From a virus, in the IMG/VR virus record IMGVR_UViG_3300037391_000017, positions 39,415 to 103,414 of that record: a stretch of DNA of 64,000 nucleotides. One strand, written 5' to 3'. Below are positions 1 to 64,000 of this stretch, piece after piece. Each line of letters begins with the position of its first letter. Position 1 is the first letter of the stretch. The notes below the pieces were generated by a model that did no database searches, was not told the origin of the DNA, and worked only from the letters and a program-made list of their open reading frames with translations. A program made the translations under genes and the position numbers.

Positions 1-1607
1 TTGTAAGTGAGGTACAGTTCGAGTTGTTGAATTGCATTGAGATCATTTCGGCAGAGGGTCGAGGCTGGAGCTTCCAACGGGAAGTAGAAAATATCCACGT
101 CGTTCGGCTTGTCTTTTTCTGGCTCGTTGACCACTCCCATCGCCTTCAAGAATGTGCCCACGGGGTTCTTTCTGTCCTCACGCACGCCCCGCCAAATGTA
201 ACGCGAGTAGCGAGTGTGAATTCCGGGTGAGCAATCAACAAGCTGGCTCACGGTGCCACTAGGCTTGACGCAGGTGATTGCCGCTGGCACAGGAATGCCG
301 AGCTTGCCCGCCCATTCCGTAGCGACTTCGATGGAATACAGACGAAGCTCATCGAGCAACGCGACCAACTCAGGCCCGTTCGTGGACATCATCCGATTGT
401 CCATGATGCCAGTCAAACTGACGCCAAGGAGCCGCTCCTCCTCAGCGTTCTTTTGCCATTCCTTGCGTAAGTAGCGGAACTCAGTCAGCGTGGACTGGAG
501 GCAGCCAAGAATGACAGCGCGGCGAATCTTTTGCTTGATGGTTTCTTTGGTGTCGTATGGGCGGCAGACCACTTCGGTCAGGTTGCAGAAGCCTTTGGGA
601 CGCAGGAGGATTTCAGCGCACGGGTTCAATCCGAAGTCGTAGTAATTCCCCTTCTCGTCTTTGACCGCACGGCGACCGTTTTTCGCCACATGCTTGCGGG
701 CACCCTCGCGGTTGAACAGGCCGCGCTCACCCGACTTCGACTCGATCAGTGTGAGAAATTCCTTCATGAAAATCTCAACGTCGGGCTTCTCCGTGTAGGC
801 AACGGAATTATTTGCCAGCCGCCGCCACGGGGTTGCGTCGTCCTCGTACCACTTACCATTCTTTGCATTCCGCATACGGTCGTCGCTCAGGTTTGAGAGC
901 GAGATCATGGCCGAACGGCGCACGCCGCCACAGACTACCACATCGGCGATCATGCACATTAAGTCATGGCACTCCAACGAGTTAAGCTTGCGGCCAGCGG
1001 CGTTCTGAAAGAGCTTTACGGTGAACTCGAAGAGCCTGTTGAGGGGCTCCGGGCCGCTCGCCCGTCCACCAAAGGTCTTCAGGATGCTACCTGCGGGTCG
1101 CACGGCGGATAAATCCCATGTAGGGATCAGTCCGCCGTACAGCAAGCTGATGAGTTGGCGAAACGATGACGCCCACCCGATCTTGGAATCCCGAACATGG
1201 ATAACGGTTTCAGTTGAGTAAAAAATCTCGGCGATCTCTGGCAATTTGTTGACGTGCTGGCGCTCCACACTGAAGCCGACGCCTGTGCCGCACATGCTGA
1301 TGTACATCGCTTCGTCGAAAGCTCTAGGATCATCGACGTTGATATAGGAGCAATTGTAACCAGCGCAGTTGTCTTTCTTCAGGGCCTCGCCTGCGGTCAT
1401 GAGGGCACGCATGGACGGCATGACTTCCATGTCGTAGATGGCCTGCTCTAGTTCTGCGGCGGTTGCCTCTCGATCAGTTTCAGGTAAGCGGGGCGCGAAG
1501 AAATTGATGTAGCGGTGAACTGTTTCGTCCCAGTTTTCTCTTCGGTTTAGTTCAGGTATCCAGCGGGCATAGCGAGACTTATGAATATACTGTTGGTACG
1601 GCGTCAT
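1..1607 (-). CDS. nrdJ: Adenosylcobalamin-dependent (class II) ribonucleotide reductase, 3' end outside window
   Basis: I read this gene directly from the minus strand: it opens with ATG at 1607 behind an AAGGA ribosome site and stays open for 535 codons to the window edge. It would reduce ribonucleotides to deoxyribonucleotides for phage DNA synthesis, using coenzyme B12. Visible motifs are NPCAEI at residues 328-333 (thiyl-radical cysteine 330), a second cysteine in FCNLTEV (341) and an N-terminal cysteine pair in DNCAGYNCSYI (81 and 86). These match the three active-site cysteine positions of class I/II enzymes. The lack of an obvious small-subunit neighbour and the layout resemble monomeric class II enzymes of about 740 residues, so roughly 200 residues, including the C-terminal redox cysteines, lie outside. 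Last gene of the minus-strand replication operon. The class II assignment is inference from overall resemblance. Confidence 0.9.
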   Translation of the reverse strand, partial: MTPYQQYIHKSRYARWIPELNRRENWDETVHRYINFFAPRLPETDREATAAELEQAIYDMEVMPSMRALMTAGEALKKDNCAGYNCSYINVDDPRAFDEAMYISMCGTGVGFSVERQHVNKLPEIAEIFYSTETVIHVRDSKIGWASSFRQLISLLYGGLIPTWDLSAVRPAGSILKTFGGRASGPEPLNRLFEFTVKLFQNAAGRKLNSLECHDLMCMIADVVVCGGVRRSAMISLSNLSDDRMRNAKNGKWYEDDATPWRRLANNSVAYTEKPDVEIFMKEFLTLIESKSGERGLFNREGARKHVAKNGRRAVKDEKGNYYDFGLNPCAEILLRPKGFCNLTEVVCRPYDTKETIKQKIRRAVILGCLQSTLTEFRYLRKEWQKNAEEERLLGVSLTGIMDNRMMSTNGPELVALLDELRLYSIEVATEWAGKLGIPVPAAITCVKPSGTVSQLVDCSPGIHTRYSRYIWRGVREDRKNPVGTFLKAMGVVNEPEKDKPNDVDIFYFPLEAPASTLCRNDLNAIQQLELYLTY

Positions 1608-1685
1608 TATGATTCCTTACGAGGTCAGCGGCGGCTTAAAATTGTTTGCTCGATGTATTAGCTTTCGAGATTGGGTGAACGGGTT

Positions 1686-1711
1686 CACAGGCGTTTTTCA
1701 TTTCGCCTGTG
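1686..1711. promoter_or_regulatory. Inverted repeat between helicase-loader and reductase genes
   Basis: A perfect 8-bp inverted repeat, CACAGGCG (1686-1693) and CGCCTGTG (1704-1711), encloses a 10-nt loop in the 157-nt gap upstream of the reductase gene. No U-tract follows on the minus strand, so it looks more like an operator or mRNA processing or attenuation hairpin than an intrinsic terminator. Function is inferred from position only. Confidence 0.35.
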
Positions 1712-1764
1712 TTGATGGGTTTTTCGTTAGAGCAATTTTTCGTTTTTGCAGTGTTGTTGGGAAA

Positions 1765-2538
1765 TTATTCTTTGGGCTGTCCGAACTCCCAGAAGTGCGG
1801 GGAGGTTAAGTCTTCAATACGGCGGAAAGTCCCTTCGAGATACTGGCTCTTGTCGTCCAAGTCTCCCTTGGTCATGTTGCCAGCGATGACGAGTTGCCCG
1901 CCGTGCTTGTACATCGCGTTGATGAGGTTGTACATCTCGCCCATACGGAACACGGACTTCTTGACCTTCTCAAATTCATCCAAGAACAGGTGAGTGGCGA
2001 AGCCATACCGCTGCTTGAGAATTTCGATCTTCTCTGCGGTTATCAATGGGCTCTCGATCTTACCGAGTTTCCAGTCTTGAATCATGTCCATCAGGGTGAT
2101 GGCATCCAACATAACCACTGGGTGATAATTGCCAATCCAAGCGCCTGTGTTCAGTACGATCTCTGGGCCGCAGGCGTAGAGAGCCTCACGGTAGAGGGCG
2201 CACATAAAAGTGGATTTAGACCAACCGCTGGGAGCGCAAAAAGCGTAGCCGCTCAATGGGGCGGCACGGAGCTTCTTAATGACCGCTCGTTGCTTCTCCA
2301 AAGGCATGTGAGACACGTCACTCGGCTCCAAAGTGCTAAGGTCTACATTTCGGTAACGCTCGGGAACCGTGCGCTGCCAAATTCTCTGAATCCCCTCACT
2401 GATCTTCTGGGACTTCTCGTCTCGATTCCGCTTCTCCCTCAGGGCACGAGCTTGAACTTTCTCCTCGGGAGAAAGAATCTTCGGTGGGTACTGTTTCAAC
2501 AAACGGTCAATTGTCTTCTCGTTGAATTGTTCTATCAT
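1765..2538 (-). CDS. DnaC/IstB-like AAA+ ATPase, putative helicase loader
   Basis: This 257-residue protein looks like a DnaC-family ATPase that loads the replicative helicase. The core has a P-loop-like segment CAPSGWSKST at residues 101-110 and a Walker B segment THLFLDEFEKV starting near residue 182. A paired arginine near the C-terminus (FRRIEDL) could be the arginine finger. The P-loop is degenerate: both conserved glycines of GxxxxGKS are changed (A and S), while the lysine and serine are kept. Its start overlaps the stop of the upstream gene in an ATGA junction, so translation is probably coupled. It sits two genes from the DnaB-like helicase, as expected for a loader. Function is inferred from motifs and context. 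Confidence 0.75.
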   Translation of the reverse strand: MIEQFNEKTIDRLLKQYPPKILSPEEKVQARALREKRNRDEKSQKISEGIQRIWQRTVPERYRNVDLSTLEPSDVSHMPLEKQRAVIKKLRAAPLSGYAFCAPSGWSKSTFMCALYREALYACGPEIVLNTGAWIGNYHPVVMLDAITLMDMIQDWKLGKIESPLITAEKIEILKQRYGFATHLFLDEFEKVKKSVFRMGEMYNLINAMYKHGGQLVIAGNMTKGDLDDKSQYLEGTFRRIEDLTSPHFWEFGQPKE

Positions 2539-3425
2539 ATTTCCTCTTGTTGGAACTTTGGTGTGGTGTGAACCGCAGGCTTCTTACTCTCCGCAGGAAC
2601 CTGACCGCTCATAGTCTCAAAGTGCTTCTTAAAGAAAGCCTCATCCCTGACTCGACCCCTCCAGAAAGGATCAGAATCGCTACCCCAATGCCAATCGACG
2701 ACGAGCTTAATCTGAGCGGCGGTCCACCCATCAAAAGGCGCAACCGACCACGGGTCAAACCCCACCTTCCGACGCGACCCCGCCGTAGATGAGACAGCGG
2801 TAGCTTTGATTTTGGCCTTACACTTACAGCCAGTTTGGAGGGCATGACACTTCAAACAGTGAATCTTGCGTTCTCCATCCAGATAACAGGGGCCGTTGCA
2901 GCGCATACAGGGTTCCGCGTGTGGGGTCTGGGTTGGAGCTTGACCATCCTGCGGAGCCGAAGCTTCTTCTACCTCTGCTTCTAATTCTTCTTCTCTTTCT
3001 TCTTCTACTTCTAAGTCTGTGCTGTTCTGTTCGAGCCCGTTCAACACCTGTTCAACACGTGTTGACGCCTGTTTAGCAGCCGCCGACGCACGTCCAGCAC
3101 GTGATTTGGCCTCAATCGCCGTCAAGGTTTTCCCATATTCTTCGGTAATTCTGTGGTGTTCATAGCCGTTATCCGTGAGGGTAAACATGCCCATCACGGC
3201 GTCTTTATTCTCTTTCCACACATCTTCGGGCACGTCCGCTAGAAGCATCAGTGTGGCGTCATCCGTGGGAAGGTAGGGTCGCGTGTTGCAGAATGGAGCC
3301 TCAAGACAGAGGGTTCGGTACATGTGCCGTTGGATGTAATTCTTGAGTCCCCGCTGAAACTTTGGGGAACTCAAGAACAATCCGTGATGGTAGGCAACGT
3401 ATTTGGGTAGGTAACGATCCGCCAT
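2535..3425 (-). CDS. Putative replisome organiser / replication initiation protein with zinc ribbon
   Basis: The 296-residue product starts MADRYLPKYVAYHHG. I chose ATG at 3425 because a GGA ribosome site lies 11 nt upstream; another ATG nine bases earlier would leave no spacing. The N-terminal ~110 residues look like a winged-helix DNA-binding domain. A strongly acidic Glu-rich linker follows, then a cysteine cluster (CMRCNGPC, HCLKC, CKCK) typical of a zinc ribbon, and a C-terminal helical segment rich in tryptophan. This layout resembles phage O-type replication proteins that bridge origin and helicase. It begins immediately after the helicase stop codon and overlaps the loader gene by 4 nt. 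The family assignment is inference; no diagnostic motif was seen. Confidence 0.55.
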   Translation of the reverse strand: MADRYLPKYVAYHHGLFLSSPKFQRGLKNYIQRHMYRTLCLEAPFCNTRPYLPTDDATLMLLADVPEDVWKENKDAVMGMFTLTDNGYEHHRITEEYGKTLTAIEAKSRAGRASAAAKQASTRVEQVLNGLEQNSTDLEVEEEREEELEAEVEEASAPQDGQAPTQTPHAEPCMRCNGPCYLDGERKIHCLKCHALQTGCKCKAKIKATAVSSTAGSRRKVGFDPWSVAPFDGWTAAQIKLVVDWHWGSDSDPFWRGRVRDEAFFKKHFETMSGQVPAESKKPAVHTTPKFQQEEI

Positions 3426-3426
3426 A

Positions 3427-5043
3427 TTATGCATCTTCCAGCCCCGGATCGACGAATTCGGTTCGGGTAGTTGGCGTGCTTGGAACCGACACATCCTCGT
3501 CGGTCATGAACTTCTCTGTTGAAGATGTTCCGCCCACAGCGGCTCCGATTTTCTCAACCACTCGTCCAGACCCGAGCACGATCTCCATGAGAGCCATCGG
3601 TGGGCGCTTGCCCTTACGCACCTTGAGCGTTTCCATGATGAGTTCGTTCTTGGCTTTGTTTTTCTCGTCCGAGTACACGGAAAAAATGTAGTCCATGTCA
3701 TGTTGATACTCAGAAAAGTTGGCGATGGCGTTAAGATCGTAGAACGTGCTCGTATCTCCGCTGGTGTTTTCTTCTTTTTCGGAGGCTTTCTTAGCCGCTT
3801 TGTTCGCTTCGCGGTTGACCTGCATGGGCGTCACAACCACGAGCCCGCGACCGTTGTGGTAGTTGCGGGTGAGGATTTGAGCCTTGTGGATGATGTTTTT
3901 GATTTCCAGATCGTGATAACGAGAATCCCCCGCCGTCTGTAGACGGGCGAGATAGTCGATGACTAAGAACTGGTAATTGGATTCGGAGAACGCTTCTAGG
4001 TAACCGACCACTCCCTCAAACGTGTTAATGTTCACGCTGGCCTGTACGTCGAGTCGCCCCGGAAGATTGACATGGGTTTTCATGTCCCGCAGGATGCGAG
4101 CCATGTGTGCCCTGATCTCGGGCGAGATCGTGATACCAGACTCGTCGTCTCGCGCCAAATCCCAGTCTGACAACGAGGGCAATTCGATGCCGCTATCCTC
4201 GTAGTCTTCATGTGAAGAATGCAGGAACGCCATGAACTCCCAAATCTCCAGTGGAGTGTGTTCGAAACTGATGTAAAGCCCATTGTACCCTTGCTTTAGC
4301 CAGTTGTAGACGATGGTGTTCTCAATCGTTGTCTTGCCGTCGCCGCTCATGCCCGCTATGCCGATGAAGCTCAGGTTTTGCGGCCCGATGATGCACGCTT
4401 TGTCGATGTGAGGCATCAGTGTCTTCATGCGGGTTACGGAGGATTCTTCAACTAGGCGGTTGTCGAGAGATTCGGCAACGCTGTCGATGTGTTCGTCAAG
4501 CCAACCCGACTCGATTTCTGTCTCAGTGTACACGTCATCCATGAGCCCTTTGAGCATCATGGCTTTCGCGTCCTTCGTTCCGCTGGGGTCTTTGAACTTT
4601 CCAACCTGCTTCGTCGGCCCCGCGTTAACGATTCCCTCGAAATGCTGACCGAGGAAGCGGTAATGGTCTTTCTCAGCTTCCTTGATGACGTTCTCAATCA
4701 GGACATTGATGTCGCTGATGGACTTCACGCGGGTCTCATCGATGTCGTTCAGGCTCTTGAGCGCGGCGACTAAGGTCTCTGACCACCCCATGCGAAGCTC
4801 ATGTTCCTCGGATGTCTTTACGAAATCGCGGAGAGCGTTTTTATTTGGTGGGAGTTGATGGAAGTGTTCCGAGTATTGGATGATGATATCGAGAATTTTG
4901 TAGCACTCATCGTCGTCTTGCTTCGGCCAGTTGCAGATTTTCTTGAGGGGCTTTACATTCTTGCGGAGGGTATCGAGCAGCGATTGATCCCCCGAGAGAA
5001 GGCGGTACACCAATACGTCAATTTTCACTTCGTTCACAACCAC
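3427..5043 (-). CDS. DnaB-like replicative helicase (RecA-fold, superfamily 4)
   Basis: A 538-residue RecA-fold ATPase, most likely the replicative helicase. Walker A is GMSGDGKTT at residues 231-239, followed by an ISFEH segment (258-262) holding the expected catalytic glutamate, and Walker B is FLVIDY (359-364). The N-terminal ~200 residues are helical, as in DnaB N-terminal domains, though weakly recognisable. GTG codons at 5043 and 5037 are both possible starts; AAAGGA lies only 1-2 nt before the first and about 7 nt before the second, so 5037 may be the true start. It is the first gene of the minus-strand operon helicase, organiser, loader, reductase. SF4 RecA proteins include other ATPases, so helicase activity rests on motif plus neighbours. 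Confidence 0.82.
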   Translation of the reverse strand: MVVNEVKIDVLVYRLLSGDQSLLDTLRKNVKPLKKICNWPKQDDDECYKILDIIIQYSEHFHQLPPNKNALRDFVKTSEEHELRMGWSETLVAALKSLNDIDETRVKSISDINVLIENVIKEAEKDHYRFLGQHFEGIVNAGPTKQVGKFKDPSGTKDAKAMMLKGLMDDVYTETEIESGWLDEHIDSVAESLDNRLVEESSVTRMKTLMPHIDKACIIGPQNLSFIGIAGMSGDGKTTIENTIVYNWLKQGYNGLYISFEHTPLEIWEFMAFLHSSHEDYEDSGIELPSLSDWDLARDDESGITISPEIRAHMARILRDMKTHVNLPGRLDVQASVNINTFEGVVGYLEAFSESNYQFLVIDYLARLQTAGDSRYHDLEIKNIIHKAQILTRNYHNGRGLVVVTPMQVNREANKAAKKASEKEENTSGDTSTFYDLNAIANFSEYQHDMDYIFSVYSDEKNKAKNELIMETLKVRKGKRPPMALMEIVLGSGRVVEKIGAAVGGTSSTEKFMTDEDVSVPSTPTTRTEFVDPGLEDA

Positions 5044-5273
5044 GTCCTTTTACAACCGGAATTTAACAACATTTCGGGTTTCTTTAAGCGAGAACACCGC
5101 CCTTTTTCGGAAAAAGTGGGGGTGGAAAGGGACGGTAACCACCCCCATGAACTCGGTCATCAACAATCAGACCGAGACGCATGTACCTGTTAATACCAGC
5201 TTTTCGGGGAAGTTCGGCGTATTAAACCTATGGCATCGATTTCACTCATTTGCGCTTTGCGTTTGAAAGGTAT
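5044..5273. promoter_or_regulatory. Divergent control region with three inverted repeats
   Basis: This 230-nt gap separates the minus-strand replication operon from the plus-strand tail block, so it should hold divergent promoters. Three perfect inverted repeats lie close together: CTTTTT/AAAAAG (5102-5107, 5111-5116), TGGGGGTGG/CCACCCCCA (5117-5125, 5139-5147) and CTCGGTC/GACCGAG (5152-5158, 5170-5176). They could be operators, terminators facing either way, or part of a replication origin next to the helicase genes. I saw no clear -35/-10 pair. Confidence 0.45.
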
Positions 5274-5786
5274 ATGGACAACACTGTCGAGGTCAGGGTT
5301 CTCAAGTATCAGTTTCGGTTCAAGCCCATCTACTGGCGCGAAGAGTTAGGAATCAAACCAGACCCTACGCTCGACCGCAGGCGGCAAATTCTCGCTCACG
5401 CCTTGGTACAAATATCAGGATTGAAAATCAACAACATAACCGAAGCGACGAGGGTGTTCGTTGCCATTCCGCTTTCGATTATCGACCGCATTTTTACTGT
5501 GTACAAGGGGAGCCTGCCCGCACCGCGTATTTTCAAAACCATGGGCTTGTACAAGGCCCCAGAGCCGCTCAAATATGCTCGCCGCGTCGAGCGGGAGATC
5601 AGGGATCAGGAAGAAGAGGCGTTCCATAGAGCCGAAGAGTTGCTTGAAAGCAAATACGGCAAAGAAGAGCTTCGAGAAACTCGCGAGCTTGAGATGGCGA
5701 TCCTGAAGGGGTCGAAGCTGCGTGGAGCTACAAGAGCTACCCACGACCCGAGCGATGAGGAAATCAATGGCAAAAGAAAAAATTAA
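5274..5786 (+). CDS. Hypothetical protein, first gene of tail block
   Basis: I do not recognise this 170-residue protein. I start it at ATG 5274 (MDNTVEVRVLKYQFRFK); the frame also opens at a TTG 24 nt upstream. The first half looks globular; the second half (from about residue 105) is highly charged and probably a long helix (EREIRDQEEEAFHRAEELLE). It ends inside the next gene, which starts 20 nt before its stop, so the two are translationally coupled. Position ahead of the tape-measure gene suggests a tail-assembly or chaperone role, but nothing in the sequence proves that. Confidence 0.6.
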   Translation: MDNTVEVRVLKYQFRFKPIYWREELGIKPDPTLDRRRQILAHALVQISGLKINNITEATRVFVAIPLSIIDRIFTVYKGSLPAPRIFKTMGLYKAPEPLKYARRVEREIRDQEEEAFHRAEELLESKYGKEELRETRELEMAILKGSKLRGATRATHDPSDEEINGKRKN

Positions 5787-6921
5787 CCGAGCGGTATTCG
5801 GCGGTCAGTTTGAGGGCGCTCCCAAGCCCCGCCCACGGTCGGGAATCCGCCGCCCCCTGCCCACGGGTAAGGAGTTGCTGGAACGAATTCAAGACGGGCA
5901 ATACAAGCCCGCACCTACGGAGTACCTTGCCGCCGTTCGACAGAAGGTGTCGGAGAACATCGAAGAGATTCTTGAACTGGGAGCCCGCATCCGCCCTTTG
6001 ATGGCGGGGGACAAACAGATCGGGTGGGTCAGGGGCGTCCATGGCTCCGAGAGTAAGCAGCTTAAACGCTGGGTGAAGGACCCCAACGACTTCATCCACA
6101 ACATGCTTTTGCTTGGAACCTCTTTTTCCACCAGTGAGATAGACGCCATGTCGTCCACGGAAGTTTACGAGTTGGTTGAGATCGTCCGTAAGATGACAGA
6201 TTACGACATCTCCCTTTTCCCATACGTATCGGCATTTTCCACCACTCAAATGTCGGAGAACTTGTGGTTCAGTAAGGGGGTGGGGCTTACCAACTACGAG
6301 AATCGGGCGGTTACCATGCCCGATGGGAAGGTCGTAAGGATTTCCACACCGCCCGATCACACGCGGATGTGGTCGAGCCTGTGCACTTACCGCGAGCAGG
6401 CCAAGCGTCGGCTGGAGGAAAATTGGAATGCTTTGCTGATCGTTCGACCAACAGCGGGTAAGAGTGCCGACCCCGTTGCGACCGACCTGAAGGCTATCGC
6501 CCGATCATTAGAGACGGGCAGCATGGAGCCGTGGTCTCGAATCATCAAGAATGACGAGAAGAAACTGGATGACGGCTGGGCGCACGGCGGGGGTTCGTCT
6601 ATGGAAGAGTTGATGCGGGAAATGAACGCCATGATTAAGGGCGACAAACACGAAAAGGTCATGGATGCGTGGGGGGAGCAAATGGAGGCTGAAGAGAAAG
6701 AGCGATTCAAGAAAATGGATGAGGCTCGCAAGGCCCGCAATACTACGGGGCAGGCAGGTGTGGTGGACGAGCGAGTGGAGTTTTTCACCGAAGCGGAGAT
6801 GCGCGAACGTCAAGCCGCCCTCAAAGCGGGCAAAGTTCCACCCGTCAAGGAGCGCGTTAAAGAGCGGGATCGTCGGGAAACCTATGAAACTAATGTCTCT
6901 AAGCTCCGAAGATACCGATAA
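5767..6921 (+). CDS. Hypothetical tail-block protein, possible tail assembly factor
   Basis: The 384-residue product starts MAKEKINRAVFGGQFEG at ATG 5767, seven bases after a good GAGG site inside the preceding gene. The N-terminus is Pro/Arg-rich; the middle (about 40-250) looks globular, and the C-terminal 120 residues are charged and helical with several Met-Glu-Glu runs. No enzymatic motif was seen. It is not recognised by family. The neighbouring genes lead directly to the tape-measure gene, so a role in tail assembly is plausible inference only. Confidence 0.6.
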   Translation: MAKEKINRAVFGGQFEGAPKPRPRSGIRRPLPTGKELLERIQDGQYKPAPTEYLAAVRQKVSENIEEILELGARIRPLMAGDKQIGWVRGVHGSESKQLKRWVKDPNDFIHNMLLLGTSFSTSEIDAMSSTEVYELVEIVRKMTDYDISLFPYVSAFSTTQMSENLWFSKGVGLTNYENRAVTMPDGKVVRISTPPDHTRMWSSLCTYREQAKRRLEENWNALLIVRPTAGKSADPVATDLKAIARSLETGSMEPWSRIIKNDEKKLDDGWAHGGGSSMEELMREMNAMIKGDKHEKVMDAWGEQMEAEEKERFKKMDEARKARNTTGQAGVVDERVEFFTEAEMRERQAALKAGKVPPVKERVKERDRRETYETNVSKLRRYR

Positions 6922-6971
6922 ACAACGATTTTCAAATTCTAACCTGTAGGTTGGATTATCAGGAGGATGTC

Positions 6972-7151
6972 ATGCCAGAAGAGAAAGAATACGATGGGTG
7001 GGGTCACACACTCGAAAGCAAAACGATCAAGGACGACTTGAAGGAGCTTGTGGGTTATCTTGCAGGCACCGACAAGCACGAGCAGGTGATGCAGAAGCTC
7101 GAAGAGCAAGTCCAAGAGCAAAACTCGACTAACCAGTCGAATAAACAGTAG
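6972..7151 (+). CDS. Small acidic hypothetical protein
   Basis: A 59-residue protein starting MPEEKEYDGWGHTLESK at ATG 6972. The start is set by a full AGGAGG ribosome site five bases upstream; the frame would also open at a TTG at 6951 without such support. The protein is acidic and ends in a Gln/Asn/Ser-rich tail after a likely helix (DKHEQVMQKLEEQVQEQ). It stops at TAG 14 nt before the next gene. No function can be assigned. A DKHEKVMDAW-like stretch in the upstream gene resembles its DKHEQVMQKL segment, hinting at a small internal duplication. Confidence 0.6.
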   Translation: MPEEKEYDGWGHTLESKTIKDDLKELVGYLAGTDKHEQVMQKLEEQVQEQNSTNQSNKQ

Positions 7152-7165
7152 CATAGGAGCGTTTT

Positions 7166-7852
7166 GTGGAAGAGCAAATTAAGCAATCGCCAGCCGAAAT
7201 TGTCATACAGGCGCAAGGCGAGATCGTCTCTCATTCGGAAGAAAGTTCCCTGTCTCTCGATGACATCGTTTCCGACCTAAAAGGGTTCGGGATCGAAGAC
7301 CTCGAAGAGATCATTACAATCAAAATGAAGAGTGGCAAAACCGCCAAGCTTCGTGTTTCGAATATTCCGTCAAACGACGAAATGGCATCGTTATTGGCCG
7401 TGGAGGGGCAAAAGGGCTACCTCTGGGTCAAAGCGGTGAAGATCGAAATCCTGTCGCGAGCAATCTCGTGGGTCAACGGAAGAAGTCTCCGCACACTAAC
7501 ACAAGAGCAGCGACTCGTAGTAGACCCGACCGCCGTGGACGAAGAAACTGGTAAGCCCATAACGGTGACGCGGGACATTCAAGTGGTTCTTCGAAACCTC
7601 CTTAAAGGGTGGGGCGAAGAGCTTGTCGAAATTCTCTGGAAGATTCTCATGACGCACTCACAGACGATTGAGGATCGATTGAAAGCGAGCTTGCCGGAAT
7701 CTGCTCTTATGACCGAAGTCGAATCCCGTCTGTTTGAACAGGCGCGGGCTCAGATCGACGCGGCGACAGATCAGATCATTCAAGAGTCAGTGGCGAAGCT
7801 GTATGACCCAGAGCTTGACGGGCCGCTTCCCGCTGTTGAGGAGAAGAAGTAA
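7166..7852 (+). CDS. Hypothetical protein upstream of tape measure, candidate tail assembly chaperone
   Basis: A 228-residue protein beginning at GTG 7166, five bases after AGGAGC. It has an acidic N-terminus, a globular middle with a long helix (about 85-110, GYLWVKAVKIEILSRAISW) and a helical C-terminus. Tail assembly chaperones commonly sit directly before the tape-measure gene, and this gene ends 4 nt before it. That position is the only support for the suggested role. No slippery frameshift site was obvious at the end of the gene. Confidence 0.55.
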   Translation: MEEQIKQSPAEIVIQAQGEIVSHSEESSLSLDDIVSDLKGFGIEDLEEIITIKMKSGKTAKLRVSNIPSNDEMASLLAVEGQKGYLWVKAVKIEILSRAISWVNGRSLRTLTQEQRLVVDPTAVDEETGKPITVTRDIQVVLRNLLKGWGEELVEILWKILMTHSQTIEDRLKASLPESALMTEVESRLFEQARAQIDAATDQIIQESVAKLYDPELDGPLPAVEEKK

Positions 7853-7856
7853 CTAA

Positions 7857-10800
7857 ATGGGCGGAATCGGTGGAGTACCTCCGGGCAGCGGCGGCACCCC
7901 TCCCCCCTCTAATCCGGGTGGAGGTGGTGGTGACCCCAACTTTGAGTTTTTTAAGGACGCCGCTGGTGCCGCCAAAATCTACGCCGACTCTAACCTATTG
8001 GTCGCAAAAGCTCTAGAGGCGATGACGGGACAGGTAGAGACCGCCGATAAGAAGATCGCAAAATTCAGAGATAACCTACGCGGCAGCATCCTCATCGCCG
8101 ACAACACCACCGAAGCTTTGAAACTCATGACCGACCAGACCAAGGGTCTGGCCCGTGCCTTCTTGGAGAAGAAGGGATTCGAGAACGCCAAGAAAGCCTA
8201 CGAGGGCATGATCCACAACTTAAGGGAGATGGTGAAAGACGGCAAGGCCAACGAAAGACAGATAGCGGCGATGAACGGTCAGATCGCCAAGTTGGTGCAA
8301 GCCGAACATAAACTCAACGCCGTAGGCAAGGATTTGTTCGAGGCATCCGAAGAAGGTTGGAAGGGGGTCGCAAAGGACATAAACGGGGTTGCCGTAAGCG
8401 TGGCTAAATTGAATACCGCTCTCAGTCAGGTAAAGATGGGAAAGATCGGTACGGCAGTCGCGGGCGTGCGGCAAGACCTCATCACGTCGGGGTTGATGAA
8501 GGCTGGCAAGATGGAAAAGTTCATGGACATTGGTATGGCGGGCACCAAGCTCAGAGAACTTGGGAGACAAAAGAAAGAAGCGAAAACCGAGGATCGGGCG
8601 GGTATACGCGCACACGCTCAAGACACCCTGTTGGATTTGGAGAGGAAGGGCCACGTCAAGCTGAAGAAGACTGGTACAGGCGAAGTCGATTGGGCTGGCA
8701 TGGCAGCGATGAAGAAGAAAGACTTAAAGGGAGTGGGGGGAGTCGGCGGTAATTTAGGAACAACGATGAATCTGTTAGCCGATGCGAATACCGCACCCAG
8801 AGCGGGGTTGATGTCGAAGCTTCAGGGCGGCGGGCTCGTGCAGGATGCGATAGGTAAGGGCGCAGAGTTGGCGGGTCAGTTTGCCCTCCCGTTGGCAATC
8901 GCCGAGACGATCAAGGATTTGATCGTGTCGCTTATCGATAAAAATGCCGCGATGAATAAGCAGGCCGAAGCTGGTGGTGGTGGGCTCGGAGCATTTCTAG
9001 GCCCGGGTTCTGGCTCGGGTGCGGACACCATGTTGGCAATTCGTAACAACCTCGCTGGGCTGAGACCCGGAGAGTTATTCAGTAAATACGGCTTGGGGTA
9101 CGACCGAAACATCAAGATGGCACAATCCATCCAGCAGTCGGGCTATCTGATGCCTGAAATCGGGGAAGGTGGAGCCGCAGGAGCCGCAAGAGATACTGAT
9201 TTCGGCCCCGGAGCTTTTGGTGACGTTCAAAAGATTGCCGCTACGTCTGGACGTATGCTGGGTATGAGCGACGATCAGTCCATCCAAATGACCATGAAGC
9301 TGCTCATGCAGTACAGAGAGTCCATGGAGGGCACGCAAAGTTTTTTCACTAACTTGACGAAAGATTCTCGGGCCGCTGGGATATCCGCCACGAAGTACGT
9401 GTCGATCATTGATGAGATTCTCAGTGGCTTCGATATGATGAACAAAAGCTTGGATCAAGTGACGGGCACTATGCGTGTGCTGAGCCGCACGGGGAGAGGG
9501 ACTAGCGAAGACTTACAAGCCATGATGCAGTCGCTCACTGGTGCAGGCCGCGCACCGCTGGATACGGCTAGTATGACGTTTGCGGCTATTCAAATGAAGA
9601 AGGGCGGCGGACAAGCGGGAACCGTCTTAGAGTCGGCTCAAGAAGAGAGTCTCACTACCGCAGCAAATCAGATAACGAAATCGCTAGGGAAAATCGGCAT
9701 CAATTACGATGCGGGTTCCGTCAGAACCATGATGACCACCGCCGCTGGTCGTGACCAACTTCGTGCGGCTATCGACACCGCGAAAGGTGCGGGTGCAAGC
9801 GGTACGATGGTCACAAACGCTTATGCGACGGTAGACCAAGGACAGCAGAGAGCAATCGCCTTGGACGTAACCAAGAAATTCATGAAACCGGGAGCGAGCC
9901 CTCTCGACTGGTCTACTGGAATCAGCGCCCTTAAAGACCCTCAAATCATGGAACAAGTCCGCGCCACGCTGGAAGATTTCATGATGCAAAAAGCGGGTTA
10001 CACCCGAGAGGACATGATATCGGGGAGAGCCCTACCTCCGAAGTTGAAATTGATGTTAGAAGGAACGTTCCAAGGATTCCAAGAAACTGATATCGCGAAG
10101 CGGGCGATGGCGGCACAAAATGCCGCATCAGGGCGTTTCGGTGCTGCGGCTGGAAGAGACCAATTCATTGCAACTGGCAAGCCAACAGATGAGGTGGACA
10201 GAAAGAAATTCGAGGAAGCCCAAGAAGCGCAAGCGGAAAAGTTGGCCGATGAGCTTGGGAAGTTGATGCCCGACGATAAAGAGATGCAAGATCAACTCAA
10301 GGCTATGAGGGCTCTCAATCCTAAAGATCGAAACTGGGTCAGTCTCTTTAGGAAGATCGATAAAGACACAACCCAAAGCGGGTTCAAGGGGAAGATCATA
10401 CACGCCCTTTCGAAGTCCGATGGCACGTGGAAAGAGATTCTAGACGGTCAGGATACGGCTTTGAGTTCCCAGCAAGAAGCAGCTAAGCAAGCCGAGATTG
10501 ATGAGAAGGCTCAGTCCGTTGCGTCTGCCACACAGGACACGGCGGAAATATTTGCAAACGTGTTCTCCACCTACTTCAACAAGATCATCGGCATCTTGGA
10601 ACAAGTCAGGACGTGGATGGCTCACTCCAAATTCTTTGGCGGTCTATCCGAGGCCGATGAAAAGAAGGCGGCGGATTTGATAAAGAACCAAGAACAGAAC
10701 CTCAAGGACGCCAAGGCCGCTAACCTCATTCAGATCGATTGGTTGAAGTCACAGAAGAACGTAGAAACAGACCCGATAAAGAAGGCTCAGCTTCAGGCGA

Positions 10801-11300
10801 GAATAGACAGCGAGCAGAAAAAGCGGGATTACTCACTCAACAAGGGGGTGGGGGATTACGGCGTGAATTCAGGCCGCGATATTTACCAAGCTCAAGCTGA
10901 GTTGGCTGATGCCGCTGGTGAGCTTGGGGCTCAGTATGGCCCGCTAACAGAGGCGATGGGAAAACTGAACAAGCAGGCGGATGCTGCGGGAGATTTTACG
11001 CTTTCACCCGAAGAGTACAAGCGGTATCAGGGAGTAATCGACGCCTACCCAGCCAGCATGTTAGATGTCAAAACACAGAAAGACGCTTCGGGCAACGTGA
11101 CTAATATCACCATCCATGAGGTGCACAATTCCGTGGACATCCAGCATCAGAGCAACGCGGCGGATATTGCCAGTCGTGCTTCGTCCAACATCGCGGCGAA
11201 TGCGACCAGCGGACAAACCCCGTACACAGGGTCATCGCCCGGTTCAAGAGAATCGATTAACGCAGCGAGGGCAGCGAGAGGAATGCCGCTCCTTAAGTAA
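7857..11300 (+). CDS. Tail tape-measure protein
   Basis: The 1147-residue protein has the hallmarks of a tape measure: large size, Gly/Pro-rich N-terminus, long Ala/Lys/Glu-rich helical stretches, a hydrophobic segment near residues 335-360 (LAGQFALPLAIAETIKDLIV) and more coiled-coil towards the C-terminus. Tape measures fill the tail tube, set its length and are ejected during DNA entry. It lies between small pre-tail genes and the baseplate hub genes, the conserved order in long-tailed phages. By the usual rule of about 1.5 angstrom per residue the tail would be near 170 nm. No lytic domain was seen within it. Confidence 0.85.
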   Translation: MGGIGGVPPGSGGTPPPSNPGGGGGDPNFEFFKDAAGAAKIYADSNLLVAKALEAMTGQVETADKKIAKFRDNLRGSILIADNTTEALKLMTDQTKGLARAFLEKKGFENAKKAYEGMIHNLREMVKDGKANERQIAAMNGQIAKLVQAEHKLNAVGKDLFEASEEGWKGVAKDINGVAVSVAKLNTALSQVKMGKIGTAVAGVRQDLITSGLMKAGKMEKFMDIGMAGTKLRELGRQKKEAKTEDRAGIRAHAQDTLLDLERKGHVKLKKTGTGEVDWAGMAAMKKKDLKGVGGVGGNLGTTMNLLADANTAPRAGLMSKLQGGGLVQDAIGKGAELAGQFALPLAIAETIKDLIVSLIDKNAAMNKQAEAGGGGLGAFLGPGSGSGADTMLAIRNNLAGLRPGELFSKYGLGYDRNIKMAQSIQQSGYLMPEIGEGGAAGAARDTDFGPGAFGDVQKIAATSGRMLGMSDDQSIQMTMKLLMQYRESMEGTQSFFTNLTKDSRAAGISATKYVSIIDEILSGFDMMNKSLDQVTGTMRVLSRTGRGTSEDLQAMMQSLTGAGRAPLDTASMTFAAIQMKKGGGQAGTVLESAQEESLTTAANQITKSLGKIGINYDAGSVRTMMTTAAGRDQLRAAIDTAKGAGASGTMVTNAYATVDQGQQRAIALDVTKKFMKPGASPLDWSTGISALKDPQIMEQVRATLEDFMMQKAGYTREDMISGRALPPKLKLMLEGTFQGFQETDIAKRAMAAQNAASGRFGAAAGRDQFIATGKPTDEVDRKKFEEAQEAQAEKLADELGKLMPDDKEMQDQLKAMRALNPKDRNWVSLFRKIDKDTTQSGFKGKIIHALSKSDGTWKEILDGQDTALSSQQEAAKQAEIDEKAQSVASATQDTAEIFANVFSTYFNKIIGILEQVRTWMAHSKFFGGLSEADEKKAADLIKNQEQNLKDAKAANLIQIDWLKSQKNVETDPIKKAQLQARIDSEQKKRDYSLNKGVGDYGVNSGRDIYQAQAELADAAGELGAQYGPLTEAMGKLNKQADAAGDFTLSPEEYKRYQGVIDAYPASMLDVKTQKDASGNVTNITIHEVHNSVDIQHQSNAADIASRASSNIAANATSGQTPYTGSSPGSRESINAARAARGMPLLK

Positions 11301-11305
11301 AACCT

Positions 11306-12841
11306 ATGCCTACACGTACCCCAATTTCGGTAAAGAGCCCCATCGTCACGTCGTTGGCTAATGCTATCGCGCTGGCGAATGGCTACAACGTGGTGGGCTC
11401 CATCCCGAACAAGAACAACAATCCGGGCAATCTGAAAAATGGAGATGTAGGGAGTGGTGTGGACAGCATGGGGAATACCATTTACCCGATTCCCGAGATG
11501 GGCAATGGGGCGCTGCAAGCTCAGGCCGCTCACATCCTCAACGGGGACAACAGAACCTTTAGCTACGACCCCACTCAAACAACGCTGAGTGCAATAGGGG
11601 TGATCCTCGCGCCGAATGATGCGACTTGGATAAAGAATGTGGCGTCATCGCTGGGAGTTTACCCGTCTACCAAGCTATCGGCAATTGCCAACGGCTCTGC
11701 GCCCGTCACCCCCGCTCTCCAAATTCTGCCCATCAACAAGCTGACGCTGCAAGGAACGTTGCCGGGGCAGGTACAGCCATCAGATGCGGCATCGGCGGGC
11801 AATCAAGTGGGATTAGATTTCCCCGTCGTAGCCGCAGTGCCCGTCGCAGGAACACCCATCAGTGGTGCGGCCACATCCGCTGCGACTGCCGCTACTTTGA
11901 ACCTTCAAATCTCCGATGCCAGTATGAGCGCCATTCCGTGGTACAGCGATACTCACTTGATTACGGGAAATCAACGCATTCGCAACAGTGCGGGCAACTT
12001 GGCAAACGGGACGCTCACGCTTCCAGTGTCGTTCCAAGCGTACTTGAGCAAGTCAAGTAACTCGCTGCTGATTAACCCAACCACGCAGAGGCCGATTACG
12101 GTGCAGTTGAATGCATCGATCAATCAGTTTAGTCTCTTGAGCAAGCACATTTTCACCCGTCAACCAACACGCACGGGAATGCTCATCACGTTCTGGGGTA
12201 TGGCCGCTGATGTCATTACAGGGTCGGGATCGACAGGCGTTTTCATGAACCAGTATGGAGTCACGGACTACTTCAGCACTGCCAAGACCACCGATGACAT
12301 CGCCACAAAAGTTGGCATGGCATTCAGCAACGATCCTGATGTGGAGCAGACCATAGCCACAAACCCAGAGGCGTACCGCGTGGCGGCTCAGGATGCTTTC
12401 GTGGAATTCCTGAAACTGTTCCAGATGAACGGCAACGTGTGGTATAGCTCATCGACGAACAACGATTCTACCCAATTGAATCAGAGTCAAGTCGCACCCG
12501 CTGTGTGGCAAGCAAACTCAGGTGCTACCAATTTCCAACAGAACTCCCGAAACAATGACGTGCGATCCAAAGGGTATGTCGTGATGACCTACAGAAACAA
12601 TAAGTATCTGGGGTACTTCAAGTCGCTTTCTTGGACGATGGATGCCGACAAACCGTTTCAATGGAACTTCAACTTCACGTTCCAAGTAGAGAAAACTCTG
12701 ACCGCACTGTACGTTCCGATTCAGCCCGCTCCGACTCTTACGAATGTTCCGCTCAATACTCGTCAGACACCGCTGTTGACGCCTAATGTATTGCCGCCGT
12801 CTACACAACCCGGGCCGTCAACAGGATCAACAGGAATATAA
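11306..12841 (+). CDS. Baseplate/tail-hub protein with N-terminal lysozyme-like domain
   Basis: A 511-residue protein in two parts. Residues about 14-120 carry an NNNPGNL motif and a GALQAQAAHI segment that align along their length with the secreted lysin at 23027, suggesting a shared murein-binding or lytic fold. The C-terminal part (about 195-475) ends in YLGYFKSLSWTMDADKPFQW, which parallels WYGMFEQLEISQNADEPFLM in the next gene product, so the two are likely paralogous tail-hub components. A Pro/Thr-rich tail follows. Position right after the tape measure fits a distal tail or baseplate protein. The structural role is inferred from order and paralogy. Confidence 0.7.
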   Translation: MPTRTPISVKSPIVTSLANAIALANGYNVVGSIPNKNNNPGNLKNGDVGSGVDSMGNTIYPIPEMGNGALQAQAAHILNGDNRTFSYDPTQTTLSAIGVILAPNDATWIKNVASSLGVYPSTKLSAIANGSAPVTPALQILPINKLTLQGTLPGQVQPSDAASAGNQVGLDFPVVAAVPVAGTPISGAATSAATAATLNLQISDASMSAIPWYSDTHLITGNQRIRNSAGNLANGTLTLPVSFQAYLSKSSNSLLINPTTQRPITVQLNASINQFSLLSKHIFTRQPTRTGMLITFWGMAADVITGSGSTGVFMNQYGVTDYFSTAKTTDDIATKVGMAFSNDPDVEQTIATNPEAYRVAAQDAFVEFLKLFQMNGNVWYSSSTNNDSTQLNQSQVAPAVWQANSGATNFQQNSRNNDVRSKGYVVMTYRNNKYLGYFKSLSWTMDADKPFQWNFNFTFQVEKTLTALYVPIQPAPTLTNVPLNTRQTPLLTPNVLPPSTQPGPSTGSTGI

Positions 12842-12842
12842 A

Positions 12843-13946
12843 ATGGCAAATTCAAACGACATTAGCGACGTAAAGGCTCCATCGGCAATAGGGTCGCCGA
12901 AGACACTGCCCATTCGCGGAGAGAAGCGCATTCTCCCAATCACCGTCAATCCCGACTCACTGAGCAATACTTTCGAGCAGGAATGGTCGAAGTCGGGGTT
13001 GAAGTCGCCGCAGGACAAGGGTTACGCGCCCACGGGTCGAACTCAGCTTGTGCAGTACGACGATTTCTACGTTGCCGCCGCGATGAAGCCTTACGTGGAC
13101 TACGTGACTGTTCGTATCTTGAATCGTGGACAAGATGCCAACGGAAATCCTGATCCGACTACAAGTGCATCGTATCGGTTTCTCATCAACCCTAGTCAGG
13201 TTCAGGTTAGCCGTTCGACGCTTGACGCACAAGCCTTCGCTCGCTCCGGTTGGCAGTTCGGCGTTTGGGGTGAGGATTCGGTTTCGATCACGCTCGATGG
13301 GAAGACCGCAGGTCAATACTGGGCATTTGGGATCACCGATAAATACCAGCCGTTCAGTGAGTCCTACCGCAATCTGGAACAGCTTCAGGTCGTTTTCGAG
13401 AATAACGGGTATTGGTTTGAGGGGGAGCAGGCGGCGGGAGAAGGCCCACTCGCTACCGATTTCGCTCGCCGACGTATCAAAATGCACCAAGATGTGGAAC
13501 TTACGGTCGGGAATTTTATCTGGTACGGTATGTTTGAACAATTGGAAATTTCGCAAAACGCGGATGAGCCGTTTCTCATGAGCTTCAACTTGCAGTTCAT
13601 TGCATGGAAAGAGCGGTTCCGTTCTAGCTCGCCGTATGGAAACCAGATTTTGAACAGCACCCAGCGGGGGAATGCATACGGCGCATATTCGGCTACGCAG
13701 ACCACTCCATCCAACGTGTCCCCCACGACGGCCATCCCACCTCAACTCTCCGATGCAGTGGGCTTAGCCCCGCCAGCAAACCCCAACGTGAATTCAAGCA
13801 CGCCATCGGTGACGACGGCTAATAGTGCGCCGAGCTTGCCAACCGCACAAGCACCCGCTTACGACTACACCCCCATGACGGTGCCCGGTACGACGGGGAG
13901 TCCGTTGGCTCCCGGTGTTTCGCTTCTGACGGGGGTTCCAGTCTAA
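12843..13946 (+). CDS. Baseplate/tail-hub protein, paralogue of upstream gene
   Basis: The 367-residue product starts MANSNDISDVKAP at ATG 12843, one base after the previous stop. Residues about 95-280 contain RFLINPSQVQVSRS and WGEDSVSITLDGKTAG, a pattern seen in baseplate or tube-capping proteins of contractile tails. The segment WYGMFEQLEISQNADEPFLM matches one in the preceding protein. The last ~90 residues are low-complexity Ser/Thr/Pro/Ala sequence. It probably forms part of the tube-baseplate junction. The exact family is not certain. Confidence 0.7.
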   Translation: MANSNDISDVKAPSAIGSPKTLPIRGEKRILPITVNPDSLSNTFEQEWSKSGLKSPQDKGYAPTGRTQLVQYDDFYVAAAMKPYVDYVTVRILNRGQDANGNPDPTTSASYRFLINPSQVQVSRSTLDAQAFARSGWQFGVWGEDSVSITLDGKTAGQYWAFGITDKYQPFSESYRNLEQLQVVFENNGYWFEGEQAAGEGPLATDFARRRIKMHQDVELTVGNFIWYGMFEQLEISQNADEPFLMSFNLQFIAWKERFRSSSPYGNQILNSTQRGNAYGAYSATQTTPSNVSPTTAIPPQLSDAVGLAPPANPNVNSSTPSVTTANSAPSLPTAQAPAYDYTPMTVPGTTGSPLAPGVSLLTGVPV

Positions 13947-16838
13947 ATGGCTACTCCTCTCACTCCAGCGCAGATAGCGGCAATCGTCAATACACCAGTG
14001 GAGACGACGACATCAACTCTCCCCGATGCAATTCCCGGCGGCGGAAGCGCGACCGCTGCTGCTTCTCAACCAGCAACTTCGATTCGCAACATCTCGCAGA
14101 CGGCTCAAGAGCGGGAGATCATCAAGACCGCCCCTGACCTAATCGTGTATCTGGATGGGCTACCGTACATTGTGAATTACTTCATCAGTGACGCGGACAC
14201 GAAGAACCCCTTCACTGTTGTAGGCATCAACGATTACGTTACGTCCTTCAACGCTGGTTACGACACAGAGAACTTGATTCCTTCCGCATCGATCCAGTTG
14301 CAGGTGCCGAACTACGTCAAACACTTGTTCCAGATGCCCGGTGGGAACAACCTCATCGCAACGATGATGCAAGTGCAGGTGTTTGCGAAGGGCTACTACT
14401 TTGGAAATGACGGCTCCACGCTGATGCGGCGGGTTTTCAAGGGAGTTGTAAGCCACATCTCTTACGCTGACGATGGGAAGATGCTTCAAATCCAATTGCA
14501 GTGTAACGGCATACTTCACTTGCTGGAAATGATGCAGTTGGAGTTAGCCCCCGGCGTGGTCTCGAACGCCCCTTTCGAGTCCGTGCCGTACAATACGAAC
14601 TTGGCATCGTGCAATCCTTATTTCATGCTTCAGCAGATGTTCCTCCGCAGCATCACGACAGAAGGTTTCTACGTCAACAGTTTGGAGGGCGGCGGTATCG
14701 TATCCGATCCAGACAACACGAACAACCAGTATTATGACGCGGTGAAGAATGGATACGTGGCTAAGTGGCAGAACATTCTTAACGGCATCAAAAATGACGT
14801 GCACTTCTATGGGCCGATATACAAAGACGGGGATGCAGGCAGAGCCCTCGGCACAACCTCGCCCGTCAAAGGTACGGAGGATTTGAGTTCTAAGGCGGAC
14901 ATCAACAATATTGTCCCCGCAAATAACGAAGCGGCACAGGTCGGTGATTTTGCATCCGTAACAAAGGATGGTGAAACGTTCCCGTCCATCCGACAGTACC
15001 TTCCCGACATGTCGGTGTCGTCGATCCAGTTGCTAAACGGCAAGATCGTAAACCGCATGGATCAGCTTCGTCAGATTATCCGCATGATCCTGTATGAAGG
15101 GTATCAGGATGTCGATGGCAAGATCATTTTCAAACCACCGTTGTACAATTTGGACGTGACGATGATTGGGACGGAGACAGACACCACATCTGGTCAAAAT
15201 AGCACCACTGCGGGTACGACGCCCCCAACATCCGGTACGAGCACCGTCAATCCGTCCAACTCCGTAACCGAAATCAATTCCACGAATAATCCGTTCATCA
15301 TCTATCTCTCGGAGATCATCAGCGAACAGGAGACCGAAGACGAAGCCGCTATCCGAACCACTCGTATGACGGTGCGTGGTAACTGGTGCACCTCGTTTCA
15401 AGTTAACGGCGCGGTTTACCTGCTCGACACCGTGGACTACATCGACATTCCCAAGATGCAGAAGTTTGGTCTTCGCGAAGTCCCCACCGTTCCCGTTGGG
15501 TGGTTCAGCGACGGTGATAAATACGGTCTATGGGCTTTCGCGGCATCGGAGACGGTTCGCAGCAACCGAGGCTACCGCATGTATAGTTGCACCATCCCGA
15601 TGCGCCCCGAACTCAAGTTGGGGTTCCCCGTATTCCTACCGCACAAGGACATATACGGCTACATCAAATCGATTCAGCTTCAATACAATCAGGGCGGACA
15701 GGCGACTATGTTCTTGACCCTCGATGCGATTCGCCGCCGCTTCCTGCTCCCAACCAATAGTACGGATTCTAACGGCAACCCAAAGCAGGTGTTCGTAAGC
15801 CAACCAGATTTGGTTTTACAGTGGACGACAGCGCCCAATCAACCATCCACGCCCACCTCACCAGCCACGCCCACCACGCCCACTACCACCTCGGCTACGA
15901 CGACGAATCAAACCACGCTGAGCCCATCGTCTGCGAATAGCGGCCCCGTACAGCAAAGCACAGATACGCCAGCAACCCTCGTAGGCCAGTCCGCCACGTT
16001 GCCGACAACCACGGATCAAGCCTTAACCCCCGAACAACTGGCAATAATCAATAATGCTCAGGTTACTATCTCAAATCGGTGGACAACCGAGTCAGATAAC
16101 CCCGGAGCCAGTTGGCGCTATCAGTTGGACACCTACGGAAAATACATCATGCCGCCAGCAGGTGCGGCTCCAGACGCACAGGGGACGTATGGTGCCGCTG
16201 GTGGTGGGGGTGTTTTCAAGGGCGGCTACAACCCGATCACGGGGGTGTTCGCATCGCCGCGCCATGTGGACTCGGGATACTATCACGACATTCGCCGCAC
16301 GATGCCGTTCACGGATTACAAAGGGTACGAGGTGATCTCGCCGTTCCCATGGGGTCGGTACATCTCTTTGCGTCAGGCGTTCAAAGAATTTACGCAAGAG
16401 GGATACATTGTCCCCACGCCTAATCCAACGCCAGATTCTTACACCCCGCCCGATCAGGTGCAGGCACTTCTCGCGGCTGGGTTGGTTACCCCCACAGGTG
16501 CGGGCGCAAATGGAGTAACGGCCCTGCAAACGCAAATGAATACCCAAAGCCAAGTGGCTCCCGACTACACAATTATTGTCCTTAAGTATACGGGGATGAA
16601 CACCGTGTCCGATTCTCAGTTGATGACCACCGCCCAGCCCGACGTAAATTCGGCGATTCAGCAACTTCAGAATACGGTTACCACTCAACAGCAGGCAATT
16701 GACGTATTAGTAAGTGGGAGCATTTCGCCGACGAAAGCCACGACAGAGGCACTGGCGATTACGCAGACACAGACTACCCCGGGGTCAACCGCCGCCACAG
16801 CAAGCCCACAAAAGGGATTGCCTCAGTTCGGAAACTAA
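13947..16838 (+). CDS. Baseplate hub protein (gp27/gpD-like)
   Basis: A 963-residue protein. After a Thr/Ser/Ala-rich leader, residues about 60-240 (LIVYLDGLPYIVNYFISD, then ASIQLQVPNYVKHLF) resemble hub proteins that form the ring attaching spike to tube. The region 470-600 continues the hub fold (TRMTVRGNWCTSF, KSIQLQYNQGG). A Pro/Thr/Ser linker at about 630-690 leads to a separate C-terminal domain with WRYQLDTYGKYIMPPAG. It starts directly after the previous stop and precedes the spike gene, matching hub-spike order. The protein is about twice the usual hub length because of its linker and extra domain, whose function is unknown. Confidence 0.72.
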   Translation: MATPLTPAQIAAIVNTPVETTTSTLPDAIPGGGSATAAASQPATSIRNISQTAQEREIIKTAPDLIVYLDGLPYIVNYFISDADTKNPFTVVGINDYVTSFNAGYDTENLIPSASIQLQVPNYVKHLFQMPGGNNLIATMMQVQVFAKGYYFGNDGSTLMRRVFKGVVSHISYADDGKMLQIQLQCNGILHLLEMMQLELAPGVVSNAPFESVPYNTNLASCNPYFMLQQMFLRSITTEGFYVNSLEGGGIVSDPDNTNNQYYDAVKNGYVAKWQNILNGIKNDVHFYGPIYKDGDAGRALGTTSPVKGTEDLSSKADINNIVPANNEAAQVGDFASVTKDGETFPSIRQYLPDMSVSSIQLLNGKIVNRMDQLRQIIRMILYEGYQDVDGKIIFKPPLYNLDVTMIGTETDTTSGQNSTTAGTTPPTSGTSTVNPSNSVTEINSTNNPFIIYLSEIISEQETEDEAAIRTTRMTVRGNWCTSFQVNGAVYLLDTVDYIDIPKMQKFGLREVPTVPVGWFSDGDKYGLWAFAASETVRSNRGYRMYSCTIPMRPELKLGFPVFLPHKDIYGYIKSIQLQYNQGGQATMFLTLDAIRRRFLLPTNSTDSNGNPKQVFVSQPDLVLQWTTAPNQPSTPTSPATPTTPTTTSATTTNQTTLSPSSANSGPVQQSTDTPATLVGQSATLPTTTDQALTPEQLAIINNAQVTISNRWTTESDNPGASWRYQLDTYGKYIMPPAGAAPDAQGTYGAAGGGGVFKGGYNPITGVFASPRHVDSGYYHDIRRTMPFTDYKGYEVISPFPWGRYISLRQAFKEFTQEGYIVPTPNPTPDSYTPPDQVQALLAAGLVTPTGAGANGVTALQTQMNTQSQVAPDYTIIVLKYTGMNTVSDSQLMTTAQPDVNSAIQQLQNTVTTQQQAIDVLVSGSISPTKATTEALAITQTQTTPGSTAATASPQKGLPQFGN

Positions 16839-16841
16839 GCT

Positions 16842-19280
16842 ATGGTTCAAGACAATTCCATTTTCTATCCGCAAGCGCCCGTAACGCGGGGTCGTACTCA
16901 ATTGCAGTACGAGATTTTCATTGGTCGCGTGCTCTCCGTTGACCAAGAGCGGATAGTGTTGACACTAGAGGACATACGCGATGGCGTGATTTACAAGGAA
17001 GTTAACATCTTCCCGAGTGAGCATTCGTCGGTTGAATCAACCACCATTCACATGCCCGAGCAGTTCTCGATGTGCGTGGCGTGCCAAACACTGTACAATC
17101 AGGGGTTCAGTCAGGTCACCATCATAAGCTGGATCACGTCGAGCGTGACGAAGGCTCTGGACGCAATTGCTCAACGTCCGATCTCTGGCACTGTGGTTCA
17201 GGGAATGTCGGATCGTTTACGCGGCACCTACCGAAAGGCGTACCCCGGACAGAAGACCTCATCCTACACGGGTGGTTACACGGAAAAGATTGACACGGGC
17301 TGGGATCGCGCTGGGTATGACTTCAGTCGAGACCGTCTCGATCCAGAACGTCGGCAGTGGACTCAGGTCACGGGTCGGCATGTTGGGTACTCGGACGCTG
17401 GTCTCTCCTTCCGTGGCACAGTGAATCGCCCTAATGCGACCAACATTAAGCCCGCCGTGCTTCCCGATGGGAGCTACCAGTACGTGTATTATCTCGCGCC
17501 GGGATCGCAGCCCACTGACCGCTACCTATCGGGCAAACCCGACGTGATTCCATTCGTGGAAAACACGGAACTCACGCAGGAGTTCGCTCTCGATTATCCG
17601 CTACCCGTGGAGCTTATCCAGACTGATCTGTTCGATCAAATTCTTGGCACTACTCAATCCCCGTGGACTCGCACATCCGTTGGCGCATTACCCGTAACAG
17701 GTGCCGCTGTCGCCGAACCATTCTACGCAACAACGGGTAACCTCCCTCCAGCCGTCACTCCGAATGTTCTAGCGGATAATCAGACCTACCTCATTCAACA
17801 AGGCATTGACCACCCGTATGACACAACGGCAACTCCAGTCGGCCCAACTCTGAACGAGGGCCAAACCCCGCAACGTCGGGCATTCATTATTGAGAAGGTC
17901 GCTGGTACGCTGGTCGGCTACAACCGTTTTGACAAGGGAACCTATGGTTACGTGCTCAAGCCCGTTCTGTTTCCTTACACATCACAGGGTCGTTTCGGGG
18001 CGGATGTAGATAGTAGTTACTTGGCGGTTAAGGACTCGCCCAACCACGCTGAAGCCCGACTCGCTGCCTCGGCTCTCGCAATTCGGTTCCCCCACGAGTA
18101 CAACACGACTCGTCTCGATGTGACCAAAGAGGGATTCACAAGCATGGAAATTGGTTCTACGCTCCCGATGGAGAACAATCAGTTCGGAGGCGGGTATGAG
18201 CACCCGCACGGTGCTGGACGATCTTTGGAAGCCCACTTCGTCGGCAGCGTCAAGGCGGTCGTGGGTAAGAACCGCGATGAGGAAGAGGCCATCGATCTTC
18301 AGGCGTTAGGGCAAGTGGTTGTGCGTCTCGGGGCAGACGATCAGGGATTGCCCAATGCCCGTCGCAGCGTACAGACACAGACTCGTAGCAAGGCTGATGC
18401 CCCAGCAGCCCGCACATTGCAATATTGGGATGCTAACCATCTTGGGTTGAAAGTCGCGGGGGATTCAGGCGTCAACGCCATGGGCTACAACAAGACTGGA
18501 GCCGAAAGCATTTCGCTTCAGGCGGCATTCGACGGTGCGGCTGTTGTCCGCCTCGGTGCTCGTAACCCAGCGGCACTACGCCGCCATCTGATGAATGGCT
18601 ACATTGATGGCCCGGGCGTTCAAGCATGGAGCGTGGGAGATTCAGGTCGTATGGATTCTCATTCTCCGGGTCGTCCGAATTACGGAGGAGGAGACAGCAA
18701 GTATTCCTTCCACGACATGACAACCGCAGGTGCACCGACCTTGAACATGCTGCCGTACAACACGGCAGCATACAATGCACTCGGTACGCCAATCCCCATC
18801 AATCCGAATATAACGCCGCAGACGACGGCAATGGATCAGCACGGACTGTCGTTTGATTTTCACTCGGTACGAGACCTGTTGGTTCGCGTGGGGAAAAACC
18901 CAAGTTCTGGGCAGTCCATATTGATTGATTCGGCTGGCGGTTTGGTTGCAACTCTCGGGAAGGACAACCAAGGACGCTCGATCACGGCATCGTTTGACGG
19001 TGGGGTGCAGATCACCATTGCGGCAAACAACAGCGGCAAAGCCCTTCAGATCGAGCTTTTGGGTGATGTTGACATCGTACACGAAGGCAACTTGCAGTAC
19101 CTATGCACGGGCGATTTCGTCACGGAATGCACCACGTGGAACCATGTCAGCAAGACCGACACGGTATTTACGCAACAGAAAATGGTTCAAGCGTCTAACG
19201 CACGCCATACAATAGAGGCTCCCGATATCGTGCATAACCAAGGAACTCAGGTTTCAGCACCCGGGGGAGAGAATAGCTAA
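16842..19280 (+). CDS. Baseplate central spike (gp5/VgrG-like) protein
   Basis: An 812-residue protein. Residues about 25-110 (EIFIGRVLSVDQERIVLTLE) look like the OB-fold that joins the spike to the hub. The last ~130 residues are short beta repeats rich in Gly, Ser and Asn (GDVDIVHEGNLQYLCTGDF), as in the triple-stranded beta-helix of spikes. The middle (about 180-640) is unassigned. The gene follows the hub gene and shares one base with the next start codon (TAATG). It probably punctures the outer envelope. No lysozyme domain is present here, unlike T4 gp5; other proteins in the locus carry one. Confidence 0.7.
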   Translation: MVQDNSIFYPQAPVTRGRTQLQYEIFIGRVLSVDQERIVLTLEDIRDGVIYKEVNIFPSEHSSVESTTIHMPEQFSMCVACQTLYNQGFSQVTIISWITSSVTKALDAIAQRPISGTVVQGMSDRLRGTYRKAYPGQKTSSYTGGYTEKIDTGWDRAGYDFSRDRLDPERRQWTQVTGRHVGYSDAGLSFRGTVNRPNATNIKPAVLPDGSYQYVYYLAPGSQPTDRYLSGKPDVIPFVENTELTQEFALDYPLPVELIQTDLFDQILGTTQSPWTRTSVGALPVTGAAVAEPFYATTGNLPPAVTPNVLADNQTYLIQQGIDHPYDTTATPVGPTLNEGQTPQRRAFIIEKVAGTLVGYNRFDKGTYGYVLKPVLFPYTSQGRFGADVDSSYLAVKDSPNHAEARLAASALAIRFPHEYNTTRLDVTKEGFTSMEIGSTLPMENNQFGGGYEHPHGAGRSLEAHFVGSVKAVVGKNRDEEEAIDLQALGQVVVRLGADDQGLPNARRSVQTQTRSKADAPAARTLQYWDANHLGLKVAGDSGVNAMGYNKTGAESISLQAAFDGAAVVRLGARNPAALRRHLMNGYIDGPGVQAWSVGDSGRMDSHSPGRPNYGGGDSKYSFHDMTTAGAPTLNMLPYNTAAYNALGTPIPINPNITPQTTAMDQHGLSFDFHSVRDLLVRVGKNPSSGQSILIDSAGGLVATLGKDNQGRSITASFDGGVQITIAANNSGKALQIELLGDVDIVHEGNLQYLCTGDFVTECTTWNHVSKTDTVFTQQKMVQASNARHTIEAPDIVHNQGTQVSAPGGENS

Positions 19281-22200
19281 TGGGAAGTGCACCTTCAGGC
19301 AGTCTTTTTCCGATCTTAACACCGGGGGCAATTGTCCGCCACACCCCTGCTGGCGATCCCACCATCGAGCAATACTACCACCAAGCGATGGAAGATGGGC
19401 GCTTGCTCGAAGCCTGCGTTGGGGATGCCAACAACTGGCTCCTCGAAATGAAGATGCGGATCACCAAGGATATCAACACTTGGTTGAGCATGAACCAACT
19501 CGCCGTGGATGGTCAGCTTGGTCACAGACCCCGAGTGCCGAAGTACATCGCGGATTCAATTCAGTTGTTGCATACCGTTAGCCAGTACCAGAAGGAGTTG
19601 GCGGGCGTTGCTACGGCTCTCAACCAGAACATCACGCTGCTGCTGACGATGAAAAACACCTTGACGGGATACGTTCAATCGACCTTGAACGCTCTTGCAA
19701 ATCTGTTGAATAACATCTGTAATTGGAATCTTCCGAAGATACCATCCCTTCCAGTTTTGCTTGCCAGTGGGCACTTCAATTGGAACGGGTTTCAGTTTTC
19801 ACCGTTGCAGGGGTTTGCTAAATCCATCGGCAACTTGCCAAATCTCAACTTCAATTTCTCGTTCAGCCAGTGCAACCTTTTGAGTTTGGGTGCCAACCCC
19901 ACTACTCAGCCGTCCTCGATCACCACGTTGGGCGGACTGACCATCAACCCGTCAGGATTGTTCACCCCGCCGCTCGGCGGCACCATAGCGACTGGAACCG
20001 AAACTCCAGCGCAAATGCAAGCGATCACCACGCCTCCAATCTACGGGCCTACATTCAATCCAAACTCCTCTATGTTGGGCGCGGTTCCCGATCCCCACAC
20101 AATCATCGACAACTACCAGATGCCGCCCGCCACATATCAGAGCAACATCGTGAGTATCGTGCCCGCTCTCCGTGGCGACACCATAGAACCGACTGATCCC
20201 GACTACGCTAATCCGAATCTGACGGTTCGACAGGCGAAGCTTCGCCAAGACTTGGTGCATTACATCACGCTTGAACAGGTGGTCGCGTCGAACTATGACC
20301 CGTTCATCACATCCGCGTGGTTGTTCTACTTGCAAATCTGCCGCACTGGGCGCGGCGGTAACTGGATTACGAATTTCCAAGCGGCCTACAATCAGTACAT
20401 CGTGCCGTCTCTCACTTCACTGGCAAACAATCCCGTTCCGTGGAACAATGTCCTCGGCAGTCTCGGTGATTTTTATGAGGGTGCGTGGCTCGTTGGAACA
20501 AACTATTTAGCTGGAGATGTGGTTGTCTATAACAGCACGTTCTACATCGCACTCGTCGCAAACACTGGGTTTGAACCCGATACCAACCCCGCCACTTGGC
20601 AAACCCCCATTCCCACGGACATCGTGTACCAGAACACGCCCACGGACATACCGCTGATCGATGTGCTCACCGCCGCAGGCGCGGGTACGCAAGCTCAACT
20701 GAACATTCTGTGGAAGCTGAGCTACGTTGAGGCGTCCTTGCTGGGTTACACTCGGACGACGCTCTGGGATGGCGGTGGGGATTCGAACTACCTTTCGGGA
20801 TTCACTGGAACTGATTTGGATTACGAGCCCACGGCTATCGTTACCACAAATACGACAAGCGAAATTCTGGGATCAGGTACGGCAGCGTACCCCGTGTCCG
20901 TCATCATTCCAACCGCAATCAAGGTGATCTTTGATGAAGTTGTGGCACAAGCGACTCTCAACATTGCGAATGACATAACGTATCAGTCGCCCTACCCGAA
21001 ATTCAAGTACGTTTACGATCAGTTCGCCGAGGCTACACTCGTAGACAGATTCACGCAATTCTGGCGGACTTTCAACTACAATTTATTGGTGCTGCTGGCT
21101 CAAGACCCATACCTCGTGTCGTTCGTGGTAACGTATGAAGGGGCGCTGGACTCCGCGATTGACCCGTTGGGTGACCCCACAGACTACAACGCCGTATCAG
21201 CGGATGCCGCGAGTCGCAACCGTGGTTGGACGCCCGGAACCCCGCTGTTGAATATCCCGACCGCACCCATCGTTGCATACGTCAATTCCACCCCGCCGAC
21301 CAGTGCGAACAACGGCTGGCTTTCGCCGACCCAATTTGATGCTAACGCATTCTTGATGCGTCCCGACGTTCAGGCACTTCCGATTCCAACGCAGTTAGCC
21401 ATGCTGCGGACGAACATTAGCTATGCGGGGCTGAGCCTCTTCCTACAACAGGCGATCACGGGGTTCAACACCGCGATTACCAACGCCCAAAACGCCATTG
21501 CATCGGCATCGCAGTTGGGGTTCTATGTGAGCGCCAATGGTCAAACAGTTACGTCCCCCGTGCCAGTAGTTTTTACAACCACAGGAGCCAACAATTTTGA
21601 CATGAGTGGGTACGTCACAGGCCCGTCCACGTTTACCATTCAGAACGCAGGAAACTTCGCGGGATACGGTGAGATTGACTGGGATGTGACTACGGCGGGT
21701 TCTTTTACCATCACGGTGACTCAGAATGGCATTCCGATTTCTACCACAACGTCAGACCTCGTGGTTGGATCACCAGAAGCCATGCAGTTCTCGTTCACAG
21801 GAAATTTCGCGATAGGGGACGTTATACAGGTGATTGCTCAGAGTACGTCCAGTTCACAGATTCTAACGACTGGCTATTTCAGCATGATTCAAACAAGCTC
21901 AACCCCCGCCCCCGCTCCTCCGTCAGTGGTTGTCATGGATGATTCAAGCCAGTTCACCGCTGACGCCACGATGATTGCGGGCACTGTAGTGCAGGTACAA
22001 CCCGATGGCGGGATAGCCCCGCTCAACTTGTTCGTGTCATCGTTGGATTCAACATTAGGAACAAACGCTCAGATTATTGCCCCGAATCAGATTCTCGTCA
22101 CCGTCAATGGGCATTATTTTGTTCCGAGTGACATCATCACGTTTACGGGTACGAGCGGCATAACCCCCGCCGTCAACGGGCCGACTGTTGCAGCGATAGT

Positions 22201-22867
22201 CACCGCAGTGACACCTACGTCGATCACCGCCACACTTTATGGGGTGAACTCTCCCATGTCGTGGGCACCATCCTCAGCGGTAACAAGCCCCGGAACCATA
22301 AATCTCATGGATCAATCGGGAGTCGTCGTTCAATACCCCCTCTCGGATGGTGTTCTAACGGCGGCGGGAGCGATCACCAGTAGCGTAGCCGCAGGCGTTA
22401 CCTATGGCGGGCAGTTCGGAGTGGTTGGAGCAAGTTTTGTGGTAGGTGGTTTGGTTTACGCGGGTATGGGCGGCGTCCTGACGCAGAACTATGCCGCGAT
22501 CACCGCTTCGCCTCTCACTATCACCGCAACCGCAACCGCTGGCGGCGTGCTTACCGTCACAGCAACCAGTCCAGTTTCGCTTGTCGGGGCTTCCGTGCTC
22601 CTGTACGACACAGCCGAGACCAGCACTTTGAACGGTCAAACGTTCGTCGTCACATCTATGGTTTCCTCGGGTTCCCCGCCGACCTACACTGGTTTCAAAA
22701 CCAGCAGCACATCTACGTCGGGCGTCACCATCCCTGATGGATTGAACAACTCGTCGGACACGGGCACCGCCAATCCAGCCGTGGATTATATCGTCTGCGT
22801 CGGTCGGGCGGTCTCAGGCACCGAACTCATCTACGAGCCCCACATCCCAACCCTCGTCGTCCCGTAA
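19280..22867 (+). CDS. Large baseplate/tail structural protein with carbohydrate-binding-like segment
   Basis: A 1195-residue protein with a helical N-terminal quarter (residues 25-150). A Phe/Asn/Leu-rich stretch follows, with short motifs FNWNGFQF and LNFNFSF. Residues about 398-440 (GAWLVGTNYLAGDVVVYN, then NPATW) match the spacing of Trp and Tyr in CBM5/12 chitin-binding modules. From about 740 it consists of beta-rich modules, one of which resembles a module recurring in other tail proteins of this window. It is last in the hub cluster, before the lysis promoter. Probably a baseplate arm or surface adhesin; not assigned to a named family. Confidence 0.6.
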   Translation: MGSAPSGSLFPILTPGAIVRHTPAGDPTIEQYYHQAMEDGRLLEACVGDANNWLLEMKMRITKDINTWLSMNQLAVDGQLGHRPRVPKYIADSIQLLHTVSQYQKELAGVATALNQNITLLLTMKNTLTGYVQSTLNALANLLNNICNWNLPKIPSLPVLLASGHFNWNGFQFSPLQGFAKSIGNLPNLNFNFSFSQCNLLSLGANPTTQPSSITTLGGLTINPSGLFTPPLGGTIATGTETPAQMQAITTPPIYGPTFNPNSSMLGAVPDPHTIIDNYQMPPATYQSNIVSIVPALRGDTIEPTDPDYANPNLTVRQAKLRQDLVHYITLEQVVASNYDPFITSAWLFYLQICRTGRGGNWITNFQAAYNQYIVPSLTSLANNPVPWNNVLGSLGDFYEGAWLVGTNYLAGDVVVYNSTFYIALVANTGFEPDTNPATWQTPIPTDIVYQNTPTDIPLIDVLTAAGAGTQAQLNILWKLSYVEASLLGYTRTTLWDGGGDSNYLSGFTGTDLDYEPTAIVTTNTTSEILGSGTAAYPVSVIIPTAIKVIFDEVVAQATLNIANDITYQSPYPKFKYVYDQFAEATLVDRFTQFWRTFNYNLLVLLAQDPYLVSFVVTYEGALDSAIDPLGDPTDYNAVSADAASRNRGWTPGTPLLNIPTAPIVAYVNSTPPTSANNGWLSPTQFDANAFLMRPDVQALPIPTQLAMLRTNISYAGLSLFLQQAITGFNTAITNAQNAIASASQLGFYVSANGQTVTSPVPVVFTTTGANNFDMSGYVTGPSTFTIQNAGNFAGYGEIDWDVTTAGSFTITVTQNGIPISTTTSDLVVGSPEAMQFSFTGNFAIGDVIQVIAQSTSSSQILTTGYFSMIQTSSTPAPAPPSVVVMDDSSQFTADATMIAGTVVQVQPDGGIAPLNLFVSSLDSTLGTNAQIIAPNQILVTVNGHYFVPSDIITFTGTSGITPAVNGPTVAAIVTAVTPTSITATLYGVNSPMSWAPSSAVTSPGTINLMDQSGVVVQYPLSDGVLTAAGAITSSVAAGVTYGGQFGVVGASFVVGGLVYAGMGGVLTQNYAAITASPLTITATATAGGVLTVTATSPVSLVGASVLLYDTAETSTLNGQTFVVTSMVSSGSPPTYTGFKTSSTSTSGVTIPDGLNNSSDTGTANPAVDYIVCVGRAVSGTELIYEPHIPTLVVP

Positions 22868-22974
22868 CCAGTAACTCCATTGTTTTCAACGCAGGGATAA
22901 CCCCTTTCTTTTCAACACATGATGTAAGTCCTTTGTTTTCAACGTATAATTCCTATCTTTTCCTGATTATGGGC
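22868..22974 (+). repeat. Three direct repeats upstream of the lysis cassette promoter
   Basis: Three copies of CC(A/T)TTSTTTTCAAC lie at 22877-22890, 22903-22916 and 22930-22943, spaced 26 and 27 bp, with a partial fourth copy (CCTATCTTTTCC) at 22952-22963. The even spacing of about 2.5 helical turns and the position just before an extended -10 promoter suggest protein-binding sites controlling lysis or late genes. No array of longer spacers exists, so this is not CRISPR. Confidence 0.55.
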
Positions 22975-22983
22975 TGGTATAAT
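22975..22983 (+). promoter_or_regulatory. Extended -10 promoter for lysis cassette
   Basis: TGGTATAAT at 22975-22983 is a consensus extended -10 element; no good -35 is present, but three direct repeats lie upstream and may bind an activator. The transcript would start near 22990 and carry a ribosome site (AAGGGG) before the lysin start at 23027. Confidence 0.65.
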
Positions 22984-23026
22984 AGTGGGAGCGATAGTAA
23001 AATGGAACGAGAGAAAGGGGACGACT

Positions 23027-23563
23027 ATGAAAAACATACGAGCACTTCTGGTACTCGCTGTTCTGACGATCACCCCGATTTTCGCTCGGGCACAGGCGGT
23101 GGACACCGACAAGGTGCACTCTCTGGCGGTCGCTATCGCCAAGGCTGAGGGCTTCGGCGTCAAGGGCACCGTCCCTACTCGCTACCACAACCCGGGCGAC
23201 ATCCGCAGCCGCCTGCCACACGCCTACAAGGGTCAGATCGGCCTCAACCATCAGGGGTACGTGATCTTCAAGAACGACAAAGCTGGCTTCGCGGCTCTCG
23301 AAACAAATCTGCTTCTGATGGCTTCGGGCGATTCCAAGTTCTATGGCCCTAGCATGACCATTACCAAGGTCGCCAAGGTGTACGCTACTGGCTGGCGGCT
23401 CTGGTCGAAGAACGTTTGCAAGACCCTCGGCGTGCCGCCGACCACCACCCTGCGGGCGTACTTCACGCCTGAGGAGATCGTGGCTCCGACCGTCCCCATG
23501 ACCTCCGTGATGATCGAACTCCCCAACATGGGAATTGTGCTTCCCATTCTTGCGGAAAATTAG
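23027..23563 (+). CDS. Secreted lysozyme-like lysin
   Basis: A 178-residue protein starting MKNIRALLVLAVLTITPIF at ATG 23027, six bases after AAGGGG. The first ~22 residues form a signal peptide or signal-anchor ending near ARAQA. The remainder (SLAVAIAKAEGFGVKGTVP, HNPGDI) belongs to a lysozyme-like group with an NPG(N/D) signature, and it aligns with the N-terminus of the 511-residue hub protein. A signal-arrest-release or Sec-exported endolysin is likely, since it opens the lysis cassette. The stop is TAG and is in frame with the next gene. Catalytic residues were not identified. Confidence 0.7.
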   Translation: MKNIRALLVLAVLTITPIFARAQAVDTDKVHSLAVAIAKAEGFGVKGTVPTRYHNPGDIRSRLPHAYKGQIGLNHQGYVIFKNDKAGFAALETNLLLMASGDSKFYGPSMTITKVAKVYATGWRLWSKNVCKTLGVPPTTTLRAYFTPEEIVAPTVPMTSVMIELPNMGIVLPILAEN

Positions 23564-23569
23564 TATCAT
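23564..23569 (+). promoter_or_regulatory. Putative leaderless promoter (-10 TATCAT)
   Basis: AGTATCAT lies directly after the lysin stop codon, with the hexamer TATCAT ending six bases before the ATG at 23576. This spacing would place the transcription start at or next to the start codon, as at several other genes in the window. No -35 is evident. Confidence 0.4.
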
Positions 23570-23575
23570 AGAAGT

Positions 23576-23824
23576 ATGAAAGTAATCCGCGTTGATTTAC
23601 CACCTGAATTGCATGAGTACCTAACGACCGTCATCAAGCGGTATTCGTCAGCGGGCATCGACCCCGAAGAGGGGATGATCCTGTTCCACCTGTGGGACTT
23701 CGTTGCTAAGCGAGCGCAGGTCATCGAACTCGACATGCCGAAAGCCACTACCGCCCCCACTCCGCAGCCGCCAGTTCAGGTTCCTAACCCACCAGCCGAC
23801 GAGGATGATCTAGGGGATCGGTAA
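23576..23824 (+). CDS. Small hypothetical protein in lysis cassette
   Basis: An 82-residue protein (MKVIRVDLPPELHEYLTTVI) with a likely ribbon-helix or short globular N-terminus and a Pro/Ala-rich acidic tail. No ribosome site is present; a -10-like hexamer lies just upstream, so it may be translated from a leaderless mRNA, or reached by amber readthrough from the lysin, which is in frame five codons upstream. The stop overlaps the next start as TAATG. Function unknown. Confidence 0.6.
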   Translation: MKVIRVDLPPELHEYLTTVIKRYSSAGIDPEEGMILFHLWDFVAKRAQVIELDMPKATTAPTPQPPVQVPNPPADEDDLGDR

Positions 23825-24096
23825 TGCTGCCCCTTCTTCGCCTCTTCGTGTTGCACCATCTGCATCTCGCAATCGCAGTGGACGCCGCGCTCCATGGCTT
23901 GACCATCGGCCTGTCCATTCTCGCGTTGATCTGGACTTTCAAATTCATCAAAGCGGTTAGAGCCCATCCCCGAGCAACCAAAAAAGCGAAGTTGATTTCC
24001 TACTGCATGGTTCCGATTGTTCTGTCCTTCATCGTCAATACGTTCCAGAGTTTTTATGCTTGTGCTACTCAGTATCACCAATGGTGGAATCGATAA
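23824..24096 (+). CDS. Putative holin (two membrane helices)
   Basis: A 90-residue membrane protein with two hydrophobic segments, about residues 20-44 (DAALHGLTIGLSILALIWTF) and 58-75 (SYCMVPIVLSFIVNTF), separated by a basic loop (RAHPRATKKAK). Small size, two helices and position between a lysin and other lysis genes fit a class II-type holin. Start and stop both overlap neighbours as TAATG. The holin call is inference; any small membrane protein of the cassette would look similar. Confidence 0.5.
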   Translation: MLPLLRLFVLHHLHLAIAVDAALHGLTIGLSILALIWTFKFIKAVRAHPRATKKAKLISYCMVPIVLSFIVNTFQSFYACATQYHQWWNR

Positions 24097-24497
24097 TGAA
24101 ACGCATCCTCGCTGTCGTACTTTTCGCACTATCCGCAGTGGCTTTTGCTCAAACCCCAACTCTCACAGGCAAGTGGACAATCGAATGGATGAAACCGGGA
24201 GGCAGCAAAACAAACAAGGTCACGCTGACGGAGACCAATTCCCTAATCACTGGAACCTACGCCTCTGACTACGGCGAAGTCTGCAAGGTCAGTGGTCGTT
24301 CCGCCGAGAGGATCACGCTTCGTGTCGAGTGCGCCTACTGGCACATGACGATGGACGGCAAATTCTCGGATGACGAGATTGACGGCACTTACACTACCTC
24401 GGGCGAAACCCCTACGAATCGTCATTGGGAAGGCGCGGGCGAGTTTGACATGACGAGAGACGCCTGCTGGTTGCCTGAGGGCTGCGGCGGCAAATAA
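24096..24497 (+). CDS. Secreted small beta-rich protein
   Basis: A 133-residue protein starting MKRILAVVLFALSAVAFAQ at ATG 24096, a classical signal peptide with cleavage after AFA. The mature part (GKWTIEWMKPGGSKTNKVTL and following) has short beta strands and four cysteines, resembling calycin or lipocalin-like extracytoplasmic proteins. Within the lysis cassette it could act in the periplasm, for example as an antiholin, lysin inhibitor or superinfection factor, but nothing shows which. Start overlaps the upstream stop; its own stop overlaps the next start. Confidence 0.6.
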   Translation: MKRILAVVLFALSAVAFAQTPTLTGKWTIEWMKPGGSKTNKVTLTETNSLITGTYASDYGEVCKVSGRSAERITLRVECAYWHMTMDGKFSDDEIDGTYTTSGETPTNRHWEGAGEFDMTRDACWLPEGCGGK

Positions 24498-24673
24498 TGG
24501 CTGATCTAGACAACCCATATCGGATGCTCCCGACCGACGACGGCGGGCAAAGCTATCAGATGGAGTGCGTCTTCTGTAAAGAGTGGGGCAACATCATGTC
24601 CCGCAACCCGTTCGCCCACACCGCCGACTGTCCAGCGGGTATTCGTGAAAAGCAGCTTTCACCCTCTAAATAG
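24497..24673 (+). CDS. Small putative zinc-binding protein
   Basis: A 58-residue reading frame, MADLDNPYRMLPTDDGGQS..., that starts in a TAATG junction with the preceding gene. Cysteines and histidine in CVFCKEWGN and HTADC form a possible C2HC zinc site. Coupled start and tight packing support it as a real gene; function unknown. It stops at TAG. Confidence 0.55.
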   Translation: MADLDNPYRMLPTDDGGQSYQMECVFCKEWGNIMSRNPFAHTADCPAGIREKQLSPSK

Positions 24674-24687
24674 AGGGATTGAAGGTC

Positions 24688-25473
24688 ATGCTAGACGATA
24701 AAAGCTTGCTGGAACTGTGTTTGAGCATCTCAGGGAAGTTTGAGGCCGTTGGCGCTCCTTCCTACTCCGATGTCGCGGGCAATTTTGACGGCATGGGCAT
24801 CTCCTGCGGTGTCCTCCAGTGGAATGCAGGCCAAGGCACCCTACAGACCCTCATCACCGCCATTGGCAACGCCATGGGCTGGGACAAGGCCAAGACGTTC
24901 TTCTCCTCCGACATCCAGCAGTTCAGCACTCTCAAGCCAGCAGACGCTATCGCGTGGTGTCAGCAGCACTACCTCACGACAGGTTCCACACAGATCGATC
25001 CGGGGGCAAAAGCCCGCTGGGTGAATTTTCTCGGCCAACCCGAATCCATCGCCGCACAGGTAGCCTCGGCAACCAACGGCGTTCTGGGGCACGCGAAGCG
25101 TGAAGTCACCGCGTACTGCCCTGATTATGTGGATGCCAATCGTCCGTATGCGTTTTTCTTTGATCTCGTCACGCAGGAAGGCGGCATGACAGTGGGACAC
25201 CAAACGGTGCCTCCGATTCCATCTGGTCAGACGCCTGATGTCTCAGACGCCCTCAGCTATGCCAGCACGCAGGATGGGGTTTGTGCGATGACGTGGAAGA
25301 TAAACTCGGACAGCGACAACCTCGCGAAACTTCTCCTGCACTACGCTTACGCTCGTTCGCAATTCGCGAATTCCAAATTTCAATGGGATACTCTCTCGCG
25401 GCGAGGCACCATCGCATGTCGCGGCGGTCGAGTTCACGAAGCCACGCTTGACCTTACGTCGATCCTCGATTAA
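24688..25473 (+). CDS. Lysozyme-like peptidoglycan hydrolase (putative endolysin)
   Basis: A 261-residue protein from ATG 24688 (MLDDKSLLELCLSISGKFE); a TTG nine bases earlier is also possible. The signature NFDGMGISCGVLQWNAGQG is typical of a lysozyme-superfamily group seen in phage and secreted proteins, in which an early glutamate (here in SGKFEAVG) and the G-x-LQW loop shape the active site. No signal peptide is seen, so it would need the neighbouring holin, or act from the virion. Last gene of the lysis cassette and convergent with the following minus-strand gene, whose end it overlaps by 4 nt. Confidence 0.6.
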   Translation: MLDDKSLLELCLSISGKFEAVGAPSYSDVAGNFDGMGISCGVLQWNAGQGTLQTLITAIGNAMGWDKAKTFFSSDIQQFSTLKPADAIAWCQQHYLTTGSTQIDPGAKARWVNFLGQPESIAAQVASATNGVLGHAKREVTAYCPDYVDANRPYAFFFDLVTQEGGMTVGHQTVPPIPSGQTPDVSDALSYASTQDGVCAMTWKINSDSDNLAKLLLHYAYARSQFANSKFQWDTLSRRGTIACRGGRVHEATLDLTSILD

Positions 25474-26102
25474 AGGGCTACGTCCAAATACGCTAAATCT
25501 TGGGCAAAATCGATACTTACAACCATGTGGGATTGAGAGGAATCGCCCGATACGGGAATTCCCGGGGCTGGAGGACTGCCTTCTATCAGGGCTGGTGCCT
25601 GATTCCCAGCGTCAGGTGTGTAGATGATGCTGATGATCCCGTCCGCATACGAAAGACCCGAGGGCGTGAATCCTTGAATCGCTAGTCCGGGTGTGGGTAA
25701 GAACGCCACGTAGTTGTTGCTCATCATGTACTGATCCGCCATCCCGAACGTCATCCACATCTTCAACTCATCCGCCTGCGGCACTGGCGTGCTCTGATCC
25801 AAGATCGTCATAGCCACGGGAGAAAGCAGTATTAGACCATAGGTGGGAAACGTCGCCTGATCGTCACGGTCGGGCTGAGGCCCGCTGGCGGTTGGATTAC
25901 TGAACTCTTTGTACCACGAAGCATAGATTGGGGTTGGCGGCGAACCGGGGGCAAATTGCTGTACTCCGTTGAGGTAATAGGTTCCATCTGCGGCGAAACC
26001 TGTGTGATTGTTTGTCGTCGGAAGATAAAAGGAGTCGTTGTTGTATGCCTGAATCAGGCAAGTGGCGACGATGTTCTGGGTGAGGTAGTTGTAATTCGCC
26101 AT
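25470..26102 (-). CDS. Hypothetical protein on opposite strand within tail block
   Basis: A 210-residue protein beginning MANYNYLTQNIVATCLIQAY at ATG 26102 behind TAGGAG. It is rich in Tyr, Pro, Asn and Thr, with no motif I recognise; the composition resembles phage structural or surface proteins. It is the only minus-strand gene between 5.2 and 51.6 kb, is convergent with the lysis cassette and divergent from an HNH endonuclease gene. The pair looks like an inserted accessory cassette (moron) between lysis and fibre genes. Confidence 0.65.
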   Translation of the reverse strand: MANYNYLTQNIVATCLIQAYNNDSFYLPTTNNHTGFAADGTYYLNGVQQFAPGSPPTPIYASWYKEFSNPTASGPQPDRDDQATFPTYGLILLSPVAMTILDQSTPVPQADELKMWMTFGMADQYMMSNNYVAFLPTPGLAIQGFTPSGLSYADGIISIIYTPDAGNQAPALIEGSPPAPGIPVSGDSSQSHMVVSIDFAQDLAYLDVAL

Positions 26103-26116
26103 GATTGCTCCTACAA

Positions 26117-26737
26117 ATGAGGGGCGTAGACCGAAAAGATGGCTCCCGAACTTTATTTTCCGAGGGTGAAAACAATAGTTTGACTTTCAGCCCCTTGGTT
26201 ATGGGGAAGCTTCCAAGATACGGTCGGCTAGTCGTTTGGGAAAAGATTGGCGAGGATTGCGTAGTGCAATGCGACTGCGGCAGCCCAAAGAAGGTTGTGG
26301 CTTGGAGTTCTCTCAAGTCGGGGGCGACCAAAAGTTGCGGTTGTCTTCGTCGGGAATTGCGGAAAAAGTACACGTCGCCCGTCTATGTGCTGAGAAACAT
26401 GGTGCTTGCTCGTTACCGTTCAGCGGCCCACAAACGGGGACTCGAATGGACGCTAACGAACGACCAGTGCAACATTTTGGTCGGCAGCGTTTGTCACTAC
26501 TGCGGCAGTAGTCCATCGGCTCTTCAGACCGCGAAGTGGACGAACGTGATTTTTGCTTACAACGGATTGGATCGAAAGGATAACGCTCTCGGGTACACCA
26601 CCGAAAACACCGTGGCCTGCTGCAAGCTGTGCAGTCATGCAAAAGCGGCGATGTCGTATTCCGAGTTTATCGCGTACCTTGTCAGGGCGGGAAGTTATCA
26701 GATGAGACAGGAATTCACGCTCAAGGCGGCAGTGTAA
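26117..26737 (+). CDS. HNH homing-type endonuclease
   Basis: A 206-residue protein from ATG 26117; alternative starts are TTG 26105 and ATG 26201. The middle carries the usual N-terminal module of phage HNH endonucleases (GRLVVWEKIG, CDCG, SGATKSCGC). A zinc-linked HNH core follows (VCHYCG, NGLDRKDN, CCKLCSHAK). Such proteins nick or cut DNA and promote their own spread between phages. It stands just before the tail-fibre gene and beside an oddly oriented gene, consistent with mobility. No intron or flanking repeat was seen. Confidence 0.85.
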   Translation: MRGVDRKDGSRTLFSEGENNSLTFSPLVMGKLPRYGRLVVWEKIGEDCVVQCDCGSPKKVVAWSSLKSGATKSCGCLRRELRKKYTSPVYVLRNMVLARYRSAAHKRGLEWTLTNDQCNILVGSVCHYCGSSPSALQTAKWTNVIFAYNGLDRKDNALGYTTENTVACCKLCSHAKAAMSYSEFIAYLVRAGSYQMRQEFTLKAAV

Positions 26738-26740
26738 AAT

Positions 26741-29700
26741 ATGGGCTCTTTCACTTTCGATTGGCAAAAAACGTATCCGACCGTCGTGTCCAGAACTCTT
26801 GATCCGACCTCAAAATCGCTTGTGACCGTCGTGGGTATGCACGACCGTCAGATCACCGACGCCGATATCAACCTGATTCAAGACCTTCAGGACTACAAAC
26901 GTCGGCGACAACTTAACGATCAAGTTACATCGGGTAGTCTGACCTACACCCCATTCCAGTACGCGACGTTGGTCTCGAACACGTTCTATGTTCCAGCGTT
27001 TGACATTCTTTTCAACGGCGAAGTGATCTCAATTCAGGGTAACAACTCATCCAACCTGACACTCAACGCGGTGACCCTACCCAATCCCCCTGTTTGGTCT
27101 CCGGGCACGCAAGAAGAAGATGCGAGACTTTACATCGCCTTCGTTGAAATCTGGTATCAGTCGTTGAACCCCCAGACGGGGCAGGGGTATTACATCGACC
27201 CGATCACAGGATTGCGCTACTTCTATCCGTATGGCGGCGTCAATCCAGTCTCTACGAACGCCGAGATAGTTCCCGACGATTCAGTTGATCCATTCCAAGG
27301 ATTGTTCACTACCGAGCGTGCACAGATTCAATGGCGCATCAGCGTTCAGCGTGTGGGACTCAACTACAACTTCTCGCAATTCCAGTACGGTCTCGATCCA
27401 TCGACTGCGACCCCAGCGTTCCCGAACATTTCCATGGCGGTGTACCCGCAAGCACTTCAGTCGGCTCCCATCACGCAATACACATACGCGAACATGGGCT
27501 CGCTCAACGGCGATACGGCAGCGTGGCGTGCAGGTGATGGCAACGTGTACAACTCGCTCGGCACCATGGACGGTTACAGCTACGCCTTCCCGCTCGCGGT
27601 CGTCTTCCAAAAGAACTCAGGTAATTTCGACATCGTTCAAAATTTGTATGGCTGTGGTAACGCCAATCCGCCTTACCCGATTACGTCGGGCACCAACGGC
27701 CTGCTCTCTTCGGGCATTTCGGGACGTTTCGATTCCCGCCTTGCTGACCAGATTTTCCAAGACAACGTGGTAGACACCCGTTCGACCATCAATCTCGCGG
27801 GCTGGGACATGGATTCTCTTTGCCGCTATGGGTTCGGCGACCTCGTACAGGGTGAAACTCAGCTTGCAATTTCACGCGGTGACCTGTCGGTTTCAGCGAC
27901 TTCGGCAGAAAACTGCGGTTCACGGTTGAACTACTACGTCGCTATGTCTCCGACTGGCATCATCAATACCAATACGATTGGCGCATGGGATGGGTTCTCG
28001 AACGGGTTTAGCACCGATCTCCGCACTTTCACGTCCACTATCGCGGTTTCGACCAGTAACAAATCGTTGGGCAGCAACGGCAATCCGTGGATCAGCGGAC
28101 CACCACAGGGTGACGCATTCACGATTACCTTGCCAGTCAATACGACGGCAACCATTCAATCTATCGCCGTAACCGCATTGGTGACCAACCCATCGACGAA
28201 CACTATCACACCCGCCGCCCTGCTGAACGGGCAGGTGACAATCAATGGGCTCGGTTCCAAATCGGTAACCGTACAGTTGACAGACGCGCTGGGAGGCACC
28301 GCATTTGATCCGGGCGCAAATCCCATCTACGCAACAATCGGGGTTCAATATCCCGCAGGGGGGAGTGGTCTCGTCCATGTCCCGTATGTGATTGACGGCG
28401 GTCAGTTGTTCGACAATTCCACGGGTATCACGATGCCCGTATACGGCGTTTCGGAGTACGAAGTGCAGTCGTCACAGCTTGCGTTGCAGGCATACCAAGT
28501 TTTTGCGGTCAACCCCGAATATTCGGATACGCAGTTCGGCACTCGAATCTGGGTTCAAATTCCGGGTTCAACTGGGCAAGCACAAACGCTGGGCACTCAG
28601 ACGTACACCACGTTCGTGATCCCCCGCACCGATCTCAATGAGTCCGTGAACGGTCTATACGGTATTGTAGCGTTTGATTTACTGACCAACGTGAATTACC
28701 CCATCTCAAATCGCGTGGTGAATGGGAATAATTTTGTCCTGACAATTCAGGCAGTAGTTCCCACAACTTCCACCATGGTTGTCGTTTTCATCGCACAGAA
28801 CACCGCGCAATTAGCTTACAACGCTCCAGTCAAGGGCGTCACCGAGATTGAGGAAACAGTTTTATTCGGTAACTTCAATGGGTCTTTCTTCACGATGGAT
28901 CAACGTGTGCAGGTGGTTTCGACGGTGTACAACGGCGCGATTGCAAACACCACCACGGTTATCTTGGCGGCTCAGCAGCCCAACATCAGCACCCTATCGA
29001 CTGGGTGCAGCATCAAAGGCATCTCGGGCGATGATGCGGGAAATCGATTCGTCTGGATTTCCGACAATGCCTCACCTACGCCCAACTTCACAGCTACGGC
29101 CATACCATCGACCAGCATTACCATCAACAACGGCGTCGTCACACTGATTATTCCGGGCAACCTGTCAACGGCCCAGTTCTTCTTTGTGGGATCAATTCTC
29201 CCCGCATTCGATCCACTTTCAAGTCTGATCGTCGAGATGCATTACATCCCGTATCAGGGCGAGGGAGTTTTGAACCGCGACTATGAGTTCCTGCACGCCG
29301 AGGACAACGCCCTCATCACGACCAACGGTACGGGTTCCGCCCCCATCGTTGGGTTGAAAGACATTTATCCGTACAACCGTGAGTTGCCGATTGCGATCAT
29401 GATGCCCGCACAGCCCGGTTGGAATGACGCCACGCTCACTAACGAAGCTCTTGAAACATTCTTCGATTCAAACTTCGTAGCAATGCGAGTGAATAACGTT
29501 GAGCACACATTCTTGGCTCCGATGCACACGAACGATTTCATCCCTCCGATTGACAGGGATATCCGCAAGTCCATACGTTTCATAGCGGTGTCCACGGGCG
29601 GTAGAGGATTTGCAACGGCGGTTCCGCATCTGGGCTTTGCAATTGCCCCGCCAACAGCCCGCACCGTGTTGGGCGTCAATCTACAGGCTACCACCGCCCC

Positions 29701-30622
29701 AATTACGTTGTACGTCAACAACGTCACGGGTCTGGACACTAACACAGGTTTGTCACTGAGTTCAGCAAAGCTGACAATTTTGTCCGCGATGAATGAGTTG
29801 CCGCCAGTCCTCAGCTTCCCGTGCGTTATCGAACTTGCGGATACGGGGGTGCCATACAACGTCACCAACATTCAGGGCAGCGGTGGATTGGAAGAAATTA
29901 CGCTGGGCGATGGTGTGAGTGAAAGTCTATTCGCGTTCGCTTTGGCTAACCTGTCCCGCGTGATTCAGGGCGAGGGTCGTTTGGTTATCTCGATTCAATC
30001 GGGAGCGACCGATCAGGCGGTCATCGACGCCACAGGATTTTCGGGTACGGGCTTAGGGCCGACGTATGCGTTCTACATTGATACGAGTCGCGTGATCTTC
30101 AATGGCATCGTGTTCAAAGGATTCCAGAGTTCCGCCATCAAAGGGAGAAATGCCGACATTCAGTTTGTAAATTGTGGCTGGGTGGATAACCTTCAAGCAG
30201 GTTCTTACGAAGAGGCGTGCGGCGTTGTCATCGACGGAGGCAGTATCACGCTGCCGAGTTCAGGTGTGGGGCACATCGGAACAGGCGGTACAAGCATCAG
30301 TGCTACGAGTGTCAACATGCTTTTGGAGACGAGCCCCGCCGCTTTGAACACGGCTCCGTTCTTTGTAGTTGAGCGCGGATCGAACCTGACACTCATGACG
30401 CACGGTGTCAGCGGCTTGCAGGAAAATCTCCCGCAAGTATCTCCGTTCATTATCGTGGCTCAAGCGGAATTGAATAGTAGCGTTGTAGTTACGGCAGATT
30501 TTCAAACTTGGGGAAGTTGCGTGCTTGAAGCAAATTCAGTCTTGGCTCAGACCGTTCAAACAAATTCGTTTCTCGGCGGTGTGATAGCGGACGTTACGTC
30601 AAGCACAGTGACACAATTATAA
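26741..30622 (+). CDS. Tail fibre/spike protein with beta-helix C-terminus
   Basis: A 1293-residue protein. The N-terminal ~110 residues (QITDADINLIQDLQDYKRRR) resemble baseplate-attachment domains of fibres, which often have a V-T-D-x-D-x-N-x-x-Q pattern. The middle is long and beta-rich. Residues about 980-1230 look like a right-handed beta-helix (FNGIVFKGFQSSAIKG, IQFVNCGWVDN), the fold of many receptor-degrading spikes. It starts three bases after the HNH stop and begins the fibre cluster. Probably a receptor-binding fibre or tail spike; substrate unknown. Confidence 0.7.
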   Translation: MGSFTFDWQKTYPTVVSRTLDPTSKSLVTVVGMHDRQITDADINLIQDLQDYKRRRQLNDQVTSGSLTYTPFQYATLVSNTFYVPAFDILFNGEVISIQGNNSSNLTLNAVTLPNPPVWSPGTQEEDARLYIAFVEIWYQSLNPQTGQGYYIDPITGLRYFYPYGGVNPVSTNAEIVPDDSVDPFQGLFTTERAQIQWRISVQRVGLNYNFSQFQYGLDPSTATPAFPNISMAVYPQALQSAPITQYTYANMGSLNGDTAAWRAGDGNVYNSLGTMDGYSYAFPLAVVFQKNSGNFDIVQNLYGCGNANPPYPITSGTNGLLSSGISGRFDSRLADQIFQDNVVDTRSTINLAGWDMDSLCRYGFGDLVQGETQLAISRGDLSVSATSAENCGSRLNYYVAMSPTGIINTNTIGAWDGFSNGFSTDLRTFTSTIAVSTSNKSLGSNGNPWISGPPQGDAFTITLPVNTTATIQSIAVTALVTNPSTNTITPAALLNGQVTINGLGSKSVTVQLTDALGGTAFDPGANPIYATIGVQYPAGGSGLVHVPYVIDGGQLFDNSTGITMPVYGVSEYEVQSSQLALQAYQVFAVNPEYSDTQFGTRIWVQIPGSTGQAQTLGTQTYTTFVIPRTDLNESVNGLYGIVAFDLLTNVNYPISNRVVNGNNFVLTIQAVVPTTSTMVVVFIAQNTAQLAYNAPVKGVTEIEETVLFGNFNGSFFTMDQRVQVVSTVYNGAIANTTTVILAAQQPNISTLSTGCSIKGISGDDAGNRFVWISDNASPTPNFTATAIPSTSITINNGVVTLIIPGNLSTAQFFFVGSILPAFDPLSSLIVEMHYIPYQGEGVLNRDYEFLHAEDNALITTNGTGSAPIVGLKDIYPYNRELPIAIMMPAQPGWNDATLTNEALETFFDSNFVAMRVNNVEHTFLAPMHTNDFIPPIDRDIRKSIRFIAVSTGGRGFATAVPHLGFAIAPPTARTVLGVNLQATTAPITLYVNNVTGLDTNTGLSLSSAKLTILSAMNELPPVLSFPCVIELADTGVPYNVTNIQGSGGLEEITLGDGVSESLFAFALANLSRVIQGEGRLVISIQSGATDQAVIDATGFSGTGLGPTYAFYIDTSRVIFNGIVFKGFQSSAIKGRNADIQFVNCGWVDNLQAGSYEEACGVVIDGGSITLPSSGVGHIGTGGTSISATSVNMLLETSPAALNTAPFFVVERGSNLTLMTHGVSGLQENLPQVSPFIIVAQAELNSSVVVTADFQTWGSCVLEANSVLAQTVQTNSFLGGVIADVTSSTVTQL

Positions 30623-30631
30623 GGATCAAAA

Positions 30632-33600
30632 ATGCCTAATCCTCCAAATCTCGGTTACGTAGGTCCAGTATCGGCGCTCATTGATAACAACAATGTCCTG
30701 ACCGTTAGCTGGGTGCCGCCGACAGGCCCGGACTACACAAACTGGGAAATTATTCTCAATGGGATTCCGACCGCCTCCGTGCCCGCACCATCCCCGTATT
30801 TAGGGACGCCATTGTTTTACACGACGACCTTAGCCGCAGGCTCGTATACGATGGACATGCTGACCAACGTTGCTGGCTCCCCGCCCGCATCGTTTGACTG
30901 GGAAGCGTTTAACTCGACTCTTAATGTATGGCAGTCCGTTGCTCCCCCGACCGGATCGTATCTCGCTTTCCCCGACGCTATCCCTTCGGCGGATGTCGTA
31001 TTCAGCAGCCTCACCCTCGAACTTGGGCAGCCTTTAACTCTTACGCTCCAGCCTGCGTACACGGGTGCCGACCAATGGCAGGTTCTTTGGCCTGATGGTT
31101 CGAATACGGGATGGCTGCCGTTGTCAGCATCTCTCTTGACCAAGCAATTCTCGATCACGGGTCCGTTGGACGTTGTAATTCAGACTCGCAGACTTTACAA
31201 CACTTCGTCAAACAGCCCAGCCGTCATTCTGATGCGGCAACTTACGGTTCAAATATTCGTTGTCGATCAGCAGTACACGGGGACGACCACGACCTCATCT
31301 TCCTTGACAGGCACGCTGGGTATCGGCGGTCAACAGGGATTTGAGATCACAGGCGCAACGGGCGTAGGCTCGGTCGCCAATCCATGGGAAGTGGCTGCTC
31401 GTGCGATTGTACGTGACACGGTTACTAACGAACTCAAGCTGCTCGTTGCGACGACTCGCTTCTCCAACGCTTCCTCCCTGCTAGGTACGATGGGTATCGA
31501 CGTATTCCCCATCGGAGGACGCCCGAAGGACAAGGAACTGATCGCACCTGTCTACGAGAACAGTTTCAACGCTCTCACATCTTCAATCCCCGTGAATATC
31601 ACGACGACGCAACTACCGACGAGCATTTACGTCGGCAAGGCCATGGCGGAATTCCAGATGCAGGCATCGGGTGGGAACACGCCGTATGCTTGGTACACGG
31701 ACGGTCTCCCTGCTGGTTTGAAGTTAAGCATCAATGGCGTGTTGAGCGGAACCCCGTTGACTTTGGGTACTTTCTCCATCAATTTCGCCGTACAGGATTC
31801 TAGCGTGCCGTTCTACATCGCCGAGGCCGCGTTCCCCATCACTGTCAGTACCGATTTGTTAGTGCAGATCGCGCTAGGCCAGACCGATGCCAACGGCAAC
31901 CTGCTCACACCGCTTGGAACTTCGCTTGGTGTGGCGCAAGTTGATACGCCTTACGCAGTCCTGATGGCAGTTGGAAATATTAACCCATCCAATCCTATTC
32001 CGGGCGGCTTGCCGCCGTACACGTGGAGCATCCCCGCTGGCAATTTGCCCGCTGGACTCAGCATCAACGCGACCACAGGGTTGATCTCGGGTACTCCGAG
32101 CACGTATAATTCATCTTCGGATTTCACCAAGACGTTCCCAGCGGTCGTTCAGGTGACGGATGCTATCGGTGCCATCGCCACGCAGACGTACACGATGACA
32201 CTGGAACCCGCCGCATTGCAGTATGGGAACATTGAACAGTCGCTCGTCTACGCGAATCAACAGTTCGGATTGACGATTCCAATCTTCGGTGGGTTCTCGC
32301 CTTACTACCTCCTTCAATTTCTTGTCCCGCCGCTGCAAGGCACATATTATGGCCCAGCAGCCATCGTAGATGGGCAAGTTCAGGTTGATGTCAACTACCC
32401 AACTGCGGGCACGTACTCGTTCATCGTTGTCATTCAAGACAGCGCGTCCCCTGTTGGGTATACGCCCGTAACGCCCGCCAAGCAGATCACGCAACAGTTC
32501 ACCATCACTGTTGAACCTGCGATCAGTGATCCTATCCTCGTCCCCGCTTTCGTGGATCATGTGTGGAACTTTGGAGACATCTACAAAGCAACCCCGCTCG
32601 CTATCACTGGAGACCTTGCAGGCTTCACTCTCGGCGGGACATTCATCAGTCTAAATTCCGCTATCCCCGTCATTGGCGGTGTTGTGTATACCGATACGCC
32701 CGGATTTTGCAGCGGCGGTGCTGGCGATGCTTATGCGAACCTGACTTTCATTGTTTCGGGATTCCAGCAAGCAAAAAACAACGGCACATTTTTGTGCACG
32801 GCGTCTACGGCGACCTCATTGACTTTGAATAACACGGCAAGCGTACCGGAGACTATCCCCGCACTCGGCTACGGCTATCCGCTTACTTCAGCCGCCCCCA
32901 CGCCTCTTCCATCGGGCTCCACGGGTAATCTCGCAAGTCCTATCGCTCCGTTCTCGTTGACGACAACGTATACATTCGCCACTGCTCAACCGAGTGCGGC
33001 ATTGAATGCTCTTGTCGGACAACAGATCGTCGTAAGCGGCTTCGTGACTAACCCTTCCAACAACGGTCCGTTCTACTGTGTAGATTCCACTGCGACCCAA
33101 TTGATACTGAGTAATAAACTCGGTACGAACGAAAATGCTCCGAGCAGTACGTATTCGTTAATTTCGGCGATTAGCGGGAGCGCCTCAGCATCTCCAGTCA
33201 CTCTGGAACTTGGCATCGCGGCAAATTATGCCATCCTTGCATACAGTGGAATTACGGGTTCGGGTTTTGACACGATCACAGGCGGTGACATTGGTACACA
33301 GACGGCTACAATCACTGGCTTCAACCCACCGCCCGCCACTGTTGACAACGCTGACGCGGCCAATGCACGTATCGCTGGCAACGCGGCATATCTCTACTAC
33401 AGCGGGTTGACTCCCACCCTCTCGGGCCTGTCGAATCTGAGTACCAGCGGTAACGGTTCGAGCGCATCGACTTATATTCCGGGTGTCTATGTTGGCGCGT
33501 CCAGCTTGAACATCCCCACCACAATCACTCTCGATGCTCAGGGAAATCCGAATGCCGTGTTCGTGTTCTTCGCCGGTTCGACAATCATGCTTCAAAGCGG

Positions 33601-36600
33601 AGCATCAGTTCTATTGGTTAACGGAGCGCAGGCAGCTAACGTTGTTTGGTGTGTTGGAAGTTCCTTCACACAGGTCGGGTCTGCCGATACAATGGTCGGC
33701 ACCATCCTTGCCTACGCGAGCATCACGTTGAATGGCGGAAACCTAAACGGTAGAGCGTTAGCCGTAGGTGGTGGTAACGGAGCCGTGACAATCGCGGCGG
33801 CTGAGGTGGTTACAGTATCGTCTGGAAGCGGTTCTCCTTCCACTACAGTTTACGCCGCCGAACCGGGCACGTTCCCACTGTCGCTGTCGGGTAACTTCAC
33901 AGTCACAGGATTTGACTACGCTGGAAATAACGGCATATTCGCTATTGTATCGGTCCCCTCAACGAGCGAACTGATTTTGGCTAACCCCAACGGTTCGCCG
34001 ACCATCGACTATGCTGCTGGTAGTCCTCCAGTCGCCGCAGCTACTCAGATAGCGGTAGCGGTACAGGCGGCAGCGAAGGCATTGCAAGTACAATCGGGTG
34101 CAGTTTTGGCGGACGGCATCGTAATCGCCATCGATCCAATCATTCCAGAAGTAGAAGTCAGTGGGCCTCCATCGGGGGTTTACGGTAACGTGCAGTACAT
34201 GCTGCCTCTCCTGCTTCAGTTGGCAGGTGTCACCGAAGCTACGGCGTCTCAGCCGTACACATTCTTGACGCACAACGATTCGGCGGCTCTCGGCTGGGTA
34301 CAGGGTACGGACATTGGGGTGATAAGCACAACCACACGTCCCTACATTGTCGGAGAAGTTGTCGGTCTGAACCCGCGTCAGCCGTACTACAACTCGCCCT
34401 ACGTTCCTTCAATTACCCCTAATCCTGCGCCAAGTGATGCTCCGTGGAGTGCCACGATGCCTGCTACGGTTGGAGGTAAGGCGAACGGACTGCCGCCGGG
34501 TCTTTCACTCGATGCAAACACGGGATTGATTTACGGTACGCTCACGGGCACCGTGTCCCCAACTTTCACCAGTGTCATTCAGTACACAGGTGCGACTGGT
34601 ATAGTCCACGGTGTGTTGACAATCACTTGGAATACTGTAGCGAGTGCTTTCGCCTTGATCGATAACATTCAAGACGGTATATCTCTCGGCACGATGCTGA
34701 CAGGTACGACGAGTTCGCCTACCATGTACATAACCGTACCTGCGGGCGTCACGCCGATCTCGGCTTCCGTTTACTACGCAAGAGGCGTTCTCAGCGGCAC
34801 ACTTCCAGCAGGCTTAGTCCTAAGCTCTACCGCCGATATAAACGGCAATTTCTACATCACGGGTTCGGCTACAGAGAGCGGATATTTCGATGTTTGGTTC
34901 CAAGTCATCGCGAATACGGGCATTGCGTATCTGCATCACCGCCTCTCCGTTAATTTTGCCGCTCCGTTGACGATTGTCAGCACATCGCTGCCAAACATCA
35001 GTGCCCTGTTTTACGATACGCAACTGCAAGGATTTGGTGGACAACCGTCCTACACATGGTCGGCGGTCTTCCCAGCGGGAGCCGCAGGGTTGAGTATCAG
35101 TGCATCTGGGTTAATCACTGGTACGTTGTCCTCGCCTCCGGGGTCTAGCCCCACTGATCTCGGTAACGTCGCGGTCACCTTGACGGATCAGCGAGGCCCA
35201 AGTTCCGCCGTCACAGTGCAGCTTGACCTCACGTACAACAACAATCTGAGTATCACAACGCCATCGCTGGGTATAGCGACGGTCACCGATGATCCTAACG
35301 GATACGCATTCCAGATGCAGGCCGCGAGCGGCACACCGCCGTACACGTGGAATCTTGTCACGGGTACTCTGCCGACAGGCATTACGCTCAGCAGTTCGGG
35401 GTTGTTGTCAGGCACTTACGCAGGTGCGCTCGGCGGGTCTTACCCCGTGAATATTTCCGTTACAGACTTTGTGTCCACGGTTGTATCCCGCAACTTCACC
35501 GTGACTACGGGCGTCCTGACTGGAAGCATCAACGATAGCGGGGTGGGACTCATACCGCGAGGCGCGGCATACCAAGGAACACTCGTGGCGACGTTGTGCA
35601 TGATACCGCCGATACAGTGGCAGGTTGCACCCACCACGGGTTATCCGAACCTCCTTCCTTCGGGTCTGGCATTGCAGGCAAATGGTGCGGGAGCGACGGC
35701 GACGATTGCCGGTACGTACCCATTACCCCCATCTCTGATCGCCCCCATACTGGTCGATTACCCAGTCAGGGTTGTCGCAGTGGACAGTTTGGGCGACACG
35801 GCAGAGATCATCCTAGAACTCAGCACCGACACAAATCTGGTCATCATTGGATGGGATACTGTGCCCGCATCGGGTACGGTTCAGTCGTTCCCATTGCCGA
35901 ACGCGGTTATCACCGCTAATTACGGCCCAATCCAACTCGTCGCGATTAACGGCGTACCCGTGGTGGTGGATGGGGTTGATGGTGGGGCGTACAACCAATA
36001 CAACTGGAGCAGCGTTCCGACATTCCCATTCAACGGGCTTTCACTTTCAGGAAGTGGATCGACGGCAGGTCAAATTTCGGGTGCAGCTTCGACGCGGTTC
36101 ACCCAGAGCTTCGTCTTCACGGTGTCGGACAATCTCACGCCGCCCAACACGGCACAGATCACCACGACGCTTTCTTCGCAGACATCATCACTGACCATTA
36201 CCACTGCATCGCTACCGTCCGCAGCGGCAGGTGTTCCGTATTCAGCCCCGCTGACAGAAACGGGCGCACAGGGCACTCCTACATGGTCTATCGTTGGCGG
36301 GGCTCTACCGTCAGGGCTCTCGTTGTCGTCTACGACGGGCAGCACAATTCAGATTGTAGGCACCACGATTCAGGTTGGGCCTGCTTCCATCACGTTCCGG
36401 GTGACGGATGTTGGCGGACCTAACAACGGTGCGTACTTCAACAAAACCCTCACCCTCACGGTCGCTTCAGGGTTGACATTGCAGACTGGGATCGATTACA
36501 CGGACTCGACCACGTACAACATCCTCGGGTACGTCGATAAGGGCAACGTGGTTTCCATTTCCCCGCGCCCAAACCTGTCGTTCTATGTGGTTGCAACAAA

Positions 36601-36883
36601 AGTGGTCAGTACCAGCCCAAGCGGGCTCACGATAGTTGCTCCTGCTGGATTTACAGCGACCGTTGTGTCTCTCACAGGCCCATCGGGGAATGCTGTGGCT
36701 CAGATTCAGGTGACTGGGCCGTTCTCGTCGGGGACGCTTGGGAATAACAATTTCAGCATTTCGGTAACGGATTCAGGTGTTACGAAAACAGGAACCTTTA
36801 TATGGGTGGTCTACGATGACGGGGCGCTGCGGCTGGCACCGCAGACGGGTTCATTCCCAGTCAAGTTGACGACACCGAACTAA
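30632..36883 (+). CDS. Giant tail-fibre protein with Ig-like repeats and an ice-binding-protein-like (DUF3494) domain
   Basis: A 2083-residue protein, the longest in the window. At least seven putative Ig modules of the He_PIG type are visible, each with a PYxW...LPxGLxxxxxxGxxxGTP signature (for example near residues 355, 475, 1280, 1480, 1570, 1880). Residues about 850-1068 read as an ice-binding-protein-like DUF3494 domain: ANYAILAYSGITGSG, NAVFVFFAGSTIMLQSG, GAQAANVVWCVGSSF and NGRALA. Such domains bind ice or act as adhesins in cold-adapted bacteria. It is likely an extended fibre that binds the cell surface or a matrix. Start ATG 30632 has AAGGAT upstream. Confidence 0.75.
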   Translation: MPNPPNLGYVGPVSALIDNNNVLTVSWVPPTGPDYTNWEIILNGIPTASVPAPSPYLGTPLFYTTTLAAGSYTMDMLTNVAGSPPASFDWEAFNSTLNVWQSVAPPTGSYLAFPDAIPSADVVFSSLTLELGQPLTLTLQPAYTGADQWQVLWPDGSNTGWLPLSASLLTKQFSITGPLDVVIQTRRLYNTSSNSPAVILMRQLTVQIFVVDQQYTGTTTTSSSLTGTLGIGGQQGFEITGATGVGSVANPWEVAARAIVRDTVTNELKLLVATTRFSNASSLLGTMGIDVFPIGGRPKDKELIAPVYENSFNALTSSIPVNITTTQLPTSIYVGKAMAEFQMQASGGNTPYAWYTDGLPAGLKLSINGVLSGTPLTLGTFSINFAVQDSSVPFYIAEAAFPITVSTDLLVQIALGQTDANGNLLTPLGTSLGVAQVDTPYAVLMAVGNINPSNPIPGGLPPYTWSIPAGNLPAGLSINATTGLISGTPSTYNSSSDFTKTFPAVVQVTDAIGAIATQTYTMTLEPAALQYGNIEQSLVYANQQFGLTIPIFGGFSPYYLLQFLVPPLQGTYYGPAAIVDGQVQVDVNYPTAGTYSFIVVIQDSASPVGYTPVTPAKQITQQFTITVEPAISDPILVPAFVDHVWNFGDIYKATPLAITGDLAGFTLGGTFISLNSAIPVIGGVVYTDTPGFCSGGAGDAYANLTFIVSGFQQAKNNGTFLCTASTATSLTLNNTASVPETIPALGYGYPLTSAAPTPLPSGSTGNLASPIAPFSLTTTYTFATAQPSAALNALVGQQIVVSGFVTNPSNNGPFYCVDSTATQLILSNKLGTNENAPSSTYSLISAISGSASASPVTLELGIAANYAILAYSGITGSGFDTITGGDIGTQTATITGFNPPPATVDNADAANARIAGNAAYLYYSGLTPTLSGLSNLSTSGNGSSASTYIPGVYVGASSLNIPTTITLDAQGNPNAVFVFFAGSTIMLQSGASVLLVNGAQAANVVWCVGSSFTQVGSADTMVGTILAYASITLNGGNLNGRALAVGGGNGAVTIAAAEVVTVSSGSGSPSTTVYAAEPGTFPLSLSGNFTVTGFDYAGNNGIFAIVSVPSTSELILANPNGSPTIDYAAGSPPVAAATQIAVAVQAAAKALQVQSGAVLADGIVIAIDPIIPEVEVSGPPSGVYGNVQYMLPLLLQLAGVTEATASQPYTFLTHNDSAALGWVQGTDIGVISTTTRPYIVGEVVGLNPRQPYYNSPYVPSITPNPAPSDAPWSATMPATVGGKANGLPPGLSLDANTGLIYGTLTGTVSPTFTSVIQYTGATGIVHGVLTITWNTVASAFALIDNIQDGISLGTMLTGTTSSPTMYITVPAGVTPISASVYYARGVLSGTLPAGLVLSSTADINGNFYITGSATESGYFDVWFQVIANTGIAYLHHRLSVNFAAPLTIVSTSLPNISALFYDTQLQGFGGQPSYTWSAVFPAGAAGLSISASGLITGTLSSPPGSSPTDLGNVAVTLTDQRGPSSAVTVQLDLTYNNNLSITTPSLGIATVTDDPNGYAFQMQAASGTPPYTWNLVTGTLPTGITLSSSGLLSGTYAGALGGSYPVNISVTDFVSTVVSRNFTVTTGVLTGSINDSGVGLIPRGAAYQGTLVATLCMIPPIQWQVAPTTGYPNLLPSGLALQANGAGATATIAGTYPLPPSLIAPILVDYPVRVVAVDSLGDTAEIILELSTDTNLVIIGWDTVPASGTVQSFPLPNAVITANYGPIQLVAINGVPVVVDGVDGGAYNQYNWSSVPTFPFNGLSLSGSGSTAGQISGAASTRFTQSFVFTVSDNLTPPNTAQITTTLSSQTSSLTITTASLPSAAAGVPYSAPLTETGAQGTPTWSIVGGALPSGLSLSSTTGSTIQIVGTTIQVGPASITFRVTDVGGPNNGAYFNKTLTLTVASGLTLQTGIDYTDSTTYNILGYVDKGNVVSISPRPNLSFYVVATKVVSTSPSGLTIVAPAGFTATVVSLTGPSGNAVAQIQVTGPFSSGTLGNNNFSISVTDSGVTKTGTFIWVVYDDGALRLAPQTGSFPVKLTTPN

Positions 36884-36890
36884 GGAAAAC

Positions 36891-39575
36891 ATGGCTACCG
36901 TATCAGAGACAATCGTCGTAACTGTAACGGGTGTAAACCCGCAAACGAAGGACTACTCTGTCCTCGTGAACACCGCCACGGGCGATGCCGTGAGTAATCC
37001 GCTTACGATCTCTTACGTGGGCACAAATGCGGGTACTGACCAGATCGTAGCGACCATGCCCTCGCACTCGCTCACGTCAAACACGGCGGAAATTGTATGG
37101 CAGGGGGTAAACGGCACGGTTGCCGTGAGCGACACCATCAACGGTACTGTGTACGCGAATTCAGGACAAACTCCGGGGTGGATTGGATTCGGCGGTGCAA
37201 ATCAAGGTTCCTTCACAACGAACTCGTTGATCTTCAACGAGGTCATCCAGAACACGCCTCTTAGCCCGTACTGCGAACCGAACAACGTCTCAGGTTGCGG
37301 CGGCGGCTACAAGAAAATTCCGATGGACGCCCTGCAACAGGCAACCACGGGAGGGGTTTGGGTGAGTAATAAATCGGTTCCGGGTTCGGGCAGCGGCTCA
37401 ACTGGCAACCCGTTCATCATGGACTTAACGGGGTACTTCATAGTTGGCACTCCCGGCACTTACACCATCGCTATGACCTTCGCAAACGTGAGCACCCCCG
37501 CTCTCTGGATCGGTGGGGGGGCTTCGATTGGTTCGAACGGAATCACTAACGGAGGTGCGAATCCGTTCCCAGCGGCAGGACCGAATACAACCTTCTGGAA
37601 TGCTCAAACTCCGACTTCCAGCCATCTTGCTCTTGCCAGTAATGAGAATCCCGGTCTATACGGCGGTACTGTCAGTGCATACGTCACCTTCTCGGCTGCC
37701 GGTAAGTACCCGTTTGAGGTGGTCTACAACCAATACAAACCCTGTCAGTTCGGTGGCGACAACAACAGCTATTTCCAAATCATTTTCGTATCGGGACAAA
37801 GCACCATCTACACCAACAACGAGGGGAACGGACCCCAATGGCCGACGATGCTGCCCGTAGCCGTCGTAGCTCCTCCAGCGCAAGGGGCGGTGGGGTCACG
37901 AGCATTACAATTGTCGGTCACCTCGGGTATCGCCACACCAACTTCCTTCACATCCGAATTAGAACCTCAGGGTACAACTCAAGACTTGTACCTGACAGTC
38001 GGTCACGCGGTTCCCATAGCCTACACCACCATTCCGTACATCCCCGTCTTGGAAACCGTTGCGGGTAGCGTTTTTCTTTACGACAGCGGAAGCGTGTTCA
38101 ATTTCGGCGGTCAGAACTACGGCGGGCAATCGGTAACTGGAATGGCTGCCCCCGCCATCGCAGCGGGAGCGATAGCTCTTTCGGGCGACAACACGGCTTG
38201 GCAAGGACTGTTCAACATCACCTACAGCGGCCTCAACCCCACTGGATATGGTGTGTTGGCGTTTAATGGCGGTTCAGTGGTGTCGGGTGTCGATGTCACT
38301 AACTTGGTAATCACGGCAGATGACATTGCATGGTACAACAGCGCGAACACCAGCGTGGACTTGTTCACCGCAGCCAGCGGCGGCGATTTGCAATACCCAA
38401 TTCAGGTAGCATATATGGTCATGCCTGTCCGATCAGGCATCACGGTTACCCCGTCTACATTGCAGGCCAACGGCTCGGCTCAGACTCTTACGGTCAACTT
38501 GCCGAAGCCGATGAGTCCCGAACAACAAGGATTGTACGGCACAGGTAACACGGTCAATACTCCCACAGTTTCAGCCACGGGCGGCGTTACAATTTCTACT
38601 CCCCCTACCCCAGTCCTGAATGGCAGCGGATGGCTCACGGGTTGGACTATGAAAGTCACTGTGCCCTCAAGTCCATCCAGTGGCTCTTTCCAATTGACCT
38701 TTGGCGTTACGGGCACGCTCACGTACTTGAATGGAACCTCGTTTACGACTGGCACCGTCACCTACATTTCGGGTTCGAGCGCACTCGCCACGATTGCTAC
38801 GACAGGCAACTCGTATACTCAACCCACTAACTATTCCTTTGTGGTCAGCGGCGGCAGAACGGGCACAGCACCGAACTATACGATTACCGGAAGCATCACT
38901 CTGACGGCGGTCATATTCAGCACGGACAATGGCTCGTTCGCAAACAACAGTTTCTTCCGCATCCACAGTGCGACAAAGACAACGATAGGCACGGGCACCG
39001 TCACGGCTGGGCCTACTCCTGTTGCTGGCGGCTACCATACCACTATCGCCATTACGACCACCAGTGCTTACGCTTGGGGAACGCCCGTTAGCCTTGGGTA
39101 CACGGCAACGGATTCGTTGAGCACTTACAGCGTCAACTACACCGATTCAAACACGTACAACAACGGCAACCCAGAACCGGGCGGCGGGGGCGGTGGAGGG
39201 GGCGGCGGGGGCGGGTGCTTCACGGGTTCAGTTGAACTCAAAGCTCCCGAAGGCTTCGTAGCATTTGAAGACTTCCCGAGAGGTGAAGCATTTGAGATCG
39301 TCAATGAGACGGGCACTCACATGGCCGAACTCTTGGTGCACGAGAACTACGCGGGATGGATGGTTGTTCTCGATGACGACAAGCTCGTCACCTTGAACCA
39401 CTTGATGAAGATGGCTGATGGTGCATGGGATCGTGCGGATGAGAAGTACGCTGATCTGCCGCATGTGTGGTTCGAAGGCACTGTCTACAACCTGCACGTG
39501 CTGTCTGACAATGAACAAGACAAGCACTACATCTTGTTCAACGGGGACGTGGCGCACAACCTGAAGGAAGTGTAA
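36891..39575 (+). CDS. Tail-fibre protein ending in a Hint (hedgehog/intein) autoprocessing domain
   Basis: An 894-residue protein. Most of it is beta-rich with Gly, Ser, Thr and Asn, like the neighbouring fibres. A PEPGG linker leads into a polyglycine run ending at residue 775, and Cys776 then opens a Hint-like domain: CFTGSVEL (block A), VTLNHL with the TxxH motif (block B) and VYNLHV...NGDVAHN near the end (blocks F and G). Hint domains self-cleave through an N-S shift at the first cysteine, and may splice or attach a nucleophile. Here only four residues (LKEV) follow the terminal His-Asn. It could release or ligate the fibre tip. Confidence 0.7.
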   Translation: MATVSETIVVTVTGVNPQTKDYSVLVNTATGDAVSNPLTISYVGTNAGTDQIVATMPSHSLTSNTAEIVWQGVNGTVAVSDTINGTVYANSGQTPGWIGFGGANQGSFTTNSLIFNEVIQNTPLSPYCEPNNVSGCGGGYKKIPMDALQQATTGGVWVSNKSVPGSGSGSTGNPFIMDLTGYFIVGTPGTYTIAMTFANVSTPALWIGGGASIGSNGITNGGANPFPAAGPNTTFWNAQTPTSSHLALASNENPGLYGGTVSAYVTFSAAGKYPFEVVYNQYKPCQFGGDNNSYFQIIFVSGQSTIYTNNEGNGPQWPTMLPVAVVAPPAQGAVGSRALQLSVTSGIATPTSFTSELEPQGTTQDLYLTVGHAVPIAYTTIPYIPVLETVAGSVFLYDSGSVFNFGGQNYGGQSVTGMAAPAIAAGAIALSGDNTAWQGLFNITYSGLNPTGYGVLAFNGGSVVSGVDVTNLVITADDIAWYNSANTSVDLFTAASGGDLQYPIQVAYMVMPVRSGITVTPSTLQANGSAQTLTVNLPKPMSPEQQGLYGTGNTVNTPTVSATGGVTISTPPTPVLNGSGWLTGWTMKVTVPSSPSSGSFQLTFGVTGTLTYLNGTSFTTGTVTYISGSSALATIATTGNSYTQPTNYSFVVSGGRTGTAPNYTITGSITLTAVIFSTDNGSFANNSFFRIHSATKTTIGTGTVTAGPTPVAGGYHTTIAITTTSAYAWGTPVSLGYTATDSLSTYSVNYTDSNTYNNGNPEPGGGGGGGGGGGGCFTGSVELKAPEGFVAFEDFPRGEAFEIVNETGTHMAELLVHENYAGWMVVLDDDKLVTLNHLMKMADGAWDRADEKYADLPHVWFEGTVYNLHVLSDNEQDKHYILFNGDVAHNLKEV

Positions 39576-39578
39576 GAC

Positions 39579-40916
39579 ATGGCTACCACAAATCCGTACA
39601 CGTATGCCTACACTGGGCCTCCGTTCAATTGGCTCGGGCATGTCTCCGAGACTCAGTTCAAAGCCTTTCAAAGTTGGTACACAGCTTTGAATATCAGTGC
39701 GCCCGCGTCTTCCGCCGCCACGTCTCCCGGAAGCACGAGCACAAATCCCGCCGCCCCGCCGAGCGCGGGAACCACCACTCCCATAACCCCACAGTCGAAT
39801 TCGTCAACCACCAGTGCAGCGGCTCTGGCTGCGACCATCGTCAAGAATTTCGAAGGATTCAGTGCAACAGCATATCCCGATCCTGCGGGACAGACGAAAA
39901 CGTATTCCATTGGGTATGGGCATCAGATTGTTCCGGGTGACGGGCTTTCTACGTCATCGGTAGTGACGATGGATCAAGCGAATACGCTTTTGATGTCCGA
40001 CCTGTCGGCGTCGATCAATACCGTCAACAATTCCGTAATGTCGCCGACACCCTTGGAGCCCACTCAGACGGCGGCTTTAGTCTCGCTGGCGTACAACATC
40101 GGCGGCACTGCTTTTAAGAATTCTACACTGGTTTCTGATCTCAACAGCGGCAATACGGCTGCGGCAGCGGCTCAATTTAACAACTGGGTGTACGCTGGCG
40201 GGACTGTAAATTCGTCGTTGGTTGCTCGGCGTACACAGGAGCAAGCACTTTTCAGCACGGGCGTGATCCTGAGCAACACGGGCACCCCGACCGTCAACGC
40301 CGCCAATGCCGCCAACAGCGGTGGGTCGATGACCACCCAGCTTCACTATCAGATTCGGGCTCAGCAGCTACGGAAGACCGCAGGAGCCTTGGAACAGTTT
40401 TACATGACGGTCAATGACGAGCAGCTTTCCACCACGTTTACGAAGGCTGCATGGCAGCCCGCGTCGGCAGGACACTTTCAGTACGCCCATCGAGATGACC
40501 ACCTACCCATGGTCGCTATGGGCAAAATCAAGGGCTATCTGAAAGAGCGGCTCCAGCGTCAGGACGACTCGGTTTTCCACATGAACCACGCCCGCAATAT
40601 CATTGAAAAGGTTGAGGATAAGGCACAATATCAATCGGACGCCATGACGCAAGTCCCCAATCTGATTTCTCAAATCAACGGCTATTTTGCTCTTCCGCAA
40701 TACGCTCCTGTTCTAGTGAAGGACCAAACGGACGTGTACCCAGCGGGTTCGACAACGCCTCGGTATCGGGTACATGAGCTTGATCCTCCGACAATTTGGG
40801 AAATGGAACAGCACGCACGGGCTGTGCCCGGTGGCTCCATCAACTTGAAGGAGACGCCGCAGCCAGCAACACCGAATCCCGCTGCTACCGCTACCTCCAC
40901 TTCCACCAATGGTTAA
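39579..40916 (+). CDS. Virion-associated GH24 lysozyme fused to a baseplate domain
   Basis: A 445-residue protein. After a Ser/Thr/Pro-rich leader, residues about 80-235 form a GH24 (T4-type) lysozyme: FEGFSATAYPD with the catalytic glutamate, SIGYGH, AALVSLAYNIGG and LVARRTQEQALF. This enzyme cleaves the glycan strands of peptidoglycan. The C-terminal ~200 residues are a separate helical domain with no obvious family (HRDDHLPMVAMGKIKGYLK). Location inside the baseplate and fibre cluster, and lack of a signal peptide, suggest a particle-bound enzyme for cell entry. Confidence 0.8.
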   Translation: MATTNPYTYAYTGPPFNWLGHVSETQFKAFQSWYTALNISAPASSAATSPGSTSTNPAAPPSAGTTTPITPQSNSSTTSAAALAATIVKNFEGFSATAYPDPAGQTKTYSIGYGHQIVPGDGLSTSSVVTMDQANTLLMSDLSASINTVNNSVMSPTPLEPTQTAALVSLAYNIGGTAFKNSTLVSDLNSGNTAAAAAQFNNWVYAGGTVNSSLVARRTQEQALFSTGVILSNTGTPTVNAANAANSGGSMTTQLHYQIRAQQLRKTAGALEQFYMTVNDEQLSTTFTKAAWQPASAGHFQYAHRDDHLPMVAMGKIKGYLKERLQRQDDSVFHMNHARNIIEKVEDKAQYQSDAMTQVPNLISQINGYFALPQYAPVLVKDQTDVYPAGSTTPRYRVHELDPPTIWEMEQHARAVPGGSINLKETPQPATPNPAATATSTSTNG

Positions 40917-40918
40917 CT

Positions 40919-41713
40919 ATGTCATTTGACTACAATGTTTTGGTGATTGATCCGTTGACGCAACAGCCCATCGGTGCCTGCGACCATCAGCAGAGCTTCG
41001 AGCGGTATGTCGTGGATTTCAATGACTTTCGCACGTTGCATTACGCGGGGAACACTGCGTTGAACATGCGGGCTCCGATCAACGGCCAAGCCATGGTTCA
41101 AATGTGGATTTCAGATGAAGAAGTCCAGCAGGGTGATCCGACGTATGGTTGGACACTTGTTCGCGATCCTGACCGATTGGACGCCGTTAACTCGACCGAT
41201 CAGTTTTACAAGCTCATGTTCATCAATCCCGTCCGCCTTGTGGTGCCGCTGATCGAGGTGTCGTATTTGACATCGCAGGGATACTGCCTGAAATGCAGTG
41301 CGATGGGGTTTCTGAACGATTTCAAGAACGCGGCCTCGGGAAGCTTCGTGCAGATCACCCAACAGTCGAAACTGGCTCAAAAGGGCTTGAAATGGATTTT
41401 GACATCCCAATGCGTCTTCTATCCAACATTTGTTTGCCCGCTTAAGAGTTATGTGGGCAAGAAATTGGGTATTCAATTAACAGACACCGACATTCAGAAT
41501 GCGGTGCAGACCGCCCTGAACACGATGCAGACCGTCCAGCAGGCTCAGAACACGGTTCAGGTGCTCGATCCGTTGGAAATGATTCAAGATATTCAGTATG
41601 TTACGGCAGAAGTCGCGGCGGATGACCCGACGACCATACAGGTCGCGGCTCTGATTACGACCTTTGGCGGTACGTCAGTTCCCCTGTCGTTCCAGATGAT
41701 GGTGAATAACTAA
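40919..41713 (+). CDS. Hypothetical baseplate protein
   Basis: A 264-residue protein starting MSFDYNVLVIDPLTQQPIG at ATG 40919, two bases after the preceding stop. It has no recognisable motif; the central part (residues 90-190) looks globular and the C-terminus has a Gln-rich helix. Its stop overlaps the start of the baseplate J-like gene as TAATG. The tight coupling to that gene suggests a baseplate wedge component. Confidence 0.65.
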   Translation: MSFDYNVLVIDPLTQQPIGACDHQQSFERYVVDFNDFRTLHYAGNTALNMRAPINGQAMVQMWISDEEVQQGDPTYGWTLVRDPDRLDAVNSTDQFYKLMFINPVRLVVPLIEVSYLTSQGYCLKCSAMGFLNDFKNAASGSFVQITQQSKLAQKGLKWILTSQCVFYPTFVCPLKSYVGKKLGIQLTDTDIQNAVQTALNTMQTVQQAQNTVQVLDPLEMIQDIQYVTAEVAADDPTTIQVAALITTFGGTSVPLSFQMMVNN

Positions 41714-44700
41714 TGCCTACACCAGTAACCACTTTGACCGCTCTTCAGTTGGTGACGCCGATATTGCCGAATAATGTCCAGACGATTTCCGTGGACTCTT
41801 CGGTGCTTCCCATCGTGGTTACTGCCGATGCGAATACCACCCGCATCGAGGTATCGATCTACAACACGACCTACGCGGTGACAACTTTCACATCCGCAAC
41901 GGTCAATGGGGTGACTCAAAACACGTTTTCCGTCAGCGTGCCTCTGACCCCCTCAGTTCTGGAGACCACGGTTCAAATTCTTGCGCGAAACTACAATCCT
42001 TTCGGTGTCTGGACGCCTCTCACCGCGTTCCCGACAGGTTACACATTTGTCGATCCTAATGGAAACGTGCAGGTCGCCACTGTTGGCGGTGTTTCAGGCA
42101 GCTACGGACAGACTGGCAGCCCGCCCACCATTCCCGTGCAGCCTACGTGGAATACTGCGGTGGATGGAATCACTTTCGATGGCAGCGGCAGCACAATCAT
42201 CACGTGGACATGTCTCGGTGTCCTCGCCGTTTCTCCGACCATCAAGTTCTCGCTGATCTTTTTCCAGAGCAACCTCGCAGTCCAGATCGGCCCGCCATCG
42301 GCTATTCAGGCGTTTAAGAACCAGACCGACTGTACGCTTCAGTGGGCAACTCCATCATACCCCGGATTCATCGGGGTACGTGTGATGCTCTCAACTGACC
42401 CAGCGGGTATCAGTCCGCCATACACCCAGTTTGGCGATTTGATTACCGATGTTTCAAGCTCGGTCAATACCGTGATTGATTCGGAAGTCACGACCGCCAC
42501 TGGAACAGCAGACCCCAATACGGGGCAAGTTACAACCGTTACTACCACCTCTTCGACTACAATGCCGACAAACTACAGCACCGTGGACGTGCCGTCGTCG
42601 TATTTTGGCGCTACCACAGAGTTTTACGCGATGTTCAGCACGGTCATTCAGGAAACACAGCCCAATTCGACGACCGTTTACGAATCTCAGCAAAACGGCC
42701 CTCTGACGTGCGGGTACGTGAACCTTAAGGTAGTCAGTCCAACAGACTTCCCCGTGCTCCAGCGGCAACAGGACATCGCGGGACGCCTCATTGGGCAGAT
42801 TATGCGGCAGCAACCGAACCTCGACTTATCACCGCGTTCGGAAATCCGTGACACCATCGTTGATCCAGTTGCGTATGAACTCTCAAACATGAGCATCCGC
42901 GAATGGTTCGCCCGCTGCTCCACGTCCATCTCGGCCATTAGCCAGATCGACAACGCGAGCGGTAACGGGGTATCCGATCCGTTCAATAGCAGTCCATTCA
43001 AACAACAGATCGCACGCGCATACGGATTGAATGCGACCAACACTCAAAGCCTGATTGACACCCAGTTCAACATTCTCGGCGAGCAGGCGGGGCTGACTCG
43101 TGGCGGTGCGACTTCATCCACCGTACTACTGACATTCTTTACGTACACGCAGCCCACGCAGAGTATCACGATCCCCGAGAATGCGACCGTCGCCACTATC
43201 GCCGATGCAAGCACCCCAGCGTTAAACTTCATCACCCGTGGATCGGCGGTGTTGGACGTAAACAACTTGGCCTCGTTCTACAATGCAGTGCAGGGTTGGT
43301 GGGCAGTCACCGTACCTGCCGAATGTGCTACGACAGGTTCCGTGGGCAACGTCGGTGCGGGAACCATTCGTTCTATCGTAAGCGGGTTGCCAGCAGGTAT
43401 CAACGTCACAAACTTAACGTCGGCGGCTTATGGCTCTGACCAACAGTCCAACGCTCAGTTTGCGGCCTTAATTCAGGCGCGTCTCGTCACTGGAGTGGAT
43501 ACGGGCACGCGGCATGGTTACCTCGTAACCGCCTTGCAGACTCCGGGTATCATAGCGTGCGTCATCGTTGCGGCTGGTGATCTGGATATGCTCCGCGATT
43601 GGGACCCGATCCGTCAGAAGCATGTTTACGGCTGCGTGGACATCTATGTCGAGGGCACTACGCTTTCCCAGCAGAATGAGAGCGTCACGTTCACATACGG
43701 GACTGTGGGAACCTACGGTCAGTTATCGACATACCTGCCTCTTACGCTGAGCGATCCGAATTTGATTCGCTTCAATATCCCGACATTCAGCACGTTGGCT
43801 TTCCCTATCTACACGGCTGTTGAACTCGCCGTGACTCGTGGATCAAGCACCTTTTACCTTGGCATTGAACGCGCCCAAATCGACAACGTGGGCGGCAATA
43901 TTTTCATCAACCCGAACGACCTGTGCTATCAGTACGTGGGATCGGGAGCTACCACGGCTAAGATTCCGCAGCTTATCAATAGCATTCCAGCGACCAACAG
44001 GGTTGCCGTCGCCGCCATTGCTGGTGCCTCGGGTTCCTACACATTCGGATTATTCGCACGGCTTCAGTCGTCACTGCTTCACACCCCCGCTCTTCAGCCA
44101 GTCATTGATGTAGATTCAGTTGTGGGTGAGACGGGTGAAACGGGGACTGTGGGCAGTTCCTTGATTGAACTTATCCACACGTCCGACTTCCTGTTGTACG
44201 GCGGGTCAAACAACGCTGGGGATGAGGTCTACGTAGCTACAACAACGAGTGCTCCAGTCACCAAGACCATCACAGCGAGTACGGCGACTCCCGCCATCAT
44301 TGACATCGCCATGGATGTGCCTCTGAGCGCAACTGGCGTGCCGCAGAACATTTTATCTGTTCTGAGCACCGATCTTTCGACCTCATACGTTTGGGGAGTG
44401 GATTACACCATTGTTCCGCTGGATACCTATCACACCTACGGGTTGAATTTGCTTACTTCCTCGACTCCGATCACTCAAATCGAGATCGTGAACGGTGTGT
44501 TAACGGTCACGACTCCTAACAATTTCGGCATAGGGGCTCAAGTCACGTTGAGCCAACTCGGGGTTGCCACGTTTTTGAGTGGAGCCATTCTCACTATCGC
44601 CACAGCCTCTTCGTCGCAATTCACGGCGTTTTACAATCCAGTCCTCAACTACGCAGCGGCCACAGATTCGGGCTTCGTCACTGGGAGCGCCATCCAGAAC

Positions 44701-46041
44701 TTCGAGCAGGTGGTGGTCACGTACAACCAGTTCACGGTGTACGAGCGTCCGTCGTTTATCACTGGCGAGCAGCAAATTCTCACGGGAGTAATTCCGACGC
44801 CGCTGAACAACGCTTTCAGCTTTGTGGATAACATCTGGTTGCCAGAAAGCTATGCTCCGGGCGTACCTGTTTATCCGCCAGACCAGTATCACACCCTCAC
44901 ACTCGATGGCTGGGACGGTCTGTACAACACTACGGATGGTGGGTTAGATGTGACGGGATCAGCGGCGGCTTCGGCTGTCATAGTGGATGGCGTTACTCTC
45001 GGGTATACAACTTTGGTGGGTGCTCAAGTTCCCTATCTCAACCGTTACATCAAAGTCACCTATAACAACGGCTCAGCTAACTTGGTCATGCGTGAGAACA
45101 TTGATTTCACTCTCAATCAAAACTCCGCTACGCAAGCGTGGCAGATAACCCGTATCGGGACTGGCGGCATTCCAGACGGACAGACCGTCACTATTTCGTA
45201 TTTTGCCACGGAGACATTCACGGTTAGCACCGAGTATCCAGCCTTCGTGCAGATTCTTGCGAATGAGATTGCAATTACCAAGTCTGCCGCTGCGGACGTG
45301 CTCATTAAGGCGATGGTCGCAAGTCCAGTGGACATCACCATGACCGTTACACTGGCTGCGAATGCGTCACCTGATGTGGTTGATTCCCCGATTCGCACAG
45401 CAATCAGTATCGTGCTGGACAACGCGGAAGGTACACTGTACCAGTCCGAACTCATCAGTCAAGTTCAGGCGGTCGTGGGCGTCACCAGTGTCAACTTGCC
45501 GCTGCTCCGTTGCGCCAAAGCCGATGGCTCGTATGATATCGGAGTTGTTATCCCCACGAATACCGTGTGGATTCCACTGGCGCAAGACCCAGACTTTAGC
45601 GGCGTCGGAGTGCCAGCGAACAGCTTCATCTCAGCGTCATCCGTCCTACCCGACAGCACCATCCCGTCTGGCGGGCAGGCTAACGCCGTTGTTGACCTGC
45701 TATATCAAGGGCAGCTATTCCGCCGAGCAACGTCGGTCGCTGATTTCTTGGCTAACAGTCCTGCGGCAACGCATCTTGCAAGCACCGCCGTACCGGGGTC
45801 ATTCTACATCTTCGGCGAAAATGACAACGTTAACGGCAATGCGACCTCCGCATACGATGGGAGAATCGCAATCGTGGTGCCTTTGGATGTCACCAACCCG
45901 GGCCTCTACAGTTACTTTGTGACCTATCAGGTTTACGACGAGACTGGCGCAAGCGATATCACCGTATCGTCCACGGAGTACCTAACGGCAGGCAACATCG
46001 TCATCAACTACGTGACGCCTACTTCCACGACAGGAGTATAA
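41713..46041 (+). CDS. Baseplate J-like wedge protein (gp6/gp47 family), enlarged
   Basis: A 1442-residue protein. The core from about residue 350 has baseplate J features: LNVDLSPRSEIRDTIVD-like helical entry, QAGLTRGGATSST, then SITIPENATVATIADAST, where the family shows an I-P-x-G-T strand. The region 590-640 (LVTGVDTGTRHGYLVTALQT) also fits. The family forms the wedge ring that triggers sheath contraction, supporting a myovirus tail. Family members are usually 350-650 residues; here extra N-terminal and C-terminal beta modules are inserted, one of them (about 925-990) resembling modules in neighbouring proteins. Confidence 0.75.
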   Translation: MPTPVTTLTALQLVTPILPNNVQTISVDSSVLPIVVTADANTTRIEVSIYNTTYAVTTFTSATVNGVTQNTFSVSVPLTPSVLETTVQILARNYNPFGVWTPLTAFPTGYTFVDPNGNVQVATVGGVSGSYGQTGSPPTIPVQPTWNTAVDGITFDGSGSTIITWTCLGVLAVSPTIKFSLIFFQSNLAVQIGPPSAIQAFKNQTDCTLQWATPSYPGFIGVRVMLSTDPAGISPPYTQFGDLITDVSSSVNTVIDSEVTTATGTADPNTGQVTTVTTTSSTTMPTNYSTVDVPSSYFGATTEFYAMFSTVIQETQPNSTTVYESQQNGPLTCGYVNLKVVSPTDFPVLQRQQDIAGRLIGQIMRQQPNLDLSPRSEIRDTIVDPVAYELSNMSIREWFARCSTSISAISQIDNASGNGVSDPFNSSPFKQQIARAYGLNATNTQSLIDTQFNILGEQAGLTRGGATSSTVLLTFFTYTQPTQSITIPENATVATIADASTPALNFITRGSAVLDVNNLASFYNAVQGWWAVTVPAECATTGSVGNVGAGTIRSIVSGLPAGINVTNLTSAAYGSDQQSNAQFAALIQARLVTGVDTGTRHGYLVTALQTPGIIACVIVAAGDLDMLRDWDPIRQKHVYGCVDIYVEGTTLSQQNESVTFTYGTVGTYGQLSTYLPLTLSDPNLIRFNIPTFSTLAFPIYTAVELAVTRGSSTFYLGIERAQIDNVGGNIFINPNDLCYQYVGSGATTAKIPQLINSIPATNRVAVAAIAGASGSYTFGLFARLQSSLLHTPALQPVIDVDSVVGETGETGTVGSSLIELIHTSDFLLYGGSNNAGDEVYVATTTSAPVTKTITASTATPAIIDIAMDVPLSATGVPQNILSVLSTDLSTSYVWGVDYTIVPLDTYHTYGLNLLTSSTPITQIEIVNGVLTVTTPNNFGIGAQVTLSQLGVATFLSGAILTIATASSSQFTAFYNPVLNYAAATDSGFVTGSAIQNFEQVVVTYNQFTVYERPSFITGEQQILTGVIPTPLNNAFSFVDNIWLPESYAPGVPVYPPDQYHTLTLDGWDGLYNTTDGGLDVTGSAAASAVIVDGVTLGYTTLVGAQVPYLNRYIKVTYNNGSANLVMRENIDFTLNQNSATQAWQITRIGTGGIPDGQTVTISYFATETFTVSTEYPAFVQILANEIAITKSAAADVLIKAMVASPVDITMTVTLAANASPDVVDSPIRTAISIVLDNAEGTLYQSELISQVQAVVGVTSVNLPLLRCAKADGSYDIGVVIPTNTVWIPLAQDPDFSGVGVPANSFISASSVLPDSTIPSGGQANAVVDLLYQGQLFRRATSVADFLANSPAATHLASTAVPGSFYIFGENDNVNGNATSAYDGRIAIVVPLDVTNPGLYSYFVTYQVYDETGASDITVSSTEYLTAGNIVINYVTPTSTTGV

Positions 46042-48699
46042 ATGGCGACAATAACCAACATTGTCGAGACAGCGGGCAGCGTTGTCACCCTTACCGTCAA
46101 TGGTGGGTACACGTTCGCGGCGGACAACCTCGTCGAGTTGTGGGGATTGACCACGGGCACGTGGTTGAACGGGCTGATCGTCACTCTTTTGACGGGCACA
46201 ACTAACACGTCGTTGGTGTTTGCCGACCCGTCGTTGCACGGCCCTCAACCTTCAACTGAAGAGACGGGCAAAGCAACAGTATTCACGCCTCAAAACCCGC
46301 TACCAGATGAGTTGTACCTCCAACCGAGGGAGAGCCTGCTCCCTTACGAAGATGCACGCATGAACTCGTTAATTCAGGCCGTGGCGAATTTCTACATGAC
46401 TCGCAACGACCAGAGTACGTGGGGCAACTGTCTTCGAGCAATCGCCATGGAGTTGTCGAGGCTCGAATATTTCTACGCCTACGACCTCATCAACAAGATT
46501 CCGTCCTACTTGACGCCGCCAGATATTCGCCGCCGTTGGGCTGATCCCTGCTACGTGAGTTCCTATTGGCCTAGCCCCACGCAGTTTGACATCAATTTCA
46601 AGACGATGATCGTGGATTTGATCGCCGCTTATCGTCTGGGTTCCACGGTGGTCAGCATTCAGGATGTAATCTTCGCCTACACGGGCATCAACATCGTGGT
46701 GGAAGAACTCTACAAATTCATCGGGGATGGTTTCTACGACCAGTCCGACCGCAACGCGATCAAAGTTAGCGTCGAGGTGGGCGGCACCAATTCACTGCAA
46801 GACATCACCAATCTGGTTCAGCTACAGGCCATCGTCCAGAGCCTCTATGGGGCTATCGATCTCGCGAAGGCCGCACATGTGGGGCTCGAATTCACCACGG
46901 TCTTCGGTGAGGGCGAGGATTTGGACTGCCTGCTTAGTCCGATGTACGTGACGCAACAGCAGTACGATACTCTTTCGACCACATCGCAGGCGTACTACAA
47001 CCTGAATGCTTATGTGACGATCAACCCAGTTCTGTTCTGGAACCCCCTGACATCGTTTGTCAATCCCAACCAAACAAACGGACTGGGGCTCGTCATCGTG
47101 GATTCAAACGGCAACCTCCAGATGGTTACCGCGATTACGGGCAACGGCCTGAGCGGGGCTACGCGACCAGTCTGGAACATGACCGCTGGCGGCATCACTG
47201 TCGATGGCGGCATAACGTGGACGAACATCTCCTCCGCAGTTGCGACTGTCGAGATTGTGAACAATCTCCTGACAGTGACGGCGAACAATACGCTTCTTCC
47301 AACCTCCCCTGCTCCCGCTACGATCAAGTTCGTGGGTCTGGGCAACGCTGCCTTCCTTAACGGGCAACAAGTGACGGTACTTACGTCGAGTCCGACAGGG
47401 TTTACGGCGACTTACGTTAGCAACGCATACGTCACTAACATCGAGATTGAGGGAACGACACTCACCGTACTGTGCGCTAACAACTTCCAGCCCGGTATGA
47501 CTATTGAGTTTTCGGGCCTGCTCGCTGCGACTTTCTTGAATGGGCAATCGGTGATTGTAGATACCATCATATACGGCGGCTCTCCTACCGCCCCCATTGG
47601 ATTCACGGCGACATTCGCGTTCGGTTCTCCACCAATCGACTATCCATCCTTGGCTGATTCAGGTACGGCGGCTGTGACCAACTACCCACTTACGGCTGAT
47701 TTAGGCACTATCGCGTTCTTCCCAGCTACGTCGATATCCATCGCCCAGTATGGGGCGTTGACATCTCGTCTTCAAACGCTGTATCAAGCCCAGTACGTCA
47801 ACAATTGCTGCCCCGACTATTTGTCAGGCCCGCTCAATCCTGTGAAGTGTTCGCCCGTACCTGTGGGCATCACTGATACACTCCGCATCATCATTCGCGA
47901 GATCGAGCAGCCGCCATTCGCTCCGATGTTGATTCAAGCCCCAGTTCTGGGCGCTGCGGCGATGGCAGGCGTTCTCACCCCGGCTGAGCTTGTTGAGTGG
48001 AACAACGAAGTGAAGAACACACTATTCGGCGTCGAGCCTACGACTACGCTCGCGGCTTGGGGCTACAGGCTATCCCTGTCTCCTGATCCAAACCTCTCCA
48101 ATGTTACGACAGGCCCGAAGCTCACGCCCGCACAGTGGGCGGCTTTGCCAGCGATCACTTTCACAATTACGAACGCGGTCTCAGACGGCAGGAATGCGAC
48201 GTACACGTACACCGCGCTTTCGAGCACCGCACCTCTCCTTCCGCCCGATTTGCAGTTGCACGAGGGAGAGCTTGTAACCATCGCAGGCTGTGCGAATAGT
48301 AAGTTGAACGGCACCGCGAAGATCAATGATGTGACGGCAACAACATTCACGATCCCGAACCCTAATGTGATTGCAGCCGCCAATCAGACTGCTTCAGGCA
48401 ATGTTGCTCCACTGCTTCAGTCGGCGTGGACGCTTCAGTACGGGAGTTATCAATTGCTTCTGGCACCGCCTGCAACTTTGCCGCCGTATCTCGGAGTTTC
48501 ACCAATTCTCAGTTCACCGTCAAACTGGATCGAGATTGTATTCAACGCCGCCACGATGCCGAACGAGTACAACCTGATCGTCACAGGTGAAGTTGCAAAC
48601 TGGGATCAGACACATCAGATGGGCTTGCTCGCTCCGCGCCTCGATCAGGTATGGGAAGTCAGCGGGGGCGACCAATACTTCATCTTCGAAGAGACTTAA
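46042..48699 (+). CDS. Baseplate wedge protein, gpI-like, with inserted beta modules
   Basis: An 885-residue protein directly after the J-like gene, where P2-type phages have gpI. Residues about 90-200 (LLPYEDARMNSLIQAVANFY) resemble the start of gpI-like proteins. Two to three beta modules of ~65 residues (for example VEIVNNLLTVTANNTL and IEIEGTTLTVLCANNF, each followed by FLNGQ and GFTAT) are inserted at about 395-540, and another module opens the protein. The modules probably decorate the baseplate. Assignment rests on order and modest sequence likeness. Confidence 0.65.
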   Translation: MATITNIVETAGSVVTLTVNGGYTFAADNLVELWGLTTGTWLNGLIVTLLTGTTNTSLVFADPSLHGPQPSTEETGKATVFTPQNPLPDELYLQPRESLLPYEDARMNSLIQAVANFYMTRNDQSTWGNCLRAIAMELSRLEYFYAYDLINKIPSYLTPPDIRRRWADPCYVSSYWPSPTQFDINFKTMIVDLIAAYRLGSTVVSIQDVIFAYTGINIVVEELYKFIGDGFYDQSDRNAIKVSVEVGGTNSLQDITNLVQLQAIVQSLYGAIDLAKAAHVGLEFTTVFGEGEDLDCLLSPMYVTQQQYDTLSTTSQAYYNLNAYVTINPVLFWNPLTSFVNPNQTNGLGLVIVDSNGNLQMVTAITGNGLSGATRPVWNMTAGGITVDGGITWTNISSAVATVEIVNNLLTVTANNTLLPTSPAPATIKFVGLGNAAFLNGQQVTVLTSSPTGFTATYVSNAYVTNIEIEGTTLTVLCANNFQPGMTIEFSGLLAATFLNGQSVIVDTIIYGGSPTAPIGFTATFAFGSPPIDYPSLADSGTAAVTNYPLTADLGTIAFFPATSISIAQYGALTSRLQTLYQAQYVNNCCPDYLSGPLNPVKCSPVPVGITDTLRIIIREIEQPPFAPMLIQAPVLGAAAMAGVLTPAELVEWNNEVKNTLFGVEPTTTLAAWGYRLSLSPDPNLSNVTTGPKLTPAQWAALPAITFTITNAVSDGRNATYTYTALSSTAPLLPPDLQLHEGELVTIAGCANSKLNGTAKINDVTATTFTIPNPNVIAAANQTASGNVAPLLQSAWTLQYGSYQLLLAPPATLPPYLGVSPILSSPSNWIEIVFNAATMPNEYNLIVTGEVANWDQTHQMGLLAPRLDQVWEVSGGDQYFIFEET

Positions 48700-48702
48700 T
48701 AG

Positions 48703-49758
48703 ATGGAAAAAACGGGATACATTTCGCCGCCACAAGGAGTTCTGGAACTCAACGTCATTCGTGACGCGAACGCCCGTGTGATCCTCAATCTAGACCTCGG
48801 AATTCCCAATTTTACTGTGTTTTCCATGACCTTGCCGCTGGTGGAGAATCAGCCCCAAGCCATGAGTGAACTTTTGGCTGAGGCGATCCACGTCCTCTGC
48901 GACGAGGTTGCGAACTTCATGCTCGTGATGGACTATCAGCAGGAAGTGATCGTTCAAATCTACAGCACCGTGCTCAATTGCTACAAGGGGATGAGCAGGG
49001 AGACGGACACCGACAAGACCACGGGGGAGTTGACCGAGGACGATTTCATCAAGACATATCACGGCACATTCAACCTGCCGCAATCATTCGTAAACGAAAC
49101 ACAGAATCATGTGGTCACCGCAGGCAAGACGATTAAGCGTCCACCGAAGTACCGCAAGATTGATCTCTCGGTGGAGAAGCCCTGCAAGCCTACTACAAGT
49201 GACGTGGCTCGGGTCATCCGCCAATACAGAGGTCGCTCACTCAAAACACAGCCTAAGCCGCTGTTCGTTGTGGTGTACGATCAATTGGGTAAGCCATCGG
49301 GCACGCTCCCGCTCGGCCCACAGTTCAAGAACAAGCTGCTCAACTTGGTCAAGAAGCAGGGCTCTGCGGAATTTACTAACGCAGTCACGCTGGATAATGA
49401 ACACGAAATGCGCTATCTTGCGGTGGACGGCATTCCCGGAACGATCACAATCGACGGTCGTATCTACAGACCATCAGCGACGGCGGGGCTCGATACGGCT
49501 TTGTATTCGGGTGACGCTGGCGACTGGCTGGTAAAGCTCTTGGACGGGCGGATCGTGGGGCCGTTTCCGGGGCGTCCGAATATCGCTTCATTGCGCTATT
49601 TGAACTACCCAATTCCGAAGAACCGCTACCGCTGGCACCTCTTGAGTGAGGGGGATATTCCTGATCCTGAGCCTGAGGAGCCCGAGGAAAATGATGAAAA
49701 CGCGGTATTAGAACCTGAGGGTGGTCAGGACACCAACGCAGGGAAAATTACCCTTTAA
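48703..49758 (+). CDS. Hypothetical tail/baseplate protein
   Basis: A 351-residue protein starting MEKTGYISPPQGVLELNVI. It has a mixed alpha/beta N-terminal half, a basic central region (KRPPKYRKIDLSVEKP) and a Glu/Pro-rich acidic tail. No family recognised. It lies in the plus-strand tail operon between the gpI-like gene and a fibre-type gene. Its last 30 codons contain a reading frame leading into the next gene, whose real start lies 28 nt downstream of this stop. Confidence 0.65.
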   Translation: MEKTGYISPPQGVLELNVIRDANARVILNLDLGIPNFTVFSMTLPLVENQPQAMSELLAEAIHVLCDEVANFMLVMDYQQEVIVQIYSTVLNCYKGMSRETDTDKTTGELTEDDFIKTYHGTFNLPQSFVNETQNHVVTAGKTIKRPPKYRKIDLSVEKPCKPTTSDVARVIRQYRGRSLKTQPKPLFVVVYDQLGKPSGTLPLGPQFKNKLLNLVKKQGSAEFTNAVTLDNEHEMRYLAVDGIPGTITIDGRIYRPSATAGLDTALYSGDAGDWLVKLLDGRIVGPFPGRPNIASLRYLNYPIPKNRYRWHLLSEGDIPDPEPEEPEENDENAVLEPEGGQDTNAGKITL

Positions 49759-49786
49759 GACTATCCCTTGCTATATCGAGGACATT

Positions 49787-50416
49787 ATGCGTAATTTTGA
49801 CCAATTCGGCAACGTCGTGTCGGACTTAAACGTCACCATCAGACGGCAAGACACGGGCGAGATTCTGTTCGAGGATCACAACGTTATCGTCAACACCTCC
49901 AAATGGCTATTCGCTCGCCTTATGGCGAACGTATTCCCCAACGATCCGAATCCGCCCTACCAGCAAGGACACGAACCGCTGTACGGCGTGTGGGGCTTGG
50001 CTCTCGGTGCAGGCTCGGCGCAGTGGGCTCCTCAAACGCAGCCCGATCCGACGCCCGTTCAGACGGCCTTGATCGCCGAATTTTTGCGTAAGCCATTGTC
50101 CAAGGTCAACTTTGTGGACAGCAACCAAAACCCTTTGAGCACGCTCAGCACCATGGTCGATTTCCAGACCACGATCAACGCCACAACCGACAACATCACA
50201 CAGGGTATCCGTGAAATGGGCTTGATCGGCGGCGGTACTTTCGGCACCAACCCGCCATCGACCGCCACTCAGATGCTCACGGCTCCATACTTTAATCCAA
50301 CCGCAGTTCCTCCGGGCCCAGCGAATTCGGTGGTGCTCATCAACTACCTGACGCTGCCGCCACTTCAACTCCCGCCCGGTGTGAACGTAATCATCAGTTG
50401 GGTACTGGCATTCTAA
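49787..50416 (+). CDS. Tail fibre or fibre-attachment protein
   Basis: A 209-residue protein starting MRNFDQFGNVVSDLNVTIRR at ATG 49787, with GAGGA upstream. The layout HNVIVNTSKWLFARLMANVF followed by GVWGLALGAG is a common pattern in phage tail proteins that carry fibres. The remainder is beta-rich. It ends in a TAATG overlap with a very short basic gene. Probably a fibre connector. Confidence 0.65.
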   Translation: MRNFDQFGNVVSDLNVTIRRQDTGEILFEDHNVIVNTSKWLFARLMANVFPNDPNPPYQQGHEPLYGVWGLALGAGSAQWAPQTQPDPTPVQTALIAEFLRKPLSKVNFVDSNQNPLSTLSTMVDFQTTINATTDNITQGIREMGLIGGGTFGTNPPSTATQMLTAPYFNPTAVPPGPANSVVLINYLTLPPLQLPPGVNVIISWVLAF

Positions 50417-50562
50417 TGGCGTTCTTCAAACGATTCGCAGCGAAGGTCAACGAAGGGGATAACGTCGTCTGCACCACGGAAGAGCTTGACGATTTGATGG
50501 AAGACCGCAAGAAGCGGAAGAAGAAAAAGAAGACCGACGACGACCCCGACAGCGATTCCTAA
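50416..50562 (+). CDS. Small basic hypothetical protein
   Basis: A 48-residue reading frame beginning MAFFKRFAAKVNEGDNVVC in a TAATG overlap with the fibre-type gene. It has a run of lysines and arginines (KKRKKKKK) followed by an acidic tail (DDDPDSDS). The coupled start argues for a real gene; the function is unknown. It closes the tail block. Confidence 0.5.
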   Translation: MAFFKRFAAKVNEGDNVVCTTEELDDLMEDRKKRKKKKKTDDDPDSDS

Positions 50563-50590
50563 AGTCGCTCCCACCGCAGTATTAACCCCT

Positions 50591-51385
50591 ATGGACAACG
50601 CAGCACGCCAGCTTGCCGAGCAACGGTTCAAGGCTGATCCAAACAAGTGTTTCCAGCGGCACCTGATTGAAGCATCGGCGGAACTCAATCCACGGGAAAA
50701 ATACCCCAAGGAATTCCTTGTCCCCGATGCTGTGCGAGAAATCACTCGCGCTGAGTGTGCGGCATTCATTGAACAATATGAGTACCTCGGCACCCTCGGT
50801 CGCGGCAGCGTTTACTACGGATTGTTCATGCCAAATGGTGAGATGGTTGGAGCCAACTGCTTCTGCACCAGTGGCGGCGGGATAGGGAATATCTGCGGCC
50901 CCGAGTACGTAACCAAAACCGCCAATCTCGCACGCGGCTGCTGTGTGCTTCACGCTCCTGAGAACGCTGGCAGCTATTTCACCAGCCGTTCAATCAAGAT
51001 GGCGTATGCGAAATACGGATGGCAGGTGTATTTTGCCTATAGCGACCCCAGCGCCAGCGAGAATGGTAAGCTGTATAAAATCCTGAACTGGTGCTACCTC
51101 GGTACAGGTCTCAACCACAGCGGCGGTCACTCCGATTGGGTGAAGGGAAGCATCAAGGTCAAGAGTTACGCCATATTCCGTAATGACGGCAAGGCGCTGG
51201 CGAAGTACGGCTATCCCGTGGGCTCAGGTTTGTCCAAGTGGGAATGGCTTCGCGGCGATGGCTGGACGCAGATTGTCGATCCAGATAAGGGGAAGTTCTG
51301 CTGGTTCGAGGGGAACAAACGGGAGGTACGTGCGGCGAAGGCTGCGTGCAGGTATCCTCTCAATTTACCGTATCCTGAAAAATAA
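50591..51385 (+). CDS. Mom-like DNA modification protein (GNAT-fold)
   Basis: A 264-residue protein resembling the phage Mu Mom group, which modifies adenines in phage DNA to resist restriction. Matching features are EYLGTLGRGSVYYGLF, a glycine-rich strand with GANCF, NLARGCCVLHAPENAGSYF, and YFAYSDPSASENGKLYKILN followed by NWCYLGTG. In Mom proteins the corresponding region binds the acyl donor. The start lies five bases after TATTAA, so it may be leaderless; a usable ribosome site is not seen. It is near another hypermodification-type gene. The exact modification is unknown. Confidence 0.65.
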   Translation: MDNAARQLAEQRFKADPNKCFQRHLIEASAELNPREKYPKEFLVPDAVREITRAECAAFIEQYEYLGTLGRGSVYYGLFMPNGEMVGANCFCTSGGGIGNICGPEYVTKTANLARGCCVLHAPENAGSYFTSRSIKMAYAKYGWQVYFAYSDPSASENGKLYKILNWCYLGTGLNHSGGHSDWVKGSIKVKSYAIFRNDGKALAKYGYPVGSGLSKWEWLRGDGWTQIVDPDKGKFCWFEGNKREVRAAKAACRYPLNLPYPEK

Positions 51386-51391
51386 ATTACG

Positions 51392-51400
51392 TGGTACTAT
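51392..51400 (+). promoter_or_regulatory. Extended -10 promoter
   Basis: TGGTACTAT, seven bases after the Mom-like stop codon, matches the recurrent promoter element of this region. The transcript would start near 51407 and carry the ribosome site GGAAAGGG before the ATG at 51421. Confidence 0.55.
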
Positions 51401-51420
51401 GGAAAAGGAAAGGGCACAAT

Positions 51421-51639
51421 ATGCAACGGCATCGACGGTGTTCAGAGCATAGGAAATTCGCAACACAAAAAGAAGCTGACGATGAGTTGGGTAAGGTCGC
51501 GCTGTGGGGAATGAGACGTGGCGGCAGCACGTGGCGACTGCTTAAGGTGTTTTCCTGTGGAGATCACTGGCACATTGGTAGAGATTGGGCATCGAGATTC
51601 ATGCTTCCCGAAGATAAATCTGTGGGGAAGTCTGCTTAG
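51421..51639 (+). CDS. Small putative zinc-binding protein
   Basis: A 72-residue protein (MQRHRRCSEHRKFATQKEAD) from ATG 51421, behind GGAAAGGG. A Cys-x-x-His pair near the start and a CGDHWHIGR segment further on resemble small treble-clef or zinc-ribbon proteins common in phages. Function unknown. It converges with the minus-strand gene that ends at 51636. Confidence 0.6.
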   Translation: MQRHRRCSEHRKFATQKEADDELGKVALWGMRRGGSTWRLLKVFSCGDHWHIGRDWASRFMLPEDKSVGKSA

Positions 51640-51869
51640 TTCATCTGCTGGGGGTTAGGCCCAACGTTCTTTGGGCCGATGAAGATGTCCACTTTGCCGC
51701 CGAATTGCTTGAACCGAGTCTGTATCTCCAGAGCTTCCGCTTCAGTCTTGGCAGTGGCGTAGTCCACTAGCACCCCATCGTAAAAGCGTGCGACGATAAA
51801 CGCGGGCTTCTCTGCATCGACGTAAGCGAAAAATTCTTCGAGCTTGGATGGAAGGTTTGGCGGTTTCAC
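51636..51869 (-). CDS. Small hypothetical protein
   Basis: A 77-residue protein (MKPPNLPSKLEEFFAYVDAE) with an alternating alpha/beta pattern. Its ATG overlaps the stop of the upstream hypermodification-family gene (ATGA), so they are co-translated. No family recognised; it may support the upstream gene's product. Confidence 0.6.
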   Translation of the reverse strand: MKPPNLPSKLEEFFAYVDAEKPAFIVARFYDGVLVDYATAKTEAEALEIQTRFKQFGGKVDIFIGPKNVGPNPQQMN

Positions 51870-52699
51870 TTAGCCCCCGGATAGCCGTTACGCGGCTTGC
51901 CTTCCCCCAGCCGCACACGCTCATATTTATCGAACTCACAGAGGCAGTTCTGTAAGTCCTGCATGTGAATGTCTGGCATACTCACCGAGGCGACCAACGG
52001 TTTGATCTGCCGCCGCAGATCGAGCATGGTATCCAACCACATCGACTCCTGCCAAACCTGATCCACGGGATAGTTCATGACGCGGTTCAAACCGCGTTTA
52101 CTGCCCGGCCCGCTGCACGCCCAATCCGCCCAGTCCACGCTGTTCACAAGCAGTTTGGTATACTTCGTGTCGCACACGACCTGTCCCGCAAGAAAGCTGC
52201 CCATACCGTTGTACTTCATCAGTTGCTCGTGGAAGTCCGCGAGGCTGTACGCGGACTCAGTAATGTCGTTACGCTGGCACCACATCGGATTGAGAACCTC
52301 GCTGGCGATGTATCTCGCCTTGGATGCAAAGCCTGCCTTTGCGGGTACGATGTAGACGCCCGTGAAGACTTTTTCCTTCGCCTGCTTGCGGCGTTCAAGC
52401 ACTTCGATGAAATGCATGGGGTCGAACGGGACGGGGTAGCCAAGCTCTTCGAGTGTGTCAGGCCAATTCACGAGGCGGGCGACCGTCATCGCGAACCATA
52501 CCTCGGGACTATCGTAGTGCGTATCGCGCCAGTGCTCGGCGATCCACTGCGTCACCTTGTCGAGTTCGCGGTACACGTTGCAGAAGCGATAGGCTTGCAG
52601 GATGGGGTCTTCTGTCCAAGGTTTCGGGTATCCAGCGTTCTTGGCTTCGTAGATCGCGTGGCGTTCGGTGATCCACGCGAAAAGGGCTTCGACTCTCAT
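51866..52699 (-). CDS. Thymine-hypermodification helical protein (HMUDK/aGPT-pyrophosphorylase-like)
   Basis: A 277-residue, largely helical protein. The N-terminal signature FAWITERHAIYEAKNAG, PKPWTEDPIL and YRFCNVYRELD matches the helical family linked to 5-hydroxymethyluracil DNA kinase and alpha-glutamyl/putrescinyl thymine pyrophosphorylases, enzymes of thymidine hypermodification. No kinase P-loop is present, so it looks like the stand-alone form. The start codon lies six bases from a -10 element on the same strand, implying a leaderless message. Presence near a Mom-like gene suggests a modified genome. The reaction itself is not shown by the sequence. Confidence 0.65.
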   Translation of the reverse strand: MRVEALFAWITERHAIYEAKNAGYPKPWTEDPILQAYRFCNVYRELDKVTQWIAEHWRDTHYDSPEVWFAMTVARLVNWPDTLEELGYPVPFDPMHFIEVLERRKQAKEKVFTGVYIVPAKAGFASKARYIASEVLNPMWCQRNDITESAYSLADFHEQLMKYNGMGSFLAGQVVCDTKYTKLLVNSVDWADWACSGPGSKRGLNRVMNYPVDQVWQESMWLDTMLDLRRQIKPLVASVSMPDIHMQDLQNCLCEFDKYERVRLGEGKPRNGYPGAK

Positions 52700-52705
52700 C
52701 TTTCA

Positions 52706-52714
52706 ATAATACCA
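52706..52714 (-). promoter_or_regulatory. Leaderless extended -10 promoter
   Basis: On the minus strand TGGTATTAT ends six bases before the ATG at 52699, so transcription would start at or next to the start codon. It is one of the exact matches to the recurrent element. Confidence 0.65.
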
Positions 52715-52758
52715 CAATCTCTTCGCTTTCGACTCTATTACTGAGGGACTTTTCTCCG

Positions 52759-54165
52759 ATGAATCCACTTTTCCAGAAAAAGACAAACGACGATCAGGAC
52801 CCAATCATCCTGCCGCAAGATGATAACGAGCAAGGAGATATGCTCGATCCAGCGACTCAAAAGGTCGCTCCCCCGCCGCCCGTCGCCCCAGCCGAAGACG
52901 AGAAGCTCGTCGAACCGAGCCGCATGGCCTCCCAGAATCCCCTGCTTCGGAAAGACGGTGCGGTCGCACCCTGTTTCAAGTGCAACCAACCTATTCAGCA
53001 GGGTGAAATGGTCTCACTGGAAGGCGGCATGGAGTCCCACATGAACTGCCCAACTGTACCGGGCGCACAGGAACAGAGTCGTATCATGTTTCCCAAGGGG
53101 CAACAACCTAAGAAGCCCCAGATGGGTACACCGCCAGCCCAAACCCCACAGCGGGCTCCTAATAAGCCGCAATACGCATCTGCGGAGAAGGTCGCCACAC
53201 GGCGTAAGATCAGCGGCTTCGTGCCAGCCACAAGTTGGGGCGTGCCACAGGAATACGCCCACCGAGTAGCTCAGACCCTCGCCAACGCGGGTATGCGAGA
53301 CTTTGACGTGGCGACGGATGAAAGTCTACACGTAGCCTACTTTTCATTCGGGAACGAGGCCGAGATGGAGGTTAGCGCAGATATCGTCTGCGAATTCTAC
53401 CGTCCCGAGATTAGCGCCTCCAAGGGCAGGTGGGTAGGCTGGCAGTGCCGTCCCGAGCGTCAACCCGGAGTGCCCGATGTGAATATGCCACTGAGCAAGA
53501 TGAACAGCCAGAAGCGAGCGGGCGCTATCGACAAACTGAGGGCTGCGGGCATCAAGACCACGGCTGACCTCGACAAGTGGATCAGGCAGCACCCCCGTAA
53601 GATCACCAAAGGCCCGTATACGGGTCAGACGGAGTATGCTTCCCGCTTCGAGGCCCTGACCGAGCTTGTTGGTGGGGATGCGGCGACACAAATTCTCCAT
53701 GAAATGGCGACCGACGCCGCCGCCAAGGAGCTTCCACGTAAGCGCGGTTTCTTCTCCCCCGAGGATGCCAAACGGTTCCGCGACGACAATCAGGGCAGTA
53801 ACGTTGCCTTGAATCAGGATGAAGAGGGTAGCCAACTGTGGGAGAAAGTGCCCGCACGAACCCCTGATAACGAGTTGCTTAAGCACGCTGCGGTCGATCC
53901 GAGTCAATACGAGGGTGGTACAATCGAGGAACAGGTCGCAAACTTGATGGAGAAGCGGTCGTTCTCTGAGGACGGCAAGGGTGACGGCTGGGTGATCTAC
54001 TCTCGCAACACGGAATACAAGGGCGACGGCACGTGGCTTAAGGTGTTCTTCAAGGACGGCAAGGTCGCCAAGACGGACATGTTCGATGAGGAGCCCGAGA
54101 ATGTGCTGGAAACCCGACTGGGATTTGACGGCCTCCACTCCTTCACTCAGGCGTTCGGCGACTAA
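52759..54165 (+). CDS. Hypothetical protein with zinc-ribbon motif
   Basis: A 468-residue protein. The first ~60 residues are low complexity (Asp, Gln, Pro). A CFKCNQ...HMNC cluster at about residues 74-95 suggests a zinc ribbon. A second globular part (about 145-240) contains YFSFGNEAEMEVSADIVCEF and a Trp-rich turn. A later part (250-330) is helical. It ends 35 bases before the tmRNA promoter. Start ATG 52759 has GAGGGA ten bases upstream. Family unknown. Confidence 0.6.
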   Translation: MNPLFQKKTNDDQDPIILPQDDNEQGDMLDPATQKVAPPPPVAPAEDEKLVEPSRMASQNPLLRKDGAVAPCFKCNQPIQQGEMVSLEGGMESHMNCPTVPGAQEQSRIMFPKGQQPKKPQMGTPPAQTPQRAPNKPQYASAEKVATRRKISGFVPATSWGVPQEYAHRVAQTLANAGMRDFDVATDESLHVAYFSFGNEAEMEVSADIVCEFYRPEISASKGRWVGWQCRPERQPGVPDVNMPLSKMNSQKRAGAIDKLRAAGIKTTADLDKWIRQHPRKITKGPYTGQTEYASRFEALTELVGGDAATQILHEMATDAAAKELPRKRGFFSPEDAKRFRDDNQGSNVALNQDEEGSQLWEKVPARTPDNELLKHAAVDPSQYEGGTIEEQVANLMEKRSFSEDGKGDGWVIYSRNTEYKGDGTWLKVFFKDGKVAKTDMFDEEPENVLETRLGFDGLHSFTQAFGD

Positions 54166-54208
54166 TTTTCGAATTTCCTAGCCAAAATTCCCTGACTTCT
54201 GGTATCAT
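54163..54208 (+). promoter_or_regulatory. Promoter of the tmRNA gene with conserved upstream element
   Basis: TGGTATCAT (54200-54208) is an extended -10 element just before the tmRNA acceptor piece. Upstream, TAATTTTCGAATTTC (54163-54177) is repeated exactly at 63642-63656 before another extended -10 promoter. In both cases the TAA is the stop codon of the preceding gene. The shared box may be an UP element or binding site. Confidence 0.65.
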
Positions 54209-54210
54209 GT

Positions 54211-54541
54211 ATTAGATGGTCGTAAGCCCTGCAAGGGGCAAAAGGCACTGGTACTGATTTTCAGACAGGGGTTCGACTCCCCTCAGGTCCACCATATCCG
54301 AAGTAACTTCGGGTGTGTTTCGGTGAGTGCTCCACCAAACGGTTTGAGCATTGACCAAACACACCCGATCAATATGGGCCTGCCCCGGTTTCGATGAAGA
54401 CGGTATGGGATGGCAGCCAGCGATCCGAGGGAAGGATGATTCCTCGTTAAACTCCATTCAAAAACATAAACGCTACTGCTCCAAAGGCAATGGCTGCTCA
54501 CGCTTAATTGCGTAGCACAGACCCCGTGGGTCTGTTCCTCA
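54211..54541 (+). ncRNA. ssrA: Circularly permuted two-piece tmRNA
   Basis: The tRNA-like 3' half comes first. Its T-arm is AGGGG-TTCGACT-CCCCT at 54267-54283; acceptor strand CAGGTCC (54284-54290), A and an encoded CCA follow, ending at 54294. After an intervening segment with an 11-bp perfect inverted repeat (54310-54320 and 54357-54367), the 5' half begins at 54376 with GGGCCTG, which pairs fully with CAGGTCC and places a G-U pair at position 3-70, the alanine identity element. GGTTTCGATG matches the conserved D-region. A tag frame ending GCT GCT CAC GCT TAA (stop 54505-54507) could encode ATAPKAMAAHA. A hairpin (ACAGACCC/GGGTCTGT) follows. tmRNA rescues stalled ribosomes. The exact tag start and piece ends are inferred. 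Confidence 0.85.
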
Positions 54542-54554
54542 ACACGGCAAAAGA

Positions 54555-54580
54555 ACCCGCGCAAGCGGGTATTTTTGTTT
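54555..54580 (+). terminator. Intrinsic terminator after tmRNA
   Basis: ACCCGC-gcaa-GCGGGT is a 6-bp GC-rich hairpin with a GCAA loop, followed by ATTTTTGTTT. It closes the tmRNA transcript before the next promoter. Confidence 0.8.
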
Positions 54581-54584
54581 CTGG

Positions 54585-54613
54585 TTGACAATCTGAATTC
54601 CAAAGGCTATTGT
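54585..54613 (+). promoter_or_regulatory. Sigma-70-type promoter
   Basis: TTGACA (54585-54590) and TATTGT (54608-54613) are separated by 17 bp, the standard spacing. The -10 ends ten bases before ATG 54624, so the leader would be only a few bases. Confidence 0.75.
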
Positions 54614-54623
54614 AGGGGCACTT

Positions 54624-55571
54624 ATGGCAGACAAAATTCAGGAAGCAATCACCGCCGCTACGAGCTTCAAAGCACGCGGTATCAAGAAGGCCGCTCTGGA
54701 CGTTGTAGCCGACTACGAAGCCAAGAAACAGTCTGCTCCCGGTGATCCAATTCAGCGTGATGAACCCGCTGCCCAAGCCGATCCCGCTACACCCGATCCG
54801 ACTGCCCAGCCAGTCGCACCCGTTGCCCCGCCTGAAGCTCCCGTAGAGGAAGCTGAAGAAGCAGAAGAAACCATCGAAGCTAAAGCCGCCCGTGTGCGTG
54901 AAGCACTTGAGACCGAGCTAGGTGACGACGATCTGGTGACAGCAGTCATCGAATTTCTGGAAGCCGAAAAATTCGACTACGACGATTACAGCGTTGATGT
55001 CACGGACAATAGCGACGGCACCTGTACGGTCGCTGGTTACATCATTGCAGCCAACGATGACACCCCCGAGCGTATCGCCCTCGAACAGGTCCGCAGCGAT
55101 CTAAGCGACCAGCCCGAACTTTTCAATCAGGACTGGCTCCAAAGCCACATCAACGAAGAGCGTCTCCGCAATGACCTATGGTCGGACGTGGAAGAAGGTA
55201 TCCGTCAGTCGCCCGACTCTTATGGTTGGGAGCCCGGTGGGGGCGAAGAACTCGTCCGTTACAACGCTGAGGGCGAGGAAGAAGACGACGGCGAGTACGA
55301 TTCGGCTGGCGAGCCTATTCAAGAAGAAACAGAGCCTTCCGAAGACTGGCTCGAAGCGAAAGTCACCGAACTCCTCCGCTACCCCGTGCAGTACATGCAG
55401 GAAATTTACGGGGACGCAGACGGTATCAAGCAGGCAATCACGATTGCTGGGATCGACATTAACGCAGCGGCAGAAGAGGCGGTCTCAGCCGATGGCTGGC
55501 AGCACTTCCTGTCCCGTTATGACGGCAACAGCTACGACTTGCCGTCTGGCGGCGTTTACTGGAAGGAGTAA
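54624..55571 (+). CDS. Acidic hypothetical protein
   Basis: A 315-residue, strongly acidic protein. Residues about 35-75 are Ala/Pro/Glu-rich and probably disordered. The rest contains three or four short helical repeats with Glu/Asp-rich surfaces (VREALETELGDDDLVTAVIE, and WLEAKVTELLRYPVQYMQEI). No enzyme motif was seen. The acidic surface could mimic nucleic acid, but that is speculation. It heads a run of small genes after the tmRNA. Confidence 0.6.
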   Translation: MADKIQEAITAATSFKARGIKKAALDVVADYEAKKQSAPGDPIQRDEPAAQADPATPDPTAQPVAPVAPPEAPVEEAEEAEETIEAKAARVREALETELGDDDLVTAVIEFLEAEKFDYDDYSVDVTDNSDGTCTVAGYIIAANDDTPERIALEQVRSDLSDQPELFNQDWLQSHINEERLRNDLWSDVEEGIRQSPDSYGWEPGGGEELVRYNAEGEEEDDGEYDSAGEPIQEETEPSEDWLEAKVTELLRYPVQYMQEIYGDADGIKQAITIAGIDINAAAEEAVSADGWQHFLSRYDGNSYDLPSGGVYWKE

Positions 55572-55572
55572 C

Positions 55573-55776
55573 ATGGGGCAAATCAGTCCCGTCTACCACG
55601 TAAATCGCCACGGTGGGGCTGCCTGCGAGCACTGTTTGGGTATTGTCCGCCACGCCTCATGGTGCCTCACTAAAAACACCAACATCTTCTACGCCTACGA
55701 CATCCTTGTCCATCCCGAAAACCTGACCGAAGAGGACAAGATCAGCCTTCACGCACTCGGCGTGCTCTGGAGTTAA
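55573..55776 (+). CDS. Small zinc-binding protein, first of a tandem pair
   Basis: A 67-residue protein from ATG 55573, four bases after GGAAGGAG. The core CEHCLGIVRHASWC, followed by IFYAYDILVHPENLTEED, is shared with the next gene, which evidently arose by tandem duplication. The Cys-x-x-Cys and His/Cys spacing suggest one zinc site. Function unknown. Confidence 0.65.
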   Translation: MGQISPVYHVNRHGGAACEHCLGIVRHASWCLTKNTNIFYAYDILVHPENLTEEDKISLHALGVLWS

Positions 55777-55778
55777 TC

Positions 55779-56015
55779 ATGGAGCAGGCTACCCTTTTTC
55801 ATTCCAACAAGTACAGTGCGGATTCGGCTTGTGAGCACTGCGAAGGCATCATCCGCCACGAGTCGTGGTGCATCACCACCAATCCCCGCGTTTTCTACGC
55901 TTACGACGTTATCGTCCACCCAGAAAGCATGACCCAGCAGGATCGGATCATCCTTCATGCCCTTACCGTGCTTTGGAACCCCGCAGTTTGTTCTGGAAAA
56001 TGCCCTAAAACCTAG
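55779..56015 (+). CDS. Small zinc-binding protein, second of a tandem pair
   Basis: A 78-residue protein starting two bases after the previous stop. Its CEHCEGIIRHESWC and VFYAYDVIVHPESM segments parallel the preceding protein through the final LHAL-VLW. It has an extra C-terminal tail with two more cysteines (CSGKC). No separate ribosome site is clear, so translation is probably coupled. Function unknown. Confidence 0.65.
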   Translation: MEQATLFHSNKYSADSACEHCEGIIRHESWCITTNPRVFYAYDVIVHPESMTQQDRIILHALTVLWNPAVCSGKCPKT

Positions 56016-56021
56016 TATTAT
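56016..56021 (+). promoter_or_regulatory. -10 element before the structured RNA
   Basis: TATTAT in CTAGTATTATCC overlaps the end of the upstream gene and would start transcription near 56028, nine bases before the first helix of the predicted RNA. Confidence 0.45.
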
Positions 56022-56027
56022 CCATAG

Positions 56028-56290
56028 ATAGCGTGAGCCTCGGTGATCGCGGGCAGCAGACGTTTCTTATCCCGAAAGTAATCCCGCGAGTGTACATGAC
56101 TTTGCCACGGGCAAAAGGGTTGCTGGTGCCCTCCGTGGTCGGTTCGCAAACACACCGTAAGCACCGTAAGGGTCGAAAGCGAACTAGGCCCTCCTTGGTT
56201 TTAGGCGATATGCTGAGGCAATGCGGTGGTCAGGCGGTTGAGCCATGGTGACATCGGAACGGAACTCCATGGCCGAGGCGAATTTTTTGG
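56028..56290 (+). ncRNA. Candidate new structured RNA or long structured leader
   Basis: This 280-nt stretch has no convincing gene, but pairs into a closed multi-helix domain. The outer helix GCCTCGG (56037-56043) with CCGAGGC (56273-56279) encloses everything. Inner helices are TCGCGGG/CCCGCGA (56047-56053, 56083-56089), CCACGG/CCGTGG (56105-56110, 56133-56138), GTTCGC/GCGAAC (56142-56147, 56179-56184) and CCATGG/CCATGG (56243-56248, 56267-56272). A GAATTTTTT run follows directly. The fourth helix holds a tandem CACCGTAAG repeat. It does not show the conserved RNase P or SRP RNA motifs I know. It could be a free RNA or a leader of the next gene. Confidence 0.6.
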
Positions 56291-56297
56291 AGGACGT

Positions 56298-56483
56298 ATG
56301 GGTTTAGGTGCGAGAATGCGGAAGATCGTTAACGAACAAGTTGCATTGAATCCAAACAGTGTCCTCTCGAAAAAGAGAACGGCGGCAGTTCTCGCCGCAC
56401 GTGCGGGACTGGTAGAGCAAATCGAACTCGCCAAAGAAAAGCTTCGAAAGTTCGATAAGGACTACGACATAAAGGAAGCATAA
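56298..56483 (+). CDS. Small basic hypothetical protein
   Basis: A 61-residue helical, basic protein (MGLGARMRKIVNEQVALNPN) from ATG 56298 behind a GGAGG ribosome site. It follows the structured RNA region and could bind it, though that is only proximity. The stop overlaps the next start as TAATG. Confidence 0.6.
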   Translation: MGLGARMRKIVNEQVALNPNSVLSKKRTAAVLAARAGLVEQIELAKEKLRKFDKDYDIKEA

Positions 56484-57331
56484 TGAATCTCAAATTTTGG
56501 GAGTGGTTCAAGAAGAAGCAGGAGTCCGATCCCAATCTCCTCGACCCCACGGACGCGGCAGTGCTTCGAGAGTATCAGGACGCCATAGGAATACAGCGCA
56601 TCCCGATGTCTACTATTGACCGTCACAGTCTCACCACGGGCGAAGTAACCAATCCCGACCTCGGTAAAGATGACGCCGAGACCCTCAAGAAGAAACTCAA
56701 GTTCGGCATCCACCAGTCCGTAATGGCAGGCTCCGACACGCACAGTGTTAGTGGCGTGCGAGTAATATCGGAAGAGGGCGGCACCGTAACGGTCATCAAG
56801 AAGATCGACAAGTCCAAGCTGTACGAGCTTGGCTACGACATCGAAGACGAGAACGAGACTTTCGTGAAGAACCTCGGTCTGGTGCCAGAGAAGACTACGG
56901 AGACCTCAACCTACACCGTCACCGAATCTGAAATTCCTCTGCCCGAAGGTGCCACGGCTGACACACCCGAGTTAGAACGGCTTCGCTTGGAGGGCGTTGA
57001 CTTCCATCGCTACTCGGGCAAGCCGCAAGATCGTCCGTGGGAAATGAAACCTAACGAGCCTATGACGGAAGAGGATCAGAAGCGGGAGAGTCAGTCAATG
57101 GAACAGTTCATGGCTCCGACCACTACGCTTGTCGTGCCTGAGATGGAAGCAGAAATTGCGGCCCGCATCGAGGCGTTCCACGCCAAGGCGAAGGAGCACG
57201 ATCCGTCCTGTGGATTGTACGAACACTACACGGAACACATCGACAAGATGGCTCAGGAATACGACTGCTTCCACGTCTGTAATTGTAAAGGAAATCATGG
57301 AGACGATCAAGGGGACGCTGTTCCTGTATAG
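56483..57331 (+). CDS. Hypothetical protein
   Basis: A 282-residue charged protein (MNLKFWEWFKKKQESDPNLL). A mixed alpha/beta region spans about 55-140; the C-terminal part is helical and ends in a Cys/His cluster (CGLYEHYTEHID, CFHVCNCKGNHG) that may bind zinc. It stops at TAG 35 bases inside the next gene. Not recognised. Confidence 0.6.
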   Translation: MNLKFWEWFKKKQESDPNLLDPTDAAVLREYQDAIGIQRIPMSTIDRHSLTTGEVTNPDLGKDDAETLKKKLKFGIHQSVMAGSDTHSVSGVRVISEEGGTVTVIKKIDKSKLYELGYDIEDENETFVKNLGLVPEKTTETSTYTVTESEIPLPEGATADTPELERLRLEGVDFHRYSGKPQDRPWEMKPNEPMTEEDQKRESQSMEQFMAPTTTLVVPEMEAEIAARIEAFHAKAKEHDPSCGLYEHYTEHIDKMAQEYDCFHVCNCKGNHGDDQGDAVPV

Positions 57332-57671
57332 CGAGACGGGAACGGAAGGCGGGTACTGGGCGATTCAGGATGAGAAGTTCATCGGTAAACGCGACGATGG
57401 CTCTCCATACTGGTCGTATGACGGGTTGCACCCGCTCGAAGACGGCGACCACCTAAAGATTTACCATCCTGACGGCATACTCGTTTGGGAAGGCGAGATC
57501 AAGCTCAAGCAGCATCCCGTCTTTACAGAATCAGTTGACGTGCATGATGAAAGCTCGGGAGTAAACCTCGGGCTGTGGATTCATGCCGATCAGATTGGAA
57601 TGAGTCGTCACGATTGGGCGTACCCATTCATGAAAGAGTACAAAGGGGAGTTGACGAAGCATGGCAAATGA
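57297..57671 (+). CDS. Hypothetical protein
   Basis: A 124-residue protein starting METIKGTLFLYSETGTEGG at ATG 57297, with AAAGGAA six bases upstream inside the previous gene. It looks beta-rich (YWAIQDEKFIGKRDDGSPYW, HLKIYHPDGILVWEGEIKLK), perhaps a small beta barrel or SH3-like fold. Overlaps the next gene by 11 nt. Function unknown. Confidence 0.6.
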   Translation: METIKGTLFLYSETGTEGGYWAIQDEKFIGKRDDGSPYWSYDGLHPLEDGDHLKIYHPDGILVWEGEIKLKQHPVFTESVDVHDESSGVNLGLWIHADQIGMSRHDWAYPFMKEYKGELTKHGK

Positions 57672-57825
57672 CGGTTACGATCCGCTAGGCTCCTGTTTTC
57701 TGTTCGACTACGATCCAGTCGCGGCGGGGTTGAACGTTGTGCCCATCTCTGATCGACCAGACAAGGCCGTAGAATTTACGAATGAAGACAAGAAGTGGCT
57801 CAAGGCAATGGATGGAGCGATGTGA
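57661..57825 (+). CDS. Small hypothetical protein
   Basis: A 54-residue frame (MANDGYDPLGSCFLFDYDPV) starting inside the preceding gene and ending in a TGATG overlap with the next. Coupled start and stop on both sides support it. No function can be assigned. Confidence 0.5.
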   Translation: MANDGYDPLGSCFLFDYDPVAAGLNVVPISDRPDKAVEFTNEDKKWLKAMDGAM

Positions 57826-58091
57826 TGGCGAAGCGAAGCAACATAGTCACTGTGGGGAAGGTAATCGAACGCGAGCTTGGCTATCCCAGTATGATCTACG
57901 ACCGTCCAAAGACTTACGCCGAAATTCGCAAAATGCGAAGGGAACTCGCCCCGCACAATCTGGGAGTTCGCCTGAGTCGTCGATACGTTCGCGTTGCCCC
58001 ACTGGATGACAGTGAGAATGCGCCTCTCGCAAAGAATTGGCTATGCATCGCAGATGAGATCGTGTTTGAGAATGGTGGAGGCTGTCAATAA
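57825..58091 (+). CDS. Small hypothetical protein
   Basis: An 88-residue basic protein (MAKRSNIVTVGKVIERELGY) from ATG 57825, overlapping the previous stop. Part of a chain of translationally coupled genes from 57297 to 58348. Not recognised. Confidence 0.6.
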   Translation: MAKRSNIVTVGKVIERELGYPSMIYDRPKTYAEIRKMRRELAPHNLGVRLSRRYVRVAPLDDSENAPLAKNWLCIADEIVFENGGGCQ

Positions 58092-58348
58092 TGGACGCAT
58101 GGTTGGTAATTCGACACAACGAGGCTGAGTACATCGAGAAGTTCAGACTGTTCTCGGACAGCAAGACCGCGTATCAGTTTGCCCGTTTCTGGGGATACGA
58201 AGACCCGTTCGGAATGGGTGACGATGACCGCCCGGGAATGATGAACACCTATCAGGCTGGCGACGTGCACATCGGCGTCATCCATTTGGAGACTACGCCG
58301 CAACCTATTCCTGTGGAGGAGCGAAATGAAAAACGCATGGTTAGATAG
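58091..58348 (+). CDS. Small hypothetical protein
   Basis: An 85-residue acidic protein (MDAWLVIRHNEAEYIEKFRL) whose ATG overlaps the previous stop (TAATG). It contains an aromatic, Asp/Gly-rich loop (FWGYEDPFGMGDDDRPG). The next small membrane-protein gene begins within its 3' end. Function unknown. Confidence 0.6.
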   Translation: MDAWLVIRHNEAEYIEKFRLFSDSKTAYQFARFWGYEDPFGMGDDDRPGMMNTYQAGDVHIGVIHLETTPQPIPVEERNEKRMVR

Positions 58349-58469
58349 GGCCTTGTGGTTGGCGTGGCACCCCCTTGAACTCCTGCGACTGATCCTCGGT
58401 TCGATTGTCATTGCCGTGGTGATCGTGGCTTCCTTCGCGAAAGAGGCCATCGACGAAGCCAAAAAATAA
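58326..58469 (+). CDS. Small single-pass membrane protein
   Basis: A 47-residue protein (MKNAWLDRALWLAWHPLELL) with one hydrophobic helix (LILGSIVIAVVIVASF) and a charged C-terminus. The ATG has GTGGAGGAG upstream, so it is probably expressed. Too short for a family call. Confidence 0.5.
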   Translation: MKNAWLDRALWLAWHPLELLRLILGSIVIAVVIVASFAKEAIDEAKK

Positions 58470-58484
58470 TTCGAAAAATAGTTG

Positions 58485-58512
58485 TTGCAAATTTTCCAAC
58501 TACTGGTATTAT
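58485..58512 (+). promoter_or_regulatory. Promoter of the peptidyl-tRNA-hydrolase-like gene
   Basis: TGGTATTAT (58504-58512) is an extended -10; TTGCAA (58485-58490) is a weak -35 at 16 bp. Upstream TAATTCGAAAAATAG (58467-58481) loosely resembles the upstream box of the tmRNA promoter. The leader carries AGGAG before the ATG at 58532. Confidence 0.65.
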
Positions 58513-58531
58513 GTCTTTAGGAGCTACTCAC

Positions 58532-58954
58532 ATGCGTAAGGCAATCGTCGGCGATCTGTAGGTTAATCAGCAGCAACCATCGTACTACTTCCTCTTTGTC
58601 CGTCAGGACATTTCCTTTGCACAACAGCTAGTCCAAAGCAACCACGCCACGTTTGAAATGGCGAAGCGTTTGCCCATTGATTACGACCAAATCCCAAATC
58701 TTGTCCTCATCGGTGTCCCCGATAAGGCCGCTTTATTCCGTGTTATCAACAAGTTAAATGACAATGCCATCGGCCATGAAGTGTTCTATGAGCCCGATGA
58801 CAACCTCGGGTTGACCGCAGTCGCGACCTACCCGCTCACGCAGGAGCAACGCCGTGTGCTTTCCAACTATCGGTTGTGGAAGTCCGACGTTGCCCCTGCA
58901 CCAATTCCCATGATCGTACCGAAATTCAAGGAGGCTGTGGCCTGTGAAAGTTAA
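58532..58954 (+). CDS. PTH2-like peptidyl-tRNA hydrolase family protein with in-frame amber at codon 10
   Basis: The conserved part reads YYFLFVRQDISFAQQLVQSN, NHATFEMA, then PNLVLIGVPDKAALFRVINK and FYEPDDNLGLTAVATYPL. It resembles PTH2-type peptidyl-tRNA hydrolases and their phage relatives, which release peptides from stalled tRNAs. The first downstream ATG (58658) would delete this N-terminal strand and helix. The only good start is ATG 58532, with AGGAG seven bases upstream, but its frame (MRKAIVGDL) meets TAG at 58559-58561 and then continues open through the whole domain. Two CUA-anticodon tRNAs lie 2 kb away. I infer amber readthrough; a short regulatory leader peptide or a sequence error are alternatives. 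Catalytic competence is unproven. Confidence 0.65.
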
Positions 58955-59573
58955 GGAACTCATCCGTCTTTTGCAAGAGGAAGACCCGGAATCCGAAGCG
59001 TGCGTGCACAACGCCGACATCGAAAGCGTCTACGCAGCGCAGGCGTACTACGACGGGCGGTTGCAAGTGCTGGAGCGTGACGCCGAGGGATACGTTGTAG
59101 GCGGTAAGTACACGTCGAAGGGCTGGAAGGTAAACATCTGCCCATCGTCTATTACCGATCAGATATGGGGCGACCCCGAGTTTAAGGTCGATTATAGTGA
59201 GCTTGGCGGCTCCGCAGAGAGGTACATCGAGTCCGACAACAAGACGCGACAGGCATCACGCGATGTCGAGAAGAAAGTTGCGATGAGCGGATTCTACCGC
59301 TGGGCCAAGAAGAAGGCCGAGGAGATTCGTGATGGTGATGGCGACATCCTTTATTCGGCGAACAAATTTTGGGAAGAGAATCTGCACGTGAACGATCCGC
59401 TTCCCGAATTGCCGAAGGGGAAGCGCCTCGATAATGAGGGCAAAGAGTATGAGTTTTGGCCGAGTGTTTGCGACCGTCAGGAGCATGGCTGGAACCAGAC
59501 GATTGAAGTTTATTGGCGCGGCGGCTGGGGCCTTCGATTTAAGAACGGCTCTGCCGATAGCGGCGAGTATTAA
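58944..59573 (+). CDS. Hypothetical protein
   Basis: A 209-residue protein from GTG 58944, nine bases after AAGGAGG and overlapping the end of the hydrolase-like gene, so the two are co-expressed. The N-terminus (MKVKELIRLLQEEDPESEAC) resembles a short motif seen in many small phage proteins. The rest is charged with several Trp/Tyr residues near the end. It lies immediately before the tRNA-like array. Function unknown. Confidence 0.6.
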   Translation: MKVKELIRLLQEEDPESEACVHNADIESVYAAQAYYDGRLQVLERDAEGYVVGGKYTSKGWKVNICPSSITDQIWGDPEFKVDYSELGGSAERYIESDNKTRQASRDVEKKVAMSGFYRWAKKKAEEIRDGDGDILYSANKFWEENLHVNDPLPELPKGKRLDNEGKEYEFWPSVCDRQEHGWNQTIEVYWRGGWGLRFKNGSADSGEY

Positions 59574-59579
59574 AAGTTT

Positions 59580-59614
59580 GGGTGAGAGTTGCTGAAAGGC
59601 GCTTTTGCCCACCA
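59580..59614 (+). ncRNA. Possible 35-nt CCA-ended minihelix
   Basis: GGGTGAG pairs with TTTGCCC through seven pairs, three of them wobble, then A and CCA follow. One base separates it from the next tRNA-like gene. The internal 17 nt do not pair well. This could be chance or a degenerate remnant. Confidence 0.3.
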
Positions 59615-59615
59615 T

Positions 59616-59697
59616 ACGCGGGTAGCTCAGTTGGGGTTACAGAGTGCCGAGGCGCAAGCCTCGGAGGTCGAAGGTTCGAGTCCTTCCCCGCGTGCCA
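59616..59697 (+). tRNA. tRNA-like RNA lacking an anticodon loop (GNRA-capped arm)
   Basis: The 82-nt backbone is canonical: acceptor ACGCGGG/CCCGCGT, TA, D-stem GCTC/GAGT with GG in the loop, variable AGGTC, T-arm GAAGG-TTCGAGT-CCTTC, G and an encoded CCA. The anticodon arm (59647-59664) is instead a perfect 7-bp hairpin, CCGAGGC/GCCTCGG, closed by a GCAA tetraloop. There is no seven-base loop and no U33, so it cannot decode as a standard tRNA. It could be a decoy, a charged non-decoding tRNA or a primer. A tRNA finder may still score the flanking arms. Confidence 0.7.
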
Positions 59698-59702
59698 AGT
59701 TT

Positions 59703-59749
59703 ATGCTCTTGAGAGCACTTTAAGCGATTTAAGATGCTCTTGAGGGCAC
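59703..59749 (+). repeat. Direct repeat between tRNA-like genes
   Basis: ATGCTCTTGAGAGCAC (59703-59718) recurs as ATGCTCTTGAGGGCAC (59734-59749), one mismatch, 31 bp apart. Each copy is nearly self-complementary (GCTCT...AGAGC). It fills the gap before the 147-nt tRNA-like RNA and may be a processing signal. Confidence 0.45.
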
Positions 59750-59751
59750 AT

Positions 59752-59898
59752 GGACACACGCTGGTTTGGAAACGGAGAGCACCCCGCCAGCAGCTTGCAG
59801 AGCCAAGTACGGCTGACTGAAAGCACGGGAAACATCGCGATGAGTACCGTGTGAGTAATCTGCACTCGCCAGAGGTTCGATCCCTCGGGTGTCCACCA
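59752..59898 (+). ncRNA. 147-nt tRNA-like RNA with branched insert
   Basis: The ends look like a tRNA: GGACACA pairs with GGTGTCC in six of seven positions, a T-arm (GAGG-TTCGATC-CCTC) precedes, and A plus CCA are encoded. Between them lie a GCTGG/CCAGC hairpin (59760-59764, 59787-59791) and a 6-bp helix TGCAGA/TCTGCA (59796-59801, 59859-59864) that encloses two smaller hairpins, including CACGG/CCGTG (59824-59828, 59847-59851). No anticodon loop is identifiable. It may be a tRNA with a small structured intron or a separate tRNA-like RNA. Confidence 0.55.
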
Positions 59899-59911
59899 AA
59901 GTTTTGTAAGG

Positions 59912-59986
59912 GCCCGTGTAGCTCAGTGTTAGAGCACTTCGTGTTTAACGAAGAGGTCGGGGGTTCAACCCCTTCCACGGGCTCCA
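59912..59986 (+). tRNA. tRNA with atypical anticodon loop (possibly Lys-UUU)
   Basis: A complete cloverleaf: acceptor GCCCGTG/CACGGGC, D-stem GCTC/GAGC, anticodon stem CTTCG/CGAAG, variable AGGTC, T-arm GGGGG-TTCAACC-CCTTC, U73 and encoded CCA. The loop TGTTTAA gives anticodon UUU but with G instead of the nearly universal U33. Reading GUU (Asn) instead would need a one-base shift that breaks the stem. The D-loop AGTGTTA also lacks the second G of the conserved GG pair. It may be functional with odd decoding or non-decoding. Confidence 0.65.
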
Positions 59987-59987
59987 T

Positions 59988-60078
59988 GGGCGAGTAGCTC
60001 AGTGTTAGAGCGCCTGTGCAAAGGCCGCAAGGCCGACGCCACAGGAGGTCGGTGGTTCGATTCCATCCTCGCCCACCA
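59988..60078 (+). tRNA. tRNA-like RNA with extended, GNRA-capped anticodon arm
   Basis: A 91-nt cloverleaf with canonical acceptor (GGGCGAG/CTCGCCC), D-stem (GCTC/GAGC), variable AGGTC, T-arm (GGTGG-TTCGATT-CCATC), A73 and CCA. The anticodon arm begins with CCTGT/ACAGG but continues into a 23-nt insert (60018-60040) holding GGCC-GCAA-GGCC, another GNRA-capped hairpin. No normal seven-base loop exists unless part of the insert is removed. It starts one base after the preceding tRNA. Confidence 0.65.
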
Positions 60079-60079
60079 C

Positions 60080-60129
60080 GGGCGGTAGAGCAGCGCAAGC
60101 TGGGTGCCGTAAGGCATCACCGCCCACCA
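60080..60129 (+). ncRNA. 50-nt armless tRNA-like minihelix with two GNRA hairpins
   Basis: GGGCGGT pairs perfectly with ACCGCCC, followed by A and an encoded CCA. The 36 nt between contain CAGC-GCAA-GCTG and TGCC-GTAA-GGCA, two small hairpins with GNRA tetraloops. D-arm, T-arm and anticodon are all absent. The unit follows the previous tRNA by one base, as if cut from a common precursor. It resembles an acceptor minihelix. Confidence 0.5.
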
Positions 60130-60134
60130 AGTTT

Positions 60135-60283
60135 GGGGAGTTCGCTAGGCGAAAACTTAGTAGGTGATATCGCCGAACGGTCAGTAACCGATAGGTGTAA
60201 GGCCAGCGGCGTAGTTGCCTTTAGCGAGGCTTGGCTGAAAAGCGACGAGACTGCGAGGGGTTCGAATCCTCTACTCCCCACCA
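60135..60283 (+). ncRNA. 149-nt tRNA-like RNA with branched insert
   Basis: Acceptor GGGGAGT/ACTCCCC, a T-arm AGGGG-TTCGAAT-CCTCT (60256-60272), A73 and encoded CCA are intact. The central 114 nt fold differently: TCGCTA (60142-60147) pairs with TAGCGA (60222-60227) and encloses GGCGA/TCGCC, CGGT/ACCG and AAGGC/GCCTT hairpins; GCTT/AAGC follows. No anticodon loop is apparent. Its length and design parallel the 147-nt RNA at 59752, though the inserts are not alike in sequence. Confidence 0.55.
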
Positions 60284-60292
60284 AATTTATAT

Positions 60293-60357
60293 GGGGTAGG
60301 AAGGTGCGCGAGGGCGGATGCGGTGCAAGCTGCGTTTCCTCACTTCCTACCCCGCCA
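60293..60357 (+). ncRNA. 65-nt CCA-ended long hairpin (tRNA-like minihelix)
   Basis: GGGGTAGGAAG (60293-60303) pairs perfectly over 11 bp with CTTCCTACCCC (60343-60353), followed by G and CCA. That helix is close to the 12-bp acceptor plus T-stem stack of a tRNA. Inside, GAGG/CCTC and ATGCGG/CTGCGT form an inner hairpin. No U-tract follows, so it is not an intrinsic terminator. A leaderless promoter begins six bases after the CCA. Confidence 0.5.
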
Positions 60358-60362
60358 GTTCG

Positions 60363-60371
60363 TGGTACAAT
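60363..60371 (+). promoter_or_regulatory. Leaderless extended -10 promoter of the HNH-type gene
   Basis: TGGTACAAT ends seven bases before ATG 60379, placing the likely transcription start on the start codon. No ribosome site is present upstream of the ATG. Confidence 0.6.
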
Positions 60372-60378
60372 AGGGTTT

Positions 60379-60885
60379 ATGGCCTATAAAAATCCAGAGG
60401 ATGCGCGTCGGTATCGCAAACGCTGGTACAAGCGAAATAAGGCAAAGCATATCGCAAACGCGAGAAAGAATACGGACGCCCATCGCTCGATAGTCCAAAA
60501 AGCTCTTGTTGCTTACTTGAAAGAGCATCCATGTGTAGATTGTGGGGAAACAGACATCGTGGTTCTTGATTTTGACCATGTGCGCGGAAAGAAATTGGCT
60601 GATGTCTCCGACATGAAAAATCGTGGTTACAAGCTGGAAACAATCATGCGTGAGATTGAGAAGTGTGATGTCGTTTGTGCCAACGATCACCGTCGCCGCA
60701 CGGCTAAACGAGGACTGCATTTTAAGCACGTGGCACAGATGGTGACTACCACTGAAACTGGATTTGAGATGAAAGGACCGCTGGTCATCACCACACCGCC
60801 AATTGCTAATCATGGGATTGCGACCTCATTTGAATTAGATGGCACACCACGAGTACAGAAAATTGTTCCGAAGACACTCCCGTAG
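60379..60885 (+). CDS. HNH-type endonuclease inside the tRNA array
   Basis: A 168-residue basic protein. Residues about 50-118 form the zinc HNH pattern: HPCVDCGETDIVVLDFDHVR, then CDVVCANDHRRRTAKR. Such stand-alone nucleases are common phage mobile genes and often sit among tRNA genes. The N-terminus is basic (ARRYRKRWYKRNKAKH), suited to DNA binding. The start is ATG 60379 on a leaderless promoter. Its TAG stop lies inside the 5' end of the following tRNA, so the two overlap by 10 nt. Confidence 0.8.
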   Translation: MAYKNPEDARRYRKRWYKRNKAKHIANARKNTDAHRSIVQKALVAYLKEHPCVDCGETDIVVLDFDHVRGKKLADVSDMKNRGYKLETIMREIEKCDVVCANDHRRRTAKRGLHFKHVAQMVTTTETGFEMKGPLVITTPPIANHGIATSFELDGTPRVQKIVPKTLP

Positions 60886-60951
60886 CTCAAATTGGCTAGA
60901 GCCGGGTCTCTAAAACCTGAGATGTGGGGTCGGTGCCCACCGGGAGTGCCA
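60876..60951 (+). tRNA. tRNA with CUA anticodon (amber suppressor), atypical T-loop
   Basis: Acceptor ACTCCCG/CGGGAGT, D-stem GCTC/GAGC, anticodon stem CGGGT/ACCTG with loop CTCTAAA, T-stem GTGGG/CCCAC, G73 and encoded CCA. The anticodon at 60910-60912 is CUA, which reads UAG. The T-loop GTCGGTG departs from the usual TTCRANN, and no base separates D-stem and anticodon stem. It shares no other feature of tRNA-Pyl, such as a short D-loop with a 6-bp anticodon stem. Charging identity is unknown. Confidence 0.72.
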
Positions 60952-60968
60952 ATTTAAGATGTGCCAAT

Positions 60969-61047
60969 GCCCTCGTAGCTCAGTCTGGTTCAGAGCGGCG
61001 AATTCTAAACTCGTGCGTCGTGGGTTCGAATCCCACCGAGGGCACCA
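60969..61047 (+). tRNA. tRNA with CUA anticodon (amber suppressor)
   Basis: A standard 79-nt cloverleaf: acceptor GCCCTCG/CGAGGGC, D-arm GCTC-AGTCTGGTTCA-GAGC with GG, canonical T-arm GTGGG-TTCGAAT-CCCAC, A73 and encoded CCA. The anticodon arm is GCGAA-TTCTAAA-CTCGT with U33 and anticodon CUA at 61005-61007; the innermost stem pair is an A-C mismatch. It reads UAG codons. The same specificity as the tRNA 17 bases upstream makes amber decoding a deliberate feature. Confidence 0.83.
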
Positions 61048-61054
61048 ACTTTTG

Positions 61055-61063
61055 TGGTATTAT
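61055..61063 (+). promoter_or_regulatory. Leaderless extended -10 promoter
   Basis: TGGTATTAT, eight bases after the tRNA CCA, ends six bases before GTG 61070. The transcript would begin at the start codon. Confidence 0.6.
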
Positions 61064-61069
61064 CCTGAT

Positions 61070-61759
61070 GTGAACCTTTCTGACTACATCAACCAAATGA
61101 AACAGTTTCTTGCCGATGGCAGGCAGGATGAACTCTTCACCATGCTTTCCGATGTCCAGCGTCGGCTCGCAGCCAAAGGTATGACTCAGGACAAGAAATA
61201 TTGGACATGGCTTCAGAAGAACATCGCCGAGCCAGCGTTTCTTAACCTCGTCCTCAAACCCGCTGGGATTGACCTTATCTCAAACCCAAACCAATTTGGA
61301 GTAGATTACCTATCGCCGTCAGGTACCGCTGTAGAGGACTTGAAATTTCAGGCCGCACCGTTCTTCACTGCCAATAAGGTCTATACGTTCAGCCTCAATT
61401 TCGATGACATGAAATACGATCCGAAAACCATCGTCAATCTATACCATCATCGTACACCCGGAATGGAATGGACAGTCAGATACAGAAGTGGTGTGAAGAA
61501 AGAAATCTACGATGGCCCTCCGATGAATGTGATCTGCCGCGTGCCCGTTAGCGACGTGCTGCGGAAGATAGATTCCGAGGAACTTACGCCTCAGGAGTAC
61601 AAAGATCGAACGGACGATTTCTCAGGCAATGAGAAGCGTTATTACCGCGTCAACATTCGCTGGTTTCCGATTTGGCGGCGGCGTGTGGCCGGGCAGTGGG
61701 TTGAGAGCGCATGGACAGAGGAGGAAACTGAAGAATTAAAACCGCCAATCGAAGACTAA
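61070..61759 (+). CDS. Hypothetical protein
   Basis: A 229-residue protein starting at GTG 61070 (MNLSDYINQMKQFLADGRQD). An alternative ATG lies nine codons later. The N-terminal third is helical; the rest is mixed alpha/beta, with a basic C-terminal strand region (YYRVNIRWFPIWRRRVAGQW). No family recognised. A -10 element six bases upstream implies a leaderless message. Confidence 0.6.
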   Translation: MNLSDYINQMKQFLADGRQDELFTMLSDVQRRLAAKGMTQDKKYWTWLQKNIAEPAFLNLVLKPAGIDLISNPNQFGVDYLSPSGTAVEDLKFQAAPFFTANKVYTFSLNFDDMKYDPKTIVNLYHHRTPGMEWTVRYRSGVKKEIYDGPPMNVICRVPVSDVLRKIDSEELTPQEYKDRTDDFSGNEKRYYRVNIRWFPIWRRRVAGQWVESAWTEEETEELKPPIED

Positions 61760-61844
61760 TTTCCCAAACCTCAGTATTAGGCAAATAGCGGCTCCAACGA
61801 GCCGATGCAATTGCCGTTAAATTCAGGAAACTGAGGATAGTTCC
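61760..61844 (+). promoter_or_regulatory. Leader region with hairpin
   Basis: AGTATTAG (around 61773) resembles the local -10 element. The leader then carries CGGCTC-caac-GAGCCG (61789-61804), a 6-bp hairpin, and TGAGGA before ATG 61845. The hairpin may stabilise or regulate the mRNA. Confidence 0.4.
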
Positions 61845-62417
61845 ATGCGTACTTTGTGTGTTGCCAAGGACTCTTCTATGGAGTCCGTTGATCGTATCGC
61901 CATCGCCTTCGGCTGTCTTTACAGCCCAACCCCTAACAATTCAATCATCGAAGGTGCTTATGCCAAGCACAGTACCCACTGCGCTACATGCTACGGCGTA
62001 GACGGAGGAGAAGGTGGAGAGCGTTGCGACGAAGGAAAGAAACTGCTTAAGTGGCTAGGAGCGAGTAAACACTCTCTCGCCCCCGACCGGGGTGAATCCT
62101 GCCAGTACGTCCTCTTCAACCCCATCGACTTCCACTACTTTCTTTTGCGAAGCGGACGGCTCCGTAATGAGTTCGACCGCGAGACCCAGCAACGGCTGGT
62201 CAAGCGGGGCATCGTCGGATACCTGTGGGGAGCTACGGTCGCGCTCGAAAGGGGCGTTGTTGTGGGGCACGTGGTGCTCACTTCCGATGTTCGCGAGAAG
62301 GCGTTGAAAAGTAAGAAGAGTATCGTCGTGGAGTTGCAGAAGCCTTTCGATGTCATTACGAAGGACTTTGAGGGCATCGCTGATACCCACACCGATTGGA
62401 CTGAAAGCGAAACCTAA
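61845..62417 (+). CDS. Hypothetical protein
   Basis: A 190-residue protein (MRTLCVAKDSSMESVDRIAI). It has an early Cys/His cluster (AKHSTHCATCYGVDGGEGG), a central PIDFHYFLLRSGRLR segment and a likely beta-rich C-terminal half. Translation starts behind TGAGGA. Not recognised. The next gene starts directly after its stop with GTG. Confidence 0.6.
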   Translation: MRTLCVAKDSSMESVDRIAIAFGCLYSPTPNNSIIEGAYAKHSTHCATCYGVDGGEGGERCDEGKKLLKWLGASKHSLAPDRGESCQYVLFNPIDFHYFLLRSGRLRNEFDRETQQRLVKRGIVGYLWGATVALERGVVVGHVVLTSDVREKALKSKKSIVVELQKPFDVITKDFEGIADTHTDWTESET

Positions 62418-62603
62418 GTGCCTAAGAAGCCAACCTTCGGGAAGAAGCTGGAGGCGATGATCGTGCTGGGCTGCGTACTGTGGCTCATTATCGGCATCGC
62501 CTCCGATGTCCTGAATTTCATCATCCATCGCTGGGAAATCACCGTCCCCCTTTCAATTCTCCTGATTTGGTGGTATTGTTTTAGAGATGGCAAACGTCAA
62601 TAA
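62418..62603 (+). CDS. Small membrane protein with two hydrophobic helices
   Basis: A 61-residue protein starting at GTG 62418, directly after the previous stop. Hydrophobic segments span about residues 14-34 (MIVLGCVLWLIIGIASDVLN) and 42-54 (TVPLSILLIWWYC), with a basic C-terminus. It may be an inner-membrane accessory, for example a superinfection or second lysis protein; no evidence decides. Its end overlaps the next gene. Confidence 0.55.
   Translation: MPKKPTFGKKLEAMIVLGCVLWLIIGIASDVLNFIIHRWEITVPLSILLIWWYCFRDGKRQ
62571..62579 (+). promoter_or_regulatory. Leaderless extended -10 promoter
   Basis: TGGTATTGT ends seven bases before ATG 62587. It lies inside the 3' end of the preceding membrane-protein gene. 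Confidence 0.55.
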
Positions 62604-62844
62604 AAAGACCAAGGGCAAGGCTTGCGACAGACCCACCTGCGTTGGCTGCCAGCCGCCTCGTAAATTCGCGTTCAAAATCGAGGGAGACTTCGAGCTTCCC
62701 GCCTTCTGGAACGCGGATGCCGCCGAGCAGATATTGACGAACGCTGTCGAATCAGCACTGAACTCATTAGCAATAGGGCGGACCCGCGATACAATCAGTT
62801 ATTCCGTTTACGTTTTCGAGGACGTTACATCAAGGAAATGGTAG
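62587..62844 (+). CDS. Small hypothetical protein
   Basis: An 85-residue protein (MANVNKKTKGKACDRPTCVG) with a basic N-terminus and three clustered cysteines (CDRPTCVGC), then an alpha/beta region. Start ATG 62587 is seven bases after a -10 element. Stops at TAG. Function unknown. Confidence 0.55.
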   Translation: MANVNKKTKGKACDRPTCVGCQPPRKFAFKIEGDFELPAFWNADAAEQILTNAVESALNSLAIGRTRDTISYSVYVFEDVTSRKW

Positions 62845-62851
62845 GAACATC

Positions 62852-63130
62852 ATGGACAGCGCAAAATCAGTAGAATCTCTCAAGGCCGAAATCCAGAAGC
62901 TCGTCACCGACTCACTCAAGAGCCCGTTTATCGGGAACCAGCATTTTACACACGAGTCCCTCGCGGGGGTGTCCGCTCTGTACCAGCGCCAGATCGAGCA
63001 CTTGGGCTGCACCAACGTTAAGGTGACAGCCGTTCTTGCCTCTGACGGCGGCGTCAACATTGAGGCCAGCTTTACCCCGCCCCCTGCGCCGATTGTCATC
63101 CAATTCACAATCGAACCTACGAAGGAGTAG
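62852..63130 (+). CDS. Small hypothetical protein
   Basis: A 92-residue protein (MDSAKSVESLKAEIQKLVTD) beginning with a helix and ending in beta strands (IVIQFTIEPTKE). TAGGAA lies a few bases before the ATG. Part of a run of small genes with tight spacing. Function unknown. Confidence 0.55.
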   Translation: MDSAKSVESLKAEIQKLVTDSLKSPFIGNQHFTHESLAGVSALYQRQIEHLGCTNVKVTAVLASDGGVNIEASFTPPPAPIVIQFTIEPTKE

Positions 63131-63132
63131 CG

Positions 63133-63345
63133 GTGGTTGAGCATCATCACGAACGTTGCCACAACTGTCACAAGCCGTTCGACCACGAACTACTGGATTT
63201 CATGTCCTGCGAACTGAACGAGTGCTACACTTGCACAATGATTGACGAAAAAGACGCCTACCGTCGTCTGCGGGAACTGCGGCGTCGGGTAATCGTCGGC
63301 AATTTGATGGATAGCGTGCCGATGGCGACGGAGACAATCCAGTGA
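63133..63345 (+). CDS. Small putative zinc-finger protein
   Basis: A 70-residue protein from GTG 63133, behind GAAGGAG. CHNCHKPF and CELNECYTC could bind one zinc, and the C-terminal part is a basic helix (YRRLRELRRRVIVG). It overlaps the next gene by 4 nt (GTGA). Function unknown. Confidence 0.55.
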   Translation: MVEHHHERCHNCHKPFDHELLDFMSCELNECYTCTMIDEKDAYRRLRELRRRVIVGNLMDSVPMATETIQ

Positions 63346-63644
63346 AAGAAGATTGGACTAAAGGTTCGGGCGACCGCACTGGTCGTGTTCGCTGGACACG
63401 TTCCGATGGGGCAGTCGTGAAGTGGGATGACTCTTCCCCTTGGCCGAACGCCGCAAAGTCTTCGGCGAGGATGTGGACAGCGTGGGAGCCCGATCCGTCC
63501 GAGCGGGCGTTGTCGATGACACGCGGACGATTGCGGCGAGCGCAGACGGATGGGCATTTGTGGCAACCCGGATTTCCTCGGCGGTGGAAGACAGCCGAGG
63601 CCGCGATGCGAGCCGTGGACAGGGAGTATCCCCTCCAAAAATAA
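63342..63644 (+). CDS. Small basic hypothetical protein
   Basis: A 100-residue basic, Trp-rich protein from GTG 63342, overlapping the previous gene. Segments VRWTRSDGAVVKWDDSSPW and WTAWEPDPSE suggest a small beta fold. Its TAA stop is the first triplet of the conserved upstream promoter box. Function unknown. Confidence 0.5.
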   Translation: MKEDWTKGSGDRTGRVRWTRSDGAVVKWDDSSPWPNAAKSSARMWTAWEPDPSERALSMTRGRLRRAQTDGHLWQPGFPRRWKTAEAAMRAVDREYPLQK

Positions 63645-63686
63645 TTTTCGAATTTCTATCTAAAATCTCGACTTCCGTGGTATTAT
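63642..63686 (+). promoter_or_regulatory. Leaderless promoter with conserved upstream element
   Basis: TGGTATTAT (63678-63686) ends seven bases before ATG 63694. TAATTTTCGAATTTC at 63642-63656 is identical to the box at the tmRNA promoter (54163-54177) and lies at nearly the same distance from the -10. Confidence 0.65.
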
Positions 63687-63693
63687 AGTAGAC

Positions 63694-63786
63694 ATGAAGC
63701 AGACACTCCAAACTCGAACTACAACTACCCAACGAATTACAACGCGGGTGCGGGTCGGTGTGTCTGAAGGGATGGACCCAGTTTAA
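63694..63786 (+). CDS. Thirty-residue leaderless small protein
   Basis: MKQTLQTRTTTTQRITTRVR begins this 30-residue, Thr/Arg-rich basic peptide, directly downstream of a strong -10 element and followed by an intrinsic terminator. The compact promoter-ORF-terminator unit suggests it is expressed. It could also be a leader peptide or a small RNA. Function unknown. Confidence 0.4.
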   Translation: MKQTLQTRTTTTQRITTRVRVGVSEGMDPV

Positions 63787-63810
63787 GTCCTCCTAAATCA
63801 GAAACTTCCG

Positions 63811-63840
63811 AGCCGCCCAAACGGGCGGCTTTTGTATTTT
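63811..63840 (+). terminator. Intrinsic terminator
   Basis: AGCCGCCC-aaac-GGGCGGCT, an 8-bp GC-rich hairpin, is followed by TTTGTATTTT. It ends the small leaderless unit, and the tRNA-Ile gene begins at its last base. Confidence 0.8.
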
Positions 63841-63914
63841 GGCGGGTAGCTCAGTGGTAGAGCCCAGTCCTGATAAGACTGTGGTCGTGGGTTCGACCCC
63901 CACCCCGCCAACCA
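63840..63914 (+). tRNA. tRNA-Ile (GAU)
   Basis: A canonical cloverleaf: acceptor TGGCGGG/CCCGCCA, D-arm GCTC-AGTGGTA-GAGC, anticodon stem CAGTC/GACTG with loop CTGATAA, variable TGGTC, T-arm GTGGG-TTCGACC-CCCAC, A73 and encoded CCA. The anticodon GAU reads AUC and AUU isoleucine codons. It is the only fully ordinary tRNA in the window. Confidence 0.9.
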
Positions 63915-63932
63915 AAGTTTAAGGAGGAAGCC

Positions 63933-64000
63933 ATGTGCGAAGAACTCGAACGGGTGCCTCAAGAAGATTTTTCAACGTGGACGGCATGTGAGTTGTACGG
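63933..64000 (+). CDS. Partial hypothetical gene at window edge
   Basis: ATG 63933 follows a full AAGGAGG site by five bases. The visible 22 codons (MCEELERVPQEDFSTWTACE) stay open to the window end. Too short to identify. Confidence 0.55.
   Translation, partial: MCEELERVPQEDFSTWTACELY

Follow-up and report, generated by a model that had tools for sequence, protein, structure and literature searches.

Evidence for a circularly permuted, two-piece tmRNA gene in a large phage, with a tag ending in Ala-His-Ala

Based on gene models, covariation and comparison with related records, we find that a locus in the DNA analysed here (the window, 64,000 nucleotides, being positions 39415-103414 of a virus contig of 103,414 bases) is very probably a functional, circularly permuted tmRNA (ssrA) gene of a phage. 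That the phage encodes such a two-piece tmRNA had been proposed from the letters of the sequence, and on the whole the proposal is well supported: the predicted elements are all in place, and ARAGORN, the covariance model RF04321, covariation and conservation agree with each other. The new elements of the case are the soil jumbo-phage lineage in which the gene is found, a probable mismatch with the host, and the tag, which ends in Ala-His-Ala (AHA).

Identity and parts of the gene

ARAGORN calls a permuted tmRNA (tmRNA*) at 54198-54598 with the tag ATAPKAMAAHA, and makes one tmRNA* call in a control of 9.6 Mb of simulated sequence (first-order Markov, with the window's own dinucleotide composition). 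The model RF04321 (tmRNA_permuted) matches the window with 52.9 bits (E 1.7e-7 in the 64-kb scan) at a gathering score of 47, a margin of only about 6 bits which is counted against the identification. In the related records L002/L003, L006, L008 and L139, the same model gives 53.8-69.7 bits, all above the gathering score. The older model RF01850 (beta_tmRNA) has an end-to-end match at 54179-54541 of 47.1 bits (E 3e-13 in an 801-base search), which does not reach its gathering score of 84, and the gene is not placed in the betaproteobacterial subfamily. Besides the model score, the features of the RF04321 class are found: the CCA part stands before the 5' acceptor strand and coding part with a spacer between them, the acceptor stem is formed across the permutation with G3-U70, and the tag frame has a stop. 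The original prediction had the CCA end at 54294 and GGGCCTG start at 54376, and the RF04321 match bears out both positions. A second ARAGORN call, a tRNA-Thr (ggt) at 54218-54294, was rejected, for it has no Rfam tRNA match at gathering score and leaves out of account the strand at 54376, which is the better partner. The parts of the locus are the following.

54179..54208, plus strand: weak sigma-70-like promoter match upstream of the gene, TAGCCA-18-TATCAT (9/12 in a consensus scan)
54213..54294 (start approximate), plus strand: acceptor piece, with P2 strand, variable hairpin, T-arm, acceptor 3' strand and CCA (RF04321, beta_tmRNA, ARAGORN)
54218..54223, plus strand: P2 distal strand GGTCGT, pairing with GCGATC at 54420-54425
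54267..54283, plus strand: T-arm AGGGG-TTCGACT-CCCCT (3 of 5 stem pairs change on both sides, 100% paired)
54284..54294, plus strand: acceptor 3' strand CAGGTCC, discriminator A and encoded CCA (7 of 7 pairs with 54376-54382)
54295..54375, plus strand: intervening sequence of 81 nt with an 11-bp inverted repeat inside, variable in length in relatives, expected to be removed
54376..54382, plus strand: acceptor 5' strand GGGCCTG, G3 opposite U70 (4 of 7 pairs change on both sides; G3-U70 invariant)
54376..54541 (3' end approximate), plus strand: coding piece (the beta_tmRNA match ends at 54541)
54387..54396, plus strand: conserved tmRNA D-arm region, GGTTTCGATG (from the sequence; aligned in RF04321)
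54472..54507, plus strand: tag reading frame ATAPKAMAAHA with stop TAA (ARAGORN; conserved in L006, L008 and L139)
54518..54534, plus strand: post-tag hairpin CAGACCC-CGT-GGGTCTG, whose stem covaries
54555..54577, plus strand: intrinsic terminator directly downstream of the gene, stem ACCCGC-GCAA-GCGGGT followed by ATTTTTGTTT, kept in relatives

Several of these parts had been predicted and can be read directly in the sequence, namely the T-arm, the acceptor strand with its CCA and the fully paired GGGCCTG with G3-U70, which is the alanine identity pair. The inverted repeat in the spacer is exact (54310-54320 and 54357-54367), and the conserved GGTTTCGATG is followed, as predicted, by an Ala-rich frame ended by TAA. 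For the promoter match, shuffles average 0.6 such sites in the region, and it says nothing on function. P2 covaries too: 6 of 6 pairs are found in the window and in relatives, the strands in L139 being GGTCGT/ACGACC, and the post-tag stem is CCTTCCC/GGGAAGG in L008 and CTGACCC/GGGTCAG in L139. The motif GATGGTCGT of the acceptor piece is kept in the window and four related loci. At 54224-54243, between P2 and the T-arm side, the window differs from L002 and L008 by an insertion of about 30 nt that forms a different hairpin, and this part of the acceptor piece thus appears free to vary.

The relatives were found via neighbouring proteins, the tag and protein similarity to isolates, and the covariation set consists of five distinct tRNA-like parts, from the window, L008, L139, L010 and the isolated phage Tunturi_5. 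In the acceptor and T stems, 12 of 12 pairs are kept in all five members and 7 of the 12 have changed on both sides, a count biased towards structure since pairing was among the guides used to place the 5' acceptor strands (chiefly in L010 and Tunturi_5). In L008 and L139, the position of the strand also agrees with the alignment and with the conserved motif GG-TTCGA. Seven double-changed pairs were reached in 1 of 500 shuffles and the covariation score in none of 500, and all slid pairing registers are far worse than the true register in this set. The spacer measures 81 nt in the window, 79 in L008, 36 in Tunturi_5, 35 in L139, 21 in L006 and 10 in L010, with tRNA parts and tag frame retained across this whole range. 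As the spacer is free to vary in length while its flanks are kept, the 11-bp inverted repeat is dispensable, as expected of a removed sequence. The idea that the spacer hairpin is a repeated mobile element was dropped, for the exact 11-mer occurs only at its two arms within the window.

The phage lineage and known permuted tmRNAs

The 103-kb contig carries genes for a UvsX-like recombinase, a DnaB-like helicase, an endolysin, a Mom-like protein and a homing endonuclease, which support its assignment to a phage, together with many tRNA genes. Contigs of the relatives reach 332 kb, and the phage belongs to a lineage of large phages. Among 50,697 phage records, Tunturiibacter phage Tunturi_5 is the nearest isolate; this myovirus has a genome of 309 kb and infects an acidobacterium, and the identity is 44% in UvsX and 46% over 1293 aa in a tail-fiber-like protein (35-46% for tail proteins and UvsX overall). 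In this genome (PP885688.1), a permuted tmRNA is detected by RF04321 at 157899-158195 on the minus strand with 86.4 bits; it is unannotated and lies in a gap between annotated genes. ARAGORN makes no tmRNA call at this place, and the word tmRNA is absent from the main text of the paper on Tunturi_5. Its tag frame is long and ends in RAFAMAA with three stops in a row, its resume codon being uncertain.

From this relationship, an acidobacterial host is likely for the window's phage. Acidobacteriota are not known to have any but the one-piece form of tmRNA, the bacterial groups with a known permuted gene being Alpha- and Betaproteobacteria and Cyanobacteria. A mismatch between phage and host in the form of tmRNA is probable, and points to phages as a possible route by which the permuted form of the gene passes from one bacterial phylum to another. 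As for a bacterial source, neither the tag pattern nor CAGGTCC/GGGCCTG with a 60-90-nt spacer has a match in 84,980 GTDB species, both patterns being exact ones, and more distant sources may still exist.

The gene shows both likeness and difference to the systems already described. With Tunturi_5 (PP885688), it shares the permuted form, G3-U70, the presence of a spacer (36 nt there) and the relationship of the phages, and differs in the tag frame just mentioned. With the betaproteobacterial tmRNAs of RF01850 and RF04321, it shares the order of parts, the G3-U70 acceptor stem, P2, the resume region and the post-tag hairpin. Unlike those of RF01850, it scores below that gathering score and has an extra hairpin between P2 and the T-arm side, and the tag is ATAPKAMAAHA in place of the usual AND...LAA. 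In Bxz1-type mycobacteriophages, the tmRNA has the standard gene order and is one RNA piece. What the window has in common with these phages (listed in PMC4131195) is that the tmRNA is phage-encoded. The permuted order, with the tRNA-like part before the coding part, is shared with methylophage Melnitz, where a two-piece tmRNA is described, and with related marine phages (PMC9004378). In Melnitz, the gene has its relatives in alphaproteobacterial ssrA and a link to a glutamine riboswitch (PMC9004378), whereas the gene in the window is matched best, of the older models, by beta_tmRNA, belongs to a relative of a soil jumbo phage and encodes a tag with an AHA end.

On one point the original prediction does not hold, as it expected a permuted phage tmRNA to be rare. 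Two-piece tmRNAs make up 53 of the 133 distinct phage tmRNA structures from 18,146 phage genomes, 50 of the 53 being marine or aquatic (PMC9004378), and in IMG/VR a single pattern gives at least 120 matching stretches, in nearly all of which, as listed, ARAGORN calls a permuted tmRNA. The two-piece form in phages is thus known and not rare. A match in the gut phage MT836032 was set aside, having only the T-arm/acceptor stretch in common and no ARAGORN tmRNA in the portion examined.

The tag and its Ala-His-Ala end

The tag is ATAPKAMAAHA in the window and in L002 with its near-identical records, and AEAPKAFAAHA in L006. L008 and the L139 contig (332 kb) both have ANAPKAMAAHA, and the clade consensus is A-x-A-P-K-A-[MF]-A-A-H-A. 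Third bases have changed synonymously in six tag codons (1, 6, 8, 9, 10 and 11); His stands in the penultimate position throughout, encoded by CAC or CAT, and the stop is always TAA in this clade. Between the mature coding pieces of the window and L139 there are 113 identical positions, 33 mismatches and 21 gaps, and the tag differs at one residue. By these synonymous changes and this conservation, we judge the tag to be under selection. The window's tag can be read as the usual ...AMAA end extended by His-Ala.

The unusual end had also been pointed out in the original prediction, and as an observation it is supported. ARAGORN gives 80 distinct tags for the permuted phage tmRNAs compared, a sample which is not random and in which some long tags may be errors of the program; 72 of the 80 have penultimate Ala and 49 end in LAA, and a penultimate His, or an AHA end, is found only in the three tags of this clade. 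The sister L010 ends in AAAA and Tunturi_5 in RAFAMAA, so the AHA end is a trait of the clade and not a general one. The Ala-Ala end of the canonical ClpXP degron is thus replaced by Ala-Ala-His-Ala in the window, L002, L006, L008 and L139.

For ClpX of E. coli, the terminal Ala-Ala is the most important element of the tag, and when the penultimate Ala is changed the KM of ClpXP rises with little effect on Vmax (PMC7652416). From this dependence, weaker targeting is a reasonable expectation, to be read as a comparison with E. coli when the proteases of the actual host may differ. Reduced ClpXP targeting of the tagged proteins is accordingly proposed only tentatively, and their escape from ClpXP is plausible. 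It is also quite possible that the host's ClpX or another protease recognises AAHA as an ordinary degron, in which case the gene would be a plain second ssrA copy and the fate of tagged proteins would be unaltered. The last residue is still Ala, whose terminal contacts are part of ClpX recognition (PMC7652416), and the presumed host's proteases may not be those of E. coli; the weight of terminal Ala-Ala in E. coli, the raised KM and the restriction of His to this clade speak against it. The fullest reading, in which a lineage of large Acidobacteriota phages carries a permuted tmRNA foreign to hosts whose own form is one-piece, and in which selection has made the tag avoid ClpXP, is rather doubtful as a whole. 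If it were true, infected cells would rescue ribosomes without destroying nascent phage (or host) polypeptides.

Proposed action and further observations

We infer the processing, charging, partners, timing and fate of tagged proteins as follows. The permuted gene would be transcribed as a single precursor between its own promoter and terminator, from which host tRNA-processing enzymes would remove the spacer, leaving the acceptor piece with its CCA at 54294 and the coding piece that begins with GGGCCTG at 54376; pairing in the acceptor stem and P2 would keep the two together. The RNA would be charged by the host alanyl-tRNA synthetase via G3-U70. A search of the phage records (mostly fragments, with Tunturi_5 complete) found no gene for SmpB, ClpP or Lon, and for this reason the partners are taken to be those of the host, the RNA depending on host SmpB for delivery to stalled ribosomes. 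Ala and ATAPKAMAAHA would then be added, with termination at TAA freeing the ribosome. Ribosomes would probably be kept available to the phage during infection, and the tagged fragments, as their tag is without terminal Ala-Ala, would probably be weaker ClpXP substrates than those tagged by the host.

The lack of a recognisable SmpB in the phage records would also suit a decoy, that is, a charged RNA which mainly titrates host SmpB or occupies trans-translation and blocks the host's ribosome rescue and tagging. For this there is a precedent in mycobacteriophage DS6A, whose tmRNA consists of the tRNA-like domain only, and a molecule of this kind inhibits the endogenous tmRNA in E. coli (PMC11915505, PMC4131195). 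We regard such a role as improbable here, for a decoy would not need the tag frame, the TAA and the surrounding structures, all of which are conserved, with synonymous changes.

A non-canonical tag end that is conserved in this clade, one of whose relatives is in culture, leads to a clear prediction, namely that ribosome rescue is separated from proteolysis. For two-piece processing, the cultured Tunturi_5 and its Tunturiibacter host provide a system that can be handled in the laboratory. Partial ssrA copies are common at integration sites. That the locus is a decaying relic or attachment-site remnant of a bacterial ssrA carried by the phage, like the partial copies discussed in PMC9004378, is scarcely credible, the gene being complete, furnished with a terminator, retained through compensatory changes in several divergent phage records and under selection in its tag.

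Some minor observations were made in addition. The window has a pair of CTA (amber-reading) tRNAs at 60876-60951 and 60969-61047; L139 has two (7297, 7508), and L006 has one with a neighbour read as ctag (11909, 11988). Amber recoding was considered as the reason for the tmRNA and rejected, for the genes are open in the standard code and TAG read as Gln barely lengthens the ORFs; the tag stop of the clade is TAA. In L051, L077, L080, L100, L068 and similar loci, permuted phage tmRNAs have long predicted tags of about 24-31 aa, some ending in AV or FA, which are possibly a separate class of phage tags or frame errors of ARAGORN. Upstream of the window (contig 1-39500, L149/L150), there are a cluster of 16 further tRNA genes and a gene whose 1292-aa product contains an Ice_binding domain (Pfam PF11999).
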